Origin: Bacteroidota bacterium | GTDB lineage: Bacteria > Bacteroidota > Bacteroidia > Flavobacteriales_F > PHOS-HE28 | Reading direction: 5' to 3' | DNA length: 47,511 bases | Assembly (NCBI GenBank): GCA_018267055.1 | Contig: JAFDZF010000008.1 | Location: 1 to 47,511 of the forward strand | Shown: one piece after another, positions 1 through 47,511 of the stretch | Layout of the letters: the number at the start of each line of letters is the position of its first letter | Position numbering within the stretch: position 1 is the first letter of the stretch | Position numbers and translations under genes: made by a program | The notes under the pieces: generated by a model | Databases searched by the model: none | What the model saw: only the letters and a program-made list of their open reading frames with translations | Told to the model about the DNA's origin: nothing

Positions 1-604
1 CACATTGATCTTCCGCCCCAGCGTGGCGCCGCGCGGCCGGTCGCCGCGCTCGCGGTGGCTGATGCCGCTGCTGCTGGGCTGGACGGGCATGCGGGGCGTG
101 GTGTCGCTGGCAGCCGCGCTGGCCATCCCCGTCACCCTGGCCGATGGCACCGCTTTCCCGCACCGCCCCCTCATCCTGTTCATCACCTTCGTGGTCATCC
201 TGCTCACGCTGGTGGTGCAGGGGCTCACCCTGCCGGTCCTCATCCGCCGGACCCGGCTGTTCGATACGCCGGGGAGCACGCCCGACCACGACGCGCACCA
301 GCGCATCCGGCAAGGCCTGCGCAAGCATGCCGTGGTGTTCCTGAAGGAGCAGGTGGACGGTAAGCGGCCGGAGCATGCGGGCCTGCGGCAGCTGCTCACG
401 CACTGGGAGGACAAGGCCGGCTCCGGCGCCTTCGAGCCGAGCAACGAGCATACGCGGCAGGTGGTGCTCGCCCTGCTCGAAAGCCAGCGACAGCACCTGG
501 TCGAGGTGAACCGCGACCCGTCCATCAACGAGGAGATCATCCGCCGGGAGCTGTACCTGATCGACCTGGAGGAGGAGCGCCTGCGGATGAAGCTGCAGGG
601 ATAG
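1..604 (+). CDS. Na+/H+ antiporter, CPA1 family, C-terminal part (5' truncated)
   Basis: The reading frame is open from the first bases of the window, so the N-terminal transmembrane part lies outside it. The visible ~200 residues contain the segment GWTGMRGVVSLAAALAIP, typical of a late transmembrane helix of CPA1 (NhaP/YjcE-like) sodium/proton exchangers. A further hydrophobic helix follows (ILFITFVVILLTLVVQG), then a charged cytoplasmic tail of about 120 residues ending in an E/R-rich helix. Family knowledge: these inner-membrane proteins exchange Na+ or K+ for protons in pH and salt homeostasis. The TTG at position 5 is not a credible start because it falls inside the conserved membrane domain. 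The next gene converges, 14 nt away. Confidence 0.85.
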   Translation, partial: TLIFRPSVAPRGRSPRSRWLMPLLLGWTGMRGVVSLAAALAIPVTLADGTAFPHRPLILFITFVVILLTLVVQGLTLPVLIRRTRLFDTPGSTPDHDAHQRIRQGLRKHAVVFLKEQVDGKRPEHAGLRQLLTHWEDKAGSGAFEPSNEHTRQVVLALLESQRQHLVEVNRDPSINEEIIRRELYLIDLEEERLRMKLQG

Positions 605-618
605 CGCTCCGCGGTGCT

Positions 619-1455
619 CTACCCTTTGAAGCCGTACTGCTCCGCGATGTAGGCCCGCAGGCGGGCACCGGCCTGCTGTATCCAGACCAGGCGCGCCTTC
701 AGGTAGATGAACTGAGCGCGCCAGAGCGCCCGGTCCGCATAGGCCGCGCTGAGGTCGGCGGGCGTATTGCGCAGCAAAGGCACCTGCGCATCGGGCCGGA
801 GGCGGAGGGCCCGGTAATCGAAGAGGTGGAAGACGTCCATGTCGCGCGTGGCCAGGTCGTTCAGCATCTGCTGGTGGATCAGGAGCGTGCGCACCCCGCG
901 GTCATAGGCCATGATGCTGTCCGCCACACCGGCCTTGCGGACCAGGCGCAGTGCCCCGCTGGACTTGAGCTGCTGCATGGTGCCATCGGTGTAGACGAAA
1001 TCGGTGAAGCCGGCCGTGTGGAACCAGAGCTGCGCGGCCCGGCGCGAGTCGTTGGCCACCGCCGTATCGGCCAGCAGGTCCACCAGCGTATCGAGCGCGG
1101 CCAGTTTGCCCTCCAGCTCCACCATGAGCTGTGCGGACTGGTCGATGTCGGCACGCAGGTCGTTCACCATGCCGTGCATGAACTTCTCCTCGTGCTGGTG
1201 CTCCACGGTATGCTCCAGCTGCCATTCGGCCAGGAAGCCGCAGAATACGGCGAGGAAGAGCATGAAGAACTCGAAGACATAGGCCTTCCAGGTCTTGCGG
1301 CCGTGCTGGTGCGTATGGTAGTGGACGTCCATGGGGGATGCGGAGGGATCGGAAGGGGCAGCGGCGGCTTCCGGCACCGCCGCCGCCAACGGCGGATCGA
1401 TGGCCACGGCGATATCCGTCGTGCCGGTATCGGGCGTGGAGGCGGCTTCGCTCAT
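619..1455 (-). CDS. Single-pass membrane protein of unknown function (Bacteroidota-type)
   Basis: The protein has 278 residues. Residues 1-40 are rich in Ala, Pro and Ser. A His-rich stretch (DVHYHTHQHG) precedes one transmembrane helix at about residues 59-77 (YVFEFFMLFLAVFCGFLAE). The remaining ~200 residues are mostly helical and predicted to be soluble, with a Glu/His-rich start (EHTVEHQHEEKF). This arrangement resembles small conserved Bacteroidota membrane proteins of unknown function, perhaps DUF6090-like; that is from memory and untested. The gene starts 11 nt after the cupin gene ends, so the two probably form an operon. An internal Met at residue 42, just before the His-rich stretch, is a possible alternative start. 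No function is assigned. Confidence 0.75.
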   Translation of the reverse strand: MSEAASTPDTGTTDIAVAIDPPLAAAVPEAAAAPSDPSASPMDVHYHTHQHGRKTWKAYVFEFFMLFLAVFCGFLAEWQLEHTVEHQHEEKFMHGMVNDLRADIDQSAQLMVELEGKLAALDTLVDLLADTAVANDSRRAAQLWFHTAGFTDFVYTDGTMQQLKSSGALRLVRKAGVADSIMAYDRGVRTLLIHQQMLNDLATRDMDVFHLFDYRALRLRPDAQVPLLRNTPADLSAAYADRALWRAQFIYLKARLVWIQQAGARLRAYIAEQYGFKG

Positions 1456-1466
1456 GGATCAGGGGA

Positions 1467-2108
1467 TCAGGCTACGGCCTGCTCCGCGTCACCCACCGGG
1501 ACCGTGGAGCACTTGTCCATGTACCGGCGCAGCAACGCGTGGTACGTCGGCCGGCGTGCCAGGCGGCGCCCAATGAGGCGGAGCAGGGGAAGCAGGATGC
1601 GCAAGGGACCGGCCGGCGCGGTATCCGACCAATGCACCAGCAGGGCCAGGTGCCGGAACGAGCGCGGAACGCCGCCCTGGGTGGTAAGGCCGTCCTGCGC
1701 GAGGCCGTAGGCCAGGATCAGGCTGCGCTCGAACCCGGCACTGGCGGGCTGAAGCTCCACCTCGAAGAGGCAGGGGTGCGCATCGCTCGCATTGAAGAAG
1801 CGATGCACGGCCTGCCGCGGCACCACGGCCTGCTGGCCGGGGGCCAGCACACGGCGCTCGCCGTCCAGCTCCACGCCGAGCCCGCCTTCCCGCGCCGTGA
1901 AGGTCTCGGTGAAGCCGCTGTGCGTGTGCAGGGCATTGCCGCCGCCGGGCGCCAACTCGATGCGCAGGTGCGTACTGGCACCACCCGTGCTCGCCGCCGT
2001 CGCCAACATGGTCACCCGGTCCTTGATCAGGGGATTGTACAGCACGGTGCCGGGCTGCACGTCAGGGAGGGCATTTTCCTGTGGAGTGGATCGTGGAGGC
2101 GTAGACAT
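1467..2108 (-). CDS. Cupin-domain protein
   Basis: The 213-residue protein contains a conserved-barrel cupin at about residues 30-130. The first cupin motif is recognisable as GGGNALHTHSGFTETF, supplying two His and a Glu as metal ligands. A Gly-Pro-type turn (LAPGQQAVVPRQAVHRFFNAS) leads to the second motif's His. The ~80-residue C-terminal extension is Arg/Leu-rich with a hydrophobic stretch (RILLPLLRLIGRRLARR) that could be amphipathic or membrane-associated. Cupins of this type may be enzymes or small-molecule binders, and the substrate cannot be told. The ATG at 2108 was chosen because the frame upstream looks non-coding. The gene is the first of a likely two-gene operon with the membrane protein just downstream. 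Confidence 0.8.
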   Translation of the reverse strand: MSTPPRSTPQENALPDVQPGTVLYNPLIKDRVTMLATAASTGGASTHLRIELAPGGGNALHTHSGFTETFTAREGGLGVELDGERRVLAPGQQAVVPRQAVHRFFNASDAHPCLFEVELQPASAGFERSLILAYGLAQDGLTTQGGVPRSFRHLALLVHWSDTAPAGPLRILLPLLRLIGRRLARRPTYHALLRRYMDKCSTVPVGDAEQAVA

Positions 2109-2312
2109 GGGGCGTTCGTTCGGGGAGCGAAACTGGCCCGCTCCGGCCGCGGCCGCATCAGGCAATGGCACCAACGGGGATATTCGGTGCACGGACCGGA
2201 AGCGCGTGCTTCAGCGATCCGTGGACCGACCGATCGGCCCATCGCATTCCGGTTCGTGCCCGGATCCTGCCCGCTCATGCCGTTCGCCCGCGCAGCGTAT
2301 GGGGTGAATGCG

Positions 2313-2320
2313 GAGCTTTG
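2313..2320 (+). promoter_or_regulatory. Candidate -7 box 4 nt before the LytS-type kinase gene
   Basis: GAGCTTTG matches the Bacteroidota -7 consensus TAnnTTTG at all but the first base. Only four bases (GGCG) separate it from the ATG at 2325, so a transcript starting from it would be leaderless or nearly so. It supports 2325 over the in-frame ATG at 2277. Confidence 0.45.
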
Positions 2321-2324
2321 GGCG

Positions 2325-4073
2325 ATGCCCTTGTACCGGTCCGTCCTCCTGCTCCTTGCCTGTGCGGCAGGGTCCGTGGCCGGCGCGCAGTCCGCTTCCG
2401 ATACGCTCCGGGAAGAGACGGCCCGGCTGGATGCGCTGCTGCGGGAACAGCCCCCGGTCGTAGTGCTGCACCGGGTCGACTCCCTCCTGGCCCTTCCCTC
2501 GGTGAGCGCGGCCCCCGCGTGGCGCATGGCCCTGTACAGTGCGAAGGGCAAGGCGCTCCGCTTCATGCGCAAGCACGACGAGGCGCTGGTGGCGCAGGCG
2601 CGTGCCTTCGAGCTGGCCGATTCGCTGCACGACCCGGTGGGCCGCCAGAACGCCCAGCTGGCCATCGCCATCCTGCACGTGGACCTGGGCGAGAAGGACC
2701 GGGCCCGCCGGGAGCTGCATGAGCTCTATGTGCTCACCAAGGGGACACCGGCGGCCGGCGACTTCCAGATACCGCTCGTGCTCGGCGCGCTGGCCGACAT
2801 GAGCGAGAAGACCGACAGCGCCCTGTACTGGTACCGGCGCGCGCTGTCCATGGCCGAAGCCGTGCACGACAGCACCTGGATGGGGAACCTGCTCTTCAAC
2901 ATCGGCATGGCCAACAACCGGATGAAGCGCCCCGCCGAGAGCGAGCTCGCCCTGCGCCAGGCCCTCCGGGTGATGCCTGCCCACGGGTACCCCCAGCTGG
3001 AAGCCCGCGTGAGCGCCTACATGGCGGAGCTTTTCCTGGACCAGGGCAGGCTGAAGGAGGTGCCCGCCCTGCTGGACACGGCGCAACGCATCGCCCTGGC
3101 GCACGCGGCGGGCGACGTGCTGGTGGACGTGCGCCGCACACGCGCGCGGCTCTTCCGGGCGCTGGGCCGGACGGACCAGGCGCTCTCGGAGTACGACCGC
3201 TTGATCGGCGACAAGGACTCCATGGCCACGGTGCTGCGCGAACAGGCCCTGGCGGAGGAGCAGTCCCGGTTCGAGGTGTCGCGCATCGAGAAGGAGCTGG
3301 CCCTCGCCAAGGCCGAGGCGGAAGTGAACGCGTTGCGCGCGCAGCGTTCGCGGATCGCGTGGGGCGCACTGGCGGTGATCGCCCTGCTGGCCGCGGTGCT
3401 CATCGTGCAGTACCGCCGGCAGTACCTGCGGAAGAAGCAGGCGGCCCTGGACCTGGAAGGCGACAAGGAGCGCCTGCTGGAGGAGAACGAGCTGCTGCAC
3501 CAGGAGAGCCTGATGGCCCGCTTCGAGACGCTCAAGAGCCAGATCGACCCCCACTTCCTTTTCAACGCCATGAACACGCTCTACACGCTGGTGGGGACCG
3601 AGCCGAAGAAGGCCCGCGAGTTCGTGAGCAGCTTCAGCGCATTGTACCGCAAGGTGCTCACCTCGCGCGAGCGCACCATCGTGCCGGTGCAGGAGGAGCT
3701 GGAGCTGGTGCACCACTACCTCTTCCTGCAGCGCATCCGCTTCGGCGACAGCCTGCGCGTGCAGGTGGAGGTGCCCGCGCAGGCGCTGAAGGGCTTCCTG
3801 CCGCCCTTCACCCTGCAGATGCTCCTGGAGAACGCCATCAAGCACAACGTGATCAGCGCCGCGCATCCGCTGCACATCACCATCACGGTGGAAGGCGACC
3901 GCCTGGTCGTGCGCAACGACCTGCTGCCGCGCGGAACGAAGGAGCCCGGCACCGGCACCGGGCTGGAGAACATCCGGCGCCGCTACCTCATGCTGGGCGC
4001 GCCCGAGCCCACCTTCACCGTCGCCGACCCCTACTACACGGCGTCCGTGCCCATACTTTCCCAGGAACCATGA
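2325..4073 (+). CDS. TPR-containing sensor histidine kinase, LytS/YpdA type
   Basis: The 582-residue protein begins with a signal peptide (MPLYRSVLLLLACAAGSVAG, then AQ). A periplasmic region of about 320 residues follows, made of helical TPR-like repeats. A transmembrane helix at about 344-363 leads into a coiled coil and then the cytoplasmic kinase. The His_kinase motif SQIDPHFLFNAMN carries the phosphorylatable His410. The ATPase N box is LLENAIKHN (Asn503) and the glycine box is GTGTGLENIRRR near 544-555. Family knowledge: it should autophosphorylate and pass phosphate to the LytTR regulator encoded next, whose ATG overlaps this stop codon (ATGA). The TPR domain presumably senses a periplasmic signal or partner, which is inference. 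An ATG at 2277 is a less likely alternative start. Confidence 0.93.
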   Translation: MPLYRSVLLLLACAAGSVAGAQSASDTLREETARLDALLREQPPVVVLHRVDSLLALPSVSAAPAWRMALYSAKGKALRFMRKHDEALVAQARAFELADSLHDPVGRQNAQLAIAILHVDLGEKDRARRELHELYVLTKGTPAAGDFQIPLVLGALADMSEKTDSALYWYRRALSMAEAVHDSTWMGNLLFNIGMANNRMKRPAESELALRQALRVMPAHGYPQLEARVSAYMAELFLDQGRLKEVPALLDTAQRIALAHAAGDVLVDVRRTRARLFRALGRTDQALSEYDRLIGDKDSMATVLREQALAEEQSRFEVSRIEKELALAKAEAEVNALRAQRSRIAWGALAVIALLAAVLIVQYRRQYLRKKQAALDLEGDKERLLEENELLHQESLMARFETLKSQIDPHFLFNAMNTLYTLVGTEPKKAREFVSSFSALYRKVLTSRERTIVPVQEELELVHHYLFLQRIRFGDSLRVQVEVPAQALKGFLPPFTLQMLLENAIKHNVISAAHPLHITITVEGDRLVVRNDLLPRGTKEPGTGTGLENIRRRYLMLGAPEPTFTVADPYYTASVPILSQEP

Positions 4074-4819
4074 CCGCCTACATCGTCGAGGACGAAGCAC
4101 CCGCCGCACAGGGCCTCGTGCGCCTGCTGGAACAGGCCGACGCCGGCCTGCGCGTGGTGGGCATGGCCGACAACGTGGAGGACGCCGCGCAAGGCATCGC
4201 CGCGCTCCGGCCGGACCTCATCTTCATGGACATCCACCTGGGCGACGACCTCTGTTTCACCATCTTCGAGCGCACGGTGGTGGAAGCGCCGGTGATCTTC
4301 ACCACGGCCTACGACAAGTATGCCATCCAGGCCTTCCAGGCCAACGGCATCGACTACCTGCTGAAGCCCATCGAACTCGATGCCGTGAAGCAGGCGCTGG
4401 ACAAGCTGGACCTGCTGAAGCGCCGCTTCGGCATCGACCCCGGCGTGCTGCGCGAGCTGAGCGGCATGCGCAAGCCCGCATACCGCGAACGCTTCATGGT
4501 GGCCAGCGGCGGCCAGATCCGCTCCGTGCCCGTGGGGCAGGTGGCCTACTTCCAAAGCGAGGGCCGCTACGTGAAGCTGGTGAGCACCGACAACCATCGC
4601 TACATCGTGGACGGCACCATGGACAAGATCGCTGCGGAGCTGGACCCGCGGAACTTCTTCCGCATCAACCGCCAGCTCATCGTCTCGTTCGCCGCCATCA
4701 AGAGCATGGCACCCTTCAGCAAGAGCCGCGTGAAGGTGGTGCTGCAACCGCTGCCCGACGTGGAGAGCATCGTCAGCGTGGAGCGCTCGGCCGAGTTCAA
4801 GGCCTGGCTGGACCGCTAG
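4070..4819 (+). CDS. LytTR-family response regulator
   Basis: The 249-residue protein has a receiver domain at about residues 1-120, with the acidic pair VEDE near the N-terminus, phosphoacceptor Asp54 in DLIFMDIHLG, the switch Thr in FTTAYD and the Lys of LLKPIE. The LytTR DNA-binding domain occupies about residues 140-249 (motifs YFQSEGRYVKL and FFRINRQLIV). Family knowledge: LytTR regulators bind direct repeats upstream of target promoters. The start codon overlaps the kinase stop by four bases, so the pair is translationally coupled. Likely targets cannot be read from this window. A 13-bp repeat array begins a few bases after the stop. Confidence 0.95.
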   Translation: MTAYIVEDEAPAAQGLVRLLEQADAGLRVVGMADNVEDAAQGIAALRPDLIFMDIHLGDDLCFTIFERTVVEAPVIFTTAYDKYAIQAFQANGIDYLLKPIELDAVKQALDKLDLLKRRFGIDPGVLRELSGMRKPAYRERFMVASGGQIRSVPVGQVAYFQSEGRYVKLVSTDNHRYIVDGTMDKIAAELDPRNFFRINRQLIVSFAAIKSMAPFSKSRVKVVLQPLPDVESIVSVERSAEFKAWLDR

Positions 4820-4824
4820 TTCCC

Positions 4825-4944
4825 CCCAGTAGGCAGGAGCAATAGGCAGGGGGCAGGTCCTTGCCGACCGCCCCTGCTTATTGCCCTTGCCTATTGCTCT
4901 TGTCCATTGCTCCTGCCCATCGCTCCTGCCTACTGCCCCTGCTC
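4825..4944. repeat. 13-bp tandem repeat array with inverted copies
   Basis: Five consecutive 13-bp units fill 4873-4937 with consensus CCTGCCTATTGCT, and a sixth partial unit follows at 4938-4944. Two copies in the opposite orientation lie at 4825-4850; AGCAATAGGCAGG at 4838-4850 is the exact reverse complement of the consensus. The 24 bases at 4827-4850 pair with 4912-4935 with only two mismatches, across a ~61-nt loop. The array sits between the LytTR regulator and the cytochrome c gene, in the longest gene-free stretch (4820-5065). It could act as a terminator-like hairpin, a protein-binding array or a replication-slippage element. Confidence 0.85.
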
Positions 4945-5000
4945 CAGCGCCCGCCTCCGGCCCATGCACCGGTTCTTCCCGTTCGTTCCATCGCACCGTG

Positions 5001-5018
5001 CGCGTGCCCGGGCACGCG
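5001..5018. promoter_or_regulatory. Perfect 18-bp palindrome, candidate operator
   Basis: CGCGTGCCCGGGCACGCG is a perfect inverted repeat. It ends two bases before the CACTTTCG box at 5021-5028, upstream of the cytochrome c gene. A dimeric regulator bound there would block or assist polymerase, which is inference from position. GC-rich palindromes also arise by chance in this genome. Confidence 0.4.
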
Positions 5019-5020
5019 TC

Positions 5021-5028
5021 CACTTTCG
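5021..5028 (+). promoter_or_regulatory. Candidate -7 box for the cytochrome c gene
   Basis: CACTTTCG resembles the TAnnTTTG/TTCG boxes seen before many genes here. It lies 37 nt before the ATG at 5066 and directly follows the 18-bp palindrome. Confidence 0.35.
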
Positions 5029-5065
5029 CGGCCCAACGAACAACGCACGCCCAACCCTTCCAACG

Positions 5066-5641
5066 ATGCGACACCTCCCGACCACCGCAGCCCTGCTGCT
5101 CTTCCTCGCCACCGGCTGCACCGCACCGGAGCCGCCCAAGCCGGCCGCCGCGCCGGCCATGTCCTCCCGCGAGCAGCTCGTGGAGCGCGGCCGCTACCTG
5201 GTGGACATCATGGGCTGCAACGACTGCCATTCGCCCAAGATCATGGGCCCCCACGGCCCGATGAACGATCCGGACCGGGTCCTGAGCGGCCACCCGGCCG
5301 GTGCGCCGGTACCGCCGGCCGACAAGGAAGCCCTCCAGGCCTGGCTCCTCTTCGGCATGGACGGCACCACCACCGTGGGCCCCTGGGGCACCACCTTCAG
5401 CGCCAACCTCACCAGCGATGCCACCGGCATCGGCAACTGGACCGAAGAGCAGTTCAAGCGTGCGCTCACCCAGGGCCTGTTCAAGGGCCTCGAAGGCTCG
5501 CGCCCCTTGCTGCCGCCCATGCCCTGGCAGAACTACAAGGACATCAAGGACGAGGACGTCCACGCCATTTTCACCTACCTGCAGTCCACCAAGCCCGTGG
5601 AGAACGTGGTGCCGGCGCCCCTGCCGCCCGCGGCGCATTGA
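5066..5641 (+). CDS. Lipoprotein c-type cytochrome
   Basis: The 191-residue protein starts with a lipoprotein signal peptide whose likely modified Cys lies in LLFLATGC, followed by a Pro/Ala linker. A mono-haem cytochrome c domain follows, with haem-binding motif CNDCH at about residues 51-55. A distal Met ligand is likely in the region PLLPPMPWQNY. The C-terminal helix reads DEDVHAIFTYLQS, a typical class I cytochrome c ending. Family knowledge: it would carry electrons at the outer face of the inner membrane or in the periplasm; the donor and acceptor are unknown. The start was set at 5066 because the signal peptide begins there. The T9SS protein gene follows 31 nt downstream and may be cotranscribed. 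Confidence 0.88.
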   Translation: MRHLPTTAALLLFLATGCTAPEPPKPAAAPAMSSREQLVERGRYLVDIMGCNDCHSPKIMGPHGPMNDPDRVLSGHPAGAPVPPADKEALQAWLLFGMDGTTTVGPWGTTFSANLTSDATGIGNWTEEQFKRALTQGLFKGLEGSRPLLPPMPWQNYKDIKDEDVHAIFTYLQSTKPVENVVPAPLPPAAH

Positions 5642-5672
5642 TCGCATCCCGCCACAGCAACAGCATACGACC

Positions 5673-6674
5673 ATGCGATACGCCTTGACCCTCGCTGCCG
5701 CCCTCGCGTCCATCCTCGCCGTGCAGGCGCAGCCTACGCTCACCCTCGCCACCAACGCACCGGTGGCGGGCACGGACTACACCATCGAACACGGCCCGTA
5801 CGTATCGCCCGGGAATGCCGGCGCCCTGCAGAGCTGGGACCTCAGCGGGCTCACCAGCGACAGCACCGCCGCCCTGCAGTTGGTGCTCCCCTCCGCCACC
5901 ACGAACGGAGCCCAATTCCCCATCGCCACCGTGGCGGAGGTCAGCGCCCCGGTGACCTCGTACTACCAGGTCTCGGCCGATGGCATCCGCTTCGCGGGCA
6001 GTGACGACGGCACCAGCCTGATCGTGAACACGCCCGCCCCCACCTACCTCGCGTTCCCCTGCAGCATGGGCACCACCTGGAGCACGCCCTATGCGGCCAC
6101 GTTCAACTACGACGGCAACGATGTCTTCCGTTCCGGCACCGTGACCGGCGAGGCCGACGGGTACGGAACGGTCACCATGCCCTGGGGTCCGGTGCAGGAC
6201 GTGCTGCGCATCCACCTGATGAACGTGCTGCAGGATTCCATGGAGCTCTTCACCCTGGAGTATACCCTCGACAGCTACCTGTTCTACCGGGCCGGGCAGT
6301 CGTACCCGCTCGTGCAACTGGTCACCGCCACGATCGACATGGGCTTCGGCCAGCCGCAGGTGGAACAGTTCAGCCGCTGGGCCGATGAGATCAGCACCGG
6401 GATGGCGGCACCATCCGTCGCGGACCAGGACCTGCTCCTGTACCCGAACCCGACGAGCGGCGAGGTGGACATGCGCATGCCGGCCGGAGCGGGAGCGAAC
6501 GCCACCGCATCCATCCTGGATGCGGCCGGCCGTGTGGTGCACCAGGAGCGTGTGCCGGTGAGCGGCGGGTCCACGGCCCGGCTGGACCTGCACGACCTGG
6601 CCCCCGGCCTCTATACGGTGCAGCTGACGGATGGCCAGGGAGCATGCGCCACGGCGCGGCTGTCCAGGCAGTGA
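5673..6674 (+). CDS. Secreted protein with T9SS type A sorting domain
   Basis: The 333-residue protein begins with a signal peptide (MRYALTLAAALASILAVQAQ). A ~220-residue central beta-rich region has no recognised domain. The C-terminal ~80 residues form a type A T9SS sorting domain: LLLYPNPTSGEVDM, then ASILDAAGRVV and the closing LAPGLYTVQL. Family knowledge: such domains direct export through the type IX system and are usually cleaved on attachment to the surface. The gene lies 31 nt after the cytochrome c gene on the same strand. The next gene converges. A weak stem (6695-6719) lies just downstream. Confidence 0.88.
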   Translation: MRYALTLAAALASILAVQAQPTLTLATNAPVAGTDYTIEHGPYVSPGNAGALQSWDLSGLTSDSTAALQLVLPSATTNGAQFPIATVAEVSAPVTSYYQVSADGIRFAGSDDGTSLIVNTPAPTYLAFPCSMGTTWSTPYAATFNYDGNDVFRSGTVTGEADGYGTVTMPWGPVQDVLRIHLMNVLQDSMELFTLEYTLDSYLFYRAGQSYPLVQLVTATIDMGFGQPQVEQFSRWADEISTGMAAPSVADQDLLLYPNPTSGEVDMRMPAGAGANATASILDAAGRVVHQERVPVSGGSTARLDLHDLAPGLYTVQLTDGQGACATARLSRQ

Positions 6675-6694
6675 TCGGCCTTGTGTCCGCTGGG

Positions 6695-6719
6695 TCCCCG
6701 GGCCGGAAGGTGCCGGGGA
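6695..6719. terminator. Weak inverted repeat between convergent genes
   Basis: TCCCCGG at 6695-6701 pairs with CCGGGGA at 6713-6719 around an 11-nt loop. It lies between the T9SS gene stop and the convergent methyltransferase stop and could terminate both. No T-tract is present. Confidence 0.3.
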
Positions 6720-6738
6720 TCCGGCATAGCGCGCCTTC

Positions 6739-7578
6739 CTACTTCACGCCCACGATCACCCGCGCAAGACCGGCGATGTCGCCCTTCGGATAGCGTTCTT
6801 CCATGGCGGCGATCACATCGGCCTTCACCCGGGCCACGGTGGCCGCATCGGCGCCGCTGAGCGCGGACACGAAAGGGGCGGCCACCTCGGTCATCATGTC
6901 CCAATACTGCTGGGGGCCATCCACGGGGAGGACGGCCGGTACGTCGCGCTCGGAGACCTGCTTCAGCCCTGCCGCGGTGAAGAGCTCGGAGATGATCCCC
7001 GGGCGGGCGCCGCGGAACATGCCCGGGGCATCCGGATCGGGCGGCACCACGGCGATGTGCCGGGCGATGCCCTGCGCCATGCAGGTGATCCAGAAGTTCT
7101 GCTCGGGCCCGGCCCAGACCACCGTGGCGATGCGCCCGCCCGGCTTCAGCACGCGCGCCATCTCACGCGCGGCCCGCCGCATGTCGGGGAAGAACATGTA
7201 GCCCAGGCGGCAGCTCACCGCGTCGAAGCTGCCGTCGGCGAAGGGCAGCGCGTTGGCATCGGCCTCCTGGAGCTCCACATTGGTCAGCCCGCTGCGGGCG
7301 GCCTTCTCAGCGGCCACCTGCAACATGCCTTCGGCGAGGTCGGTGATGACCACCGTGCCGCCGGGAAGCAACCGCGCGATGCTCAGGCCCGGCTCCCCGG
7401 TGCCTGCCGCGATGTCCAGGACCCACTGCCGGCCTTGCGGCGCCAGGTGATCGATGATCGCCGTGCCCAGCGGTTCCAGGAACCGCAGCATCGGGTCGTC
7501 CCACTTCTTCCAACCGGGCGAGAACTTGTTCCACGATGCTTTCTGCACCGTGCTGATATCGGGGATGCTGGTTTCCAT
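6739..7578 (-). CDS. Class I SAM-dependent methyltransferase (UbiE/Methyltransf_11-like)
   Basis: The 279-residue protein carries the SAM-binding motif I as VLDIAAGTGEPGLSIA at about residues 53-68. The acidic residue of motif II lies in VVITDLAEGML, motif III is in LPFADGSFDAVSCRLGYMFF, and motif post-III is VLKPGGRIATVVW. Family knowledge: this fold transfers a methyl group from S-adenosylmethionine to a small molecule such as a quinone precursor; the substrate here cannot be read. The ATG at 7578 gives a normal N-terminus (METSIPD). A -7-like box, TAACTTTT, lies 20 nt upstream. The gene is monocistronic by context, facing the T9SS gene and separated from the next upstream gene by 81 nt. 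Confidence 0.9.
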   Translation of the reverse strand: METSIPDISTVQKASWNKFSPGWKKWDDPMLRFLEPLGTAIIDHLAPQGRQWVLDIAAGTGEPGLSIARLLPGGTVVITDLAEGMLQVAAEKAARSGLTNVELQEADANALPFADGSFDAVSCRLGYMFFPDMRRAAREMARVLKPGGRIATVVWAGPEQNFWITCMAQGIARHIAVVPPDPDAPGMFRGARPGIISELFTAAGLKQVSERDVPAVLPVDGPQQYWDMMTEVAAPFVSALSGADAATVARVKADVIAAMEERYPKGDIAGLARVIVGVK

Positions 7579-7598
7579 GGGGAGGGTGTTGGGACCCG

Positions 7599-7606
7599 AA
7601 AAGTTA
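7599..7606 (-). promoter_or_regulatory. Candidate -7 box for the methyltransferase gene
   Basis: On the minus strand the bases read TAACTTTT, seven of eight matching TAnnTTTG. The box is 20 nt upstream of the ATG at 7578. Confidence 0.4.
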
Positions 7607-7659
7607 AGCCACCCGGGAGCGGACCGTACGGGTCGCCGGGCGCATGCCTTCACGGACCG

Positions 7660-9057
7660 TCAGAACACCTGCCCGATCCCGAAGAAGAGGAGCTTGTCCT
7701 CCCGCGAGATCCCATGGTCGACGAAGAGCACGGTGCTCTGGTTCCATGCGATGCGCAGGCCGGCGCCGTAGGAGGTACGTGTATGCGCCAGGTCCAGGTC
7801 CTGCCAGCGATCGCGCACCGTGCCCGCATCGAAGAAGGGGGCTACGCCGATGCCGAACCGTTGCCGGCCAAGCAGGATCTCCGCCAGGCGCACACGCAGC
7901 TCCACGTTCGCGAACCAGAGCGAACGCGCCAGGAAACGATTGGCCCGGTAGCCCCGCAACGACTGCTTCCCACCGAGCGCATTGATGCTGCCGTCCGGGC
8001 TCCATTGGTCCTGGAACTCGAAGAACGGCGCTTCCCCGCCGAAGATGTTGCCCGCCCCGATGCGCCCGGCCAGCACGGTGCGCGGGCCGATGGGCAGCCT
8101 GCGGTACGCCCGCCCCTGCACGAACAGCTTGTTGAAGGTGTACCGGGAGCCGATGGCGGGCGAGGAATACTCGTTCGCCACCTCCACGTAGCACCCCTTC
8201 GTGGGGTCGGGCTCGAAGTCCCGCGTGTCATACATCAGCGCCGTCTGCACGATGGAGATCCAGCCGCCGGCCAGCCCGAAGGCCCGCCCCTGGTCGAAGT
8301 CCCGGCGCAGCAGCGAGGTGCCATTGGGGGCGGTGACCTCCTCGCCCGTCACCGGGTGGAGCGCATCGGTCGCCAGGCCCTCGAACGTGGCGTAGCTCAG
8401 GTGCTGGATCTCGTAGCCGCCCATGACGTGCCAGCGCCCCTGCCTCCCCAAGGCATGGTCCGCCTTCAGGTCCAGCATGAACTCGGTCTCGCGGAACCGG
8501 TTGGAGAGCGCATCGCTCACCCGATGGGCCTCACCGGGTCCGCCGGGCCGCACCGTCCGGCGCGCTTCATCATAGGAGGCATAGGTGGTGTAGCCCGGAT
8601 GGCCGGGCGGCGCGGAAGGGAGCCGCAGGGGACCGAGCGTGGCTTCGGTGAGGCCGAAATACAGGTTGGCCGGGTTCTGCTGGGCCTTCAGGTCCACCTT
8701 GAAGCGCCAGCGCGTGCCGCGGTAATAGGGCAGGTCCAGCGACAGCGCCAGCTCGCGGGCAGGGCTGGTATAGTAGGCCGCATTGGCCTTCAGCTTCGCC
8801 AGGTAGGGCGTGTAGGCGAACCGGGGATCGTTCCGGGCACCGTTCCAGTAGATGTTGCCGCGGATACCGAACCCGAAGCCCGTCACCGGGTCGGAGGACA
8901 GGTCGGGAAGGCCCGTGAAGAAGGTGCCCTCGCGTTTCTTCTGCAGGTCGGCATCGCCCATGCGTCGCGACCGCATGAACGTGAGCGTATCATCCACCTG
9001 GGCGAACAGGCCGCCGGCCAGGGAGAACAAGGGCACCACGATCGCGCGCTTCCGCAT
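7660..9057 (-). CDS. Omp85-family outer-membrane beta-barrel protein without visible POTRA domains
   Basis: The 465-residue protein starts with a signal peptide (MRKRAIVVPLFSLAGGLFAQ). After only about 30 residues it enters a run of amphipathic beta-strands that continues to the C-terminus. The C-terminal strand ends in Phe (LLFFGIGQVF), as in outer-membrane barrels. Features typical of the bacterial surface antigen/D15 barrel include GFGFGIRGNIYWNG near the first strand, GGKQSLRGYRANRF (the RGY motif of the lid loop) and FDAGTV. BamA and TamA carry several POTRA domains before the barrel, and none fits here. It therefore resembles the N-terminally minimal Omp85 proteins reported from Bacteroidota. 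The role is unknown: lipid or protein insertion, or transport. The ATG at 9057 suits the signal peptide. Confidence 0.85.
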   Translation of the reverse strand: MRKRAIVVPLFSLAGGLFAQVDDTLTFMRSRRMGDADLQKKREGTFFTGLPDLSSDPVTGFGFGIRGNIYWNGARNDPRFAYTPYLAKLKANAAYYTSPARELALSLDLPYYRGTRWRFKVDLKAQQNPANLYFGLTEATLGPLRLPSAPPGHPGYTTYASYDEARRTVRPGGPGEAHRVSDALSNRFRETEFMLDLKADHALGRQGRWHVMGGYEIQHLSYATFEGLATDALHPVTGEEVTAPNGTSLLRRDFDQGRAFGLAGGWISIVQTALMYDTRDFEPDPTKGCYVEVANEYSSPAIGSRYTFNKLFVQGRAYRRLPIGPRTVLAGRIGAGNIFGGEAPFFEFQDQWSPDGSINALGGKQSLRGYRANRFLARSLWFANVELRVRLAEILLGRQRFGIGVAPFFDAGTVRDRWQDLDLAHTRTSYGAGLRIAWNQSTVLFVDHGISREDKLLFFGIGQVF

Positions 9058-9061
9058 GCCG

Positions 9062-9069
9062 CAAAGCAT
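9062..9069 (-). promoter_or_regulatory. Possible -7 box 4 nt before the Omp85 gene
   Basis: On the minus strand the bases read ATGCTTTG, followed by CGGC and the start codon. The CTTTGCGGCATGCG context is identical to that before the response-regulator gene at 12734, although the first two bases deviate from the consensus TA. Confidence 0.3.
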
Positions 9070-9171
9070 GGGCGCGATCCGGAAGAAAACCTGAAGACGG
9101 CGCGGCTCCGGGGCGGACCCCGCCGATCCCGGCCGTGTCACCCCGAGAGATCGGGGCGTGGGTGCCGGCTC

Positions 9172-9543
9172 TTACGTGTGCGGGGCGATCCTCCGGCCCA
9201 GCCACCAATGCCCCAGGTAGAACACCGCGGGCAGTCCCCACAGCCAGAAGGCGGTAGGCAGCAGGTCGGGCCGCAGCGCGAAGAGGCCGGCCAGGCTGAT
9301 CAACACCAATACCCCGCCCGGCAGCTCCCACCGGTACGCCAGGGCCAGGCCCACGATGGTGCACACCGGGAAGAACAGGAACGCCGCACGCTCGCTCGCC
9401 GAGCTGAAGCGCATCCCCTGGGGGCCGTTCGCGTTCCCCACGAGATGCCCCACCAGCATCCACAGCAGGAACGCGAGCACGAGGGAGCCACTGATGAGCG
9501 CGAGCCCGCGCAACAGGCGAAGGGAGCTGGACCGATCGTTCAT
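9172..9543 (-). CDS. Small integral membrane protein of unknown function
   Basis: The 123-residue protein has four probable transmembrane helices at about residues 12-32, 50-68, 73-92 and 98-115. The loops are short and the C-terminus is basic (WWLGRRIAPHT). No family is recognised with confidence. The ATG at 9543 is preferred because a -7-like box TATCTTCG lies 22 nt upstream; an in-frame ATG at 9564 would sit on that box. It lies between the Omp85 gene and the coiled-coil protein gene, all on the minus strand but with gaps of 114 and 172 nt, so cotranscription is not obvious. Confidence 0.7.
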   Translation of the reverse strand: MNDRSSSLRLLRGLALISGSLVLAFLLWMLVGHLVGNANGPQGMRFSSASERAAFLFFPVCTIVGLALAYRWELPGGVLVLISLAGLFALRPDLLPTAFWLWGLPAVFYLGHWWLGRRIAPHT

Positions 9544-9565
9544 GGGCAGGCCGATGGAAGGCATC

Positions 9566-9573
9566 CGAAGATA
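9566..9573 (-). promoter_or_regulatory. Candidate -7 box for the small membrane protein gene
   Basis: The minus strand reads TATCTTCG, close to TAnnTTTG, 22 nt before the ATG at 9543. Confidence 0.4.
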
Positions 9574-9650
9574 GGACGCCCCTTCCCATCCAGGATACGG
9601 CCCCTCATCCCGCCGGAGTAGGGAAGGCCGGCCCTTCGCCGGATCCCCTG

Positions 9651-9689
9651 AAAAGGGAAGGGGGCGCGCCCTTGGACGGGCGGCCCCCC
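9651..9689 (-). terminator. Probable intrinsic terminator of the coiled-coil protein gene
   Basis: Read on the minus strand, a GC-rich stem (GGGGGCCGCCC pairing imperfectly with GGGCGCGCCCCC) is followed by TTCCCTTTTC. It starts about 27 nt after the stop codon of the gene that ends at 9716. Confidence 0.6.
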
Positions 9690-9715
9690 TCTCACGGCCG
9701 GGCGACCACACACCT

Positions 9716-10600
9716 TCACCTTAAGTTGAGCAGGACCGTGTTCACGTACGCACCTCCCGTCATCACGTCGATCCTGTATGTGCCCGGCTTCAATTTTTCA
9801 GTGGGGGTGAACGCAAGGTGCACGCGGGCGGCGCGCTCACCCGCAGCACTCATCGGCATCAGGTCGATGGAAGCCATCGGCTCCCCCTCCACCGCATCGA
9901 TGGTGGTGCTGATGCGGGGGTCGGCCCCTTCGTAGCGATGGCCGTCGGGGGCGATGATGAGGAAGGACGTCCCCCGGGCCATGTCCTGCGGCAGGTCGAA
10001 GGCCATGCGGATCTGCCGAGTGCGGCGTGCCAGCACGGTCAGCTTCCCCTTCCGTCCGCGCAGGGCGTCCACCTCCGCGTTGTTCACCATCTGCGCGGCC
10101 GTCCGGTGCTCCTCCAGCGTGGCGGCGAGCGCGTCCCGTTCGCGCGTCATCCTGTCCAGCTGCGCCTGCAGGTCCTGCTCGTGGCTCCGCGTGGCGTTCA
10201 CCTGGGCCTCCAGGTCCTGCTTCAGCGTGCGCAGCTCGGCCACCTCCTTCGCGAGGTTGCGGCCCTTGCGCGCGTCCCGCTCCAGGCCGTTGGCGTGGGC
10301 GATGGCCTCCTGCACCCGGCGGCGCAGGTCCGCCGCTTCGTTCCCCGCCTCGGCCAGGTCGGCATCGGTGGTGCTCAGGCGGCCGTTGAGGTCGACGATC
10401 CGCTTTTCCAGCTGCAGCTTCTCGGCGAACAGCCGCTCGATGTGGAGCTTGTCCTGGTCCAGGGTGCTGGAGAGCCCCGTATTGGTGCTCCACAGGTAGG
10501 CGGTGGTGCCGGCCGCCAGCAGCGTGAGCAGGGCGAGCGCCGCGATGGCCACGCGGGTACGTCCTTCGCCGCGTCCGGTACGATCACTGGATGTGTTCAT
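9716..10600 (-). CDS. Membrane-anchored coiled-coil protein, unknown function
   Basis: The 294-residue protein has a basic N-terminus and one transmembrane helix at about 17-37 (RVAIAALALLTLLAAGTTAY). A long charged coiled coil follows at about 45-185, rich in Glu, Arg, Leu and Gln. A C-terminal beta-rich domain of about 105 residues ends in YRIDVMTGGAYVNTVLLNLR. The topology suggests a rod anchored in the inner membrane with its head in the periplasm. No family is recognised. The gene lies 89 nt downstream of the two-component kinase gene on the same strand and could be part of that operon or its regulon, which is inference. The ATG at 10600 gives the short positive N-terminus expected before a membrane helix. 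A terminator-like hairpin follows. Confidence 0.75.
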   Translation of the reverse strand: MNTSSDRTGRGEGRTRVAIAALALLTLLAAGTTAYLWSTNTGLSSTLDQDKLHIERLFAEKLQLEKRIVDLNGRLSTTDADLAEAGNEAADLRRRVQEAIAHANGLERDARKGRNLAKEVAELRTLKQDLEAQVNATRSHEQDLQAQLDRMTRERDALAATLEEHRTAAQMVNNAEVDALRGRKGKLTVLARRTRQIRMAFDLPQDMARGTSFLIIAPDGHRYEGADPRISTTIDAVEGEPMASIDLMPMSAAGERAARVHLAFTPTEKLKPGTYRIDVMTGGAYVNTVLLNLR

Positions 10601-10689
10601 GGCACGTTCGTGATTTGGTGCGGTACAAAGCACCGCCCACCGGATGAAGGCCGCCGGAAAGCCGGATGAAAAAGCGATGAAAACGGGGA

Positions 10690-12057
10690 TCAGGCCGCCT
10701 TGGGCAGGTGCACCGTGAAGCGCGCACCGCGACCGGTGTCGGACACCAGGGTGATACGGCCGTTGTGCAGCTCGGCGATGCGCAGGGCCAGGGAAAGCCC
10801 GATGCCATGCCCCTTCGCCCCGCCGGTATTGGTGGTGCGGTAGAAGGGCTGGAACACCCGCTCCTGTTCGCCGGGCGCGATGCCCGGACCCTTGTCCTCC
10901 ACCACCACCTGCAGCTCGTCGGCGCCGGTGCGCAGCGTCACCTGGGCGCGATGGTCGGGTGCGTACTTGCACGCATTGTCCACCAGGTTGGTCACCAGCG
11001 AGCGCAGGAGGGTCTCGTTGCCGGCCACGAGCAGGTCGGCCTCGTCCTCCACCTCCTCCATGTCGATGTGCACCAGGTAGCGCGGGTCGATGCGCCGCAC
11101 CTCGGTGCGGGCCGCCCAGAGCACTTCGTCCAGGCGCACGGGAACGAAGGTGGAGGCCGGCGCCCTGTTCTCCGCCTGGGCCATCAGCAGCAGGCGGTCG
11201 GCCAGGCGGTTGAGGGCGTGCATGTCGTCGAGCACCGAGCGCAGCGCCGTGGCGTACCCTTCGGGCGTGCGCGCTTTCAGCAGCAGCACCTCGAGCTGCC
11301 CGGAGATGGAGGTGAGCGGCGTGCGCAGCTCGTGGCTCGCGTTGGCGATGAAGTCGCGCTGGGAGCGGAAGGTGACCTGCAGGCGGTCGAGCAGCTCATT
11401 GAAGGAGCGCGCCAACTGGGCCAGCTCGTCCTTCTCGTTGCTCGCGCTCACCCGGCGGGAGAGGTCGGCGCCGCTGATCTCGCGGATGTCACTGATGAGC
11501 CGCTGCACGGGGAAGAGCGCGCGCTGCGCATAGAAGCGGCCCACCAGGAAGAGCAGGACCAGGCCGGCCAGGAAGGTGCCGAGCATCACGCGGCCCTGGT
11601 TGCGCAGCTTGCTCCGGCCATAGATATCGTGGCCCGAGGCCACCACCACGAAGCGGTCGTACCGGTCGGCGAAGAGGAACGCCACCTCCTCGCGCTTGCC
11701 GACCTCGCGCCGCTGCTCCCCATCGAGCCGCACCTGGTCCAGCAGGGCGGGATCGAGGCTGTCGGGCGCGTGCGTGCCCAGGCGGAAGATCTCCTTGTTG
11801 TGATGGTCGAAGATCCGGATCACCTCCTCCGGCAGGCGCACGGGGTTGTCCCCCTCGATCTTGGCCAGCAGCTGCGGGTTCACCTCCTCCACCTGGATGA
11901 GCAGCTTGGCCATGTTGGTGCCGCGGTCCTTCAGGCGGCCCATGAACTCATCCGCGCGGTAGTCGGCGGAGAGCATGTACACCACGATGAAGGCGACGCC
12001 CAGGATGAGGGAGGCCAGCAGGAGGAACTGGACGGCCAGCCGGGTGCGGATCGTCAT
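10690..12057 (-). CDS. Two-component sensor histidine kinase (HAMP/HisKA/HATPase)
   Basis: The 455-residue protein has a first transmembrane helix at about 8-30, a periplasmic domain of ~130 residues, a second helix near 170-190 (VMLGTFLAGLVLLFLVGRF) and a HAMP linker. The HisKA motif IANASHELRTPLTS carries phosphoacceptor His242. The ATPase domain shows the N box NLVDNACKYAP, G1 motif DKGPGIAPGEQ and G2 region GAKGHGIGLSLA. Its layout matches CusS-like sensors, but no metal-binding signature is clear in the periplasmic part. Its ATG overlaps the stop of the upstream regulator by four bases, so the pair is coupled. Confidence 0.95.
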   Translation of the reverse strand: MTIRTRLAVQFLLLASLILGVAFIVVYMLSADYRADEFMGRLKDRGTNMAKLLIQVEEVNPQLLAKIEGDNPVRLPEEVIRIFDHHNKEIFRLGTHAPDSLDPALLDQVRLDGEQRREVGKREEVAFLFADRYDRFVVVASGHDIYGRSKLRNQGRVMLGTFLAGLVLLFLVGRFYAQRALFPVQRLISDIREISGADLSRRVSASNEKDELAQLARSFNELLDRLQVTFRSQRDFIANASHELRTPLTSISGQLEVLLLKARTPEGYATALRSVLDDMHALNRLADRLLLMAQAENRAPASTFVPVRLDEVLWAARTEVRRIDPRYLVHIDMEEVEDEADLLVAGNETLLRSLVTNLVDNACKYAPDHRAQVTLRTGADELQVVVEDKGPGIAPGEQERVFQPFYRTTNTGGAKGHGIGLSLALRIAELHNGRITLVSDTGRGARFTVHLPKAA

Positions 12058-12734
12058 GGCCGTGCGGTGAGCATGTAGCCCATCCCCACGCGCGTGTGGA
12101 TCAGCTTGGGCTCGAAATCCTTGTCCACCTTCTTGCGCACCAGCTTGATGTAGGCGTCCACCACGTTGGTGCCGGTATCGAAGTCGATGTCCCACACGCG
12201 CTCGCTGATCTGCGCGCGCGACAGCACGCGTTCGGCGTTGCGCATCAGGTATTCGAGCAGGGCGAACTCCTTCGCGGTGAGCGCGATGCGCTGCCCGCCA
12301 CGCACGGCCTCCTTCTTCGCCAGGTCGAGCTCGAGGTCGTGGTAGGTGAGCTTCTCGGCCTGCTCGTGCAGCGCCGACGCGCGCCGGGTGAGCGAGCGGA
12401 TGCGCGCCAGCAGCTCCTTGAACTCGAACGGCTTCACCAGGTAGTCGTCCGCTCCGGCGTCCAGGCCGGTCACCTTGTCCTCCGTGGTGCCCAAGGCCGT
12501 CAGCATCAGGATGGGCATGGCGCCTCCCCCCTGCCGGATCGCGCGGCACACCTCGGTGCCGTTCATGCCGGGCATCACCACGTCGAGCATCACCAGGTCG
12601 GGCGCTTCCTGCAGGGCGAGCCGCCGGCCCATGGGGCCATCGTAGGCGCTCAGCACCTCATAGCCGCTCTCCTCCAGGCCCTGCTTCAGGAAGGCGGCCA
12701 CCTTCGGTTCGTCCTCCACCACCAGGATACGCAT
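12054..12734 (-). CDS. OmpR/PhoB-family response regulator
   Basis: The 226-residue protein has a receiver domain (residues 1-115) with acidic pair VEDE, phosphoacceptor Asp51 in DLVMLDVVMPG, switch Thr in MLTALG and Lys of YLVKPFE. A winged-helix DNA-binding domain fills about 125-222, with recognition-region sequence SRAQISERVWD and closing YIKLVRKKVD. It is the first gene of the pair with the HAMP kinase. The start at 12734 lies only four bases after a TAGCTTTG box, so its mRNA is probably leaderless. Family knowledge: it binds direct repeats near target promoters; autoregulation is plausible but not shown. Confidence 0.95.
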   Translation of the reverse strand: MRILVVEDEPKVAAFLKQGLEESGYEVLSAYDGPMGRRLALQEAPDLVMLDVVMPGMNGTEVCRAIRQGGGAMPILMLTALGTTEDKVTGLDAGADDYLVKPFEFKELLARIRSLTRRASALHEQAEKLTYHDLELDLAKKEAVRGGQRIALTAKEFALLEYLMRNAERVLSRAQISERVWDIDFDTGTNVVDAYIKLVRKKVDKDFEPKLIHTRVGMGYMLTARP

Positions 12735-12738
12735 GCCG

Positions 12739-12746
12739 CAAAGCTA
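12739..12746 (-). promoter_or_regulatory. -7 box 4 nt before the response-regulator gene (leaderless mRNA candidate)
   Basis: The minus strand reads TAGCTTTG, a full match to TAnnTTTG, followed by CGGC and ATG. A transcript starting at the usual distance from this box would begin at or next to the start codon. Confidence 0.6.
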
Positions 12747-12768
12747 CCCGACCGTTCCGGCGCCCGCA

Positions 12769-13179
12769 TCAGGCCCGCTTGGAGCGCATCGCCTTCACCT
12801 GCTCCAGCCGCTCATCCTTGGCCAGCCGCTCATACTCCGGCGAACCCAGCGGCACCAGCGCGATGCGGCCCCGGGCATCGCTGTGCACCCCGAAGCCATA
12901 GCGCTTGGTGAGCGGCGAGGCCCGCATGCAGGGCTGCCCCTTGGAGAAGAACGCCGCACGGGCCGCCTCCCGCTCGCTTTCCGGGATGCCCTGGCGCTCC
13001 GCATGCACGGTGAAAAGCACATCGTCCGAGGTGAGCGCGTACGGGCGGTCGTGCAGCAGCGTGAACTGGTGCTCGGCCACGGAGGGCCCGCCCGCCTTCG
13101 ACGCGGGCACCTCGGCCTTGTCCACCGGGCAGTCGTCCGCAACGGCGATGAAGGTGTTCGTGTAGTTCGTGGTGTGCAT
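12769..13179 (-). CDS. DUF6157-family protein
   Basis: The 136-residue soluble protein opens with MHTTNYTNTFIAVADDCPV, the hallmark N-terminus of this small family as I recall it. HQFTLLHDRPYALTSDDVLF and a conserved middle section with GQPCMRASPLTKRYGFG follow. Its C-terminus is Lys/Arg-rich. The function is unknown. The gene is monocistronic by context and diverges from the methyltransferase gene at 13274. Its promoter probably uses TAGCTTCG, 19 nt upstream of the ATG. Confidence 0.88.
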   Translation of the reverse strand: MHTTNYTNTFIAVADDCPVDKAEVPASKAGGPSVAEHQFTLLHDRPYALTSDDVLFTVHAERQGIPESEREAARAAFFSKGQPCMRASPLTKRYGFGVHSDARGRIALVPLGSPEYERLAKDERLEQVKAMRSKRA

Positions 13180-13198
13180 GGGAGGGCCGGGAAGGACA

Positions 13199-13206
13199 CG
13201 AAGCTA
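13199..13206 (-). promoter_or_regulatory. Candidate -7 box for the DUF6157 gene
   Basis: The minus strand reads TAGCTTCG, 19 nt before the ATG at 13179. The opposing box for the divergent gene starts 25 nt further on. Confidence 0.45.
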
Positions 13207-13230
13207 ACAGCGGCCATCGGCGGGATCGCT

Positions 13231-13238
13231 GACCTTTG
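13231..13238 (+). promoter_or_regulatory. Candidate -7 box for the LCMT-like methyltransferase gene
   Basis: GACCTTTG differs from TAnnTTTG only in the first base and lies 35 nt before the ATG at 13274. Confidence 0.4.
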
Positions 13239-13273
13239 TCCGCCGTCCGGCCCCAGCGACGGACGGCCCGCAC

Positions 13274-14131
13274 ATGCGCGAGAACGGATACAGCCGCACC
13301 GCGATGATGGTGGCCATGCGCCGCGCGGCGCACCAGCTCTTCGATGCCCGGCCCCTGGTGCTGGACGACCCGTACGCCGTGCCCATCATCGGTCCCGAGG
13401 CGGAGGCCCGGCTGGGCAGTATGCGGCCCCACGGCCGCGTCGCGCGCGTGGGCCGGGCCTTCATGGTGGCGCGCAGCCGCTTCGCGGAAGAAACCTTGGC
13501 GCGCGCGGTGCGGAACGGCGTGCATCAGTACGTGGTGCTGGGCGCGGGACTGGACACCTTCGCGTACCGCAACCCCTTCCCGGCGGGCACGCTGCGCGTG
13601 TTCGAGGTGGACCATCCGGCCACGCAGGCATGGAAGCGCGAGAAGCTGACGAAGGCCGGCATCCGGATCCCCGCCGACGTGACCTACGTGCCGGTGGACT
13701 TCGAGCGGCGGACGCTGGCCGAAGGGTTGGCGGCCGCAGGGTTCGACCCGAGCGCGCCGGCGTTCTTCTCGTGGCTGGGGGTGGTGATGTACCTGAGCGA
13801 AGAGGCCATCGCCACCACGTTCCGCTACATCGCCGAACGCCCCGCGGGCAGCGGCCTGGCCCTGGACTACAGCATGCCCGCGGCCGCATTGAGCTGGGTG
13901 GAGCGGCTCATCCGCTGGTCCATGGCACGGCGCGTGGCCAAGGCCGGCGAGCCCTTCCGCAGCTTCTTCACCCCCGCGACCATGCGCGCCCTGCTGGAGC
14001 GCGCGGGGCTGGAGCCGGTGGAGGACCTGGGGCCGCCGGAGATGAACGCGCGCTACTTCCACGACCGCACGGACGGCCTGCGCGCCGAAGGGCGGTCGTT
14101 CCACGTGGTGAGCGCGGAGGTGCGGCCCTGA
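13274..14131 (+). CDS. SAM-dependent methyltransferase, leucine carboxyl methyltransferase (LCMT/PPM1) type
   Basis: The 285-residue protein carries the family signatures: the N-terminal YSRTAMMVAMRRAAHQ region, DDPYAVPIIG, the SAM-binding motif YVVLGAGLDTFAYR, FEVDHPATQAWKREKL and the later FFSWLGVVMYLSEEA. Family knowledge: bacterial members methylate carboxyl groups of small molecules, or have unknown targets, in the O-methyltransferase group related to TIGR00027. The substrate is not deducible here. The gene stands alone between the divergent DUF6157 gene and the convergent ABC exporter gene, whose stop is only six bases away. Confidence 0.9.
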   Translation: MRENGYSRTAMMVAMRRAAHQLFDARPLVLDDPYAVPIIGPEAEARLGSMRPHGRVARVGRAFMVARSRFAEETLARAVRNGVHQYVVLGAGLDTFAYRNPFPAGTLRVFEVDHPATQAWKREKLTKAGIRIPADVTYVPVDFERRTLAEGLAAAGFDPSAPAFFSWLGVVMYLSEEAIATTFRYIAERPAGSGLALDYSMPAAALSWVERLIRWSMARRVAKAGEPFRSFFTPATMRALLERAGLEPVEDLGPPEMNARYFHDRTDGLRAEGRSFHVVSAEVRP

Positions 14132-14137
14132 TCCGCC

Positions 14138-16156
14138 CTACGCGTCCCCGGCTTCTTCTTCGTCCTCTTCTTCTTCGGGATCGCCTTCCTCGTCCTCTTC
14201 CGAAGCCTCTTCCTCCTCCGCCTCTTCTTCTTCCACCTCCTCGGCTTCCTCTTCCTCCTCCTCTTCTTCCAGCTCTTCGTCCTCCTGGGCCCGGGCGAAC
14301 GCGGCGAACCAGCCGCCCTGCGCGATGAGCGCGGAGGGGCTGCCCATCTCGGCCACGCGCCCATCGTCCAGCACGATCACCTGGTCCGCATCCTGGATCA
14401 TGCTGAAGCGGTGCGCGATGACGATGACGGTGTTGGCGCGGCGGATCTCCTCGATGGTGCGGCGCACCTCCTGCTCGGTGGCATAGTCGAGGTTCGCGGT
14501 GGCCTCGTCGAGCACCAGGATGCGCGGCTTGGCCAGCAGCACGCGCGCGATCTGCACCCGCTGGCGCTCGCCCACGCTGAGGCCCACCCCGCTCTCGCCC
14601 ACGGGCGTTTCCAGGCCTTCGGGCAGGCGGCCGAGCGTGTGCTCCATACCGGCGGCCAGGGCGGCCTCGCGCACCTCCTCCGCGGTGGCTTCGGGCCGGC
14701 CGTAGCGGATGTTCTCGGCCAGGGTGCCGCGGAACACCATGCCGTCGGCCATCACCATGCCGATGTGCCGGCGCACATCGCTGGGGTCGGCCGAGGCCAG
14801 GGGCCGTCCGTCCACCACGATGCTGCCCGACCACGGCTCGAACAGCTTGAGGAGCAGGTCCACCGTGGTGGTCTTGCCCGCGCCGCTGTGGCCCACGATG
14901 GCGGTCTTCTCCCCGGGCGCGATGGTGAACGAGACACCCTTGAGCACCTCCCGTTCCGGCTTGTAGCCGAAGCGCACGTCGCGGAACTCCACGCGGCCGT
15001 GGTCCACGCGGAACGCCTCGCCGCGCGGCTCCTCGGTGCCCGCCTCCAGCAGGTCGCGCGACCGCCGCATCGAGGCCGCGTTCTGCTGCATGTCCACCCA
15101 GAGCGTGCTCAGGGTGTCGATGGGATCGTAGAGCCGGTCGATGAAGGCCACGAACATCACCACGTCGCCGGGGGTGAGCTGGTGCTGCAGGGCCAGGTAA
15201 CCGCCGTAGCCCAATACCAGGGCGTTCACCAAATAGGTGAGCGCGGTCTCCCAGAAGAGGTACTTGTTCACCAGGTACGAGCGCTTCATGTAGCTGGTGT
15301 AGGCCGTGTCGGCGGCGGCCCGCAAGGCGTCCACCTCGCGCTGTTCGGCACCGCTGAGCTTCACCGTCTTGATGCCGGCCACCGCGTCCTGCATGCGGGC
15401 GGTGACCACCTCCCACTGCTCGTAATAGGCGTCGAGCCCGGTCTCCAGGCGCTGGCTGCTGCGCCAGGCCAGCCAGAGGTAGATGGGCACCACCGAGAGG
15501 GCCAGCAGGGTGAGCGGCACGTTCTGGGTGAACATGATGGCCAGGATGCCCACCAGGCTGATGAGCTCGGGGAGCAGCTGCTGGGTGGCGCCGTTCATGA
15601 TCTCGGTGAGCTGCTCCGTCTGGTCCATGCGCTTGACGATGACCGAACTGCTGCGGCCGGTGAAGAAGCGGAGCGGGAGGCGGAGCACGTGGCCGAAGGT
15701 GCCCTCCAGGTAGCGCCGCTCCACGGAGCAGGCCAGGCGCACGTTCAGGTTGTCGCCGATCCACCAGAGCACGTGCCCCAGCATGTTGACGCCGAAGAGG
15801 ATGAGCACCGCATAGAGCAGGGTCCGGAACACCTCGTCTGGCGTACGGCGGGCCACGTGGCCCGGCCGGTGCGGCTCCTTCACGTGCACGTGGTGGGCGA
15901 CGTGCGGCGTGGTGATGCCCTCCTCGGCCCGCACGGCCTGCCGGGTCTCCTTCACGGCCTGGTCCACGAAGAGGCCGCTCACGTCGTTCACCGCCACGCG
16001 GTACACCATGGGCTCCACCAGGCCGGCCGCCGTGGTCAACATGCCCAGCACCACCACCCAGATCAGCCGCTTGCGGTCCAGCAGCATCCAGCCGATCACC
16101 TCCCGCCATATGCCGCCCTTTCGGGCGGCGTCATCGGTGCGTGCCTTGTCGCTCAT
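14138..16156 (-). CDS. ABC exporter, fused membrane and ATPase domains, with polyglutamate tail
   Basis: The 672-residue half-transporter has a type I exporter membrane domain (residues ~20-380, six helices) followed by an ATPase domain. The ATPase shows Walker A GHSGAGKTTTV, signature LSVGERQR, Walker B RILVLDEATANLD and switch His in IVIAHRF. It should work as a dimer exporting an unidentified substrate. An unusual ~50-residue insert in the first periplasmic loop region contains TPHVAHHVHVKEPHRPGH, a His-rich stretch. The C-terminus from about residue 625 is 48 residues long, 37 of them Glu or Asp, which is not part of the family. The ATG at 16156 was preferred to an upstream TTG. A perfect TAAGTTTG box lies 18 nt upstream. 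Confidence 0.93.
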   Translation of the reverse strand: MSDKARTDDAARKGGIWREVIGWMLLDRKRLIWVVVLGMLTTAAGLVEPMVYRVAVNDVSGLFVDQAVKETRQAVRAEEGITTPHVAHHVHVKEPHRPGHVARRTPDEVFRTLLYAVLILFGVNMLGHVLWWIGDNLNVRLACSVERRYLEGTFGHVLRLPLRFFTGRSSSVIVKRMDQTEQLTEIMNGATQQLLPELISLVGILAIMFTQNVPLTLLALSVVPIYLWLAWRSSQRLETGLDAYYEQWEVVTARMQDAVAGIKTVKLSGAEQREVDALRAAADTAYTSYMKRSYLVNKYLFWETALTYLVNALVLGYGGYLALQHQLTPGDVVMFVAFIDRLYDPIDTLSTLWVDMQQNAASMRRSRDLLEAGTEEPRGEAFRVDHGRVEFRDVRFGYKPEREVLKGVSFTIAPGEKTAIVGHSGAGKTTTVDLLLKLFEPWSGSIVVDGRPLASADPSDVRRHIGMVMADGMVFRGTLAENIRYGRPEATAEEVREAALAAGMEHTLGRLPEGLETPVGESGVGLSVGERQRVQIARVLLAKPRILVLDEATANLDYATEQEVRRTIEEIRRANTVIVIAHRFSMIQDADQVIVLDDGRVAEMGSPSALIAQGGWFAAFARAQEDEELEEEEEEEEAEEVEEEEAEEEEASEEDEEGDPEEEEDEEEAGDA

Positions 16157-16174
16157 GAACGCGTCGTGCTCCAC

Positions 16175-16182
16175 CAAACTTA
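16175..16182 (-). promoter_or_regulatory. -7 box for the ABC exporter gene
   Basis: The minus strand reads TAAGTTTG, a full match to TAnnTTTG, 18 nt before the ATG at 16156. Confidence 0.55.
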
Positions 16183-16240
16183 GGCGCCCGCGTTAACAGA
16201 ACATGGCGGAGGCATCGCCGTACGGCCCCGGAACACCGCC

Positions 16241-16248
16241 TACTTTCA
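16241..16248 (+). promoter_or_regulatory. -7 box for the TPR/DUF1003 operon
   Basis: TACTTTCA matches TAnnTTTG at the conserved TA and TT positions and lies 17 nt before the ATG at 16266. The box of the divergent ABC gene is about 60 bp away. Confidence 0.45.
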
Positions 16249-16265
16249 CGGAAAGGTCCGTATCC

Positions 16266-17018
16266 ATGGGCGCCGATCTCCGCAAAAGCCGCCGCTTCAT
16301 CGCCCTGCGCCTCTGGCCGGTGCTCACCGCGCTGGGCAGCGCGCTGGTGATGCTGCTGGCCTTCCTGCTGCCGTCCATCCAGGACCAATGGGACCGCTAC
16401 CGCTCGCGCCAGGTGGTGCAGGAATACGTGCAGCTGGGCGACCGCTTCATGGACGAGGCCGACTATGCGATGGCGGCGGCGGCGTACGACAAGGCGATCG
16501 AGCTTTCTCCCACGAGCCGGCTGGACGTGGAGGTGAAGCGGCTGGAAGCGCGCGTGGGCCGCATGAACGCCGTGAGCGACTGGGGCGACACCCTGGACAC
16601 CGACCTGGAGGACGTGGACTTCGAGTTCCTGCTGCACCTGCGCAAGCCGGACGACCCGCGGAACGCCATGGTGCTGAACGCCTATGCCACCTTCCTCGCA
16701 GGCCGGGGACAGCTCGCGAAGGCCGGCACGATGCTCGACCAAGCCATCGCGCTGCGCCCGGACGACGCCCTGGTGCGGCTGAACCATGGCAACTGGCTCG
16801 ACGGCCTGGGCCGCAAGGCCGAGGCCGAACAGGAATACCTGCTGGCCTGCCGGCTGGACAGCACGAACGCGGAGGCGCGCTACAACCTGGGCCTGCTGTA
16901 CCTGGAACAGGGCGACAGCCTGCGCGGCCGGAAGCTGCTCCGCCAGGCGGCGCACCTGGCCCCCGCCGATACGGCCCTGCGGACATCCGACGCACCGGAC
17001 GGCATACCCGACCGATAG
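16266..17018 (+). CDS. Membrane-anchored TPR protein
   Basis: The 250-residue protein has a basic N-terminus, one transmembrane helix at about 15-36 and an extracytoplasmic helical domain. At least three tetratricopeptide repeats are visible: YVQLGDRFMDEADYAMAAAA, then AYATFLAGRGQLAKAGTML, and ARYNLGLLYLEQGDSLRG. TPRs bind other proteins, and the partner is unknown. The start at 16266 fits the membrane helix and the promoter box 17 nt upstream; an earlier ATG at 16203 would lie before that box. The DUF1003 gene starts 12 nt after this stop, so the two form a likely operon. Confidence 0.85.
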   Translation: MGADLRKSRRFIALRLWPVLTALGSALVMLLAFLLPSIQDQWDRYRSRQVVQEYVQLGDRFMDEADYAMAAAAYDKAIELSPTSRLDVEVKRLEARVGRMNAVSDWGDTLDTDLEDVDFEFLLHLRKPDDPRNAMVLNAYATFLAGRGQLAKAGTMLDQAIALRPDDALVRLNHGNWLDGLGRKAEAEQEYLLACRLDSTNAEARYNLGLLYLEQGDSLRGRKLLRQAAHLAPADTALRTSDAPDGIPDR

Positions 17019-17030
17019 CAACACCGACCC

Positions 17031-17612
17031 ATGACCCATACCTCGGCTTACGTCAAACGCATGCTCGCCACGGAGGACGCCCACCTGGCCCGGCTCCATG
17101 CCATCGTGGAGGAGTCCCTCAACGAGGAAGGCTCCCTTTCCAGCCGCATCGCGATGGAGGAGCGGACCGACGACCGCACGCTGGGCGAGCGCATCGCCGA
17201 CCGCGTGGCCGACTTCGGCGGCAGCTGGACCTTCATCCTGTCCTTCCTGTTCGTGCTGGGCCTGTGGATCGCGGCCAATGCCTGGCTGCTGGGCAACAAG
17301 GGCTTCGACCCCTACCCCTTCATCCTGCTCAACCTCGTGCTCTCCTGCCTGGCCGCCTTGCAGGCGCCGGTGATCATGATGAGCCAGAACCGGCAGGAGC
17401 AGAAGGACCGCGACCGGGCCCGCAACGACTACCTGGTGAACCTGCGCGCCGAAGTGGAGCTGCGCAGCCTGCACCGCAAACTGGACCTGAGCGTGGAGGA
17501 CCAGTTCCAGCACCTCTGCGCCATCCAGCAGAAGCAGATCGAGCAGCTGACCCACTTGGAGCGCAAGCTGGAACGCCTAATCGCCGACCGCTCCGGCCGG
17601 GCGGAGGGCTGA
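17031..17612 (+). CDS. DUF1003-family membrane protein
   Basis: The 193-residue protein has two adjacent transmembrane helices at about residues 65-86 and 95-118 (SWTFILSFLFVLGLWIAANA and FILLNLVLSCLAALQAPVIM). They are followed by the family signature MMSQNRQEQKDRDRARNDY and a C-terminal amphipathic helix rich in Gln, Leu and Arg. DUF1003 proteins are widespread in bacteria and their function is not established. The gene follows the TPR gene by 12 nt. It ends 21 nt from the convergent OmpA-type gene. Confidence 0.9.
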   Translation: MTHTSAYVKRMLATEDAHLARLHAIVEESLNEEGSLSSRIAMEERTDDRTLGERIADRVADFGGSWTFILSFLFVLGLWIAANAWLLGNKGFDPYPFILLNLVLSCLAALQAPVIMMSQNRQEQKDRDRARNDYLVNLRAEVELRSLHRKLDLSVEDQFQHLCAIQQKQIEQLTHLERKLERLIADRSGRAEG

Positions 17613-17633
17613 CCGGCGACCGGCGGTCCGTCA

Positions 17634-19373
17634 TCACGCACCGGCGAGCCCGGCCAACAGCTGCTTGACCTCGGTGAAGCTGCTCGGCCGGAACGTGATC
17701 TCCGGCGACCGGGCGGGATCCACGGGCAGCATGCACACGTGCGCACGGCCGTCGATCACGGCATAGGCGAACAGCATCGCCGGCTCGTCCCGCGGCACCG
17801 GGGGCGACACGTATCGGCCGCCGTTGGCCCAGCCCATGCCCAGGGCGCTGCGCACGTCGGTGAACACCAGGAACACCTGCGCGTCGATCGGGCCGCGGTC
17901 GCTGGCCACCACGCTGTACTTCTCCTCCGCGGGCACGTCGTAGAAGCGGTCGCAGTTGATCCAGCCGAGCCGGGAAGTACGGAACACATAGGCGTTCAGG
18001 CCGGCGATGTCGGCCGTGCCCGCGCTGTCCACGCGTTCCACATAGCGCTGCATGCTGGCCTGGATGGCCCGGTCACGCGCGCGCCACAATGAATCGTTGT
18101 GGAGGCGCAGCGGGGCCATCGCCCGATCGTAGGCCTCCAGGGCGGGTGTGTACACGGTGCGTTCCCATTCGGCGCGGCCGGCCGTCACTTGGGCGTCCCA
18201 AGCGGCCTTGCGCTCGGTGTAGCGCTGGAGCGCCTGCGGATAGGCCGCACAGCTCACCTCGAACTGCTTCATCCGGCGCTCCCAGCGGTCCACGCGCTCC
18301 TCGTACCGCGCCATCGCCGCCGCATAGCGGGCCTCCGCCCGGGCCCGGGCCTTCTCCGGGAAGAGGAAGGCCCACCAAGGCTTCGCGGACAGGTAGCTCG
18401 CGCGGCGCGGGGCGTTCGGCTTGCGCGGCGCAACGGGCTCGACGGGCTTCGTGGGCTTGCCTTTCGGGACACGGTAGACCGGCGCCTTCCAGGGCAGCAC
18501 CGCCAGGTCCGGCGTGGGCGGCTCCACCCAACGGGCGATGAGGCGCTGCTGGATGGGTGCGCCGGTGGTGCGCCAGTCCGAGCCGTCGCTGCTCAGGAAC
18601 ACTTCCATGCCGTCCTTCCCCTTGGTCACGGGCAGCGCCACCTGCATAGGGGCCGATGCCTTCAGCCGCAGCGGTCCGCCTTGGGCATCGCGTGCCTCCA
18701 CCTTCAGCATGCCGCCGGTCTCGAGCAGCCGATCGCCGCTGCGGGTGCTCAACCGGTGCGCCAGCATGGCCTGCAGGCCCGTGGCCTCGGTCAGCTCCAG
18801 GTCCACCGGACCTTGCACCGGCCGGCCCTGCGCATCGATCCACGCCCCGGCCTGGATGGCGAGCTGCACCCCGGCGGCACCGGTGATCACCTGGTCCTTC
18901 GCCGGGTCGATGGTGAACCGCTGCACGCTGCCCTCCATCAGCGCCTGCCGCAGCTCCTCGGTGTCGGCGAAGGCATGCCGGGTGAAGCTCACCTGCACGC
19001 GCCGGTTCTCCGCCATGCCGCGCGCATCACCGTTCGAGGCGATGGGGTCGCGCTCGCCCGACCGCCGGGTGGTGATGAGCGCCGCGTCCACGCCGTGGGC
19101 CACGAGGTAATCGCGCACGGCCTCCGCACGGGCCGTGGAAAGGGCCTCGTTGTAGGCGTCCGAGCCGTCGCTGTCGGTATGGCCGTTGATGGCTACCGCA
19201 TAGTCGCCGGTAAGGTCGAGCGTGGCCAGGAAGCCATCGAGCGCTTCAGTGGCTTCCGGGGTGAGCGCACTGCGGTCCTTCTCGAAATGGACCAGCAGGT
19301 CGTGGTGGAGGGTGGCCGCGTTCAGTGCGTGGGCGCAGCACAGCCAGAGCAGGAAGAGGATCGCGCGTACCAT
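17634..19373 (-). CDS. Envelope protein with N-terminal OmpA domain and large C-terminal extension
   Basis: The 579-residue protein has a signal peptide (MVRAILFLLWLCCAHALNA). An OmpA/Pal-like peptidoglycan-binding domain comes directly after it, at about 22-135, with the core motifs GHTDSDGSDAYNEALSTARA and ENRRVQVSF. A beta-rich module follows at about 150-290, resembling the ZU5-like segment in some Bacteroidota proteins (AGVQLAIQAGAWIDAQGRPV). A Pro/Lys linker, a helical, charged Arg/Ala-rich segment (~345-430) and a C-terminal globular part complete it. OmpA domains are usually C-terminal, so this order is unusual. It probably tethers something to the cell wall. The ATG at 19373 fits the signal peptide. 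Confidence 0.85.
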   Translation of the reverse strand: MVRAILFLLWLCCAHALNAATLHHDLLVHFEKDRSALTPEATEALDGFLATLDLTGDYAVAINGHTDSDGSDAYNEALSTARAEAVRDYLVAHGVDAALITTRRSGERDPIASNGDARGMAENRRVQVSFTRHAFADTEELRQALMEGSVQRFTIDPAKDQVITGAAGVQLAIQAGAWIDAQGRPVQGPVDLELTEATGLQAMLAHRLSTRSGDRLLETGGMLKVEARDAQGGPLRLKASAPMQVALPVTKGKDGMEVFLSSDGSDWRTTGAPIQQRLIARWVEPPTPDLAVLPWKAPVYRVPKGKPTKPVEPVAPRKPNAPRRASYLSAKPWWAFLFPEKARARAEARYAAAMARYEERVDRWERRMKQFEVSCAAYPQALQRYTERKAAWDAQVTAGRAEWERTVYTPALEAYDRAMAPLRLHNDSLWRARDRAIQASMQRYVERVDSAGTADIAGLNAYVFRTSRLGWINCDRFYDVPAEEKYSVVASDRGPIDAQVFLVFTDVRSALGMGWANGGRYVSPPVPRDEPAMLFAYAVIDGRAHVCMLPVDPARSPEITFRPSSFTEVKQLLAGLAGA

Positions 19374-19513
19374 GGGTCGGGTGTTCGTCAGGGGTGATCG
19401 GATGCCGTACACCCATGAATGCCCGACGCACGGAAAGGTGACCGTATGCGCGATGGACGATCACCGAAGCTCACTTCCCCATGCAGGTGCGAACGCGTGG
19501 TCCGCCCTGCGGA

Positions 19514-19975
19514 TCACCGCCCGCTCTCCGTCAGGATCTCCTTCAGCTCCGGATGCTGCGCGACCTGCCTGTCGAAGCAGTCGGCCTGGTAGAAACGTTC
19601 CGTGCGCTTGTTGTACCGGGGGAAGAAGGCCTGCTTCGCGCCGCCCATGCGCATATGGTCATCGGTGGTCTCCAGGTACACGACCTCGCTCCCGTCCTTG
19701 CTCGTCTCCACCATCACGTACACGCGGGTGTAGGTGGCGGCGCCCTTCTTCTTATCGAAGCGGAGGTAGGCCAGCTCCTGGTCCTCCAGGAAGCGGGCGG
19801 CCTGCACGTAGCGTTCCTTGTCGGCCTTGCTGTAGGTCAGCGGCAGGTCCACACGGCAGGTATCGAGCAGCGGTTCCCCCGGGAACAAGGGCGCATCCTG
19901 CGCATGGGCAATCACGGTGCAGCCGGTGAGCGCGAGGATCACAGCGGCGGAGCGGAAGGAGCGATGAAGGGCCAT
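19514..19975 (-). CDS. Small exported protein, possible lipoprotein, unknown function
   Basis: The 153-residue protein starts with a signal peptide. ILALTGC at about residues 13-19 could be a lipobox, though a type I cleavage after AHA is also possible. The mature part is charged, with a Tyr/Lys-rich region (YSKADKERYVQAARFLEDQE) and Lys clusters, and ends LKEILTESGR. No family is recognised. It is the last of three consecutive small minus-strand genes. Its start sits five bases after a TATCCTTG box, suggesting its own near-leaderless promoter. Confidence 0.65.
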   Translation of the reverse strand: MALHRSFRSAAVILALTGCTVIAHAQDAPLFPGEPLLDTCRVDLPLTYSKADKERYVQAARFLEDQELAYLRFDKKKGAATYTRVYVMVETSKDGSEVVYLETTDDHMRMGGAKQAFFPRYNKRTERFYQADCFDRQVAQHPELKEILTESGR

Positions 19976-19980
19976 GGCCG

Positions 19981-19988
19981 CAAGGATA
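19981..19988 (-). promoter_or_regulatory. Candidate -7 box 5 nt before the 153-residue exported protein gene
   Basis: The minus strand reads TATCCTTG, one mismatch to TAnnTTTG, followed by CGGCC and ATG at 19975. Confidence 0.4.
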
Positions 19989-20009
19989 ACGTCCGGGACG
20001 ATCGCGGGT

Positions 20010-20417
20010 TCACTCCACCACCACGCGGTAGATGCCTTCGCGCACGAGCGTCTGCGGGCCCAGCACCAGGAAGCCGTCCTTGTGCGGCGCGTCCTCCAGG
20101 TTGCGGTAGGCATCGGGGACCCAGAAGAGCTGCGATCCGCGCCCGAGGTGGCTGCGGAAAAGGAGCTTCACCTGGTGCCGCCCGGTGACATCATCGGGAT
20201 GCACGGGCTGCATGGCCGCCAGGTCCACGGAGAGCATGCGGTCGCGCGGGGTGAGGTAGAGGAAGCCGCCCTCGAACTGCGGCTGCCAGTCCGGCTCCAG
20301 CATGCGCACGAAGGTGCGGCCGTCCATCAGGGTGAACAGGAACTGGCCGGAGGATTGGGCCCAGGCCATCCCGAGGGATCCCACGATCGACGACAGGAGC
20401 AGGGCCCGGATGCGCAT
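20010..20417 (-). CDS. Small secreted protein, unknown function
   Basis: The 135-residue protein has a signal peptide (MRIRALLLSSIVGSLGMAWA, then Q). The compact beta-rich mature domain contains FEGGFLYLTPRDRMLSVDL and ends with a hydrophobic strand, VREGIYRVVVE. No family is recognised. It lies between two other small orphan genes on the same strand, with gaps of about 30 nt. A TACCTTTC box seven bases upstream suggests its own promoter. Confidence 0.65.
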   Translation of the reverse strand: MRIRALLLSSIVGSLGMAWAQSSGQFLFTLMDGRTFVRMLEPDWQPQFEGGFLYLTPRDRMLSVDLAAMQPVHPDDVTGRHQVKLLFRSHLGRGSQLFWVPDAYRNLEDAPHKDGFLVLGPQTLVREGIYRVVVE

Positions 20418-20424
20418 GGCCCTT

Positions 20425-20432
20425 GAAAGGTA
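20425..20432 (-). promoter_or_regulatory. Candidate -7 box 7 nt before the small secreted protein gene
   Basis: The minus strand reads TACCTTTC, seven of eight matching TAnnTTTG, followed by AAGGGCC and ATG at 20417. Confidence 0.4.
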
Positions 20433-20448
20433 CGATACGGCGTAGGCA

Positions 20449-20898
20449 TCAACGCCAGCGCAGCTCCAGCGCCGCCCCGTCCGCCACGGCCTCCCAGGCG
20501 TTGAGCAGCCCGATGTAGGTGGCGAGCATCCGCTGCACGGCGGCATCGGTGAAGCCGGGCGGGCACCGACCCAGCTCGGCCTCCACGGCGGCCCGGAGGT
20601 CGCCTTGGGCGATGGCCCCGTTGCTGAGCCCCTGCAGCGACCGCGCCAGCACCTCCGCCACGAGCGCTCCGGGCGGGAGCATCCGGACGACGGCCGGATC
20701 GCCCAGCTCCTGGATGCCACGGCCCGCGTCGATGAGCCCGAAGAAGCCTTCCGTCAGGTGCAGCTCGCTCTCCACCACGTAGTGCGCCAGGTCGTGCGCA
20801 GGCAGGCCGGCCCCGACGTCGCCCTGGGTCCAGGTGCTGTTGCGGCGGGTACAGATCAGGCGGTGGCGGCCGCCTTCCTTGGTGATGCGGATGCGCAT
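20449..20898 (-). CDS. Conserved-looking cytoplasmic protein of unknown function
   Basis: The 149-residue protein has no signal peptide or membrane helix. It opens with a basic strand (MRIRITKEGGRHRLICTRRN). It contains HDLAHYVVESELHLTEGFF at about residues 38-56, whose spaced His and Glu residues could bind metal, though that is speculative. The rest is helical. It diverges from the glycosyltransferase gene with only 83 nt between the starts, so both promoters share that space. A GATCTTTC box lies five bases before the ATG. Confidence 0.65.
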   Translation of the reverse strand: MRIRITKEGGRHRLICTRRNSTWTQGDVGAGLPAHDLAHYVVESELHLTEGFFGLIDAGRGIQELGDPAVVRMLPPGALVAEVLARSLQGLSNGAIAQGDLRAAVEAELGRCPPGFTDAAVQRMLATYIGLLNAWEAVADGAALELRWR

Positions 20899-20903
20899 GG
20901 ACC

Positions 20904-20911
20904 GAAAGATC
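20904..20911 (-). promoter_or_regulatory. Candidate -7 box 5 nt before the 149-residue protein gene
   Basis: The minus strand reads GATCTTTC, followed by GGTCC and ATG at 20898. It deviates from TAnnTTTG at the first and last base. Confidence 0.3.
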
Positions 20912-20970
20912 GCCAGGCGGCCGGATCGTTGCCGGAACGTTACCCCTGGCCGGAGCTGCGGGCGCCGCTT

Positions 20971-20978
20971 TAGCTTGC
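20971..20978 (+). promoter_or_regulatory. -7-like box 3 nt before the GTG start of the glycosyltransferase
   Basis: TAGCTTGC is followed by ACC and the GTG at 20982. The same octamer precedes the metalloprotease gene at 22265. The position implies a leaderless transcript and supports the GTG start. Confidence 0.45.
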
Positions 20979-20981
20979 ACC

Positions 20982-22163
20982 GTGGCGCGTGCTTCCCTAC
21001 CACGGCGCCTCACGGTGTACACCGTGGGGGATGCACGGCGCATCCGCACCTGGTCCAACGTGCCCTACTTCTTCACGCGCACGCTGGAGCAGCAGGGATG
21101 CGTGGTGCGGCGGGTCGACATCGGGCCATTGCGGATGCTGCAGCTGCCCTACGACCTGGTGGTCCGCACGATGCGGGCGTTGTTCGGCACGGGCTCGGTG
21201 CATGATTACTTCCGGAGCCCCATCAACCACCACCTCACGAACCGGACCGTGGCCCGCACCATGCGGCGGTACCCGGACGACATCCACGTGCTGCTCACCT
21301 ACAGCTTCGGCAGCAACCCGGCGAAGCGGCCGTTCATCCTCTTCAGCGACATCACCCTTGAGCGGCACGTGCACTACTTCAAGGAGCGCGCGGCCGACCG
21401 GCTGGAGCGGATCAACGTGCGGCACGAAGCGCGCAACCTGGCGGAGGCGCGGGCCATCATCTCCCTCTTCCCCGAGCTCGCGGAGGAGCTGCGCCGCACG
21501 CACGGCGACAAGGTGCGCTACTACGGGAACGTGGTGAACCTGGACGCCTCCTCCACGGGCACCGACGCGCTGCTGGGGCGCAAATGGCGCGACAAGCAGC
21601 TGCTGTTCATCGGCAAGGGGCACTACAAGCAGGGGCTGCTGCTGTTGCTGCGGGCGCTGGATATCCTGAACGCCGGGCGGCCCGCCCCCGTTCCGCTCGA
21701 CGTGATCGGCCTGAAGCGCTCCGACGTCCACGGGCCCGTGCCCCCGGGCGTGCGCTTCCACGGCTACCTGGACAAGGGGCGACCGGAGCAGTACCGGCGC
21801 TACCTGGACCTGCTGGAGCGGGCCTTCCTTTTCGTGAACCCGAACCCCAAGTGGGCCGCCTTCTCCGCTTCCTGCGAGGCGATGCACTTCCACACGCCGG
21901 TGGTCATCCACCCGTACGCGGAGTTCGTGCGCACCTTCGGCGAGGAGGAGAGCCTGGGGTGCTTCCTGCGTTCGGACGATCCCGCGGAGCTCGCCGCACG
22001 CCTCGGCACGCTGCTGGCCGACCGGGAAGGCTGGACGCGGCGGGCGATCAATGCGCACCGGGCCGTGGAGCCCTTCACCTGGGACAGCTTCGTCCGCCGC
22101 TTCCTGTCGGACGTCGACCGGCTCTACGGCGTGGCGGAGCGGACCGCGGCCGTGGCGCGCTGA
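20982..22163 (+). CDS. Glycosyltransferase, probable GT4-type (GT-B fold)
   Basis: The 393-residue soluble protein has two Rossmann-like halves. The C-terminal half carries the motifs QLLFIGKGHYKQGLLLLLRA (start of the nucleotide-sugar domain), VRFHGYLDKG and LFVNPNPKWAAFSASCEAMH, then FHTPVVIHPYAEF, in the place of the usual EX7E loop. The typical fold closes with a helix, YGVAERT. Family knowledge: such enzymes transfer sugars to lipids, proteins or polysaccharides; the donor and acceptor are unknown. No other polysaccharide genes are adjacent. The first in-frame ATG is about 50 codons in and would remove the first strand. The GTG at 20982, just after a -7 box, is therefore chosen. Confidence 0.8.
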   Translation: MARASLPRRLTVYTVGDARRIRTWSNVPYFFTRTLEQQGCVVRRVDIGPLRMLQLPYDLVVRTMRALFGTGSVHDYFRSPINHHLTNRTVARTMRRYPDDIHVLLTYSFGSNPAKRPFILFSDITLERHVHYFKERAADRLERINVRHEARNLAEARAIISLFPELAEELRRTHGDKVRYYGNVVNLDASSTGTDALLGRKWRDKQLLFIGKGHYKQGLLLLLRALDILNAGRPAPVPLDVIGLKRSDVHGPVPPGVRFHGYLDKGRPEQYRRYLDLLERAFLFVNPNPKWAAFSASCEAMHFHTPVVIHPYAEFVRTFGEEESLGCFLRSDDPAELAARLGTLLADREGWTRRAINAHRAVEPFTWDSFVRRFLSDVDRLYGVAERTAAVAR

Positions 22164-22234
22164 CGCCCCGCCCGCTGCGGGCGATCGTTCAAAGAATGCG
22201 GAGGATCTCCGGGGCCGCTTCGGCCCTGCCCGCC

Positions 22235-22242
22235 TAGCTTGC
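22235..22242 (+). promoter_or_regulatory. Candidate -7 box for the metalloprotease gene
   Basis: TAGCTTGC, identical to the octamer before the glycosyltransferase gene, lies 22 nt before the ATG at 22265. Confidence 0.4.
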
Positions 22243-22264
22243 CGGTACCTATTCCATCGATCGC

Positions 22265-24694
22265 ATGCGCTCTTCCCCCTATCTCCTATCCGCCTTCCTG
22301 CTGTGCAGCGCGGCGGACGTGCACCCGCAGGCCTGCGGCACGCCGCCGCCCACCCCCGAGCAATACGCCTTCACCCGCGACGTGGTCTCGCGCATCGATG
22401 TGACGCAGCTGCGCAACGACGGCACCACCTGCGTCCCCTTGCAGGCGCACATCGTGCGCGACGGCGCCGGGGCCGGAGGCCCTTCCATCCTGGCCCTCAA
22501 CACCGGCCTCTCCTACCTCAACCAGCAATACCTCCCGGCGGGGATCGAATTCTACTGGAAGGGCCAGCCGGACTATATGAACAACGCCGACTACTACACC
22601 TTCGACCAGACCTCGCCGGACAACGACACCGAGACCGCGCTGGTGGGCCTCTTCACCACGGCTACCAATGCGGTGAACGTGTACTTCGTGAACTACATCC
22701 GCACGTCCAGCGGCTTCGAGGCGGGCGGCTACGCCTACTTCCCGGCCAACACCGCCTCGAGCAACCGCATGGTGATCCGCACCGACCAGCTCCTGTTCGG
22801 CCCCACCAGCGTGTTCGCGCACGAGATGGGGCACTACTTCAACCTCTTCCACACCTTCGAGGGCACCTCGGCCGGCCCGGGAACGGCCAACGCGGAGAAC
22901 GTGCCGCGCACCGGCGTGCAGGCCAATTGCAGCTCCCGGGGCGACCTGCTCTGCGACACGCACGCCGACCCCAACGCCGGCCCGCTCAACGGCTGCACGT
23001 GGACAGGCACCCTCACCGACATCAACGGCGTGCTCTACACCCCGCCCATCGAGAACCCGATGAGCTACTGGCCCTCGAGCTGCGGCACCACCTTCACGCC
23101 CCAGCAGTTCACCCGCATCATGCAGGGGCGCGCCACCCGCGCCGGCCACACCACCTACACGCTGGACGCGCCGCCGCAGAGCGTGACCCCGGCCTCGAGC
23201 CTCGCCGCCACGCTGAACGCGAACGTGGTGCAGCTCACGTGGACCGACAACGCGGCCAACGACATGGGCTACCTGATCGAGCGCTCCACCACCTCGGCCA
23301 GCGCGGGGTTCAAGGCCATCGCCGGCGGGGCCACCACCACCAGCGGCACCAGCTGGACCGACCTGGGCATCCAGTCGAACACCACGTACTGGTACCGCGT
23401 GAAGCCGAGCAACGGCGCGTGCAACACCTACAGCAACGTGGCCACCATCAGCCTGGGCACGGTGTACTGCCCGCCCACCTACTACGAGACCTGCGCCGAC
23501 GGCGCGAACGCGACCATCGGCCGGGTGCGCATCGTGGGGGCCACGACGCTGGACAACAACAACAGCGGCTGCTCACCGAACGGGTTCGGCGACTTCACCG
23601 CGATGAGCGCGAACGTGACGGCCGGCTCCACCTACGCCGTGACCGTGAGCGCACGCGTGCTGCCGCCACCGGACAACACCTACGTGCCCCAATACTGCCG
23701 GATCTGGATGGACACCGATCACGACGGTGACTTCAGCGGCAGCGGGGAGCTGCTGCTGGCGAGCCCCGGCGCGATGGGCCCCACGTTCGATGGGACCATC
23801 ACCGTTCCGGCGAACTGCGTGAACGGCCCCACCCGCGTCCGGGTGCGCAGCTGGGACCAGAGCAACGACTGCGACCCCGATGCCTGCAGCTTCTGCCTCG
23901 GTTTTGGCGAAACGGAGGAATACACGCTGAACGTCTCCGGCGGCGTGTCGCCCACGGTGCAGCTGGCCGTATCGATGCTGCTGCAAGGGCCGTATGCCGC
24001 GGGCACCATGACCGACGGCCTGCGGGCCGCCTCGTTGGTGCCGGCCACCGAACCGTACACCGCCGCGGGCTATGCGCACGTGGGCGGGGGCGGCGGTGAA
24101 ACGGCCGCCGCGGGCGTGCTCACCACCGGCGGCGCCACCGCCGTGGTGGACTGGGTGGTGGTGGAGCTGCGCAACAGCGCCGCGCCCGCCACGGTGGTGG
24201 CCAGCAAGAGCGCGCTCGTCCGCCGCAACGGCACGGTGGTCTCCGCCGCAGGCACCACCCCGCTCACCTTCAACGTTCCCGGCGGCAGCTACTATGTGGC
24301 CGTTCGCCATCGCAACCACCTCGGCGTGATGACCGCGTCCGCCATCGCCCTGGGGGCTTCCGCCACGACGGTGGACTTCACCTCGGCCGCCACGAGCACC
24401 TATGGCACCAATGCGCGCTCGTCCAGCACGGAAGGCCTCCAGCTGCTGTGGTGCGGCAACGTCGTCGGCGATGCGCGCATCGCCTACACCGGGGCGAGCA
24501 ACGACCGCGACCCCATCCTGGTGCGCGTGGGCGGATCGCTGCCCACGGCCACCGTCAGCGGCGGCTACTGGCTGGAGGACGTGAACATGGACGGCACCGT
24601 GAAGTACACCGGCGCCGACAACGACCGCGACCGCATCCTGCAATCGGTCGGCGGGTCCATCCCCACCGCCACGCGCCAGCAGCAACTGCCGTAG
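22265..24694 (+). CDS. Secreted zinc metalloprotease (M43/pappalysin-like) with FN3, GEVED and dockerin-like C-terminus
   Basis: The 809-residue protein has a signal peptide and a catalytic domain. Its zinc motif HEMGHYFNLFH places His186, Glu187, His190 and His196, and a downstream Met-turn is NPMSYWPS. Its paired Cys residues suit an extracellular enzyme. A fibronectin type III domain follows at about 318-400 (VQLTWTDNAANDMGYLIERS). A GEVED-like domain spans ~400-560 (IWMDTDHDGDFSGSGELLLA and GFGETEEYTLNV). A beta-rich region follows. The C-terminus has two related segments, YTGASNDRDPILVRVGG and YTGADNDRDRILQSVGG; the second is preceded by DVNMDG, an EF-hand-like loop, and ends in RQQQLP. 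No classical T9SS domain is present. A strong hairpin follows the stop. Confidence 0.9.
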   Translation: MRSSPYLLSAFLLCSAADVHPQACGTPPPTPEQYAFTRDVVSRIDVTQLRNDGTTCVPLQAHIVRDGAGAGGPSILALNTGLSYLNQQYLPAGIEFYWKGQPDYMNNADYYTFDQTSPDNDTETALVGLFTTATNAVNVYFVNYIRTSSGFEAGGYAYFPANTASSNRMVIRTDQLLFGPTSVFAHEMGHYFNLFHTFEGTSAGPGTANAENVPRTGVQANCSSRGDLLCDTHADPNAGPLNGCTWTGTLTDINGVLYTPPIENPMSYWPSSCGTTFTPQQFTRIMQGRATRAGHTTYTLDAPPQSVTPASSLAATLNANVVQLTWTDNAANDMGYLIERSTTSASAGFKAIAGGATTTSGTSWTDLGIQSNTTYWYRVKPSNGACNTYSNVATISLGTVYCPPTYYETCADGANATIGRVRIVGATTLDNNNSGCSPNGFGDFTAMSANVTAGSTYAVTVSARVLPPPDNTYVPQYCRIWMDTDHDGDFSGSGELLLASPGAMGPTFDGTITVPANCVNGPTRVRVRSWDQSNDCDPDACSFCLGFGETEEYTLNVSGGVSPTVQLAVSMLLQGPYAAGTMTDGLRAASLVPATEPYTAAGYAHVGGGGGETAAAGVLTTGGATAVVDWVVVELRNSAAPATVVASKSALVRRNGTVVSAAGTTPLTFNVPGGSYYVAVRHRNHLGVMTASAIALGASATTVDFTSAATSTYGTNARSSSTEGLQLLWCGNVVGDARIAYTGASNDRDPILVRVGGSLPTATVSGGYWLEDVNMDGTVKYTGADNDRDRILQSVGGSIPTATRQQQLP

Positions 24695-24701
24695 CAACGG
24701 C

Positions 24702-24747
24702 ACGCCGAAGGCCGGAGGGAAAGGGCTCCACCTCCGGCCTTCGGCGT
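24702..24747 (+). terminator. Intrinsic terminator after the metalloprotease gene
   Basis: A perfect 17-bp stem (24702-24718 with 24731-24747) encloses a 12-nt loop and is followed by the pyrimidine-rich run TCTTCCCTTT. It begins eight bases after the stop codon and insulates the exonuclease gene. Confidence 0.8.
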
Positions 24748-24777
24748 TCTTCCCTTTGCCCGCAGAGGCCCCCCGCC

Positions 24778-24785
24778 TACATTCG
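24778..24785 (+). promoter_or_regulatory. Candidate -7 box for the exonuclease III gene
   Basis: TACATTCG, close to TAnnTTTG, lies 14 nt before the ATG at 24800 and after the upstream terminator. Confidence 0.4.
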
Positions 24786-24799
24786 CGCGACCACTTCCC

Positions 24800-25564
24800 A
24801 TGAAGCTCATTTCCTTCAACGTCAATGGCATCCGCGCATCGGTGAACAAGGGCCTCGTGCCTTCGCTGAAGCTCATCGGCGCGGACATCGTCTGCTTCCA
24901 GGAGACCAAGGCCAACCCGGAACAGGTGGCCGAGGCCCTCAAGACCCTGGACGGTTACCACCTCCACGCCTATTCGGCGGAAAAGCCCGGCTATTCCGGC
25001 ACGGCCATCCTGAGCCGCGAGGAGCCCGTGCGCGTGGACCTCGGCATCCCGGGCGAGGACCCGCACAACACCGAGGGCCGCGTGATCGCCGCCACCTTCC
25101 CCGAGTTCATCGTGGTGAACAGCTACGTGCCCAACAGCGGCCAGGACCTCAAGCGGCTCGGCTATCGCGGCCAATGGGACCAGGCCCTGCGCGGATACCT
25201 CGTGGAGCTGGCGTCCGGCAAGCGCCCCGTCATCTTCACCGGCGACCTGAACGTGGCGCACCGGCCCATCGACATCGCACGGCCCAAGGCCAACTACAAC
25301 AAGACCGCGGGCTACATGCAGTCGGAGATCGACGGCATCACGGCGCTGCTCGACTCCGGCTACGTGGACACCTTCCGCCACCTCTACCCCGAGGTGGTGA
25401 AGTACAGCTGGTGGAGCCAACGCTTCGGCGCACGCGAGAAGAACGTGGGCTGGCGCATCGACTACGTGCTGGTGAGCAAAGGCTTCGAGGCGAGCGTGAA
25501 GGAAGCCTTCATCCTGAACGACGTGATGGGAAGCGACCACTGTCCGGTGGGGATCGAGTGGTGA
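24800..25564 (+). CDS. xth: Exodeoxyribonuclease III
   Basis: The 254-residue protein is full length for the family. All signature motifs are present: MKLISFNVNGIRA at the N-terminus, the metal-binding Glu in CFQETKA, VNSYVPNSGQ, the GDLNVAH active-site loop, GWRIDYVLVS and the final SDHCPVGIEW with catalytic Asp-His. It cleaves abasic sites and removes 3' blocking groups in base-excision repair. It has its own promoter box after a strong terminator. The DUF4260 gene starts 25 nt downstream and may be cotranscribed. Confidence 0.97.
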   Translation: MKLISFNVNGIRASVNKGLVPSLKLIGADIVCFQETKANPEQVAEALKTLDGYHLHAYSAEKPGYSGTAILSREEPVRVDLGIPGEDPHNTEGRVIAATFPEFIVVNSYVPNSGQDLKRLGYRGQWDQALRGYLVELASGKRPVIFTGDLNVAHRPIDIARPKANYNKTAGYMQSEIDGITALLDSGYVDTFRHLYPEVVKYSWWSQRFGAREKNVGWRIDYVLVSKGFEASVKEAFILNDVMGSDHCPVGIEW

Positions 25565-25589
25565 GCCCCTGCCCCCTTTCCCCTTCCCC

Positions 25590-25985
25590 ATGAAGACCCT
25601 CCTCCGGCTCGAAGAGCTCGCCCAGCTCCTGGCCTGCATCGTCCTGCTCGCCATGAACGCCGTGCCTTGGTGGGCCTACCTCTTGCTGGTGCTCGGACCG
25701 GACATCGGCATGCTGGGGTACCTGGCCGGGCCGCGCGTCGGCGCGTTCACCTACAACCTGCTCCACCACAAGGGCATCGCCCTGCTGGTCGCCCTGGCGG
25801 GCCTGGCCAGCGAAGGGCTGAACCTGTTGATGGCGACCCCGCAGCTGGGCCATGTGCTGCTGATCACGAGCCTCCTGCTCTTCGGCCATTCCTGCCTGGA
25901 CCGCTTCCTCGGCTATGGCCTGAAGCACGGCGACGCCTTCCAGCACACGCATCTGGGGTGGATCGGGAGGAAGGGGATGAAGTAG
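25590..25985 (+). CDS. DUF4260-family membrane protein
   Basis: The 131-residue protein opens with LLRLEELAQLLACIV and has four hydrophobic helices. It ends with the family hallmark DRFLGYGLKHGDAFQHTHLG. DUF4260 proteins are small inner-membrane proteins of unknown function. The conserved His and Asp residues near the C-terminus hint at a metal or heme site, which is inference. The gene follows xth by 25 nt on the same strand. Confidence 0.92.
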   Translation: MKTLLRLEELAQLLACIVLLAMNAVPWWAYLLLVLGPDIGMLGYLAGPRVGAFTYNLLHHKGIALLVALAGLASEGLNLLMATPQLGHVLLITSLLLFGHSCLDRFLGYGLKHGDAFQHTHLGWIGRKGMK

Positions 25986-26051
25986 ACCATCGTCGGTGCC
26001 GGTCGATCGCTCCTGTGCCGGCATATGGGCGAACGGCAGCGGATGACCAAC

Positions 26052-26059
26052 GACCTTTG
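26052..26059 (+). promoter_or_regulatory. -7 box 4 nt before the GTG start of the amidotransferase gene
   Basis: GACCTTTG is followed by CCGG and the GTG at 26064. It implies a leaderless transcript. In that case the ATG codons at 26025 and 26043 would not be transcribed from this promoter. Confidence 0.45.
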
Positions 26060-26063
26060 CCGG

Positions 26064-26627
26064 GTGCGCCTCCTCCTGCTCGACAACTACGATTCCTTCA
26101 CCTGGAACCTGCACCACCTGCTGGAGCCGCACGCCCAGGTGGACGTGGTGCGCAACGACGCCCTCACCGTGGATGACGCCGCCCGGTACGACCGCATCGT
26201 GCTTTCGCCGGGACCGGGCCTGCCCTCCGAGGCCGGCATCATGCCGGAGCTGCTCCGCAAGCTGATGCCCTCCCACCCGATCCTCGGGGTCTGCCTCGGC
26301 CTGCAGGCCATCGTGGAAGCCTGTGGGGGCACCCTCTTCAATCAGCCGAAGGTGATGCACGGCGTCACTGCCGCTTGTGTGCCCGTGCCGCCCGCGGATC
26401 CCCTGTTCGCCGGCCTGCCCCCGGCCTTCGCCGTCGGGCTCTACCACAGCTGGGCCGCCGACCCCGCCACCCTTCCGCCGAGCCTTCGCGCCACGGCGCA
26501 CAGCGAGCACGGGGTCATCATGGCCGTCCGTCACACCGCCTTCCCCACCTGCGGGGTACAGTTCCATCCCGAAAGCGTGATGACGCCCGAGGGCGCGGCG
26601 ATCATCGCGAACTGGATGCAGGCATAG
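26064..26627 (+). CDS. pabA: Aminodeoxychorismate/anthranilate synthase glutamine amidotransferase subunit
   Basis: The 187-residue protein is a complete class I glutamine amidotransferase. It has the N-terminal LLLLDNYDSFTWNL, oxyanion motif SPGPGLPSEAG, nucleophile Cys in GVCLGLQAI, and the His-Glu pair in GVQFHPESV. It supplies ammonia to a chorismate-using partner, giving 4-amino-4-deoxychorismate (folate) or anthranilate (tryptophan). No partner gene is adjacent, so the PabA versus TrpG choice is open; the symbol is tentative. The residue after CLG is Leu where many family members have His. The GTG at 26064 is preferred from alignment to the family N-terminus and the -7 box; ATG at 26043 would add seven residues. 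Confidence 0.88.
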   Translation: MRLLLLDNYDSFTWNLHHLLEPHAQVDVVRNDALTVDDAARYDRIVLSPGPGLPSEAGIMPELLRKLMPSHPILGVCLGLQAIVEACGGTLFNQPKVMHGVTAACVPVPPADPLFAGLPPAFAVGLYHSWAADPATLPPSLRATAHSEHGVIMAVRHTAFPTCGVQFHPESVMTPEGAAIIANWMQA

Positions 26628-26711
26628 CGCATCCGCGGAACGCCCCCTTCATCCACAAGCGGATCGTTGATGGCGTCGTCCCGGGCGCGGAAAGCCCCCT
26701 GGGACACCGGG

Positions 26712-26719
26712 TATTTTTG
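26712..26719 (+). promoter_or_regulatory. -7 box 4 nt before the OmpA-family gene (leaderless mRNA candidate)
   Basis: TATTTTTG is a full match to TAnnTTTG and is followed by TTCC and the ATG at 26724. It is among the few AT-rich octamers in this GC-rich window. Confidence 0.6.
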
Positions 26720-26723
26720 TTCC

Positions 26724-27917
26724 ATGCCGTCCCGCTCGCTCCTCCTGTTATCCGCCTGGGCGCTGGCCCCGCTGGTGCCCGCACAGACCCTGTTGCAGCG
26801 CACGCTGAACAACGACACCATGCCGAACGTGGTGCCCAACCCCGGCTTCGAGGTCACGAAGAAGGTCCAATGCGCCTGGACGCAGCAGGCCCGGAAGTTC
26901 AACGAGGAGGTGATGGTGGACTGGGTGTCGCCGACGGAGACCACGCCGGACCATTTCAGCACCAAGGCCGACCCGTCGTGCTGGAGCAATCCCGGCAAGC
27001 GCACCAAGGGGAAGACCGTGCCGCACGGGGGCGATGCCATGGCGGGCATCAAGGTGTGGGGCCGCGGGAACACGCCCACCTACTGGCATGAATACCTGCA
27101 GGTGCAGCTGCCGCAGCCGCTGGAGGCCGGCCGGCGCTACATCGCCGAATGCTGGGTGCAGCGGGCGAACTTCAGCAACGAGGCGAGCAACAACATCGGG
27201 CTCCACTTCACCGCCACGCCGGTGCGCACGCGCGACTGCCTTCCCCTCTACCTCACCCCGCAGGTGAACGAGGAGCGGCTGATCGACGGCAGCGGCTGGA
27301 AGAAGGTGAGCGGCGTGTTCGACGCCACCGGCACGGAGCGCTACCTCCTCATCGGCAATTTCTATGGCGACGAGGCCACCCTGCACGAGCGCCAGCCCGA
27401 CGGCGAACGGGGCGCCTATTACTTCATCGACGACGTGAACGTGCGCCTGGCCCCCGCCGGCACCGCGCTCACGCCGAAGCCGAAGGAGAGCGTGCCCCCG
27501 CCCCCCAAGGTGAAGGTGGAGGACCACGCCAGCACGAAGGTGGTGGACATCTACCAGGTGGAGCCCGAGGTGGGCAAGCGCATCCGCCTGGACAACATCG
27601 GCTTCGCGTCCGGCAAGGCCACGCTCACCCCCGAGAGCGAAGGAGAGCTGAACAAGCTGGCCGACCTCCTCACGGACTATCCCCTGATGCGCATCGAGAT
27701 CGAGGGGCACACCGACGACGTCGGCAGCGATGCCGCCAACCTCACGCTCAGCGACGACCGCGCGAAGGCCGTGGTGGACTTCCTCCGCAAGAAGAAAATC
27801 GAGCAGGAGCGGATGACCTGGAAGGGCTTCGGCGAGACGCGCCCCCTCGTGCCGAACACGAACGACGAGGCGCGCGCGAAGAACCGCCGGGTGGAGTTCC
27901 GCGTGGTGGAGCGCTGA
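26724..27917 (+). CDS. OmpA-family protein with N-terminal carbohydrate-binding-like module
   Basis: The 397-residue protein has a signal peptide (MPSRSLLLLSAWALAPLVPA). A ~230-residue beta-sandwich-like domain opens with NVVPNPGFEVTKKV and includes CWVQRANFSNEASNNIGLHF and YYFIDDVNVRLA, a pattern seen in DUF642/galactose-binding-like domains. A Pro/Lys linker (PKPKESVPPPPKVKV) leads to a C-terminal OmpA domain at about 285-397, with RLDNIGFASGKATLTPES, IEGHTDDVGSD and AKNRRVEFRVVE. The OmpA part should bind peptidoglycan and the N-terminal part may bind glycans or protein partners. The start at 26724 fits the signal peptide and the -7 box. A bidirectional terminator follows. Confidence 0.9.
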   Translation: MPSRSLLLLSAWALAPLVPAQTLLQRTLNNDTMPNVVPNPGFEVTKKVQCAWTQQARKFNEEVMVDWVSPTETTPDHFSTKADPSCWSNPGKRTKGKTVPHGGDAMAGIKVWGRGNTPTYWHEYLQVQLPQPLEAGRRYIAECWVQRANFSNEASNNIGLHFTATPVRTRDCLPLYLTPQVNEERLIDGSGWKKVSGVFDATGTERYLLIGNFYGDEATLHERQPDGERGAYYFIDDVNVRLAPAGTALTPKPKESVPPPPKVKVEDHASTKVVDIYQVEPEVGKRIRLDNIGFASGKATLTPESEGELNKLADLLTDYPLMRIEIEGHTDDVGSDAANLTLSDDRAKAVVDFLRKKKIEQERMTWKGFGETRPLVPNTNDEARAKNRRVEFRVVER

Positions 27918-27919
27918 GC

Positions 27920-27953
27920 AAAAAGAAAGAGGCCCGCGGGCCCCTCTCCTTTC
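27920..27953. terminator. Bidirectional terminator between convergent genes
   Basis: An A-rich left flank (CAAAAAGAAA), a GC-rich palindrome centred on GGCCCGCGGGCCC and a pyrimidine-rich right flank (CTCTCCTTTCC) form a hairpin usable from both strands. It lies between the OmpA gene and the small DNA-binding protein gene. Confidence 0.7.
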
Positions 27954-27983
27954 CCTGCGCAGGCAGGGCGTTGCAGCCGTGGA

Positions 27984-28241
27984 CTAGACGCGGTGCGGAT
28001 GATGTTCGCCGATGATCCGGCGGGCGATGTCCAGGATGCGTGTATCGTCCAGCGCCACCACCCCTCCACCGGCACCTCCTTCGAGATGGACGCCCATGGG
28101 CTTGCCCTCGGGGTGGCTGTAGCCCCCGAAGTAGTTCCACACCGTCTCGACGTTCAGGTCGAGCTCCTTCGCGATGCGATGGATGCTCCCGTCCGGCAGG
28201 CTGTCCTTGATGGTGCGGAGCTCATTGAAGGTGATGTTCAT
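27984..28241 (-). CDS. Small DNA-binding protein (Bacteroidota HTH type)
   Basis: The 85-residue protein starts MNITFNELRTIKDSLPDGSI. A helix-turn-helix-like segment, HRIAKELDLNVETVWNYFGG, spans about residues 18-37. The C-terminal part is Gly-rich (LEGGAGGGVVALDDTRILDIARRII). Proteins of this size and pattern occur in many Bacteroidota and are annotated only as DNA-binding; the role is unknown. It diverges from the adenylate cyclase gene, and the 119-bp gap holds both promoters, so it may regulate the cyclase or itself (inference). The ATG at 28241 is chosen because the frame upstream looks non-coding and a TACCTTGT box lies 28 nt before it. Confidence 0.8.
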   Translation of the reverse strand: MNITFNELRTIKDSLPDGSIHRIAKELDLNVETVWNYFGGYSHPEGKPMGVHLEGGAGGGVVALDDTRILDIARRIIGEHHPHRV

Positions 28242-28269
28242 GATGCTGCGGATTTGGTTCGGAACCTCC

Positions 28270-28277
28270 ACAAGGTA
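28270..28277 (-). promoter_or_regulatory. Candidate -7 box for the small DNA-binding protein gene
   Basis: The minus strand reads TACCTTGT, 28 nt before the ATG at 28241, within the divergent promoter region shared with the cyclase gene. Confidence 0.35.
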
Positions 28278-28347
28278 AAGGGGTTGGCACGCGGATCGTT
28301 CACCAGGATCCCGGTTTTTTCTTTGCACAGGAGCCCTTGGCCGCCGC

Positions 28348-28355
28348 TACCTTTC
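28348..28355 (+). promoter_or_regulatory. -7 box 5 nt before the adenylate cyclase gene
   Basis: TACCTTTC, one mismatch to TAnnTTTG, is followed by CGATC and the ATG at 28361, implying a leaderless or near-leaderless transcript. Confidence 0.5.
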
Positions 28356-28360
28356 CGATC

Positions 28361-30901
28361 ATGCATCGCCTCCGCCCAGCGGCCACCCTGGCGGGTCTTG
28401 TCCTGGCACGGGGGTTGGCCGCGCAACAATGCGACCTCCGGGTGTTCGGGATCGAGGACGGGCTGCCGGGATCGACCGTGACCACCCTGGCGCAGGACAG
28501 CGCCGGCTTCCTCTGGCTCGATACGGACGGCGGGCTTTGCCGCTTCGATGGCGTCACCTTCGCCCGGTGGGACACCACCGGTGCACCGCCCCCGCGCGAA
28601 GTGGGCGCGGTGCGCATGCCGGGCATGGCGTCCTGGGGCCTGCGGGAACGGCCGCAACAGCAGGCGTCCACCCCGGGCAGCGGCACGTGGACGGCGACGG
28701 ACCGCGGCGTGCTCCGCCGGCACGGGCACGCGGAGGAGCGGTACACCGTGCGCAACGGGTTGGGCAGCGACCTGGTGCAGTGCGTGTTCGCCGACGCCAG
28801 CGGCGTGGTGTGGATCGGCACGCGCAACGGCGGCGTGGCCCGCTGGACCAGCGATGCGGCGATCCGCTGGGGCGTGCGCGACGGGCTGCCGGGGAACATG
28901 GTGAGCGCCGTGGCCCGCCTTCCCGATGGACGGCTCTTCCTGGGCTGCGCCGACGGCGGACTGGCGGTGCTGGACACCAACGGGCTGTCGATACCCGGTC
29001 CCGCGGAAGGCCTCCTGAGCGGGGAAGTGCGGTGCCTCGCCTTCGGGGAGCGCACCCTGCTGGTGGGCACCGCGGACGGCCTGTTCGAAGCGCCGATGCA
29101 CACGGGACGCTGGGCCTTCGACCGGGTGCCGCGAAGCCGGCAGGTGGACGCCTTGCTGGCCCTCCCCAATGGGCATGTATGGGTGGGCACGCCCCGCGGC
29201 CTGTTCGACCGGATGCCCGGGGCCGAGGGGGTGCGCGTGGGCCAGGACACCTTGCCGGTGGCGGCGCTGGCGCTGGACGGCGACTCGGTGCTGATCGGCA
29301 CCGCGCAAGGCCTGTTCCGTGCACCGGCGGCCAACAGCAGCGCGAGCTGGACACGGCTGTTCCCGGCGGGCGAGGAGGACATCACCGCGCTGGCACGCGA
29401 CCATGAGGGCAACATCTGGGCGGGCACACGTACGCGCGGCCTGCTGCGCCTCGCCCCGAGCGGCCCGGCCCGGTGGACCACGGCCGAAGGCCTTTCGAGC
29501 GACCGCGTGCGGCAGGTGCTGCTGGACGCCTACGACAACGTATGGGTGGGCACGGCGCGCGGGTTCGACATGCTCGAACTCGATGTGCTGCAGGAACAGG
29601 TCATCGGCATCACGCACTACGGCACCGCCGACGGCTTCCCCGGCATCGAGGCCCTGCCCGGTGCCTGCCTGCTCGACCGCGACAGCGCCCTCTGGTTCGG
29701 CACCACCCGCGGGGCCGTGCGCTTCGATCCCCGCCGGCTGCTGGAGGACCCCGTGCCCCCGCGGACGCGCATCGCGGACATCACCCTGTTCTTCGCACAC
29801 CCCGACTGGTCGAAGTGGTGCGACAGCCTCGGCGCCGACGGCCTGCCCGTGGGGCTGAAGGTGCCGTACGACCAGGACCACTTCACGTTCTTCTTCAGCG
29901 GCCTCTCGCTCGCCGATCCGGAGAAGGTGCGCTTCCGCTACCGGCTGCAAGGGCATGATGCGGACTGGTCGCCCATCACCGCGGAGGACCGCATCACCTA
30001 CAGCGGCCTGGGGCCGGGCGACTACGTCTTCGAGGTGCAGGCACGCAACGGCAGCGGCGTGTGGAACGACCGTCCGGCGACGTTCGCCTTCTCGATCACC
30101 CCGCCGTTGTGGCGCACCACGGGCTTCCGCACCACGGCCGTGGCGCTGGTCCTGCTGCTCCTGTTCGGGTCGCTGCGCCTGCGCGACCGCCGGGCCCGCC
30201 TGGCCCGCGAGCGCCTGGAGCGGATGGTGAGCGAGCGCACGCGCGAACTGGCCGATGAGAAGCACCGCAGCGAATCGCTGCTGCTGAACATCCTGCCGGA
30301 GACCACCGCCGCCGAGCTGAAGGAGCGCGGCACCACGGAGGCACGCCACTACGACGAGTGCACGGTGCTCTTCAGCGACTTCCAGGGGTTCACCACCATC
30401 AGCGAACGGATGGAGGCCACCGGCGTGGTCACCGAGCTGGACCGGTTCTTCCGCGCGTTCGACCGCCTCACCGACACCTACGGGCTGGAGAAGATCAAGA
30501 CCATCGGCGACGCCTACATGTGCGCGAGCGGCGTGCCGGTCCCGCGCGCGGACCATGCGGAAGCGGCCGTGCGCATGGCGCTGGACATGGTGGACGCGGT
30601 GGACCGCCTGAACGCGGAGCGCGCCGAGGAAGGCAAGCATCCGTGGCCCATCCGCATCGGCCTGCACAGCGGCCCGCTCGTGGCCGGCGTGGTGGGCGAG
30701 AAGAAATTCGCCTATGACATCTGGGGCAGCACGGTGAACCTGGCCAGCCGCATGGAGAGCAACAGCGAGGCCGGCCGCATCAACTGCAGCGAGGCCACCT
30801 ACCGCCTCATCCGCGACCGGTTCCGGTGCGAGCCGCGCGGCCGCATCCCCGTGAAAGGCCAGGGCGAGGCGGCGATGTACTTCGTCACCGGCGCGCACTA
30901 G
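28361..30901 (+). CDS. Transmembrane class III adenylate cyclase with periplasmic two-component-type propeller sensor
   Basis: The 846-residue protein has a signal peptide and a large periplasmic beta-propeller of reg_prop repeats (such as GLPGSTVTTLAQDSAGFLW and GNIWAGTRTRGLLRL). A Y_Y_Y domain follows at ~495-582, then a transmembrane helix at ~583-607, a coiled coil (RERLERMVSERTRELADEK) and a class III cyclase domain at ~660-845. Metal-binding aspartates are Asp673 (FSDFQGF) and Asp717 (IGDAYM). The base-selecting residues Lys713 and Asp786 (AYDIWG) match adenylate rather than guanylate cyclases, and Asn793 and Arg797 (NLASR) complete the transition-state set. It should dimerise and make cAMP in response to a periplasmic ligand. 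Propellers of this kind normally drive histidine kinases. The upstream gene diverges. Confidence 0.93.
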   Translation: MHRLRPAATLAGLVLARGLAAQQCDLRVFGIEDGLPGSTVTTLAQDSAGFLWLDTDGGLCRFDGVTFARWDTTGAPPPREVGAVRMPGMASWGLRERPQQQASTPGSGTWTATDRGVLRRHGHAEERYTVRNGLGSDLVQCVFADASGVVWIGTRNGGVARWTSDAAIRWGVRDGLPGNMVSAVARLPDGRLFLGCADGGLAVLDTNGLSIPGPAEGLLSGEVRCLAFGERTLLVGTADGLFEAPMHTGRWAFDRVPRSRQVDALLALPNGHVWVGTPRGLFDRMPGAEGVRVGQDTLPVAALALDGDSVLIGTAQGLFRAPAANSSASWTRLFPAGEEDITALARDHEGNIWAGTRTRGLLRLAPSGPARWTTAEGLSSDRVRQVLLDAYDNVWVGTARGFDMLELDVLQEQVIGITHYGTADGFPGIEALPGACLLDRDSALWFGTTRGAVRFDPRRLLEDPVPPRTRIADITLFFAHPDWSKWCDSLGADGLPVGLKVPYDQDHFTFFFSGLSLADPEKVRFRYRLQGHDADWSPITAEDRITYSGLGPGDYVFEVQARNGSGVWNDRPATFAFSITPPLWRTTGFRTTAVALVLLLLFGSLRLRDRRARLARERLERMVSERTRELADEKHRSESLLLNILPETTAAELKERGTTEARHYDECTVLFSDFQGFTTISERMEATGVVTELDRFFRAFDRLTDTYGLEKIKTIGDAYMCASGVPVPRADHAEAAVRMALDMVDAVDRLNAERAEEGKHPWPIRIGLHSGPLVAGVVGEKKFAYDIWGSTVNLASRMESNSEAGRINCSEATYRLIRDRFRCEPRGRIPVKGQGEAAMYFVTGAH

Positions 30902-31003
30902 GCAGCGGTCACCGGCCGTCCATGGCCCAACGCTCCGTCACCCGACCGCGATCAAGACGGGCCGTCGGAGCGTCCCATAGGAACGGACACAACCTCCATT
31001 CCC

Positions 31004-32632
31004 ATGGGACCACATCGACCCTCTCCCCTTCCTTCCATCGCCCTGGCCATGACGCTGCTCGCCGCAGGACCGCTCAGGGCCCAGACCCATTTCGAGAAGG
31101 TGGTGGACGCCGAGCCGTTCTCCATCGACGGCATGGCACAGGTATCGCAGATCAAGCAGAGCACCGGCCGGGGGCTCATCGTCACCAACGCCACCATCGA
31201 CCCGGTCAACGGGGCCGACATGCTCCTGCAGGTGGTCGATGGCGACGGCGCGGTGCTGCACGACCTGGTGATCGGCGGGCCGGACTACCATGATATCTGC
31301 AAAGAAGTGGTGCAGATCGGCGGGGCCTACTACCTCGCCGGCCATACCCGCGGCATCGACACCGCCGAGGCCCACACCTTCACCGCTTTCGTGATCAAGG
31401 TGGACACGGCCCTCGGCTCCTTCCGGCAGATCAACTACATCCTGCCGGGCCAGGAGCTGTACGCCAACGCCATCACCGCCACGCTGGACGGCCGCCTGCT
31501 GATCGCGGGGCAGGTCCTCGACGGCTCCGAATTCCACACCTGCGTGATGAAGACCGACACCGCGGGCACCCTCCTGTGGGCGAAGCAGTACGACATCCCG
31601 TTCAGCGAAGGGATCGCGTGCATCCGCGAGCTGAGCGGCGGCGACATCCTGCTGAGCGGCTCGGTCACCTTCGGCTTCGAGCTCTCGCTGCCGCTGGCCC
31701 TCAAGCTGGGCCCCACCGGCACGATGAAGTGGGGCAAGTACTACAACTACCCGGCGGTAAGCCCGGTGGAGCGCTCCTCCTTCCAGTTCATCCGGCCCAC
31801 CTCGGTGAGCGATGTGCTGCTGGTGGGGCATACCGATGTGAAAGGCGCCGGCGGCCAGGACTTCTACGTGGCGCACATCGACACCTCCGGCACGTCGCAC
31901 GAGGTCTTCACCTATGGCGGCACCCAGTTCGATGAGCCCTACGGCGTGGACTACGACGCCTCCACCGGCGTGTTGATGGTCCAGGGCACCTCGGCCTCGT
32001 TCAGCCCGGGCTTCCAGCCGCAGGGCATCGGCATGCGCATCGCCACACAGGGCTCCCTGCTGAACGCCACCCTCTATGGGGACCCGACCACGCAACAGCC
32101 CATCGATCTCTACCAGTACACCCGCCTGGACAACGCCAGCGGATTGCTCTCCGGCGTACGGGAGTTCCCGGCGAACGACATCTACCTCACCCGCATCACC
32201 AACACGGGCAGCAACCCGTGCAATGCGGTGGCGGTGACGCCCACGGTGATGCAGGACACCACCTCCACCGGCGACTTCACCGCTGTGGTCACCGCCCTGG
32301 CGCCGCAGGCGAACGCGCTGGAGCTACCCACCTACCACTTCACCGGCGACACGCTCCTCTGCGCGTTCACCGCCGGCGTGGCCGACCATGCCCCGGAGCG
32401 AGGCTTCGGCATCCAGCCCAACCCCGGCGAAGGCACGCTCTGGCTGGACCTCCCCCCTGCGTTCCACCCCACGATGGCGGAAGTGCGGGATGCCACGGGC
32501 CGTCCGGTGCACCGGACGCGCTGGGCAGCGGGGCCGCTCACCCTGCCCGCCGACCTGCCCCCGGGGCTCTTCCTCATCACCCTGCGCACAGCCGATGGCA
32601 CGGCGCTCACGGAACGCTATGTGAAGCACTGA
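31004..32632 (+). CDS. Secreted protein with T9SS type A sorting domain
   Basis: The 542-residue protein has a signal peptide ending near GPLRAQ. The body of about 420 residues is built of beta-propeller-like repeats with recurring phrases such as YLAGHTRGIDTAEAHTFTAF, LLIAGQVLDGSEFHTCVMKT and VLLVGHTDVKGAGGQDFYVA. The C-terminal sorting domain of ~75 residues contains FGIQPNPGEGTLWLDLP, EVRDATGRPVHRT and LPPGLFLITLRT. Such proteins are exported to the surface by the type IX system. The enzymatic or binding role is unknown. It begins 102 nt after the cyclase gene on the same strand, and no clear promoter box is visible, so cotranscription is possible. Confidence 0.88.
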   Translation: MGPHRPSPLPSIALAMTLLAAGPLRAQTHFEKVVDAEPFSIDGMAQVSQIKQSTGRGLIVTNATIDPVNGADMLLQVVDGDGAVLHDLVIGGPDYHDICKEVVQIGGAYYLAGHTRGIDTAEAHTFTAFVIKVDTALGSFRQINYILPGQELYANAITATLDGRLLIAGQVLDGSEFHTCVMKTDTAGTLLWAKQYDIPFSEGIACIRELSGGDILLSGSVTFGFELSLPLALKLGPTGTMKWGKYYNYPAVSPVERSSFQFIRPTSVSDVLLVGHTDVKGAGGQDFYVAHIDTSGTSHEVFTYGGTQFDEPYGVDYDASTGVLMVQGTSASFSPGFQPQGIGMRIATQGSLLNATLYGDPTTQQPIDLYQYTRLDNASGLLSGVREFPANDIYLTRITNTGSNPCNAVAVTPTVMQDTTSTGDFTAVVTALAPQANALELPTYHFTGDTLLCAFTAGVADHAPERGFGIQPNPGEGTLWLDLPPAFHPTMAEVRDATGRPVHRTRWAAGPLTLPADLPPGLFLITLRTADGTALTERYVKH

Positions 32633-32653
32633 CCCGGCGGGGCCAGGATCCGC

Positions 32654-33487
32654 TCATCGGCCGACGAGGAGGTCGCCACGCTTGAGGATGGTGCCCCGGA
32701 CATCCGCGATGCGGTAGCTGTACCGGCCATTGCCGAGCGATGCCCGCACGGTCGCCCGGGCGGCGAACGGCCGCTGGAGGACCAAGGCACCACGCGCATC
32801 CATCACCTGCAACAGCAGGGTCTCGCCGGCATAGCGGGCATCGCGCACGTCGATGGTGAGCACATCCGCCACCGGGTTGGGGTACAGCCGGATGTCGGCC
32901 TCGGTCAAGGCTTGGCGGATGCCCGTGCCACTGTTGGTGACGCTCAGGTCATCGATGCCCGGCGTGAACCAGTTGGTGGTGGACCGGTAATACAACCCGA
33001 TGTGGCACGTGCCCGCCGTGGGCGGGATAGCGATGGTGGGAAGGGCCTCCCACGTGTCGGTGTTCGTCACCCGGTCCGTGAAGTCGTCCAGCTCGGTGAG
33101 CGTGGCGATGGATGGATCGGCCGACCCCACCAAGAGGTACACGGCCACGCGGTCGTTCTCGGTCGCCATGCCCATGATGGAATAGACGTTGGCCCACAGA
33201 TCGAGCGTGGCACCGGCGGAGAGGTCCAGTGCCGGCGACACCGCCCAGTCCGCCAACGGCTCGCTGCCGCCACCGCCCACGTTGTAATCGTGCCAGAGGC
33301 AGGTGGGAGCGGAATGGGCATTGCCGTTCGAGAAGCCCCATTCGTAGGGGCCTTCGAAGCCTTCACGGAAGAACTGCCAGCCTTGCTGCTGCGAAGCGTT
33401 GTCGAAACCCGTCGTGTAGGGGAGCGGTAGCTGCCCGTGCGCGGCAGCGATGGTCAGGATAAGTGGGAAGAGGAACAATGGGCGCAT
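32654..33487 (-). CDS. Secreted T9SS protein with choice-of-anchor J-like domain (paralogue 1)
   Basis: The 277-residue protein has a signal peptide (MRPLFLFPLILTIAAAHG). The ~170-residue domain begins LPYTTGFDNASQQQGWQFF and contains CLWHDYNVGGGG, DWAVSPALDL and FTPGIDDLSV, the pattern of cleaved-adhesin/choice-of-anchor J modules. A T9SS type A domain follows: IRLYPNPVADVLTI, VMDARGALVL and GNGRYSYRI. Its neighbour (33582-34424) has the same domain order and closely similar phrases, so the two are tandem duplicates. It lies downstream of the paralogue on the same strand with a 94-nt gap, so they may share a transcript. The ATG at 33487 fits the signal peptide. Confidence 0.88.
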   Translation of the reverse strand: MRPLFLFPLILTIAAAHGQLPLPYTTGFDNASQQQGWQFFREGFEGPYEWGFSNGNAHSAPTCLWHDYNVGGGGSEPLADWAVSPALDLSAGATLDLWANVYSIMGMATENDRVAVYLLVGSADPSIATLTELDDFTDRVTNTDTWEALPTIAIPPTAGTCHIGLYYRSTTNWFTPGIDDLSVTNSGTGIRQALTEADIRLYPNPVADVLTIDVRDARYAGETLLLQVMDARGALVLQRPFAARATVRASLGNGRYSYRIADVRGTILKRGDLLVGR

Positions 33488-33581
33488 GGCGATGGGGGTT
33501 TTGGTGATGGGCGCCGCGCACGGGCACGGCGCCGCTCCGTGCCCGTCAGACAAGGCCCGGCCCCGGAATGTTGCCCGGGGG

Positions 33582-34424
33582 TCAGCGCTCCAGCACGAGG
33601 GTGCCTTTCCGCAATGCCCGGTCGCCGCCGTCGGTGATCGCATAGCCGTACAGGCCGGCGCCGAAGGCCAGCTGCACCGGCTCGTTCGCGGACACGAGGC
33701 GGTCCATCACCACCGCACCACGCGCATCGAACAGGCGCAGCCGGAGCGGGCCGGAGGGCGTCCGCGCGCTGAGGGCGATGGTGCCCTTGGACGGGTTGGG
33801 ATACAGCTGCACGTCCGGATCGGCGGGCGGCAGGCCATGGACGCCGGTCACCGGCGCTTGCACCGCGATGTCATCGATGCTCACGGTGAACGGGTTGGTG
33901 GTCGCCTGGTACTTGATGGCGAGGTGGCATGCACCCGCGCGGGGCAGGATCATCGGATGCGGGCCCTCGACCCAACCCGGCGTGCCGTCCACGAGCGGGG
34001 TGAGGTCGCAGAGCAGCACCACCGCGGAGGCCTGCGCGGGATCATCGGAGCCGACCAGCAGGTACACCGCGAGCCCATCAGCAGGCGTGATGACCCCGCT
34101 GATCGAGTTCACAGCGATCTTCAAACTGGAGATCCAGGCGCCCTCGATGAAATCGAAGGCGGGCGACACGAACCAGTCGCACGTGGTATCCGTGGCCACG
34201 TCGTTCAGCACGTGATCGTGCCACAGGAAGTTCGGCGCGGAAGGCGCACCGCCCGCCTCATAGCTCCAGGCCCCCGTGGAGGCCACACCCTTGCGGATCA
34301 GGTGCCAGCCCTCCTGCCCCGCGGGATCATCGAAGCCCGTGGCATAGGGCAGGGTCGTTTGGGCGTGGATCGGGACCTGCCCCAGGGCAAGGAAGCAGGC
34401 CAGGAAGGTCGCGTTCGGCTTCAT
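33582..34424 (-). CDS. Secreted T9SS protein with choice-of-anchor J-like domain (paralogue 2)
   Basis: The 280-residue protein has a signal peptide (MKPNATFLACFLALGQVPIH, then AQ). A beta-sandwich domain follows, with LPYATGFDDPAGQEGWHLI, FLWHDHVLNDVA, DWFVSPAFDF and FTVSIDDIAV. The C-terminus is a T9SS type A domain with VQLYPNPSKGTIAL, LFDARGAVVM and GAGLYGYAI. The phrases line up one-to-one with the downstream paralogue, indicating gene duplication followed by divergence. Function is likely surface adhesion or ligand binding by family analogy. The gene diverges from the polytopic membrane protein gene at 34638. Confidence 0.88.
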   Translation of the reverse strand: MKPNATFLACFLALGQVPIHAQTTLPYATGFDDPAGQEGWHLIRKGVASTGAWSYEAGGAPSAPNFLWHDHVLNDVATDTTCDWFVSPAFDFIEGAWISSLKIAVNSISGVITPADGLAVYLLVGSDDPAQASAVVLLCDLTPLVDGTPGWVEGPHPMILPRAGACHLAIKYQATTNPFTVSIDDIAVQAPVTGVHGLPPADPDVQLYPNPSKGTIALSARTPSGPLRLRLFDARGAVVMDRLVSANEPVQLAFGAGLYGYAITDGGDRALRKGTLVLER

Positions 34425-34600
34425 GGCGATGATGCTTTGGTGTCCGTCCCGCCGTACGTTCGGCGGAACACGCCACAAAGGACCCGCGCCCCACTGGCAA
34501 AGGCCAGGAATAGGTGATGGAGGGTGGGATCATGGGCGAGCCGCATGGAAGGCCCGCTCCTCCCGCGACGATCGGGGCATGCCGGAACAGCGCGAACGGC

Positions 34601-34608
34601 TACGTTCG
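34601..34608 (+). promoter_or_regulatory. Candidate -7 box for the polytopic membrane protein gene
   Basis: TACGTTCG, close to TAnnTTTG, lies 29 nt before the ATG at 34638. Confidence 0.35.
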
Positions 34609-34637
34609 CGACGGCCCGGACCCGGACCATCAGCACC

Positions 34638-36017
34638 ATGATCACCCTGCGGCACGAACGCGTGAAGGACATCGGCCTCATCCTGGCCGGTGCATTGCTG
34701 CTGCTCGTGCCCGCGCTCGTGAACGGGTTCCCCTTCGTGTACCCGGACACCGGCACCTACCTGCGCAGCGCGTTCCAGGGTTATGTGCCCGTGGACCGGC
34801 CCTATTGGTACGGCGTCTTCCTCCGCGTGGCGAGCGGTGGCGGCCATTCGTTCTGGGGCATGGTGGCGGCGCAGGCCCTGTGCTGCGCGCTCTATGTGTT
34901 CCGGACGGTGCGGCTGTTCGTCGCGCGGGAACGGGTGCATCGCGCAGCGGCGATCGTGTTCGTGGTGCTGGCCGCCGCTTCCAGTGCGGGGTACTATGCC
35001 GGGCAGCTCATGCCGGACATCTTCACGCCCATCGGCATCCTGGCCGTAGTGCTCCTGCTCTCGGCGCCGAAGGTGGGATGGGTCCAGCTGTTCGACCTGC
35101 TGGTGCTGCTGCTCGCCTGCTGGGTGCACCTGTCGCACCTGCTCATCGTGCCGCTTTGCGGCGGCCTGTTCCTCCTGCTGATGCGCCGCACGTTCCGGCA
35201 TGGCGCCCTGCGCTGGCTGCGGCTCGCGGTCTTCACCACGCTGGCCTGGTTCGGGTTGGGGATCGCCAACCGGGCGGTGGACGGCCGTTCCTACCTCTCG
35301 CAGGGCGGGCACGTCTTCCTGCTGGGGCGGCTGCTGGACACCGGGATCCTGCGGCCATGGCTCGATGAACATTGCACCGACGGCACCTATGCCTTGTGCG
35401 CATACAAGGATTCGCTCCCAGCGAACAGCACCGCCTTCCTGTGGGACATCCACCGGAGCCCGCTGTACAAGCAGGGCGGCTGGGCGGCCACGCGGCCGGC
35501 CTACGACCGCATCGTGCACGACGTGCTTTCCGAGCCGAAGTACCTCCTCCGGTTCGCGGGCGCGGGCGTGCGGTCCACGGCGGAGCTCCTGGCGAAGCCC
35601 GGCATCTGCACCGGCCTGGTGGACACCGGTCCCCGGCGGCCGGAAAGCCCGCCCTACGTCATGATCGCCGGAACGATACCCGAAGGCCTCGACGCCTACC
35701 GCAGCTCCTTGCAGAACGGCGGCCGCGGCGAGCTGGACATGACCGTCCCCGACGCGCTGTACGATCTCCTGCTCTGGGGCTCGGCGATCGCGGCCGTGGT
35801 GATGATCGTCCGCGCGCCCCGGACGGCCTCCGGGATGCCGGTACGGCCCTGGCTGCTCTTCGCCATCGGCGCGGTGATCATCGCCTGCGCCGTATGCGCC
35901 ACGCTCAGCGTGGTGGAGGACCGCTACCTCGGGCGGGTGTCGTGGCTCCTGCCCCTGTTCGTGCTTTCCACCTGGCTGGGCCGGCCCGCGCGCAGGAAGG
36001 CCGTCATACCCGCCTAG
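34638..36017 (+). CDS. Polytopic membrane protein, possible GT-C-type glycosyltransferase
   Basis: The 459-residue protein has about ten transmembrane helices. The first helix (LILAGALLLLVPALVNGF) is followed at once by FVYPDTGTYLRSAF in the first extracytoplasmic loop. A conserved acidic residue after helix 1 is typical of GT-C glycosyltransferases and related mannosyltransferase-like proteins. A large periplasmic segment lies between about residues 220 and 370 (HCTDGTYALCAYKDSLPANS). The C-terminal helices include the VVEDRYLGRVSWLLPLF region. The assignment to GT-C is by topology and one motif only; the donor would be a lipid-linked sugar. No polysaccharide genes adjoin it. The ATG at 34638 is chosen from the helix position. 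Confidence 0.7.
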   Translation: MITLRHERVKDIGLILAGALLLLVPALVNGFPFVYPDTGTYLRSAFQGYVPVDRPYWYGVFLRVASGGGHSFWGMVAAQALCCALYVFRTVRLFVARERVHRAAAIVFVVLAAASSAGYYAGQLMPDIFTPIGILAVVLLLSAPKVGWVQLFDLLVLLLACWVHLSHLLIVPLCGGLFLLLMRRTFRHGALRWLRLAVFTTLAWFGLGIANRAVDGRSYLSQGGHVFLLGRLLDTGILRPWLDEHCTDGTYALCAYKDSLPANSTAFLWDIHRSPLYKQGGWAATRPAYDRIVHDVLSEPKYLLRFAGAGVRSTAELLAKPGICTGLVDTGPRRPESPPYVMIAGTIPEGLDAYRSSLQNGGRGELDMTVPDALYDLLLWGSAIAAVVMIVRAPRTASGMPVRPWLLFAIGAVIIACAVCATLSVVEDRYLGRVSWLLPLFVLSTWLGRPARRKAVIPA

Positions 36018-36130
36018 GCCGACGCGTTCCCTGGTCGCGGGCCACCGCTCCTCGCCCGACCCGGTGCACGCGCCGCCACGAGGCAGCACGTACGCGGTCC
36101 GCCCCGTCCTTGTCGCATCAGCGAAGAACG

Positions 36131-38023
36131 ATGCGTGCGATGCGGACGACGATCATGACGATGGCGATGCTCACCGGCATCGCAGCGGCGGCACAGCCGC
36201 AGTACGACAACTGGTACTTCGGGCAATTCTCGGCGGTGGACATGGGGACCGCCACGCCCACCGTGCTGGCCAATGGGGCGATGAGCACCGCGGAAGGCGT
36301 GGCCTCGCTCAGCGACGCCGGCGGCGCCTTGCTCTTCTATACGAACGGCGTGGACGTATGGGACCGCACCCACGCCCAGATGCCGAACGGCTTCGGCCTG
36401 CAAGGCCAGAGCAGCAGCAGCCAAAGCGTGCTGGCGGTGCCCGACCCGGGCGATACGATGCGCTACTACCTCTTCACCACCCCCGCGCTGATGGGCGAAG
36501 GCGGCCAACCCTACTCCGGCCTGTCGTACAGCATCGTGGACATGGGCCTGAACAACGGGCGCGGCGACGTGGCGCTGAAGAACGTCCCCCTGGTGCCGAT
36601 GGTCACCGAGAAGCTGACCGCGACGCGCCACGCGAACGGCCATGACACTTGGGTGGTGGTGCACACGTGGAACACTGCCGCGTACTATGCTTATCCGGTG
36701 ACCTGCGCGGGCATCGGCACGCCCGTGGTGAGCACGGCCGGCCGCGTGATGGACAGCGGCACCCCCATGAGCGGCTTCGGGGCGATCGGCTGCATGCAGT
36801 TCAATGCCGCGGGCAATGCGCTGGCAGCGACGTGGGGGCGGTACGCCCCCGCCGGCGCAGGAGTGGAGGCGTGCGTGGACCTGGTGTGGTTCGACAACAG
36901 CACCGGGCAGTTCACCGATGGGTTCAGCGATACGCATGCCGCCCCACCCGCCAACCATTATGGTTACGGCGTGTGCTTCAGCGCCAGCGGCCAGCGCCTG
37001 TACACCACCGACAACGGAGGGGTCGCAACGGCGCCTGTACACCGCATCTGGCAGTACGACATGAACACGGCATCCCCGGAACTGTCCGAGACGATCGTGC
37101 TTTCCACCGGTGCCGAGGTCGACCTGGGCACCCTGCAGCGCGCTTCCGACGGCCGCATCCACATCGCGTGCAGCCGGACGCCCTTCCTGGGGCGGATCGA
37201 CCAGCCTGAAGTGCTGGGCACGGCCTGCGGGGTGACATTGAACGCGGTGGACCTGGGCGTCCTGTGCGCGCTCGGCCTGCCGAACAACTGGGACGGTGCG
37301 TTCCCCACCATCTCCTACGACCCGATCGGCCTGCGCGACACCACCGTTTGCAACGGCGGCACCGTGACCTTGGCTCCGAGCTGGCCCGCGCCCCCGGTGG
37401 GCGCCACCTACCTGTGGAGCACGGGCGCCACCACGCCGACGCTGGACGTGGGCACGACCGGAACGTACTGGCTGCAGGTGCAGCTGCCATGCACCACCCT
37501 GGCCGATACGGCGCACGTCCTCTTCCACGACCTGCACGTGGACCTGGGCCCCGACCGGAGCCTCTGCCTGGACGACAGCCTGGTGCTCCGCGTGCGGCCC
37601 AATGGCGCCAGCGTGCTGTGGAGCGATGGCGGGACGGACAGCGTGTACACGGCACTGGCGGAAGGCCTGCACTGGGTGGTGCTGGCGGACGACCGCGGGT
37701 GCATGGGCAGCGATACGGTGCGCGTCGCCTTCCGCGATTGCACCTGCCCGCTCTTCCTGCCGAACGCCTTCACCCCGGACGGTGACCGGATCAACGATGC
37801 CTGGGGCCCCGCTTACACCTGTGACCTGCTCGACTATGAGCTGGCTGTGTTCGACCGCTGGGGGCACGAACTGCTGCGCACCCAGGATCCCGCCTACGCG
37901 TGGGACGGCGCCATGAACGGGCGGCCGGGAGGCACCTTCACCTACACGCTGACCTATTCGTGGTGGGACGGCGGAGCGGTCCAACGCCGCCGCGACAAGG
38001 GCCACGTGCAACTGGTCCGCTGA
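36131..38023 (+). CDS. Large secreted protein with T9SS type B (gliding-motility-associated) C-terminal domain
   Basis: The 630-residue protein has a signal peptide (MRAMRTTIMTMAMLTGIAAA). A propeller-like region of ~390 residues starts with QYDNWYFGQFSAVDMGT and is typical of the Bacteroidota proteins that end in a gliding-type domain. Ig-like/PKD-like segments follow (YLWSTGATTPTLDVGTTGTY and VLWSDGGTDSVYTALAEGLH). The C-terminal ~85 residues form the CHU_C/gliding-motility-associated domain: LFLPNAFTPDGDRINDAWGP, LAVFDRWGHELL and GGTFTYTLTYSW. Such type B cargo is exported by the T9SS and retained at or released from the surface. The convergent fhs gene follows 22 nt after the stop. Confidence 0.9.
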   Translation: MRAMRTTIMTMAMLTGIAAAAQPQYDNWYFGQFSAVDMGTATPTVLANGAMSTAEGVASLSDAGGALLFYTNGVDVWDRTHAQMPNGFGLQGQSSSSQSVLAVPDPGDTMRYYLFTTPALMGEGGQPYSGLSYSIVDMGLNNGRGDVALKNVPLVPMVTEKLTATRHANGHDTWVVVHTWNTAAYYAYPVTCAGIGTPVVSTAGRVMDSGTPMSGFGAIGCMQFNAAGNALAATWGRYAPAGAGVEACVDLVWFDNSTGQFTDGFSDTHAAPPANHYGYGVCFSASGQRLYTTDNGGVATAPVHRIWQYDMNTASPELSETIVLSTGAEVDLGTLQRASDGRIHIACSRTPFLGRIDQPEVLGTACGVTLNAVDLGVLCALGLPNNWDGAFPTISYDPIGLRDTTVCNGGTVTLAPSWPAPPVGATYLWSTGATTPTLDVGTTGTYWLQVQLPCTTLADTAHVLFHDLHVDLGPDRSLCLDDSLVLRVRPNGASVLWSDGGTDSVYTALAEGLHWVVLADDRGCMGSDTVRVAFRDCTCPLFLPNAFTPDGDRINDAWGPAYTCDLLDYELAVFDRWGHELLRTQDPAYAWDGAMNGRPGGTFTYTLTYSWWDGGAVQRRRDKGHVQLVR

Positions 38024-38045
38024 GCGGCCCGCGGATCGTCCGCGC

Positions 38046-39728
38046 TCAGCTCAGCCCGCTGATCACGCCGGCCGCGTCGATGTCCATGTGCTCGCTGGCG
38101 GGCGTTTCCGGCAGGCCCGGCATGCGCATGATCTTGCCGAGCAGCGGCACCACGAAGCCGGCCCCCGCGGCGATCTCGATGTCGCTCACGGTGATCTTGA
38201 ACCCTTCCGGCGCCGCACGCAGCGATGGGTCGTCGCTGAAGCTGTACTGCGTCTTCGCGATGCAGACCGGCAGCTTGGAGAGGCCCAGGTTGTTGATGCG
38301 CTTGAGCGCCGTCTGCGCGTCGCTGCTGTAGGTCACGCGGTCCGCGCGGTAGATCTCCTTCGCGATGGTCTCGATCTTCTCCTCGATGGAGAGGTCGAGG
38401 CCATAGAGCGGCTTGAAGGCGCTCGCGCCGCTGTCGGCCACGCGCACCACCGCGTCCGCGAGCTCCTGCATGCCCTCGCCGCCCCTGGCGAAGCCTTGGG
38501 CCAGCACGGCCTCGGCGCCCCGCTCGCGGCAATAGGCCTTCACCAGGTCGATCTCCTCCGGCGTGTCGGTGGGGAAATGGTTGATGGCCACCACGGCCTT
38601 CACGCCGAACTTGCCCACGTTCTCGATGTGGCGGCCCAGGTTGGCCAGGCCGGCCTTCACGCGCTCCGTCGAGGGGGTGTTCACCTCCTTGATGTCGGCG
38701 CCACCGTGGTAGCGCAGGGCGCGCACCGTGGCCACGATCACCGCGGCGCTGGGGGCGAGGCCGGCCGCGCGGCACTTGATGTCGAAGAACTTCTCCGCCC
38801 CGAGGTCGGCCCCGAAGCCCGCCTCGGTGACCACGTAGTCCGCGAGGCTCAGGCCCATCTTCGTCGCCAGCACGCTGTTCACACCCTGTGCGATGTTGGC
38901 GAAGGGTCCGCCGTGGATGATGGCGGGGTTGCCCTCGAGCGTCTGCACCAGGTTGGGCTTGATCGCGTCCTTCAGCAGCAGCGCCATCGCGCCCTGGGCA
39001 TGGAGGTCGCGGGCATACACATACTTGCGGCCTTCCGCCCGGCTGTTGCCCACGAAGATGTTGCCCAGGCGCGTCTTGAGGTCCTCATAGCCGGTGGCTA
39101 GGCACACGATGGCCATCACCTCACTGGCCGCGGTGATGTTGAAGCCGTCCTCGCGCGGCATGCCATTGCCCGTTCCCCCGAGGCCGATCACGATGCTGCG
39201 CAGCGCGCGGTCGTTCATGTCGATCACGCGTTTCCAGGCGATGGTGCGCGGGTCGATGCCGAGGTTCTTCGTCTTGCTCTGGAGGTTGTTGTCGATCAGT
39301 GCGGCGAGCAGGTTGTTGGCCTTCTCGATCGCGGCGAAATCGCCGGTGAAGTGCAGGTTGATGTCCTCCATCGGCACCACCTGCGCATAGCCGCCCCCGG
39401 CCGCGCCGCCCTTCACGCCGAAGACCGGCCCCAGCGAAGGCTCGCGCAGCACCACCATCGCCTTCTTCCCCACCTTGTTGAGGCCCTCGCACAGGCCGAT
39501 GCTCGTGGTGGTCTTGCCTTCGCCCGCGGGCGTGGGCGACAATGCGGTGACGAGGATGAGCTTGCTCTTCGCCACCTTCTTCTCGTCGATGAGGTCCAGC
39601 GGCAGCTTGGCCTTGGAGCGCCCATAGAGCTCGAGCGTATCGGGGTCGATGCCCAGCTTTTCGCCGATGCGGGCGATGGGCTTCATCTGCGCCTTCTGCG
39701 CGATCTCGAGGTCGGAGGGAAAGGCCAT
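38046..39728 (-). CDS. fhs: Formate-tetrahydrofolate ligase
   Basis: The 560-residue protein matches the family length and motifs. It has the ATP-binding P-loop [18 protein letters not shown] at about residues 66-83, [70 protein letters not shown] and the C-terminal MRMPGLP. It makes 10-formyltetrahydrofolate from formate, ATP and tetrahydrofolate in one-carbon metabolism. No other folate gene adjoins it. It lies 62 nt downstream of aroA on the same strand. A GATATTCG box 22 nt before the ATG suggests its own promoter. Confidence 0.97.
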
Positions 39729-39750
39729 GGGGGTGCGTTGACGATGGGGA

Positions 39751-39758
39751 CGAATATC
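39751..39758 (-). promoter_or_regulatory. Candidate -7 box for fhs
   Basis: The minus strand reads GATATTCG, 22 nt before the ATG at 39728, between aroA and fhs. Confidence 0.3.
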
Positions 39759-39790
39759 GGGAGGGGCCGCCGATCCCATGCGAACAGGCG

Positions 39791-40972
39791 CTATTCCCCG
39801 TCGCCTTCCCGCAAGCGGAACCCCGCCCGCCGCAGGTCGTCCCAGAAGCCGGGATAGGATTTGCGCACCACCTCCGGATCGAGGACCGTGATGGCCTCGC
39901 AGATCGCCGCCAAGGGGGCCAGCGCCATCGCCATGCGGTGGTCGCCCTGCGGGTCGAACGGCGGCGGGGCGGCGTTCGTGATGCGGCCGTCCACGGTGAA
40001 CGTGCCCGCCTCCCGACGCGTTCCACAACCCAGCGTCCGCAAGGCATCGGCCACGGCCGCCAGGCGATCGGTCTCCTTCAGCGGCAGGTTGTCGAGCCCG
40101 GTGAAGGTGCAGTTCCTGCCCAGGGCCGCGCAGGTGAAGGCCAGCGGCTGGAAGAGGTCGGGCGTCGCCGTGAGGTCGAGCACCGGGTGCGGATCGTCCG
40201 TGGCGGTGAGGGAAGCCCAATGGTCGATCGCGGCCTCATCGCCCTGCCAGCCATCGCGCGCCAGCCCGGGGAACACGATGCGGGCCGCCGGGAGCAAGGC
40301 CTGGCACTCGAGCCAGAAGGCCGCTGCGCTCCAGTCGCGCGGCACCACCAGGGGAGCGGCCCGGTAGCCGCCCTTGCCGATCCGGATGGACGCCCCCGCC
40401 AGCTCCACCGAGGCCCCGAAATGGCGCATCGCGCGGGCCGTCATCTCCACGTAGGGCCGGGAAAGCTGGCGGCCGGTCCATTGAAGGTGCAGCCCCTGCT
40501 CCAGGCACGGCCCGATGAGCATCAGCGCGCTCACGAACTGGCTGCTCGCCGGCGCATCGAGCGTGAGCGTGCCACCGGCCATCCGCCGCCCACGCACCCG
40601 GAAGCCGGCACCGGTCCGTTCGATGTCGGCCCCCAGCCGCCGCAGCCCGTCGACCAGGGGATCGTGCGGGCGCTCGAGCAGCCGCGCCTCCCCGGTGATC
40701 GCATGCTCCTCCCCTTCCTGCACCGCGGCCCAGGCGAGCAGGAAGCGGAAGGTGGTGCCGCCCAGGCCGCAATGCATCGTGCGCGGGCGTTCCCGCAGCA
40801 GCTGGAGCAGGATCCGCGTGTCGTCGGCGTCGCCGGGGTCCATCACACAGGCCAGGTCGCCCGCGAGCGAAGCGAGGATGAGCGCGCGGTTGGCCACGCT
40901 CTTGCTGCGCGGGAGGTCGACGGCGGTATCGACGGGCGCCTCAGGCCTGCGGATGGTGATGCTGTTGCGCAT
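39791..40972 (-). CDS. aroA: 3-phosphoshikimate 1-carboxyvinyltransferase (EPSP synthase)
   Basis: The 393-residue protein carries the substrate-binding motif [20 protein letters not shown] and the second-domain region [13 protein letters not shown] in place of the common GNAGT. Further motifs are [33 protein letters not shown] (the conserved R/E loop), [13 protein letters not shown] and the C-terminal SYPGFWDDL. It joins shikimate-3-phosphate and phosphoenolpyruvate in the shikimate pathway. It is somewhat shorter than the usual ~425 residues, mainly at the N-terminus. Its start lies within the aroB coding region, a 32-nt overlap, so translational coupling is likely. Confidence 0.95.
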
Positions 40973-42068
40973 CGCGGATGAGCAGGCGGTAATGGTCGAG
41001 GGCCTCGGCGGTCTGTGCGGCGGTCACCGGCACGTCCACCTGCGCGGAGCCGATGCCCGTGAGCAGGGTGAAGCGGAAGCCGTCGGCCACGTTCTTCTTG
41101 TCGTGGCGCATCAGCTCGATCACGCGGTGGTGGTCGGCGGGCTGCATGGTGTAGGCGGGGAACAGGCCGAGGAGGTGCTCCTGCACGGCGTTCATGCGGT
41201 CGCGGTCGAGCAGCCCCAGGCGCCAGCTGAGCCAGGTCTCGGCGATCATGCCGATGGCGACGGCCTCCCCGTGCAGCAGCGACCGCTGCGCGCTCTCCAG
41301 CGCCAGGGCCTCGAGCGCGTGGCCGATGGTATGGCCGAAGTTGAGCAGCTTGCGCGGGCCCTGCTCGCGGGGGTCCTCGGTGACCACTTCGGCCTTGATG
41401 GCGGCCGAGCGCACGATGAGCGGGGTGAGGGCCTCAAGGTCGTGCAGCGGGGCGCGGCGCAGCTCGTTCCAGTGCGCGGCGTCGCGGACCAGGCCGTGCT
41501 TGATCATCTCCGCCACGCCGCTGAGCAGCTCGCGCTTGCCCAGCGAGCGGAGGAACGGCGGATGCACGTGGACGCCGGCCGGGTCGGCGAACACCCCCAC
41601 CAGGTTCTTGATGCCGCCCAGGTCGATGGCCGTCTTGCCGCCGATGGCCGCGTCCACCATGCCCATCAGGGTGGTGGGCACGTTCACGCAGCGGATGCCG
41701 CGCTTGTAGGTGGCCGCCACGAAGCCGCCGAGGTCGGTGATGACCCCGCCGCCGAGCGCGACCAGCACCGCACCGCGGTCGGCGCCGCGCTCGCTGAGGT
41801 GGGCCCAGAGCGCGCGGCAGACATCGAGGTCCTTGGTGCGCTCGCCGCTGCGCACCTGGATGGTCTCCGCCTCGCGCAGGGAAGGCACGTGGGCCAGGAG
41901 CTCGGGCAGGCACTGCACGAGGGTGTTCTCGTCACCTAGGACGAAGCAGCGGGCGTTCCGCGCATCGCGGACGAGCCAGCGCTCCAGCGCACGCAAGGCG
42001 TGGGGGCCCAGCATCACCGGGTGCGTCCCGGCCATCAGTTCGTCCACCATCAGGCGCGAAGGGGCCAT
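40941..42068 (-). CDS. aroB: 3-dehydroquinate synthase
   Basis: The 375-residue protein has the NAD-binding loop ALGGGVITDLGGFVAATYKR, then NVPTTLMGMVDAAIGGKTAI and KNLVGVFADPAGV. The zinc-binding residues lie in SGVAEMIKHGL (Glu), LNFGHTIGHALEA (His) and LHGEAVAIGM (His). It converts the seven-carbon phosphate DAHP to 3-dehydroquinate, the second shikimate step, two cofactor-linked steps before EPSP synthase in the pathway sense. It is cotranscribed with aroA, whose start overlaps it. It diverges from proline dehydrogenase across 90 bp. No -7 box is clear on its side; the start codon is the annotated ATG at 42068. Confidence 0.96.
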   Translation of the reverse strand: MAPSRLMVDELMAGTHPVMLGPHALRALERWLVRDARNARCFVLGDENTLVQCLPELLAHVPSLREAETIQVRSGERTKDLDVCRALWAHLSERGADRGAVLVALGGGVITDLGGFVAATYKRGIRCVNVPTTLMGMVDAAIGGKTAIDLGGIKNLVGVFADPAGVHVHPPFLRSLGKRELLSGVAEMIKHGLVRDAAHWNELRRAPLHDLEALTPLIVRSAAIKAEVVTEDPREQGPRKLLNFGHTIGHALEALALESAQRSLLHGEAVAIGMIAETWLSWRLGLLDRDRMNAVQEHLLGLFPAYTMQPADHHRVIELMRHDKKNVADGFRFTLLTGIGSAQVDVPVTAAQTAEALDHYRLLIRDAQQHHHPQA

Positions 42069-42071
42069 TGC

Positions 42072-42079
42072 TACTTTTG
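42072..42079 (+). promoter_or_regulatory. -7 box for the proline dehydrogenase gene
   Basis: TACTTTTG is a full match to TAnnTTTG. The start codon is 79 nt away, so the transcript would have an unusually long leader for this window. The leader carries a small hairpin (42093-42110). Confidence 0.5.
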
Positions 42080-42092
42080 CCCGCCCTCCGAG

Positions 42093-42110
42093 CGGCCTTT
42101 CCGAAGGCCG
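42093..42110 (+). promoter_or_regulatory. Small hairpin in the proline dehydrogenase leader
   Basis: CGGCCTT at 42093-42099 pairs with AAGGCCG at 42104-42110 around the tetraloop TCCG. It has no T-tract and lies mid-leader. It might affect mRNA stability or translation; chance occurrence is possible. Confidence 0.35.
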
Positions 42111-42158
42111 GGGCGGACGAGGCGTCCAAAGGAACGAACAACCCCTTCAGCGCACCTC

Positions 42159-43364
42159 ATGCCCACGACCGCCGATCCGGCGCCGCGCACCCTGCGGCTG
42201 CCCGACCTGAGCGACACACGCACGGCCTTCGCGGCCAAGAGCGACCGGGAGCTGTGGCAGGCCTATCAGTTGTTCCGCATCATCGGCACGCCGGTCCTCA
42301 CCAAGGTGGGCAGCACCCTGAGCAAGGTGGCGCTGGCCCTGCACCTGCCGGTGAAGGGTGCGATCAAGGCCACCATCTTCAAGCAGTTCTGCGGCGGGGA
42401 GACGATCGAGGAGAGCCTGCGCACCGCTGCCCGCCTGGCGAAGAGCGGCGTGGGCACCATCCTCGACTACAGCGTGGAGGGCCAGGACGATGAGGCCTCG
42501 CTGGACGCCACCACCGAAGAGACCCTGCGCACCATCGCCGCCGGCAAGGGCCGCCCGGAGATCCCCTTCGCCGTGTTCAAGCCCACGGGGGTCGCGCGGA
42601 TGGAGGTGATGCGGAAGGTCTCCGACGGCACCGCCCTCAGCGCGGAAGAGCAGCAGGAATGGGCGCACGCGAAGGCCCGCATGCTGCGCATCTGCCAGGC
42701 CGCGCATGATGCCGGCGTGCCCGTGCTGGTGGACGCGGAGGAAAGCTGGATCCAGCCCGCGATCGATGCGCTGGTGGAGGACATGATGATGCGCTTCAAC
42801 CGCACGCGTGCCATCGTGTTCAACACCGTGCAGCTCTACCGGCACGACCGGCTGGCCTTCCTGAAGGCGTGCGAGGCGCATGCCGCCGCGAACGGCTACC
42901 ACCTGGGCGTGAAGCTGGTCCGCGGGGCCTACATGGAGAAGGAGCGCGCGCGCGCCGCGGCGCAGGGCTACCCCGACCCCATCCAGCCCGACAAGGCCGC
43001 CAGCGACGCCCACTACGACGAAGCCCTGCGCTTCTGCATGGACCACCTGGACCGCATCGCCCTCGTGGCCGGCACGCACAACGAGGCCAGCACGCTCCTG
43101 CTCGCCCGCCTGATGGCCGAGCACGGCCTGGCGCACGACGACGAACGCATCCACTTCGCGCAGCTGCTCGGCATGAGCGACAACATCAGCTTCAACCTGG
43201 CCGCCGCGGGCTACCGCGTGGCGAAGTACGTGCCTTACGGCCCCGTGCGCGAGGTGCTCCCCTACCTGATCCGCCGCGCGAACGAGAACACCAGCGCCCG
43301 CGGCCAGACGGGCCGGGAGCTGGGACTGATCATCACGGAGCGCCGGCGGCGTGCCCGCCGCTGA
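42159..43364 (+). CDS. Proline dehydrogenase
   Basis: The 401-residue monofunctional flavoenzyme has the family blocks. TILDYSVEGQ and FAVFKPTGVAR lie near the start of the barrel. VLVDAEESWIQPAID, GVKLVRGAYMEKERARA and VAGTHNEAS form the FAD and proline-binding walls, and YGPVREVLPYLIRRANENTS is the C-terminal proline-binding helix with RRANEN. It oxidises proline to pyrroline-5-carboxylate and passes electrons to the quinone pool at the inner membrane. No P5C dehydrogenase is adjacent. It diverges from aroB, with the intervening 90 bp carrying a perfect -7 box and a small hairpin. Confidence 0.95.
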   Translation: MPTTADPAPRTLRLPDLSDTRTAFAAKSDRELWQAYQLFRIIGTPVLTKVGSTLSKVALALHLPVKGAIKATIFKQFCGGETIEESLRTAARLAKSGVGTILDYSVEGQDDEASLDATTEETLRTIAAGKGRPEIPFAVFKPTGVARMEVMRKVSDGTALSAEEQQEWAHAKARMLRICQAAHDAGVPVLVDAEESWIQPAIDALVEDMMMRFNRTRAIVFNTVQLYRHDRLAFLKACEAHAAANGYHLGVKLVRGAYMEKERARAAAQGYPDPIQPDKAASDAHYDEALRFCMDHLDRIALVAGTHNEASTLLLARLMAEHGLAHDDERIHFAQLLGMSDNISFNLAAAGYRVAKYVPYGPVREVLPYLIRRANENTSARGQTGRELGLIITERRRRARR

Positions 43365-43451
43365 ACCGGCGCAGGCCCAGGCCCCGATATCAACGGACCG
43401 CTCTTGGAAGAACCCGCGATGCATACGGTGGTCCCCGTAGCACGCACCCGC

Positions 43452-43459
43452 TACTTTCG
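43452..43459 (+). promoter_or_regulatory. -7 box for the giant repeat protein gene
   Basis: TACTTTCG, close to TAnnTTTG, lies 22 nt before the TTG at 43482. It lies inside the frame if translation began at the upstream ATG at 43419, so it favours the later start. Confidence 0.45.
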
Positions 43460-43481
43460 CTCGATCCAACCCGCAGCCTGC

Positions 43482-46400
43482 TTGGGCTTCCACCGCTTCA
43501 TTGCGCCGCTAGGCGCGGTCCTCCTGTCCCTTTTCCCGCCCCGCACCGCCGACGCCCAGACGGTGAACGCCGGCACGGACGTCGGCATCTGCGCCGGCGG
43601 GCCCATCACGCTGGGCGGCTCGCCCACGGCCACCGGCGGCACGCCGCCCTACACCTACAGCTGGACCCCGGCCACGGGCCTGAGCGCCACCAACGTGGCC
43701 AACCCGGTATGCACGGCCACGGCCAACACCACCTACACCCTCACGGTCAACGATGCCAACCCCGGCACGCCGCCCGTGACCGACCAGGTGACGGTGAGCG
43801 TGAGCCCGAACCCGACGATCCTGCTCACCAGCCCGAACGCCGAGCAAAGCACCACCTACAACGGCCTGCCCGCCTTCTCGCTCTGCCAGCAGGGGTTCAC
43901 CTCCTTCGCCTTCGACTTCACCGATGCCAGCACGGCCACGCCGGGCTCCACGTACGTCATCAACTGGGGCAATGGCAACACGAGCACCTTCCCCAACGCG
44001 GGCTGGAGCGCCACGCAGACGTACAGCCTCGGCCTGACGCAGGGCACCTACACCATCACCCAGCCGAACGGCTGCACGCGCACCACGCAGTTCTATGTCT
44101 TCATCGGCGGCGTGCCGCTCGGGGGCCTGAGCGTGGTCACCGGCACCTCCATCTGCACGGGGCAGACCATCGATTTCCAGTGGAACAACATCGGCACCAA
44201 CCCGCCCGGCACCAGCTATATCATCGACTTCGGTGACGGCCAGACCTCCAACGTGCCGCATCCGCCGCCGGCGGTCATCCAGCACACGTACGCCCTGTCG
44301 TCCTGCGGCCACGGGGGCGAGTTCTCCGCGGCCTGGCGCATCCAGAACCCCTGCGACACACGGACGGGCCAGCTGGACCAGATCCGGGTGTCCGAATCGC
44401 CGCAGGCGGTGTTCACCGTGGTGCCCAACGACACGGTATGCCTGAACACGTCGGTGACGTTCACGGACCAGAGCATCGGCCAGCAGGCGCCCACCTGCAC
44501 CGACCCCAAGCGCGTATGGAGCATCTCGCCCGGCACGTACACCCTGCTGGCGGGCGCGCTCGGGAACACGGGGGCCACGCCGGCCCTGCCCGCCACATGG
44601 ACGAACGGCACCCCGACGCTGAACGTGCAGTTCACCGCCCCGGGCACCTACACCATCTCGGACCTCACGGGCAATGCCTGCGGGCAGAACACCCTCAGCC
44701 GCACGATCTGCGTGGAGGCCCCGCCGCAGCCGTCCTTCACGCTGTCGCCCGCCACCGGCTGCACGCCGCTGGTGAGCACCACGGACAATACGAGCACCAG
44801 CCCCAACAGCTGCCGCACCCGCTACCAATGGTCGGCCGTCTTCAACAGCGGGGTCTGCGCCAGCAGCGGCAATGCCGCGTTCACCGGTGGCACCAGCGCC
44901 GGCAGCCTAGAGCCGCAGTTCACCTTCACGGGGGCGGGCAGCTACACCGTCACCCTGCAGGCGATCAACTCCTGCGGCACGTTCCAGGCGACGCAGCCCG
45001 TGACCGTGGGCGCTCCCCCGCAGGTGACGATGGGCCCCGTCAGCGGTATCTGCGCCGGACAGGCGGTGACGCCCTCGGCCACCTTCACCGCCTGCGGCTC
45101 TCCCATCACGAACTACAGCTGGAGCCTGCCGGGCGGCACGCCGGCATCGGCCAGCACGGCGAACCTGGGCGCCATCACCTACGGCACCGCGGGCAACTTC
45201 ACCATCACGGCCACGGCCAACAGCGCCTGCGGCCCCGGCAGCGCGAGCACCCCGCTCGCCGTGACCACCCTGCCGCCGGCACCGACGGTGAACGGGCCGA
45301 TCACCCTCTGCGCCGGGCAGACGCTCAACCTCACGGCCGCGAACATCCCCGGCGCCACCTTCCACTGGACGGGCCCGAACGGATTCGACTCCTTCCTCCA
45401 GGACCCGAGCATCCCGAACATCACGGCCGCCGGCCAGGGCACCTACACCGTATCGGCGAGCAGCGGTGGCTGCTCCGGTCCCTCCGCGCAAGTGCAGGTG
45501 ACGGTGACGTCCTCCCCGGTGGTGAGCATCCTCCCCGCGAGCCCGTCCATCTGCGCCGGCGCATCGGTGACGCTCACCGCCAACGGCGCGGGCAATTACC
45601 AATGGACGGTGGGCGGCGGTGCCGCCGGAACGGGCGCCTCGCTGACGATCACCCCCACCGGGACCACGACGGTCAGCGTGACCGGTGACCTCGGCGGCTG
45701 CCCGGGAACGGCCACCACCACGGTGACGGTGAACCCATTGCCGGCCGTGAACGCAGGACCCGATCGCACGTTCTGCGCACAGCCCATCGCCGAGCCGCTG
45801 TCCCCCGGAACGCCGGGCGGGACCTGGAGCGGGCCGAACGTCACCGCCGGTGGCGTCTTCACACCCGCGGGCCCGGGCACCTTCACGCTGACCTACACGG
45901 TGACCAGCGCGCAGAACTGCCCGAACACGGACCAGGTGACGATCACCGTGGATCCGCCACCGCCACCGGCCGATGCGGGCAACGACACGCTGATCTGCCA
46001 GAACAGCGGGCCGCTCCAACTGGCGGGCGCTCCGGCCGGCGGGACCTGGAGCGGGCCCCTCTCCACCGGCGGGCTCTTCACCCCCAGCACGAACGGCACC
46101 TTCACGGTGACCTACACCACGGGCACGGGCAGTTGCGCCAGCAGCGACCAGGCGGCCATCACCGTGGTGCCCGCCACGGCGGTGAACGCCGGTGCTGATG
46201 CGGGCGTGTGCGTCGACGCGACCCCGTTCACCCTGGGCGGCCTGCCCGCAGGCGGCACGTGGAACGGCGCGGGCGTCGCCAGCGGCATCTTCGACCCCGT
46301 GGCCGCGGGCCTCGGTCCGCATACGCTCACCTATACCTATGTGGACGTCAACGGCTGCATGGTGTCGGACCAACGCGTGATGACCGTGGACCCATTGCCG

Positions 46401-47511
46401 GTGGTGGATGCCGGCACCGACCCCACGTTCTGTGACCAGCCTTTCCCGCAAACGCTCACCGGCTCGCCGGCGGGCGGTACCTGGAGCGGACCGATCGTCA
46501 CGCCGGGCGGCTCTTTCACCCCGGCCGGCACGGGCGTGTTCGCCCTGACGTACGCCTACACCGATGCCCACGGCTGTTCCAGCAGCGACGGCCTCACGGT
46601 GACCGTGGTGCCCATCACGAACCCCGCCACGGCCGGGAACGACACCGCGATCTGCATCAACAGCGGCGCGCTGCAGCTGAACGGCGGACCGGCAGGCGGC
46701 ACCTGGAGCGGACCGTCCACGAGCCCCGGCGGCATGTTCGACCCGGGCAGCAGCGGGACCTTCACGGCCACTTACAGCGTGGGCACCGGCAGCTGCATCA
46801 CGCAGGACCAGGTGGCGATCACCGTGCATCCCCTGCCGGTGCTGGCGATCACCAGCAGCACGATCATCTGCCTCGACGGCGGGCCGCAGGCGTTGACCGC
46901 CACACCGGCGGGCGGCACCTGGAGCGGCACGGGCGTCACCGATGCGGTGGCGGGCACCTTCGATCCCGCGGTAAGCGGGGCCGGCAGCTTCCCGATCACC
47001 TACAGCTACACCGATGGCAATGGATGCAGCAACAGCACCCAGGCCACGGCCACGGTGAACCCCTTGCCCACCGCGGCCTTCTCGCACGACCCGATCGCCT
47101 GCGCGAACGCGCCCTTCCCCTTCACCGATGGCAGCAGCGGAGCCACGGGCTGGCAATGGGACTTCGGTGACGGCGGCTCCTCCACCGCCTCCTCGCCCAC
47201 GCATACCTATGCGGCCGTGGGCACCTACACCGTGACGCTGACCGCGTCCACGGGGATGGGCTGCACCCGGACCACCACCAGCTCCGTCACCGTATGGGAA
47301 GGCCCGACGGTGGGCTTCAGCGCCTCGCCCACGGAAGGCTGCGCCCCCCTGCTCGTCACGCTGGACAATGGCAGCTTCGGCGATGGGGTGAGCTATGCCT
47401 GGGACCTCGGCAACGGTGGCACCAGCACCCTGGAGGAACCGGGCAGCACGACCTACCTCGCGAGCCTGACGAACGACACCACGTACACCATCACGCTCGC
47501 AGCGACGAACC
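43482..47511 (+). CDS. Giant secreted multi-repeat PKD/Ig-like protein (3' truncated)
   Basis: The frame stays open to the window end (at least 1343 residues), so the C-terminus, probably a T9SS domain, is outside. From the TTG at 43482 the N-terminus is a good signal peptide (GFHRFIAPLGAVLLSLFPPR, then TADAQ). An ATG at 43419 would add 21 poorly fitting residues. After several Ig/PKD-like domains come six tandem ~72-77-residue repeats from 45750 to 47072, each with an N/DAG(N/P)D-type start, a Cys pair and a PAGGTWSG core. Two PKD domains (WQWDFGDGG and YAWDLGNGG) follow. The type resembles surface adhesins such as SprB-like proteins of gliding Bacteroidota. It likely acts at the cell surface, on substrates or partner cells. 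Confidence 0.85.
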   Translation, partial: MGFHRFIAPLGAVLLSLFPPRTADAQTVNAGTDVGICAGGPITLGGSPTATGGTPPYTYSWTPATGLSATNVANPVCTATANTTYTLTVNDANPGTPPVTDQVTVSVSPNPTILLTSPNAEQSTTYNGLPAFSLCQQGFTSFAFDFTDASTATPGSTYVINWGNGNTSTFPNAGWSATQTYSLGLTQGTYTITQPNGCTRTTQFYVFIGGVPLGGLSVVTGTSICTGQTIDFQWNNIGTNPPGTSYIIDFGDGQTSNVPHPPPAVIQHTYALSSCGHGGEFSAAWRIQNPCDTRTGQLDQIRVSESPQAVFTVVPNDTVCLNTSVTFTDQSIGQQAPTCTDPKRVWSISPGTYTLLAGALGNTGATPALPATWTNGTPTLNVQFTAPGTYTISDLTGNACGQNTLSRTICVEAPPQPSFTLSPATGCTPLVSTTDNTSTSPNSCRTRYQWSAVFNSGVCASSGNAAFTGGTSAGSLEPQFTFTGAGSYTVTLQAINSCGTFQATQPVTVGAPPQVTMGPVSGICAGQAVTPSATFTACGSPITNYSWSLPGGTPASASTANLGAITYGTAGNFTITATANSACGPGSASTPLAVTTLPPAPTVNGPITLCAGQTLNLTAANIPGATFHWTGPNGFDSFLQDPSIPNITAAGQGTYTVSASSGGCSGPSAQVQVTVTSSPVVSILPASPSICAGASVTLTANGAGNYQWTVGGGAAGTGASLTITPTGTTTVSVTGDLGGCPGTATTTVTVNPLPAVNAGPDRTFCAQPIAEPLSPGTPGGTWSGPNVTAGGVFTPAGPGTFTLTYTVTSAQNCPNTDQVTITVDPPPPPADAGNDTLICQNSGPLQLAGAPAGGTWSGPLSTGGLFTPSTNGTFTVTYTTGTGSCASSDQAAITVVPATAVNAGADAGVCVDATPFTLGGLPAGGTWNGAGVASGIFDPVAAGLGPHTLTYTYVDVNGCMVSDQRVMTVDPLPVVDAGTDPTFCDQPFPQTLTGSPAGGTWSGPIVTPGGSFTPAGTGVFALTYAYTDAHGCSSSDGLTVTVVPITNPATAGNDTAICINSGALQLNGGPAGGTWSGPSTSPGGMFDPGSSGTFTATYSVGTGSCITQDQVAITVHPLPVLAITSSTIICLDGGPQALTATPAGGTWSGTGVTDAVAGTFDPAVSGAGSFPITYSYTDGNGCSNSTQATATVNPLPTAAFSHDPIACANAPFPFTDGSSGATGWQWDFGDGGSSTASSPTHTYAAVGTYTVTLTASTGMGCTRTTTSSVTVWEGPTVGFSASPTEGCAPLLVTLDNGSFGDGVSYAWDLGNGGTSTLEEPGSTTYLASLTNDTTYTITLAATN
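45750..47072 (+). repeat. Six tandem ~72-residue coding repeats in the giant protein
   Basis: Units begin at about 45750, 45969, 46185, 46407, 46626 and 46842, each 216-231 bp. Each unit encodes an N-terminal NAG/DAG/TAG-type start, a first Cys, the core PAGGTWSGP or a close variant, a Thr-rich strand such as TFTVTYTTGTGSC with a second Cys, and an ITVxP ending. The units have diverged at the DNA level but keep the periodicity, so they arose by duplication. Confidence 0.85.

Follow-up and report, generated by a model that had tools for sequence, protein, structure and literature searches.

The window, a stretch of 47,511 nucleotides from contig JAFDZF010000008.1 of a Bacteroidota bacterium, contains an open reading frame that encodes, from an ATG start, a protein of 846 amino acids, see Table 1. 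The GC content at codon positions 1, 2 and 3 of this frame is 0.70, 0.53 and 0.92, and intact orthologues at 50-57% identity exist in other species of the genus; thus, it is a real gene. From the N-terminus, the protein consists of a predicted signal peptide, Reg_prop blades, a Y_Y_Y domain, one transmembrane (TM) helix, an S-helix followed by a handle, and a class III cyclase domain. The Pfam matches to Reg_prop (E-value 1.5e-26), Y_Y_Y and Guanylate_cyc all exceed the curated cut-offs.

An AlphaFold2 model of the monomer has a mean pLDDT of 84 and a pTM of 0.61, so the domain arrangement in it is uncertain. The initial annotation described a propeller and Y_Y_Y sensor joined through a helix and a coiled coil to a class III cyclase, and this join is seen in the Pfam matches, the hydropathy and the model alike.

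Table 1. Features of the cyclase gene. Coordinates refer to the window, residues to the 846-residue protein.
Feature	Residues	Coordinates	Strand	Evidence
Candidate Bacteroidota -7 promoter box (TAnnTTTG-like), TACCTTTC, 13 nt 5' of ATG		28348..28355	+	Recurs in orthologues
Whole gene, predicted receptor-type class III adenylate cyclase	846 aa	28361..30901	+	ORF and Pfam
Predicted signal peptide, MHRLRPAATLAGLVLARGLAAQ	1-21	28361..28423	+	Read by eye; Q22 invariant in 21 homologues
First-propeller remnant, ~3 blades, with disordered deletion junction at 74-97	23-163	28427..28849	+	Alignment gap against 14-blade orthologues; blade HMM; pLDDT <50 at 74-97
Complete seven-bladed propeller	164-464	28850..29752	+	AlphaFold2 model
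Y_Y_Y domain	518-579	29912..30097	+	PF07495, 1.8e-14
Single TM helix	~587-607	30119..30181	+	Hydropathy; helix in AlphaFold2 model
S-helix coiled coil, ERT signature (R626, T627)	~612-636	30194..30268	+	T627 invariant in 35 homologues, R626 in 21
Handle / cyclase transducer element (LLLNILP...)	640-656	30278..30328	+	Helix 647-656 in model
Class III cyclase catalytic domain	661-843	30341..30889	+	PF00211, 5.9e-58; structural match to 5oyh
Metal-binding Asp	Asp673	30377..30379	+	Invariant in 35 homologues
Adenine-selecting Lys to metal-binding Asp	Lys713 to Asp717	30497..30511	+	Both invariant in 35 homologues
Adenine-selecting Asp	Asp786	30716..30718	+	Invariant in 35 homologues
Transition-state pair	Asn793, Arg797	30737..30751	+	>=90% in 35 homologues; invariant in 21

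Start site and neighbouring genes

Many orthologues begin with the pattern TA[TC]CTTTCC-N4-ATG, in which the box lies about 13 nt before the ATG. In 151.6 kb of the genome, 10 of the 17 TAnnTTT[GC] sites are located at most 12 nt before the ATG of an open reading frame of at least 80 aa, compared with 0-22% for altered motifs. This placement suggests near-leaderless transcripts from a putative -7 element of the Bacteroidota type. The window itself contains such boxes at 26712, 28348, 20432 (-) and 12746 (-). A longer frame, starting with TTG at 28337, is disfavoured, as the conserved TAnnTTTC box would then fall inside the coding region; the ATG at 28361 is supported.

In each of the orthologous regions compared (L060 and L174 in this comparison are the same contig), the cyclase gene has as its neighbour a small, divergently oriented gene, which in the window lies at 27984-28328 (-). 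Beyond it lies an OmpA-family gene, in an order kept in four other genomes (G027, G019, G008 and G024), one of which, G027, additionally shares the two genes preceding the OmpA-family gene. The position of the cyclase gene is thus conserved within the genus, which we count in favour of a receptor cyclase. The product of the small gene is 71-82% identical across the orthologous regions, matches no known Pfam or NCBIfam family and, on inspection by eye, resembles DNA-binding proteins.

A sensor with a shortened first propeller

The best structural match of the sensor is BT4663, a member of the Bacteroides hybrid two-component systems (PDB 4a2l/4a2m; also 3v9f and 3ott), to which the model aligns with Z 33 over 538-550 residues. 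Sensors of this type share the Reg_prop propeller, the Y_Y_Y domain and a likely dimeric state with the 846-residue protein. However, they contain two closed seven-bladed propellers, i.e., about 14 blades, while here the first propeller is cut to about three blades, which precede the only closed propeller in the model (the second, ~164-464). On their own, residues 164-464 superpose on seven-bladed propellers (Z 28-30, rmsd 2.4-2.7 Å, 262-276 residues), and a single ten-bladed propeller is therefore not supported. A 14-blade orthologue (L061) models as two closed seven-bladed propellers (~23-325 and 325-620), and its alignment to BT4663 covers 684-691 residues. A home-made blade HMM detects 10 blade motifs in the 846-residue protein, 13 or 14 in most orthologues, and 7 or 8 in the three nearest short relatives. 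The propeller of the initial annotation is thus present, but not as the canonical double propeller, with about 10 blades against the 14 of most orthologues.

When aligned to the 14-blade orthologues, the protein shows a single gap of about 170-200 residues, which separates its first blade from those that follow. The four short proteins (this one and three relatives) form a clade with a support of 0.88, nested in the long-form group of the tree, so a single loss of about four first-propeller blades is the simplest account. Judged from the strand order, the lost blades would correspond to blades 2-5. The shortened form is shared by the genomes of three other species, which rules out an assembly error.

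In BT4663, the disaccharide is bound by both propellers (PMC5121618), so one of the two ligand sites is probably gone from the short-form lineage. With about four of its seven blades missing, the first propeller may no longer bind a ligand, and the output could be constitutive. The protein could then be a degenerating receptor, in which the blade loss, with its disordered junction, uncoupled sensing and left an anchored cyclase with basal activity. However, the short form persists with open frames in four species, at about 50% identity, and it retains an intact second propeller, Y_Y_Y domain, S-helix and active site, which decay is not expected to preserve; we consider a constitutive receptor unlikely. 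The natural 14-blade and 10-blade versions provide a ready comparison of the role of each propeller.

Membrane helix, S-helix and handle

In the model, one continuous helix (587-644) is followed by a short helix (647-656) and then by the cyclase fold. The stretch after the membrane, RLERMVSERTRELADEKHRSESLLLNILP, contains the ERT signature defined for the S-helix (PMC1592074) and then the handle, or cyclase transducer element, described for class III cyclases (PMC7384201). Together, S-helix and handle are the proposed signal relay of these enzymes (PMC1592074, PMC7384201). The signature, VSERTREL at residues 623-630, lies in the coiled coil between the sensor and the catalytic domain. The same stretch is matched by HNOBA, with an E-value of 0.11 in this protein and 4.7e-5 at best among the relatives. 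Within the handle, L640, L641, N643, I644, L645 and P646 are invariant in 21 homologues.

Catalytic domain and predicted substrate

The catalytic domain scores 195.9 bits against PF00211 (cut-off 21.9), and in sequence it comes closest to adenylyl cyclases from bacteria and mammals. Class III structures superpose on its model at 1.5-2.1 Å, for example 5oyh at an rmsd of 1.5 Å over 184 residues with 41% identity. The metal-binding (Asp673 and Asp717), base-selecting (Lys713 and Asp786) and transition-state (Asn793 and Arg797) residues are intact, as the initial annotation had stated, and its residue numbers hold. This intact active site, as well as the domain order and the conserved ERT S-helix, is directly visible in the sequence and the model.

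In class III cyclases, a lysine paired with an aspartate (or a threonine in its place) selects ATP, while glutamate with cysteine or serine selects GTP (PMC7384201). From sequence, the Lys713/Asp786 pair predicts ATP as the substrate, and the product would then be cAMP. Because class III specificity can switch by a few substitutions (PMC7384201), cGMP or a pyrimidine cyclic nucleotide could be considered instead. However, the pair present here, Lys713 and Asp786, selects adenine and does not vary among 35 relatives, which makes such a product very improbable.

Two groups of known cyclases resemble the protein in part. The mycobacterial Cya proteins (Rv1625c and M. intracellulare Cya; PDB 4p2f, 5o5k and 7yzk) have a class III catalytic domain with 41-45% identity and a helical domain leading into it. 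However, their polypeptide crosses the membrane with six TM helices and lacks a large extracellular sensor, in contrast to the single TM helix and predicted periplasmic sensor of the 846-residue protein. Receptor guanylyl cyclases, e.g., GC-A (PDB 9bcv), share the plan of an extracytoplasmic receptor, a single TM helix, an S-helix and a class III dimer, but their guanine-selecting residues, kinase-homology domain and peptide-binding ectodomain are all absent from the 846-residue protein.

Spread of the fusion

The same architecture occurs a second time in the genome, in a protein of 1064 aa with 14 blades (C105, L017:4942-8133 (-)). Two families of the fusion, that of the window and that of C105, are found throughout the genus, with about 40% identity between them. 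Within the phylum, the Y_Y_Y-cyclase join is present in at least 20 of 296 sampled genomes (this one among them), and the open frames that carry it are 885-1242 aa long. The count is a minimum, since scoring covered about seven candidates per genome, and a match had to span the whole of a profile that runs from Y_Y_Y through the TM helix and S-helix to the cyclase; Reg_prop lies outside this profile.

A further 34 full-length relatives were found on GTDB contigs, and all 34 contain Reg_prop, Y_Y_Y and Guanylate_cyc. Their records are labelled as Flavobacteriales, Saprospiraceae, Melioribacteraceae, Kapaibacterium and spirochaetes, and include the isolate Treponema bryantii NK4A124 (L087), though some labels are doubtful, such as those of the 'Chryseobacterium gleum' MAGs. 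Orthologues with the same fusion, which the initial annotation had proposed to look for, are present in the genus, and relatives occur in the phylum sample and in records labelled as other phyla. Together with the paralogue in the genome, they rule out that the fusion is unique to this protein. Most of these uncharacterised relatives have a longer sensor, and some carry added domains: PAS, inserted between Y_Y_Y and the cyclase in L103:208-3825 (+), or HD or receiver domains in others. Elsewhere in the genome, a sensor of the Reg_prop/Y_Y_Y type is fused to a SpoIIE phosphatase (L025:2646-6140 (+), G000:C27).

A viral origin of the gene was also considered and rejected, since just two IMG/VR contigs matched, in the cyclase part alone and at 48-49% identity. 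These contigs (L028 and L029) are catalogued as viral and may be host DNA.

Public models recognise the enzyme class, the sensor class and the fusion of the two, and this fusion is common. Among the open-access papers searched, none joins Reg_prop or Y_Y_Y with a cyclase in one protein. Thus, this kind of receptor is widespread and apparently uncharacterised, and the shortened sensor is a lineage-specific variant of it.

No sign of a polysaccharide utilisation system

Most of what is known about Reg_prop/Y_Y_Y sensors comes from glycan-sensing kinases in gut Bacteroides, and the initial annotation associated the sensor with polysaccharide use. It can be imagined that the protein is a glycan sensor that governs polysaccharide use like the Bacteroides hybrids, with cAMP in place of phosphotransfer, as its sensor has the fold of BT4663, which binds heparin disaccharides (PMC5121618). 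However, the genome contains no match to SusD (PF07980, PF14322), in a search that was positive for a control Bacteroides genome. Nor does any identified neighbour resemble a polysaccharide-use gene: these are the OmpA-family protein, a secreted protein and the small protein without a known family. BT4663-type sensors, in contrast, are linked to a polysaccharide utilisation locus with SusC/SusD. The outputs differ as well, as those sensors lead to a kinase, a receiver and AraC, while the 846-residue protein has no Pfam match to a histidine kinase, receiver or AraC domain and ends in a PF00211 cyclase. Of the six Y_Y_Y proteins of the genome, two have a cyclase as their output, three a LytS-type histidine kinase and one a SpoIIE phosphatase, and there is no AraC-type hybrid among them.

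On present evidence, the protein is therefore not a regulator of polysaccharide use; the glycan-sensor reading is distinctly unlikely and the proposed association is unsupported. The variety of outputs shows instead that the sensor is a general input module in this genome, and in the 846-residue protein the module appears to drive the synthesis of a second messenger.

Proposed mechanism

We suggest that the protein is very likely a homodimeric, ligand-controlled receptor adenylyl cyclase of the inner membrane. Dimerisation, cAMP as the product, ligand control and its sign, the identity of the ligand and the fate of the cAMP are what we infer. BT4663 is a dimeric sensor whose conformation changes on disaccharide binding (PMC5121618), and the active site of class III cyclases forms only in a dimer (PMC9433096); by analogy with both, a ligand-driven relay from Y_Y_Y to a cyclase dimer is likely. 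A periplasmic ligand or protein partner would bind the surviving seven-bladed propeller and/or the Y_Y_Y dimer interface, and the two Y_Y_Y domains would move. Their movement would shift or rotate the single TM helices and the S-helix coiled coil, and the handle helix could let the two cyclase domains close head-to-tail. The closed pair would have two identical active sites that convert ATP to cAMP, so that cAMP production would be governed from the periplasm.

Candidate receivers of cAMP

The initial annotation had also proposed a search for Crp/Fnr-type receptors and other cyclases in the genome. The cyclases are there, with eight PF00211 matches, of which three are strong, but the search for receivers, which covered the CNB domain, gave just two proteins, even at E-values up to 10, and neither has the classical cAMP contacts. 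E. coli CRP holds cAMP via Glu72, Arg82 and Ser83. The first CNB protein is a receiver-CNB-HTH_Crp fusion (L022:4740-6158 (-), G000:C170), with the pocket loop GYMGLLENGRAMET where the loop of CRP is GELGLFEEGQERSA, or, written differently, GYMGLLENGRAMETAEA versus GELGLFEEGQERSAWVRA in CRP. In 30 relatives from the genus, a similarly altered loop is kept, without Arg-Ser. The second, of 203 aa, is closest to 3dn7, and its corresponding region, EDWWAFDIESFALGVPCSYGIE, is also without the Arg-Ser pair. In one complete relative (G010), five CNB regions have, by eye, no clear Arg-Ser loop.

As both CNB proteins lack the cAMP-contact residues of CRP, the genome has no recognisable classical cAMP receptor. 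It can tentatively be speculated that the genus makes cAMP with several adenylyl cyclases, which in this genome include the two propeller receptors, and reads it through a receptor other than a classical CRP, either the receiver-CNB-HTH protein with its altered pocket or an undescribed cAMP-binding protein. If so, the receiver-CNB-HTH protein would unite phosphotransfer and cyclic-nucleotide input in one regulator. With intact adenylyl cyclases beside no recognisable classical CRP, the receiver of cAMP becomes a directly testable question, and it is the part most worth pursuing.

Across the genus, the number of PF00211 matches ranges from 2 to 21 per genome. Many of these cyclase domains lie in frames of 600-770 aa, and some form tandem arrays, e.g., G005:C192 and G003:C250.
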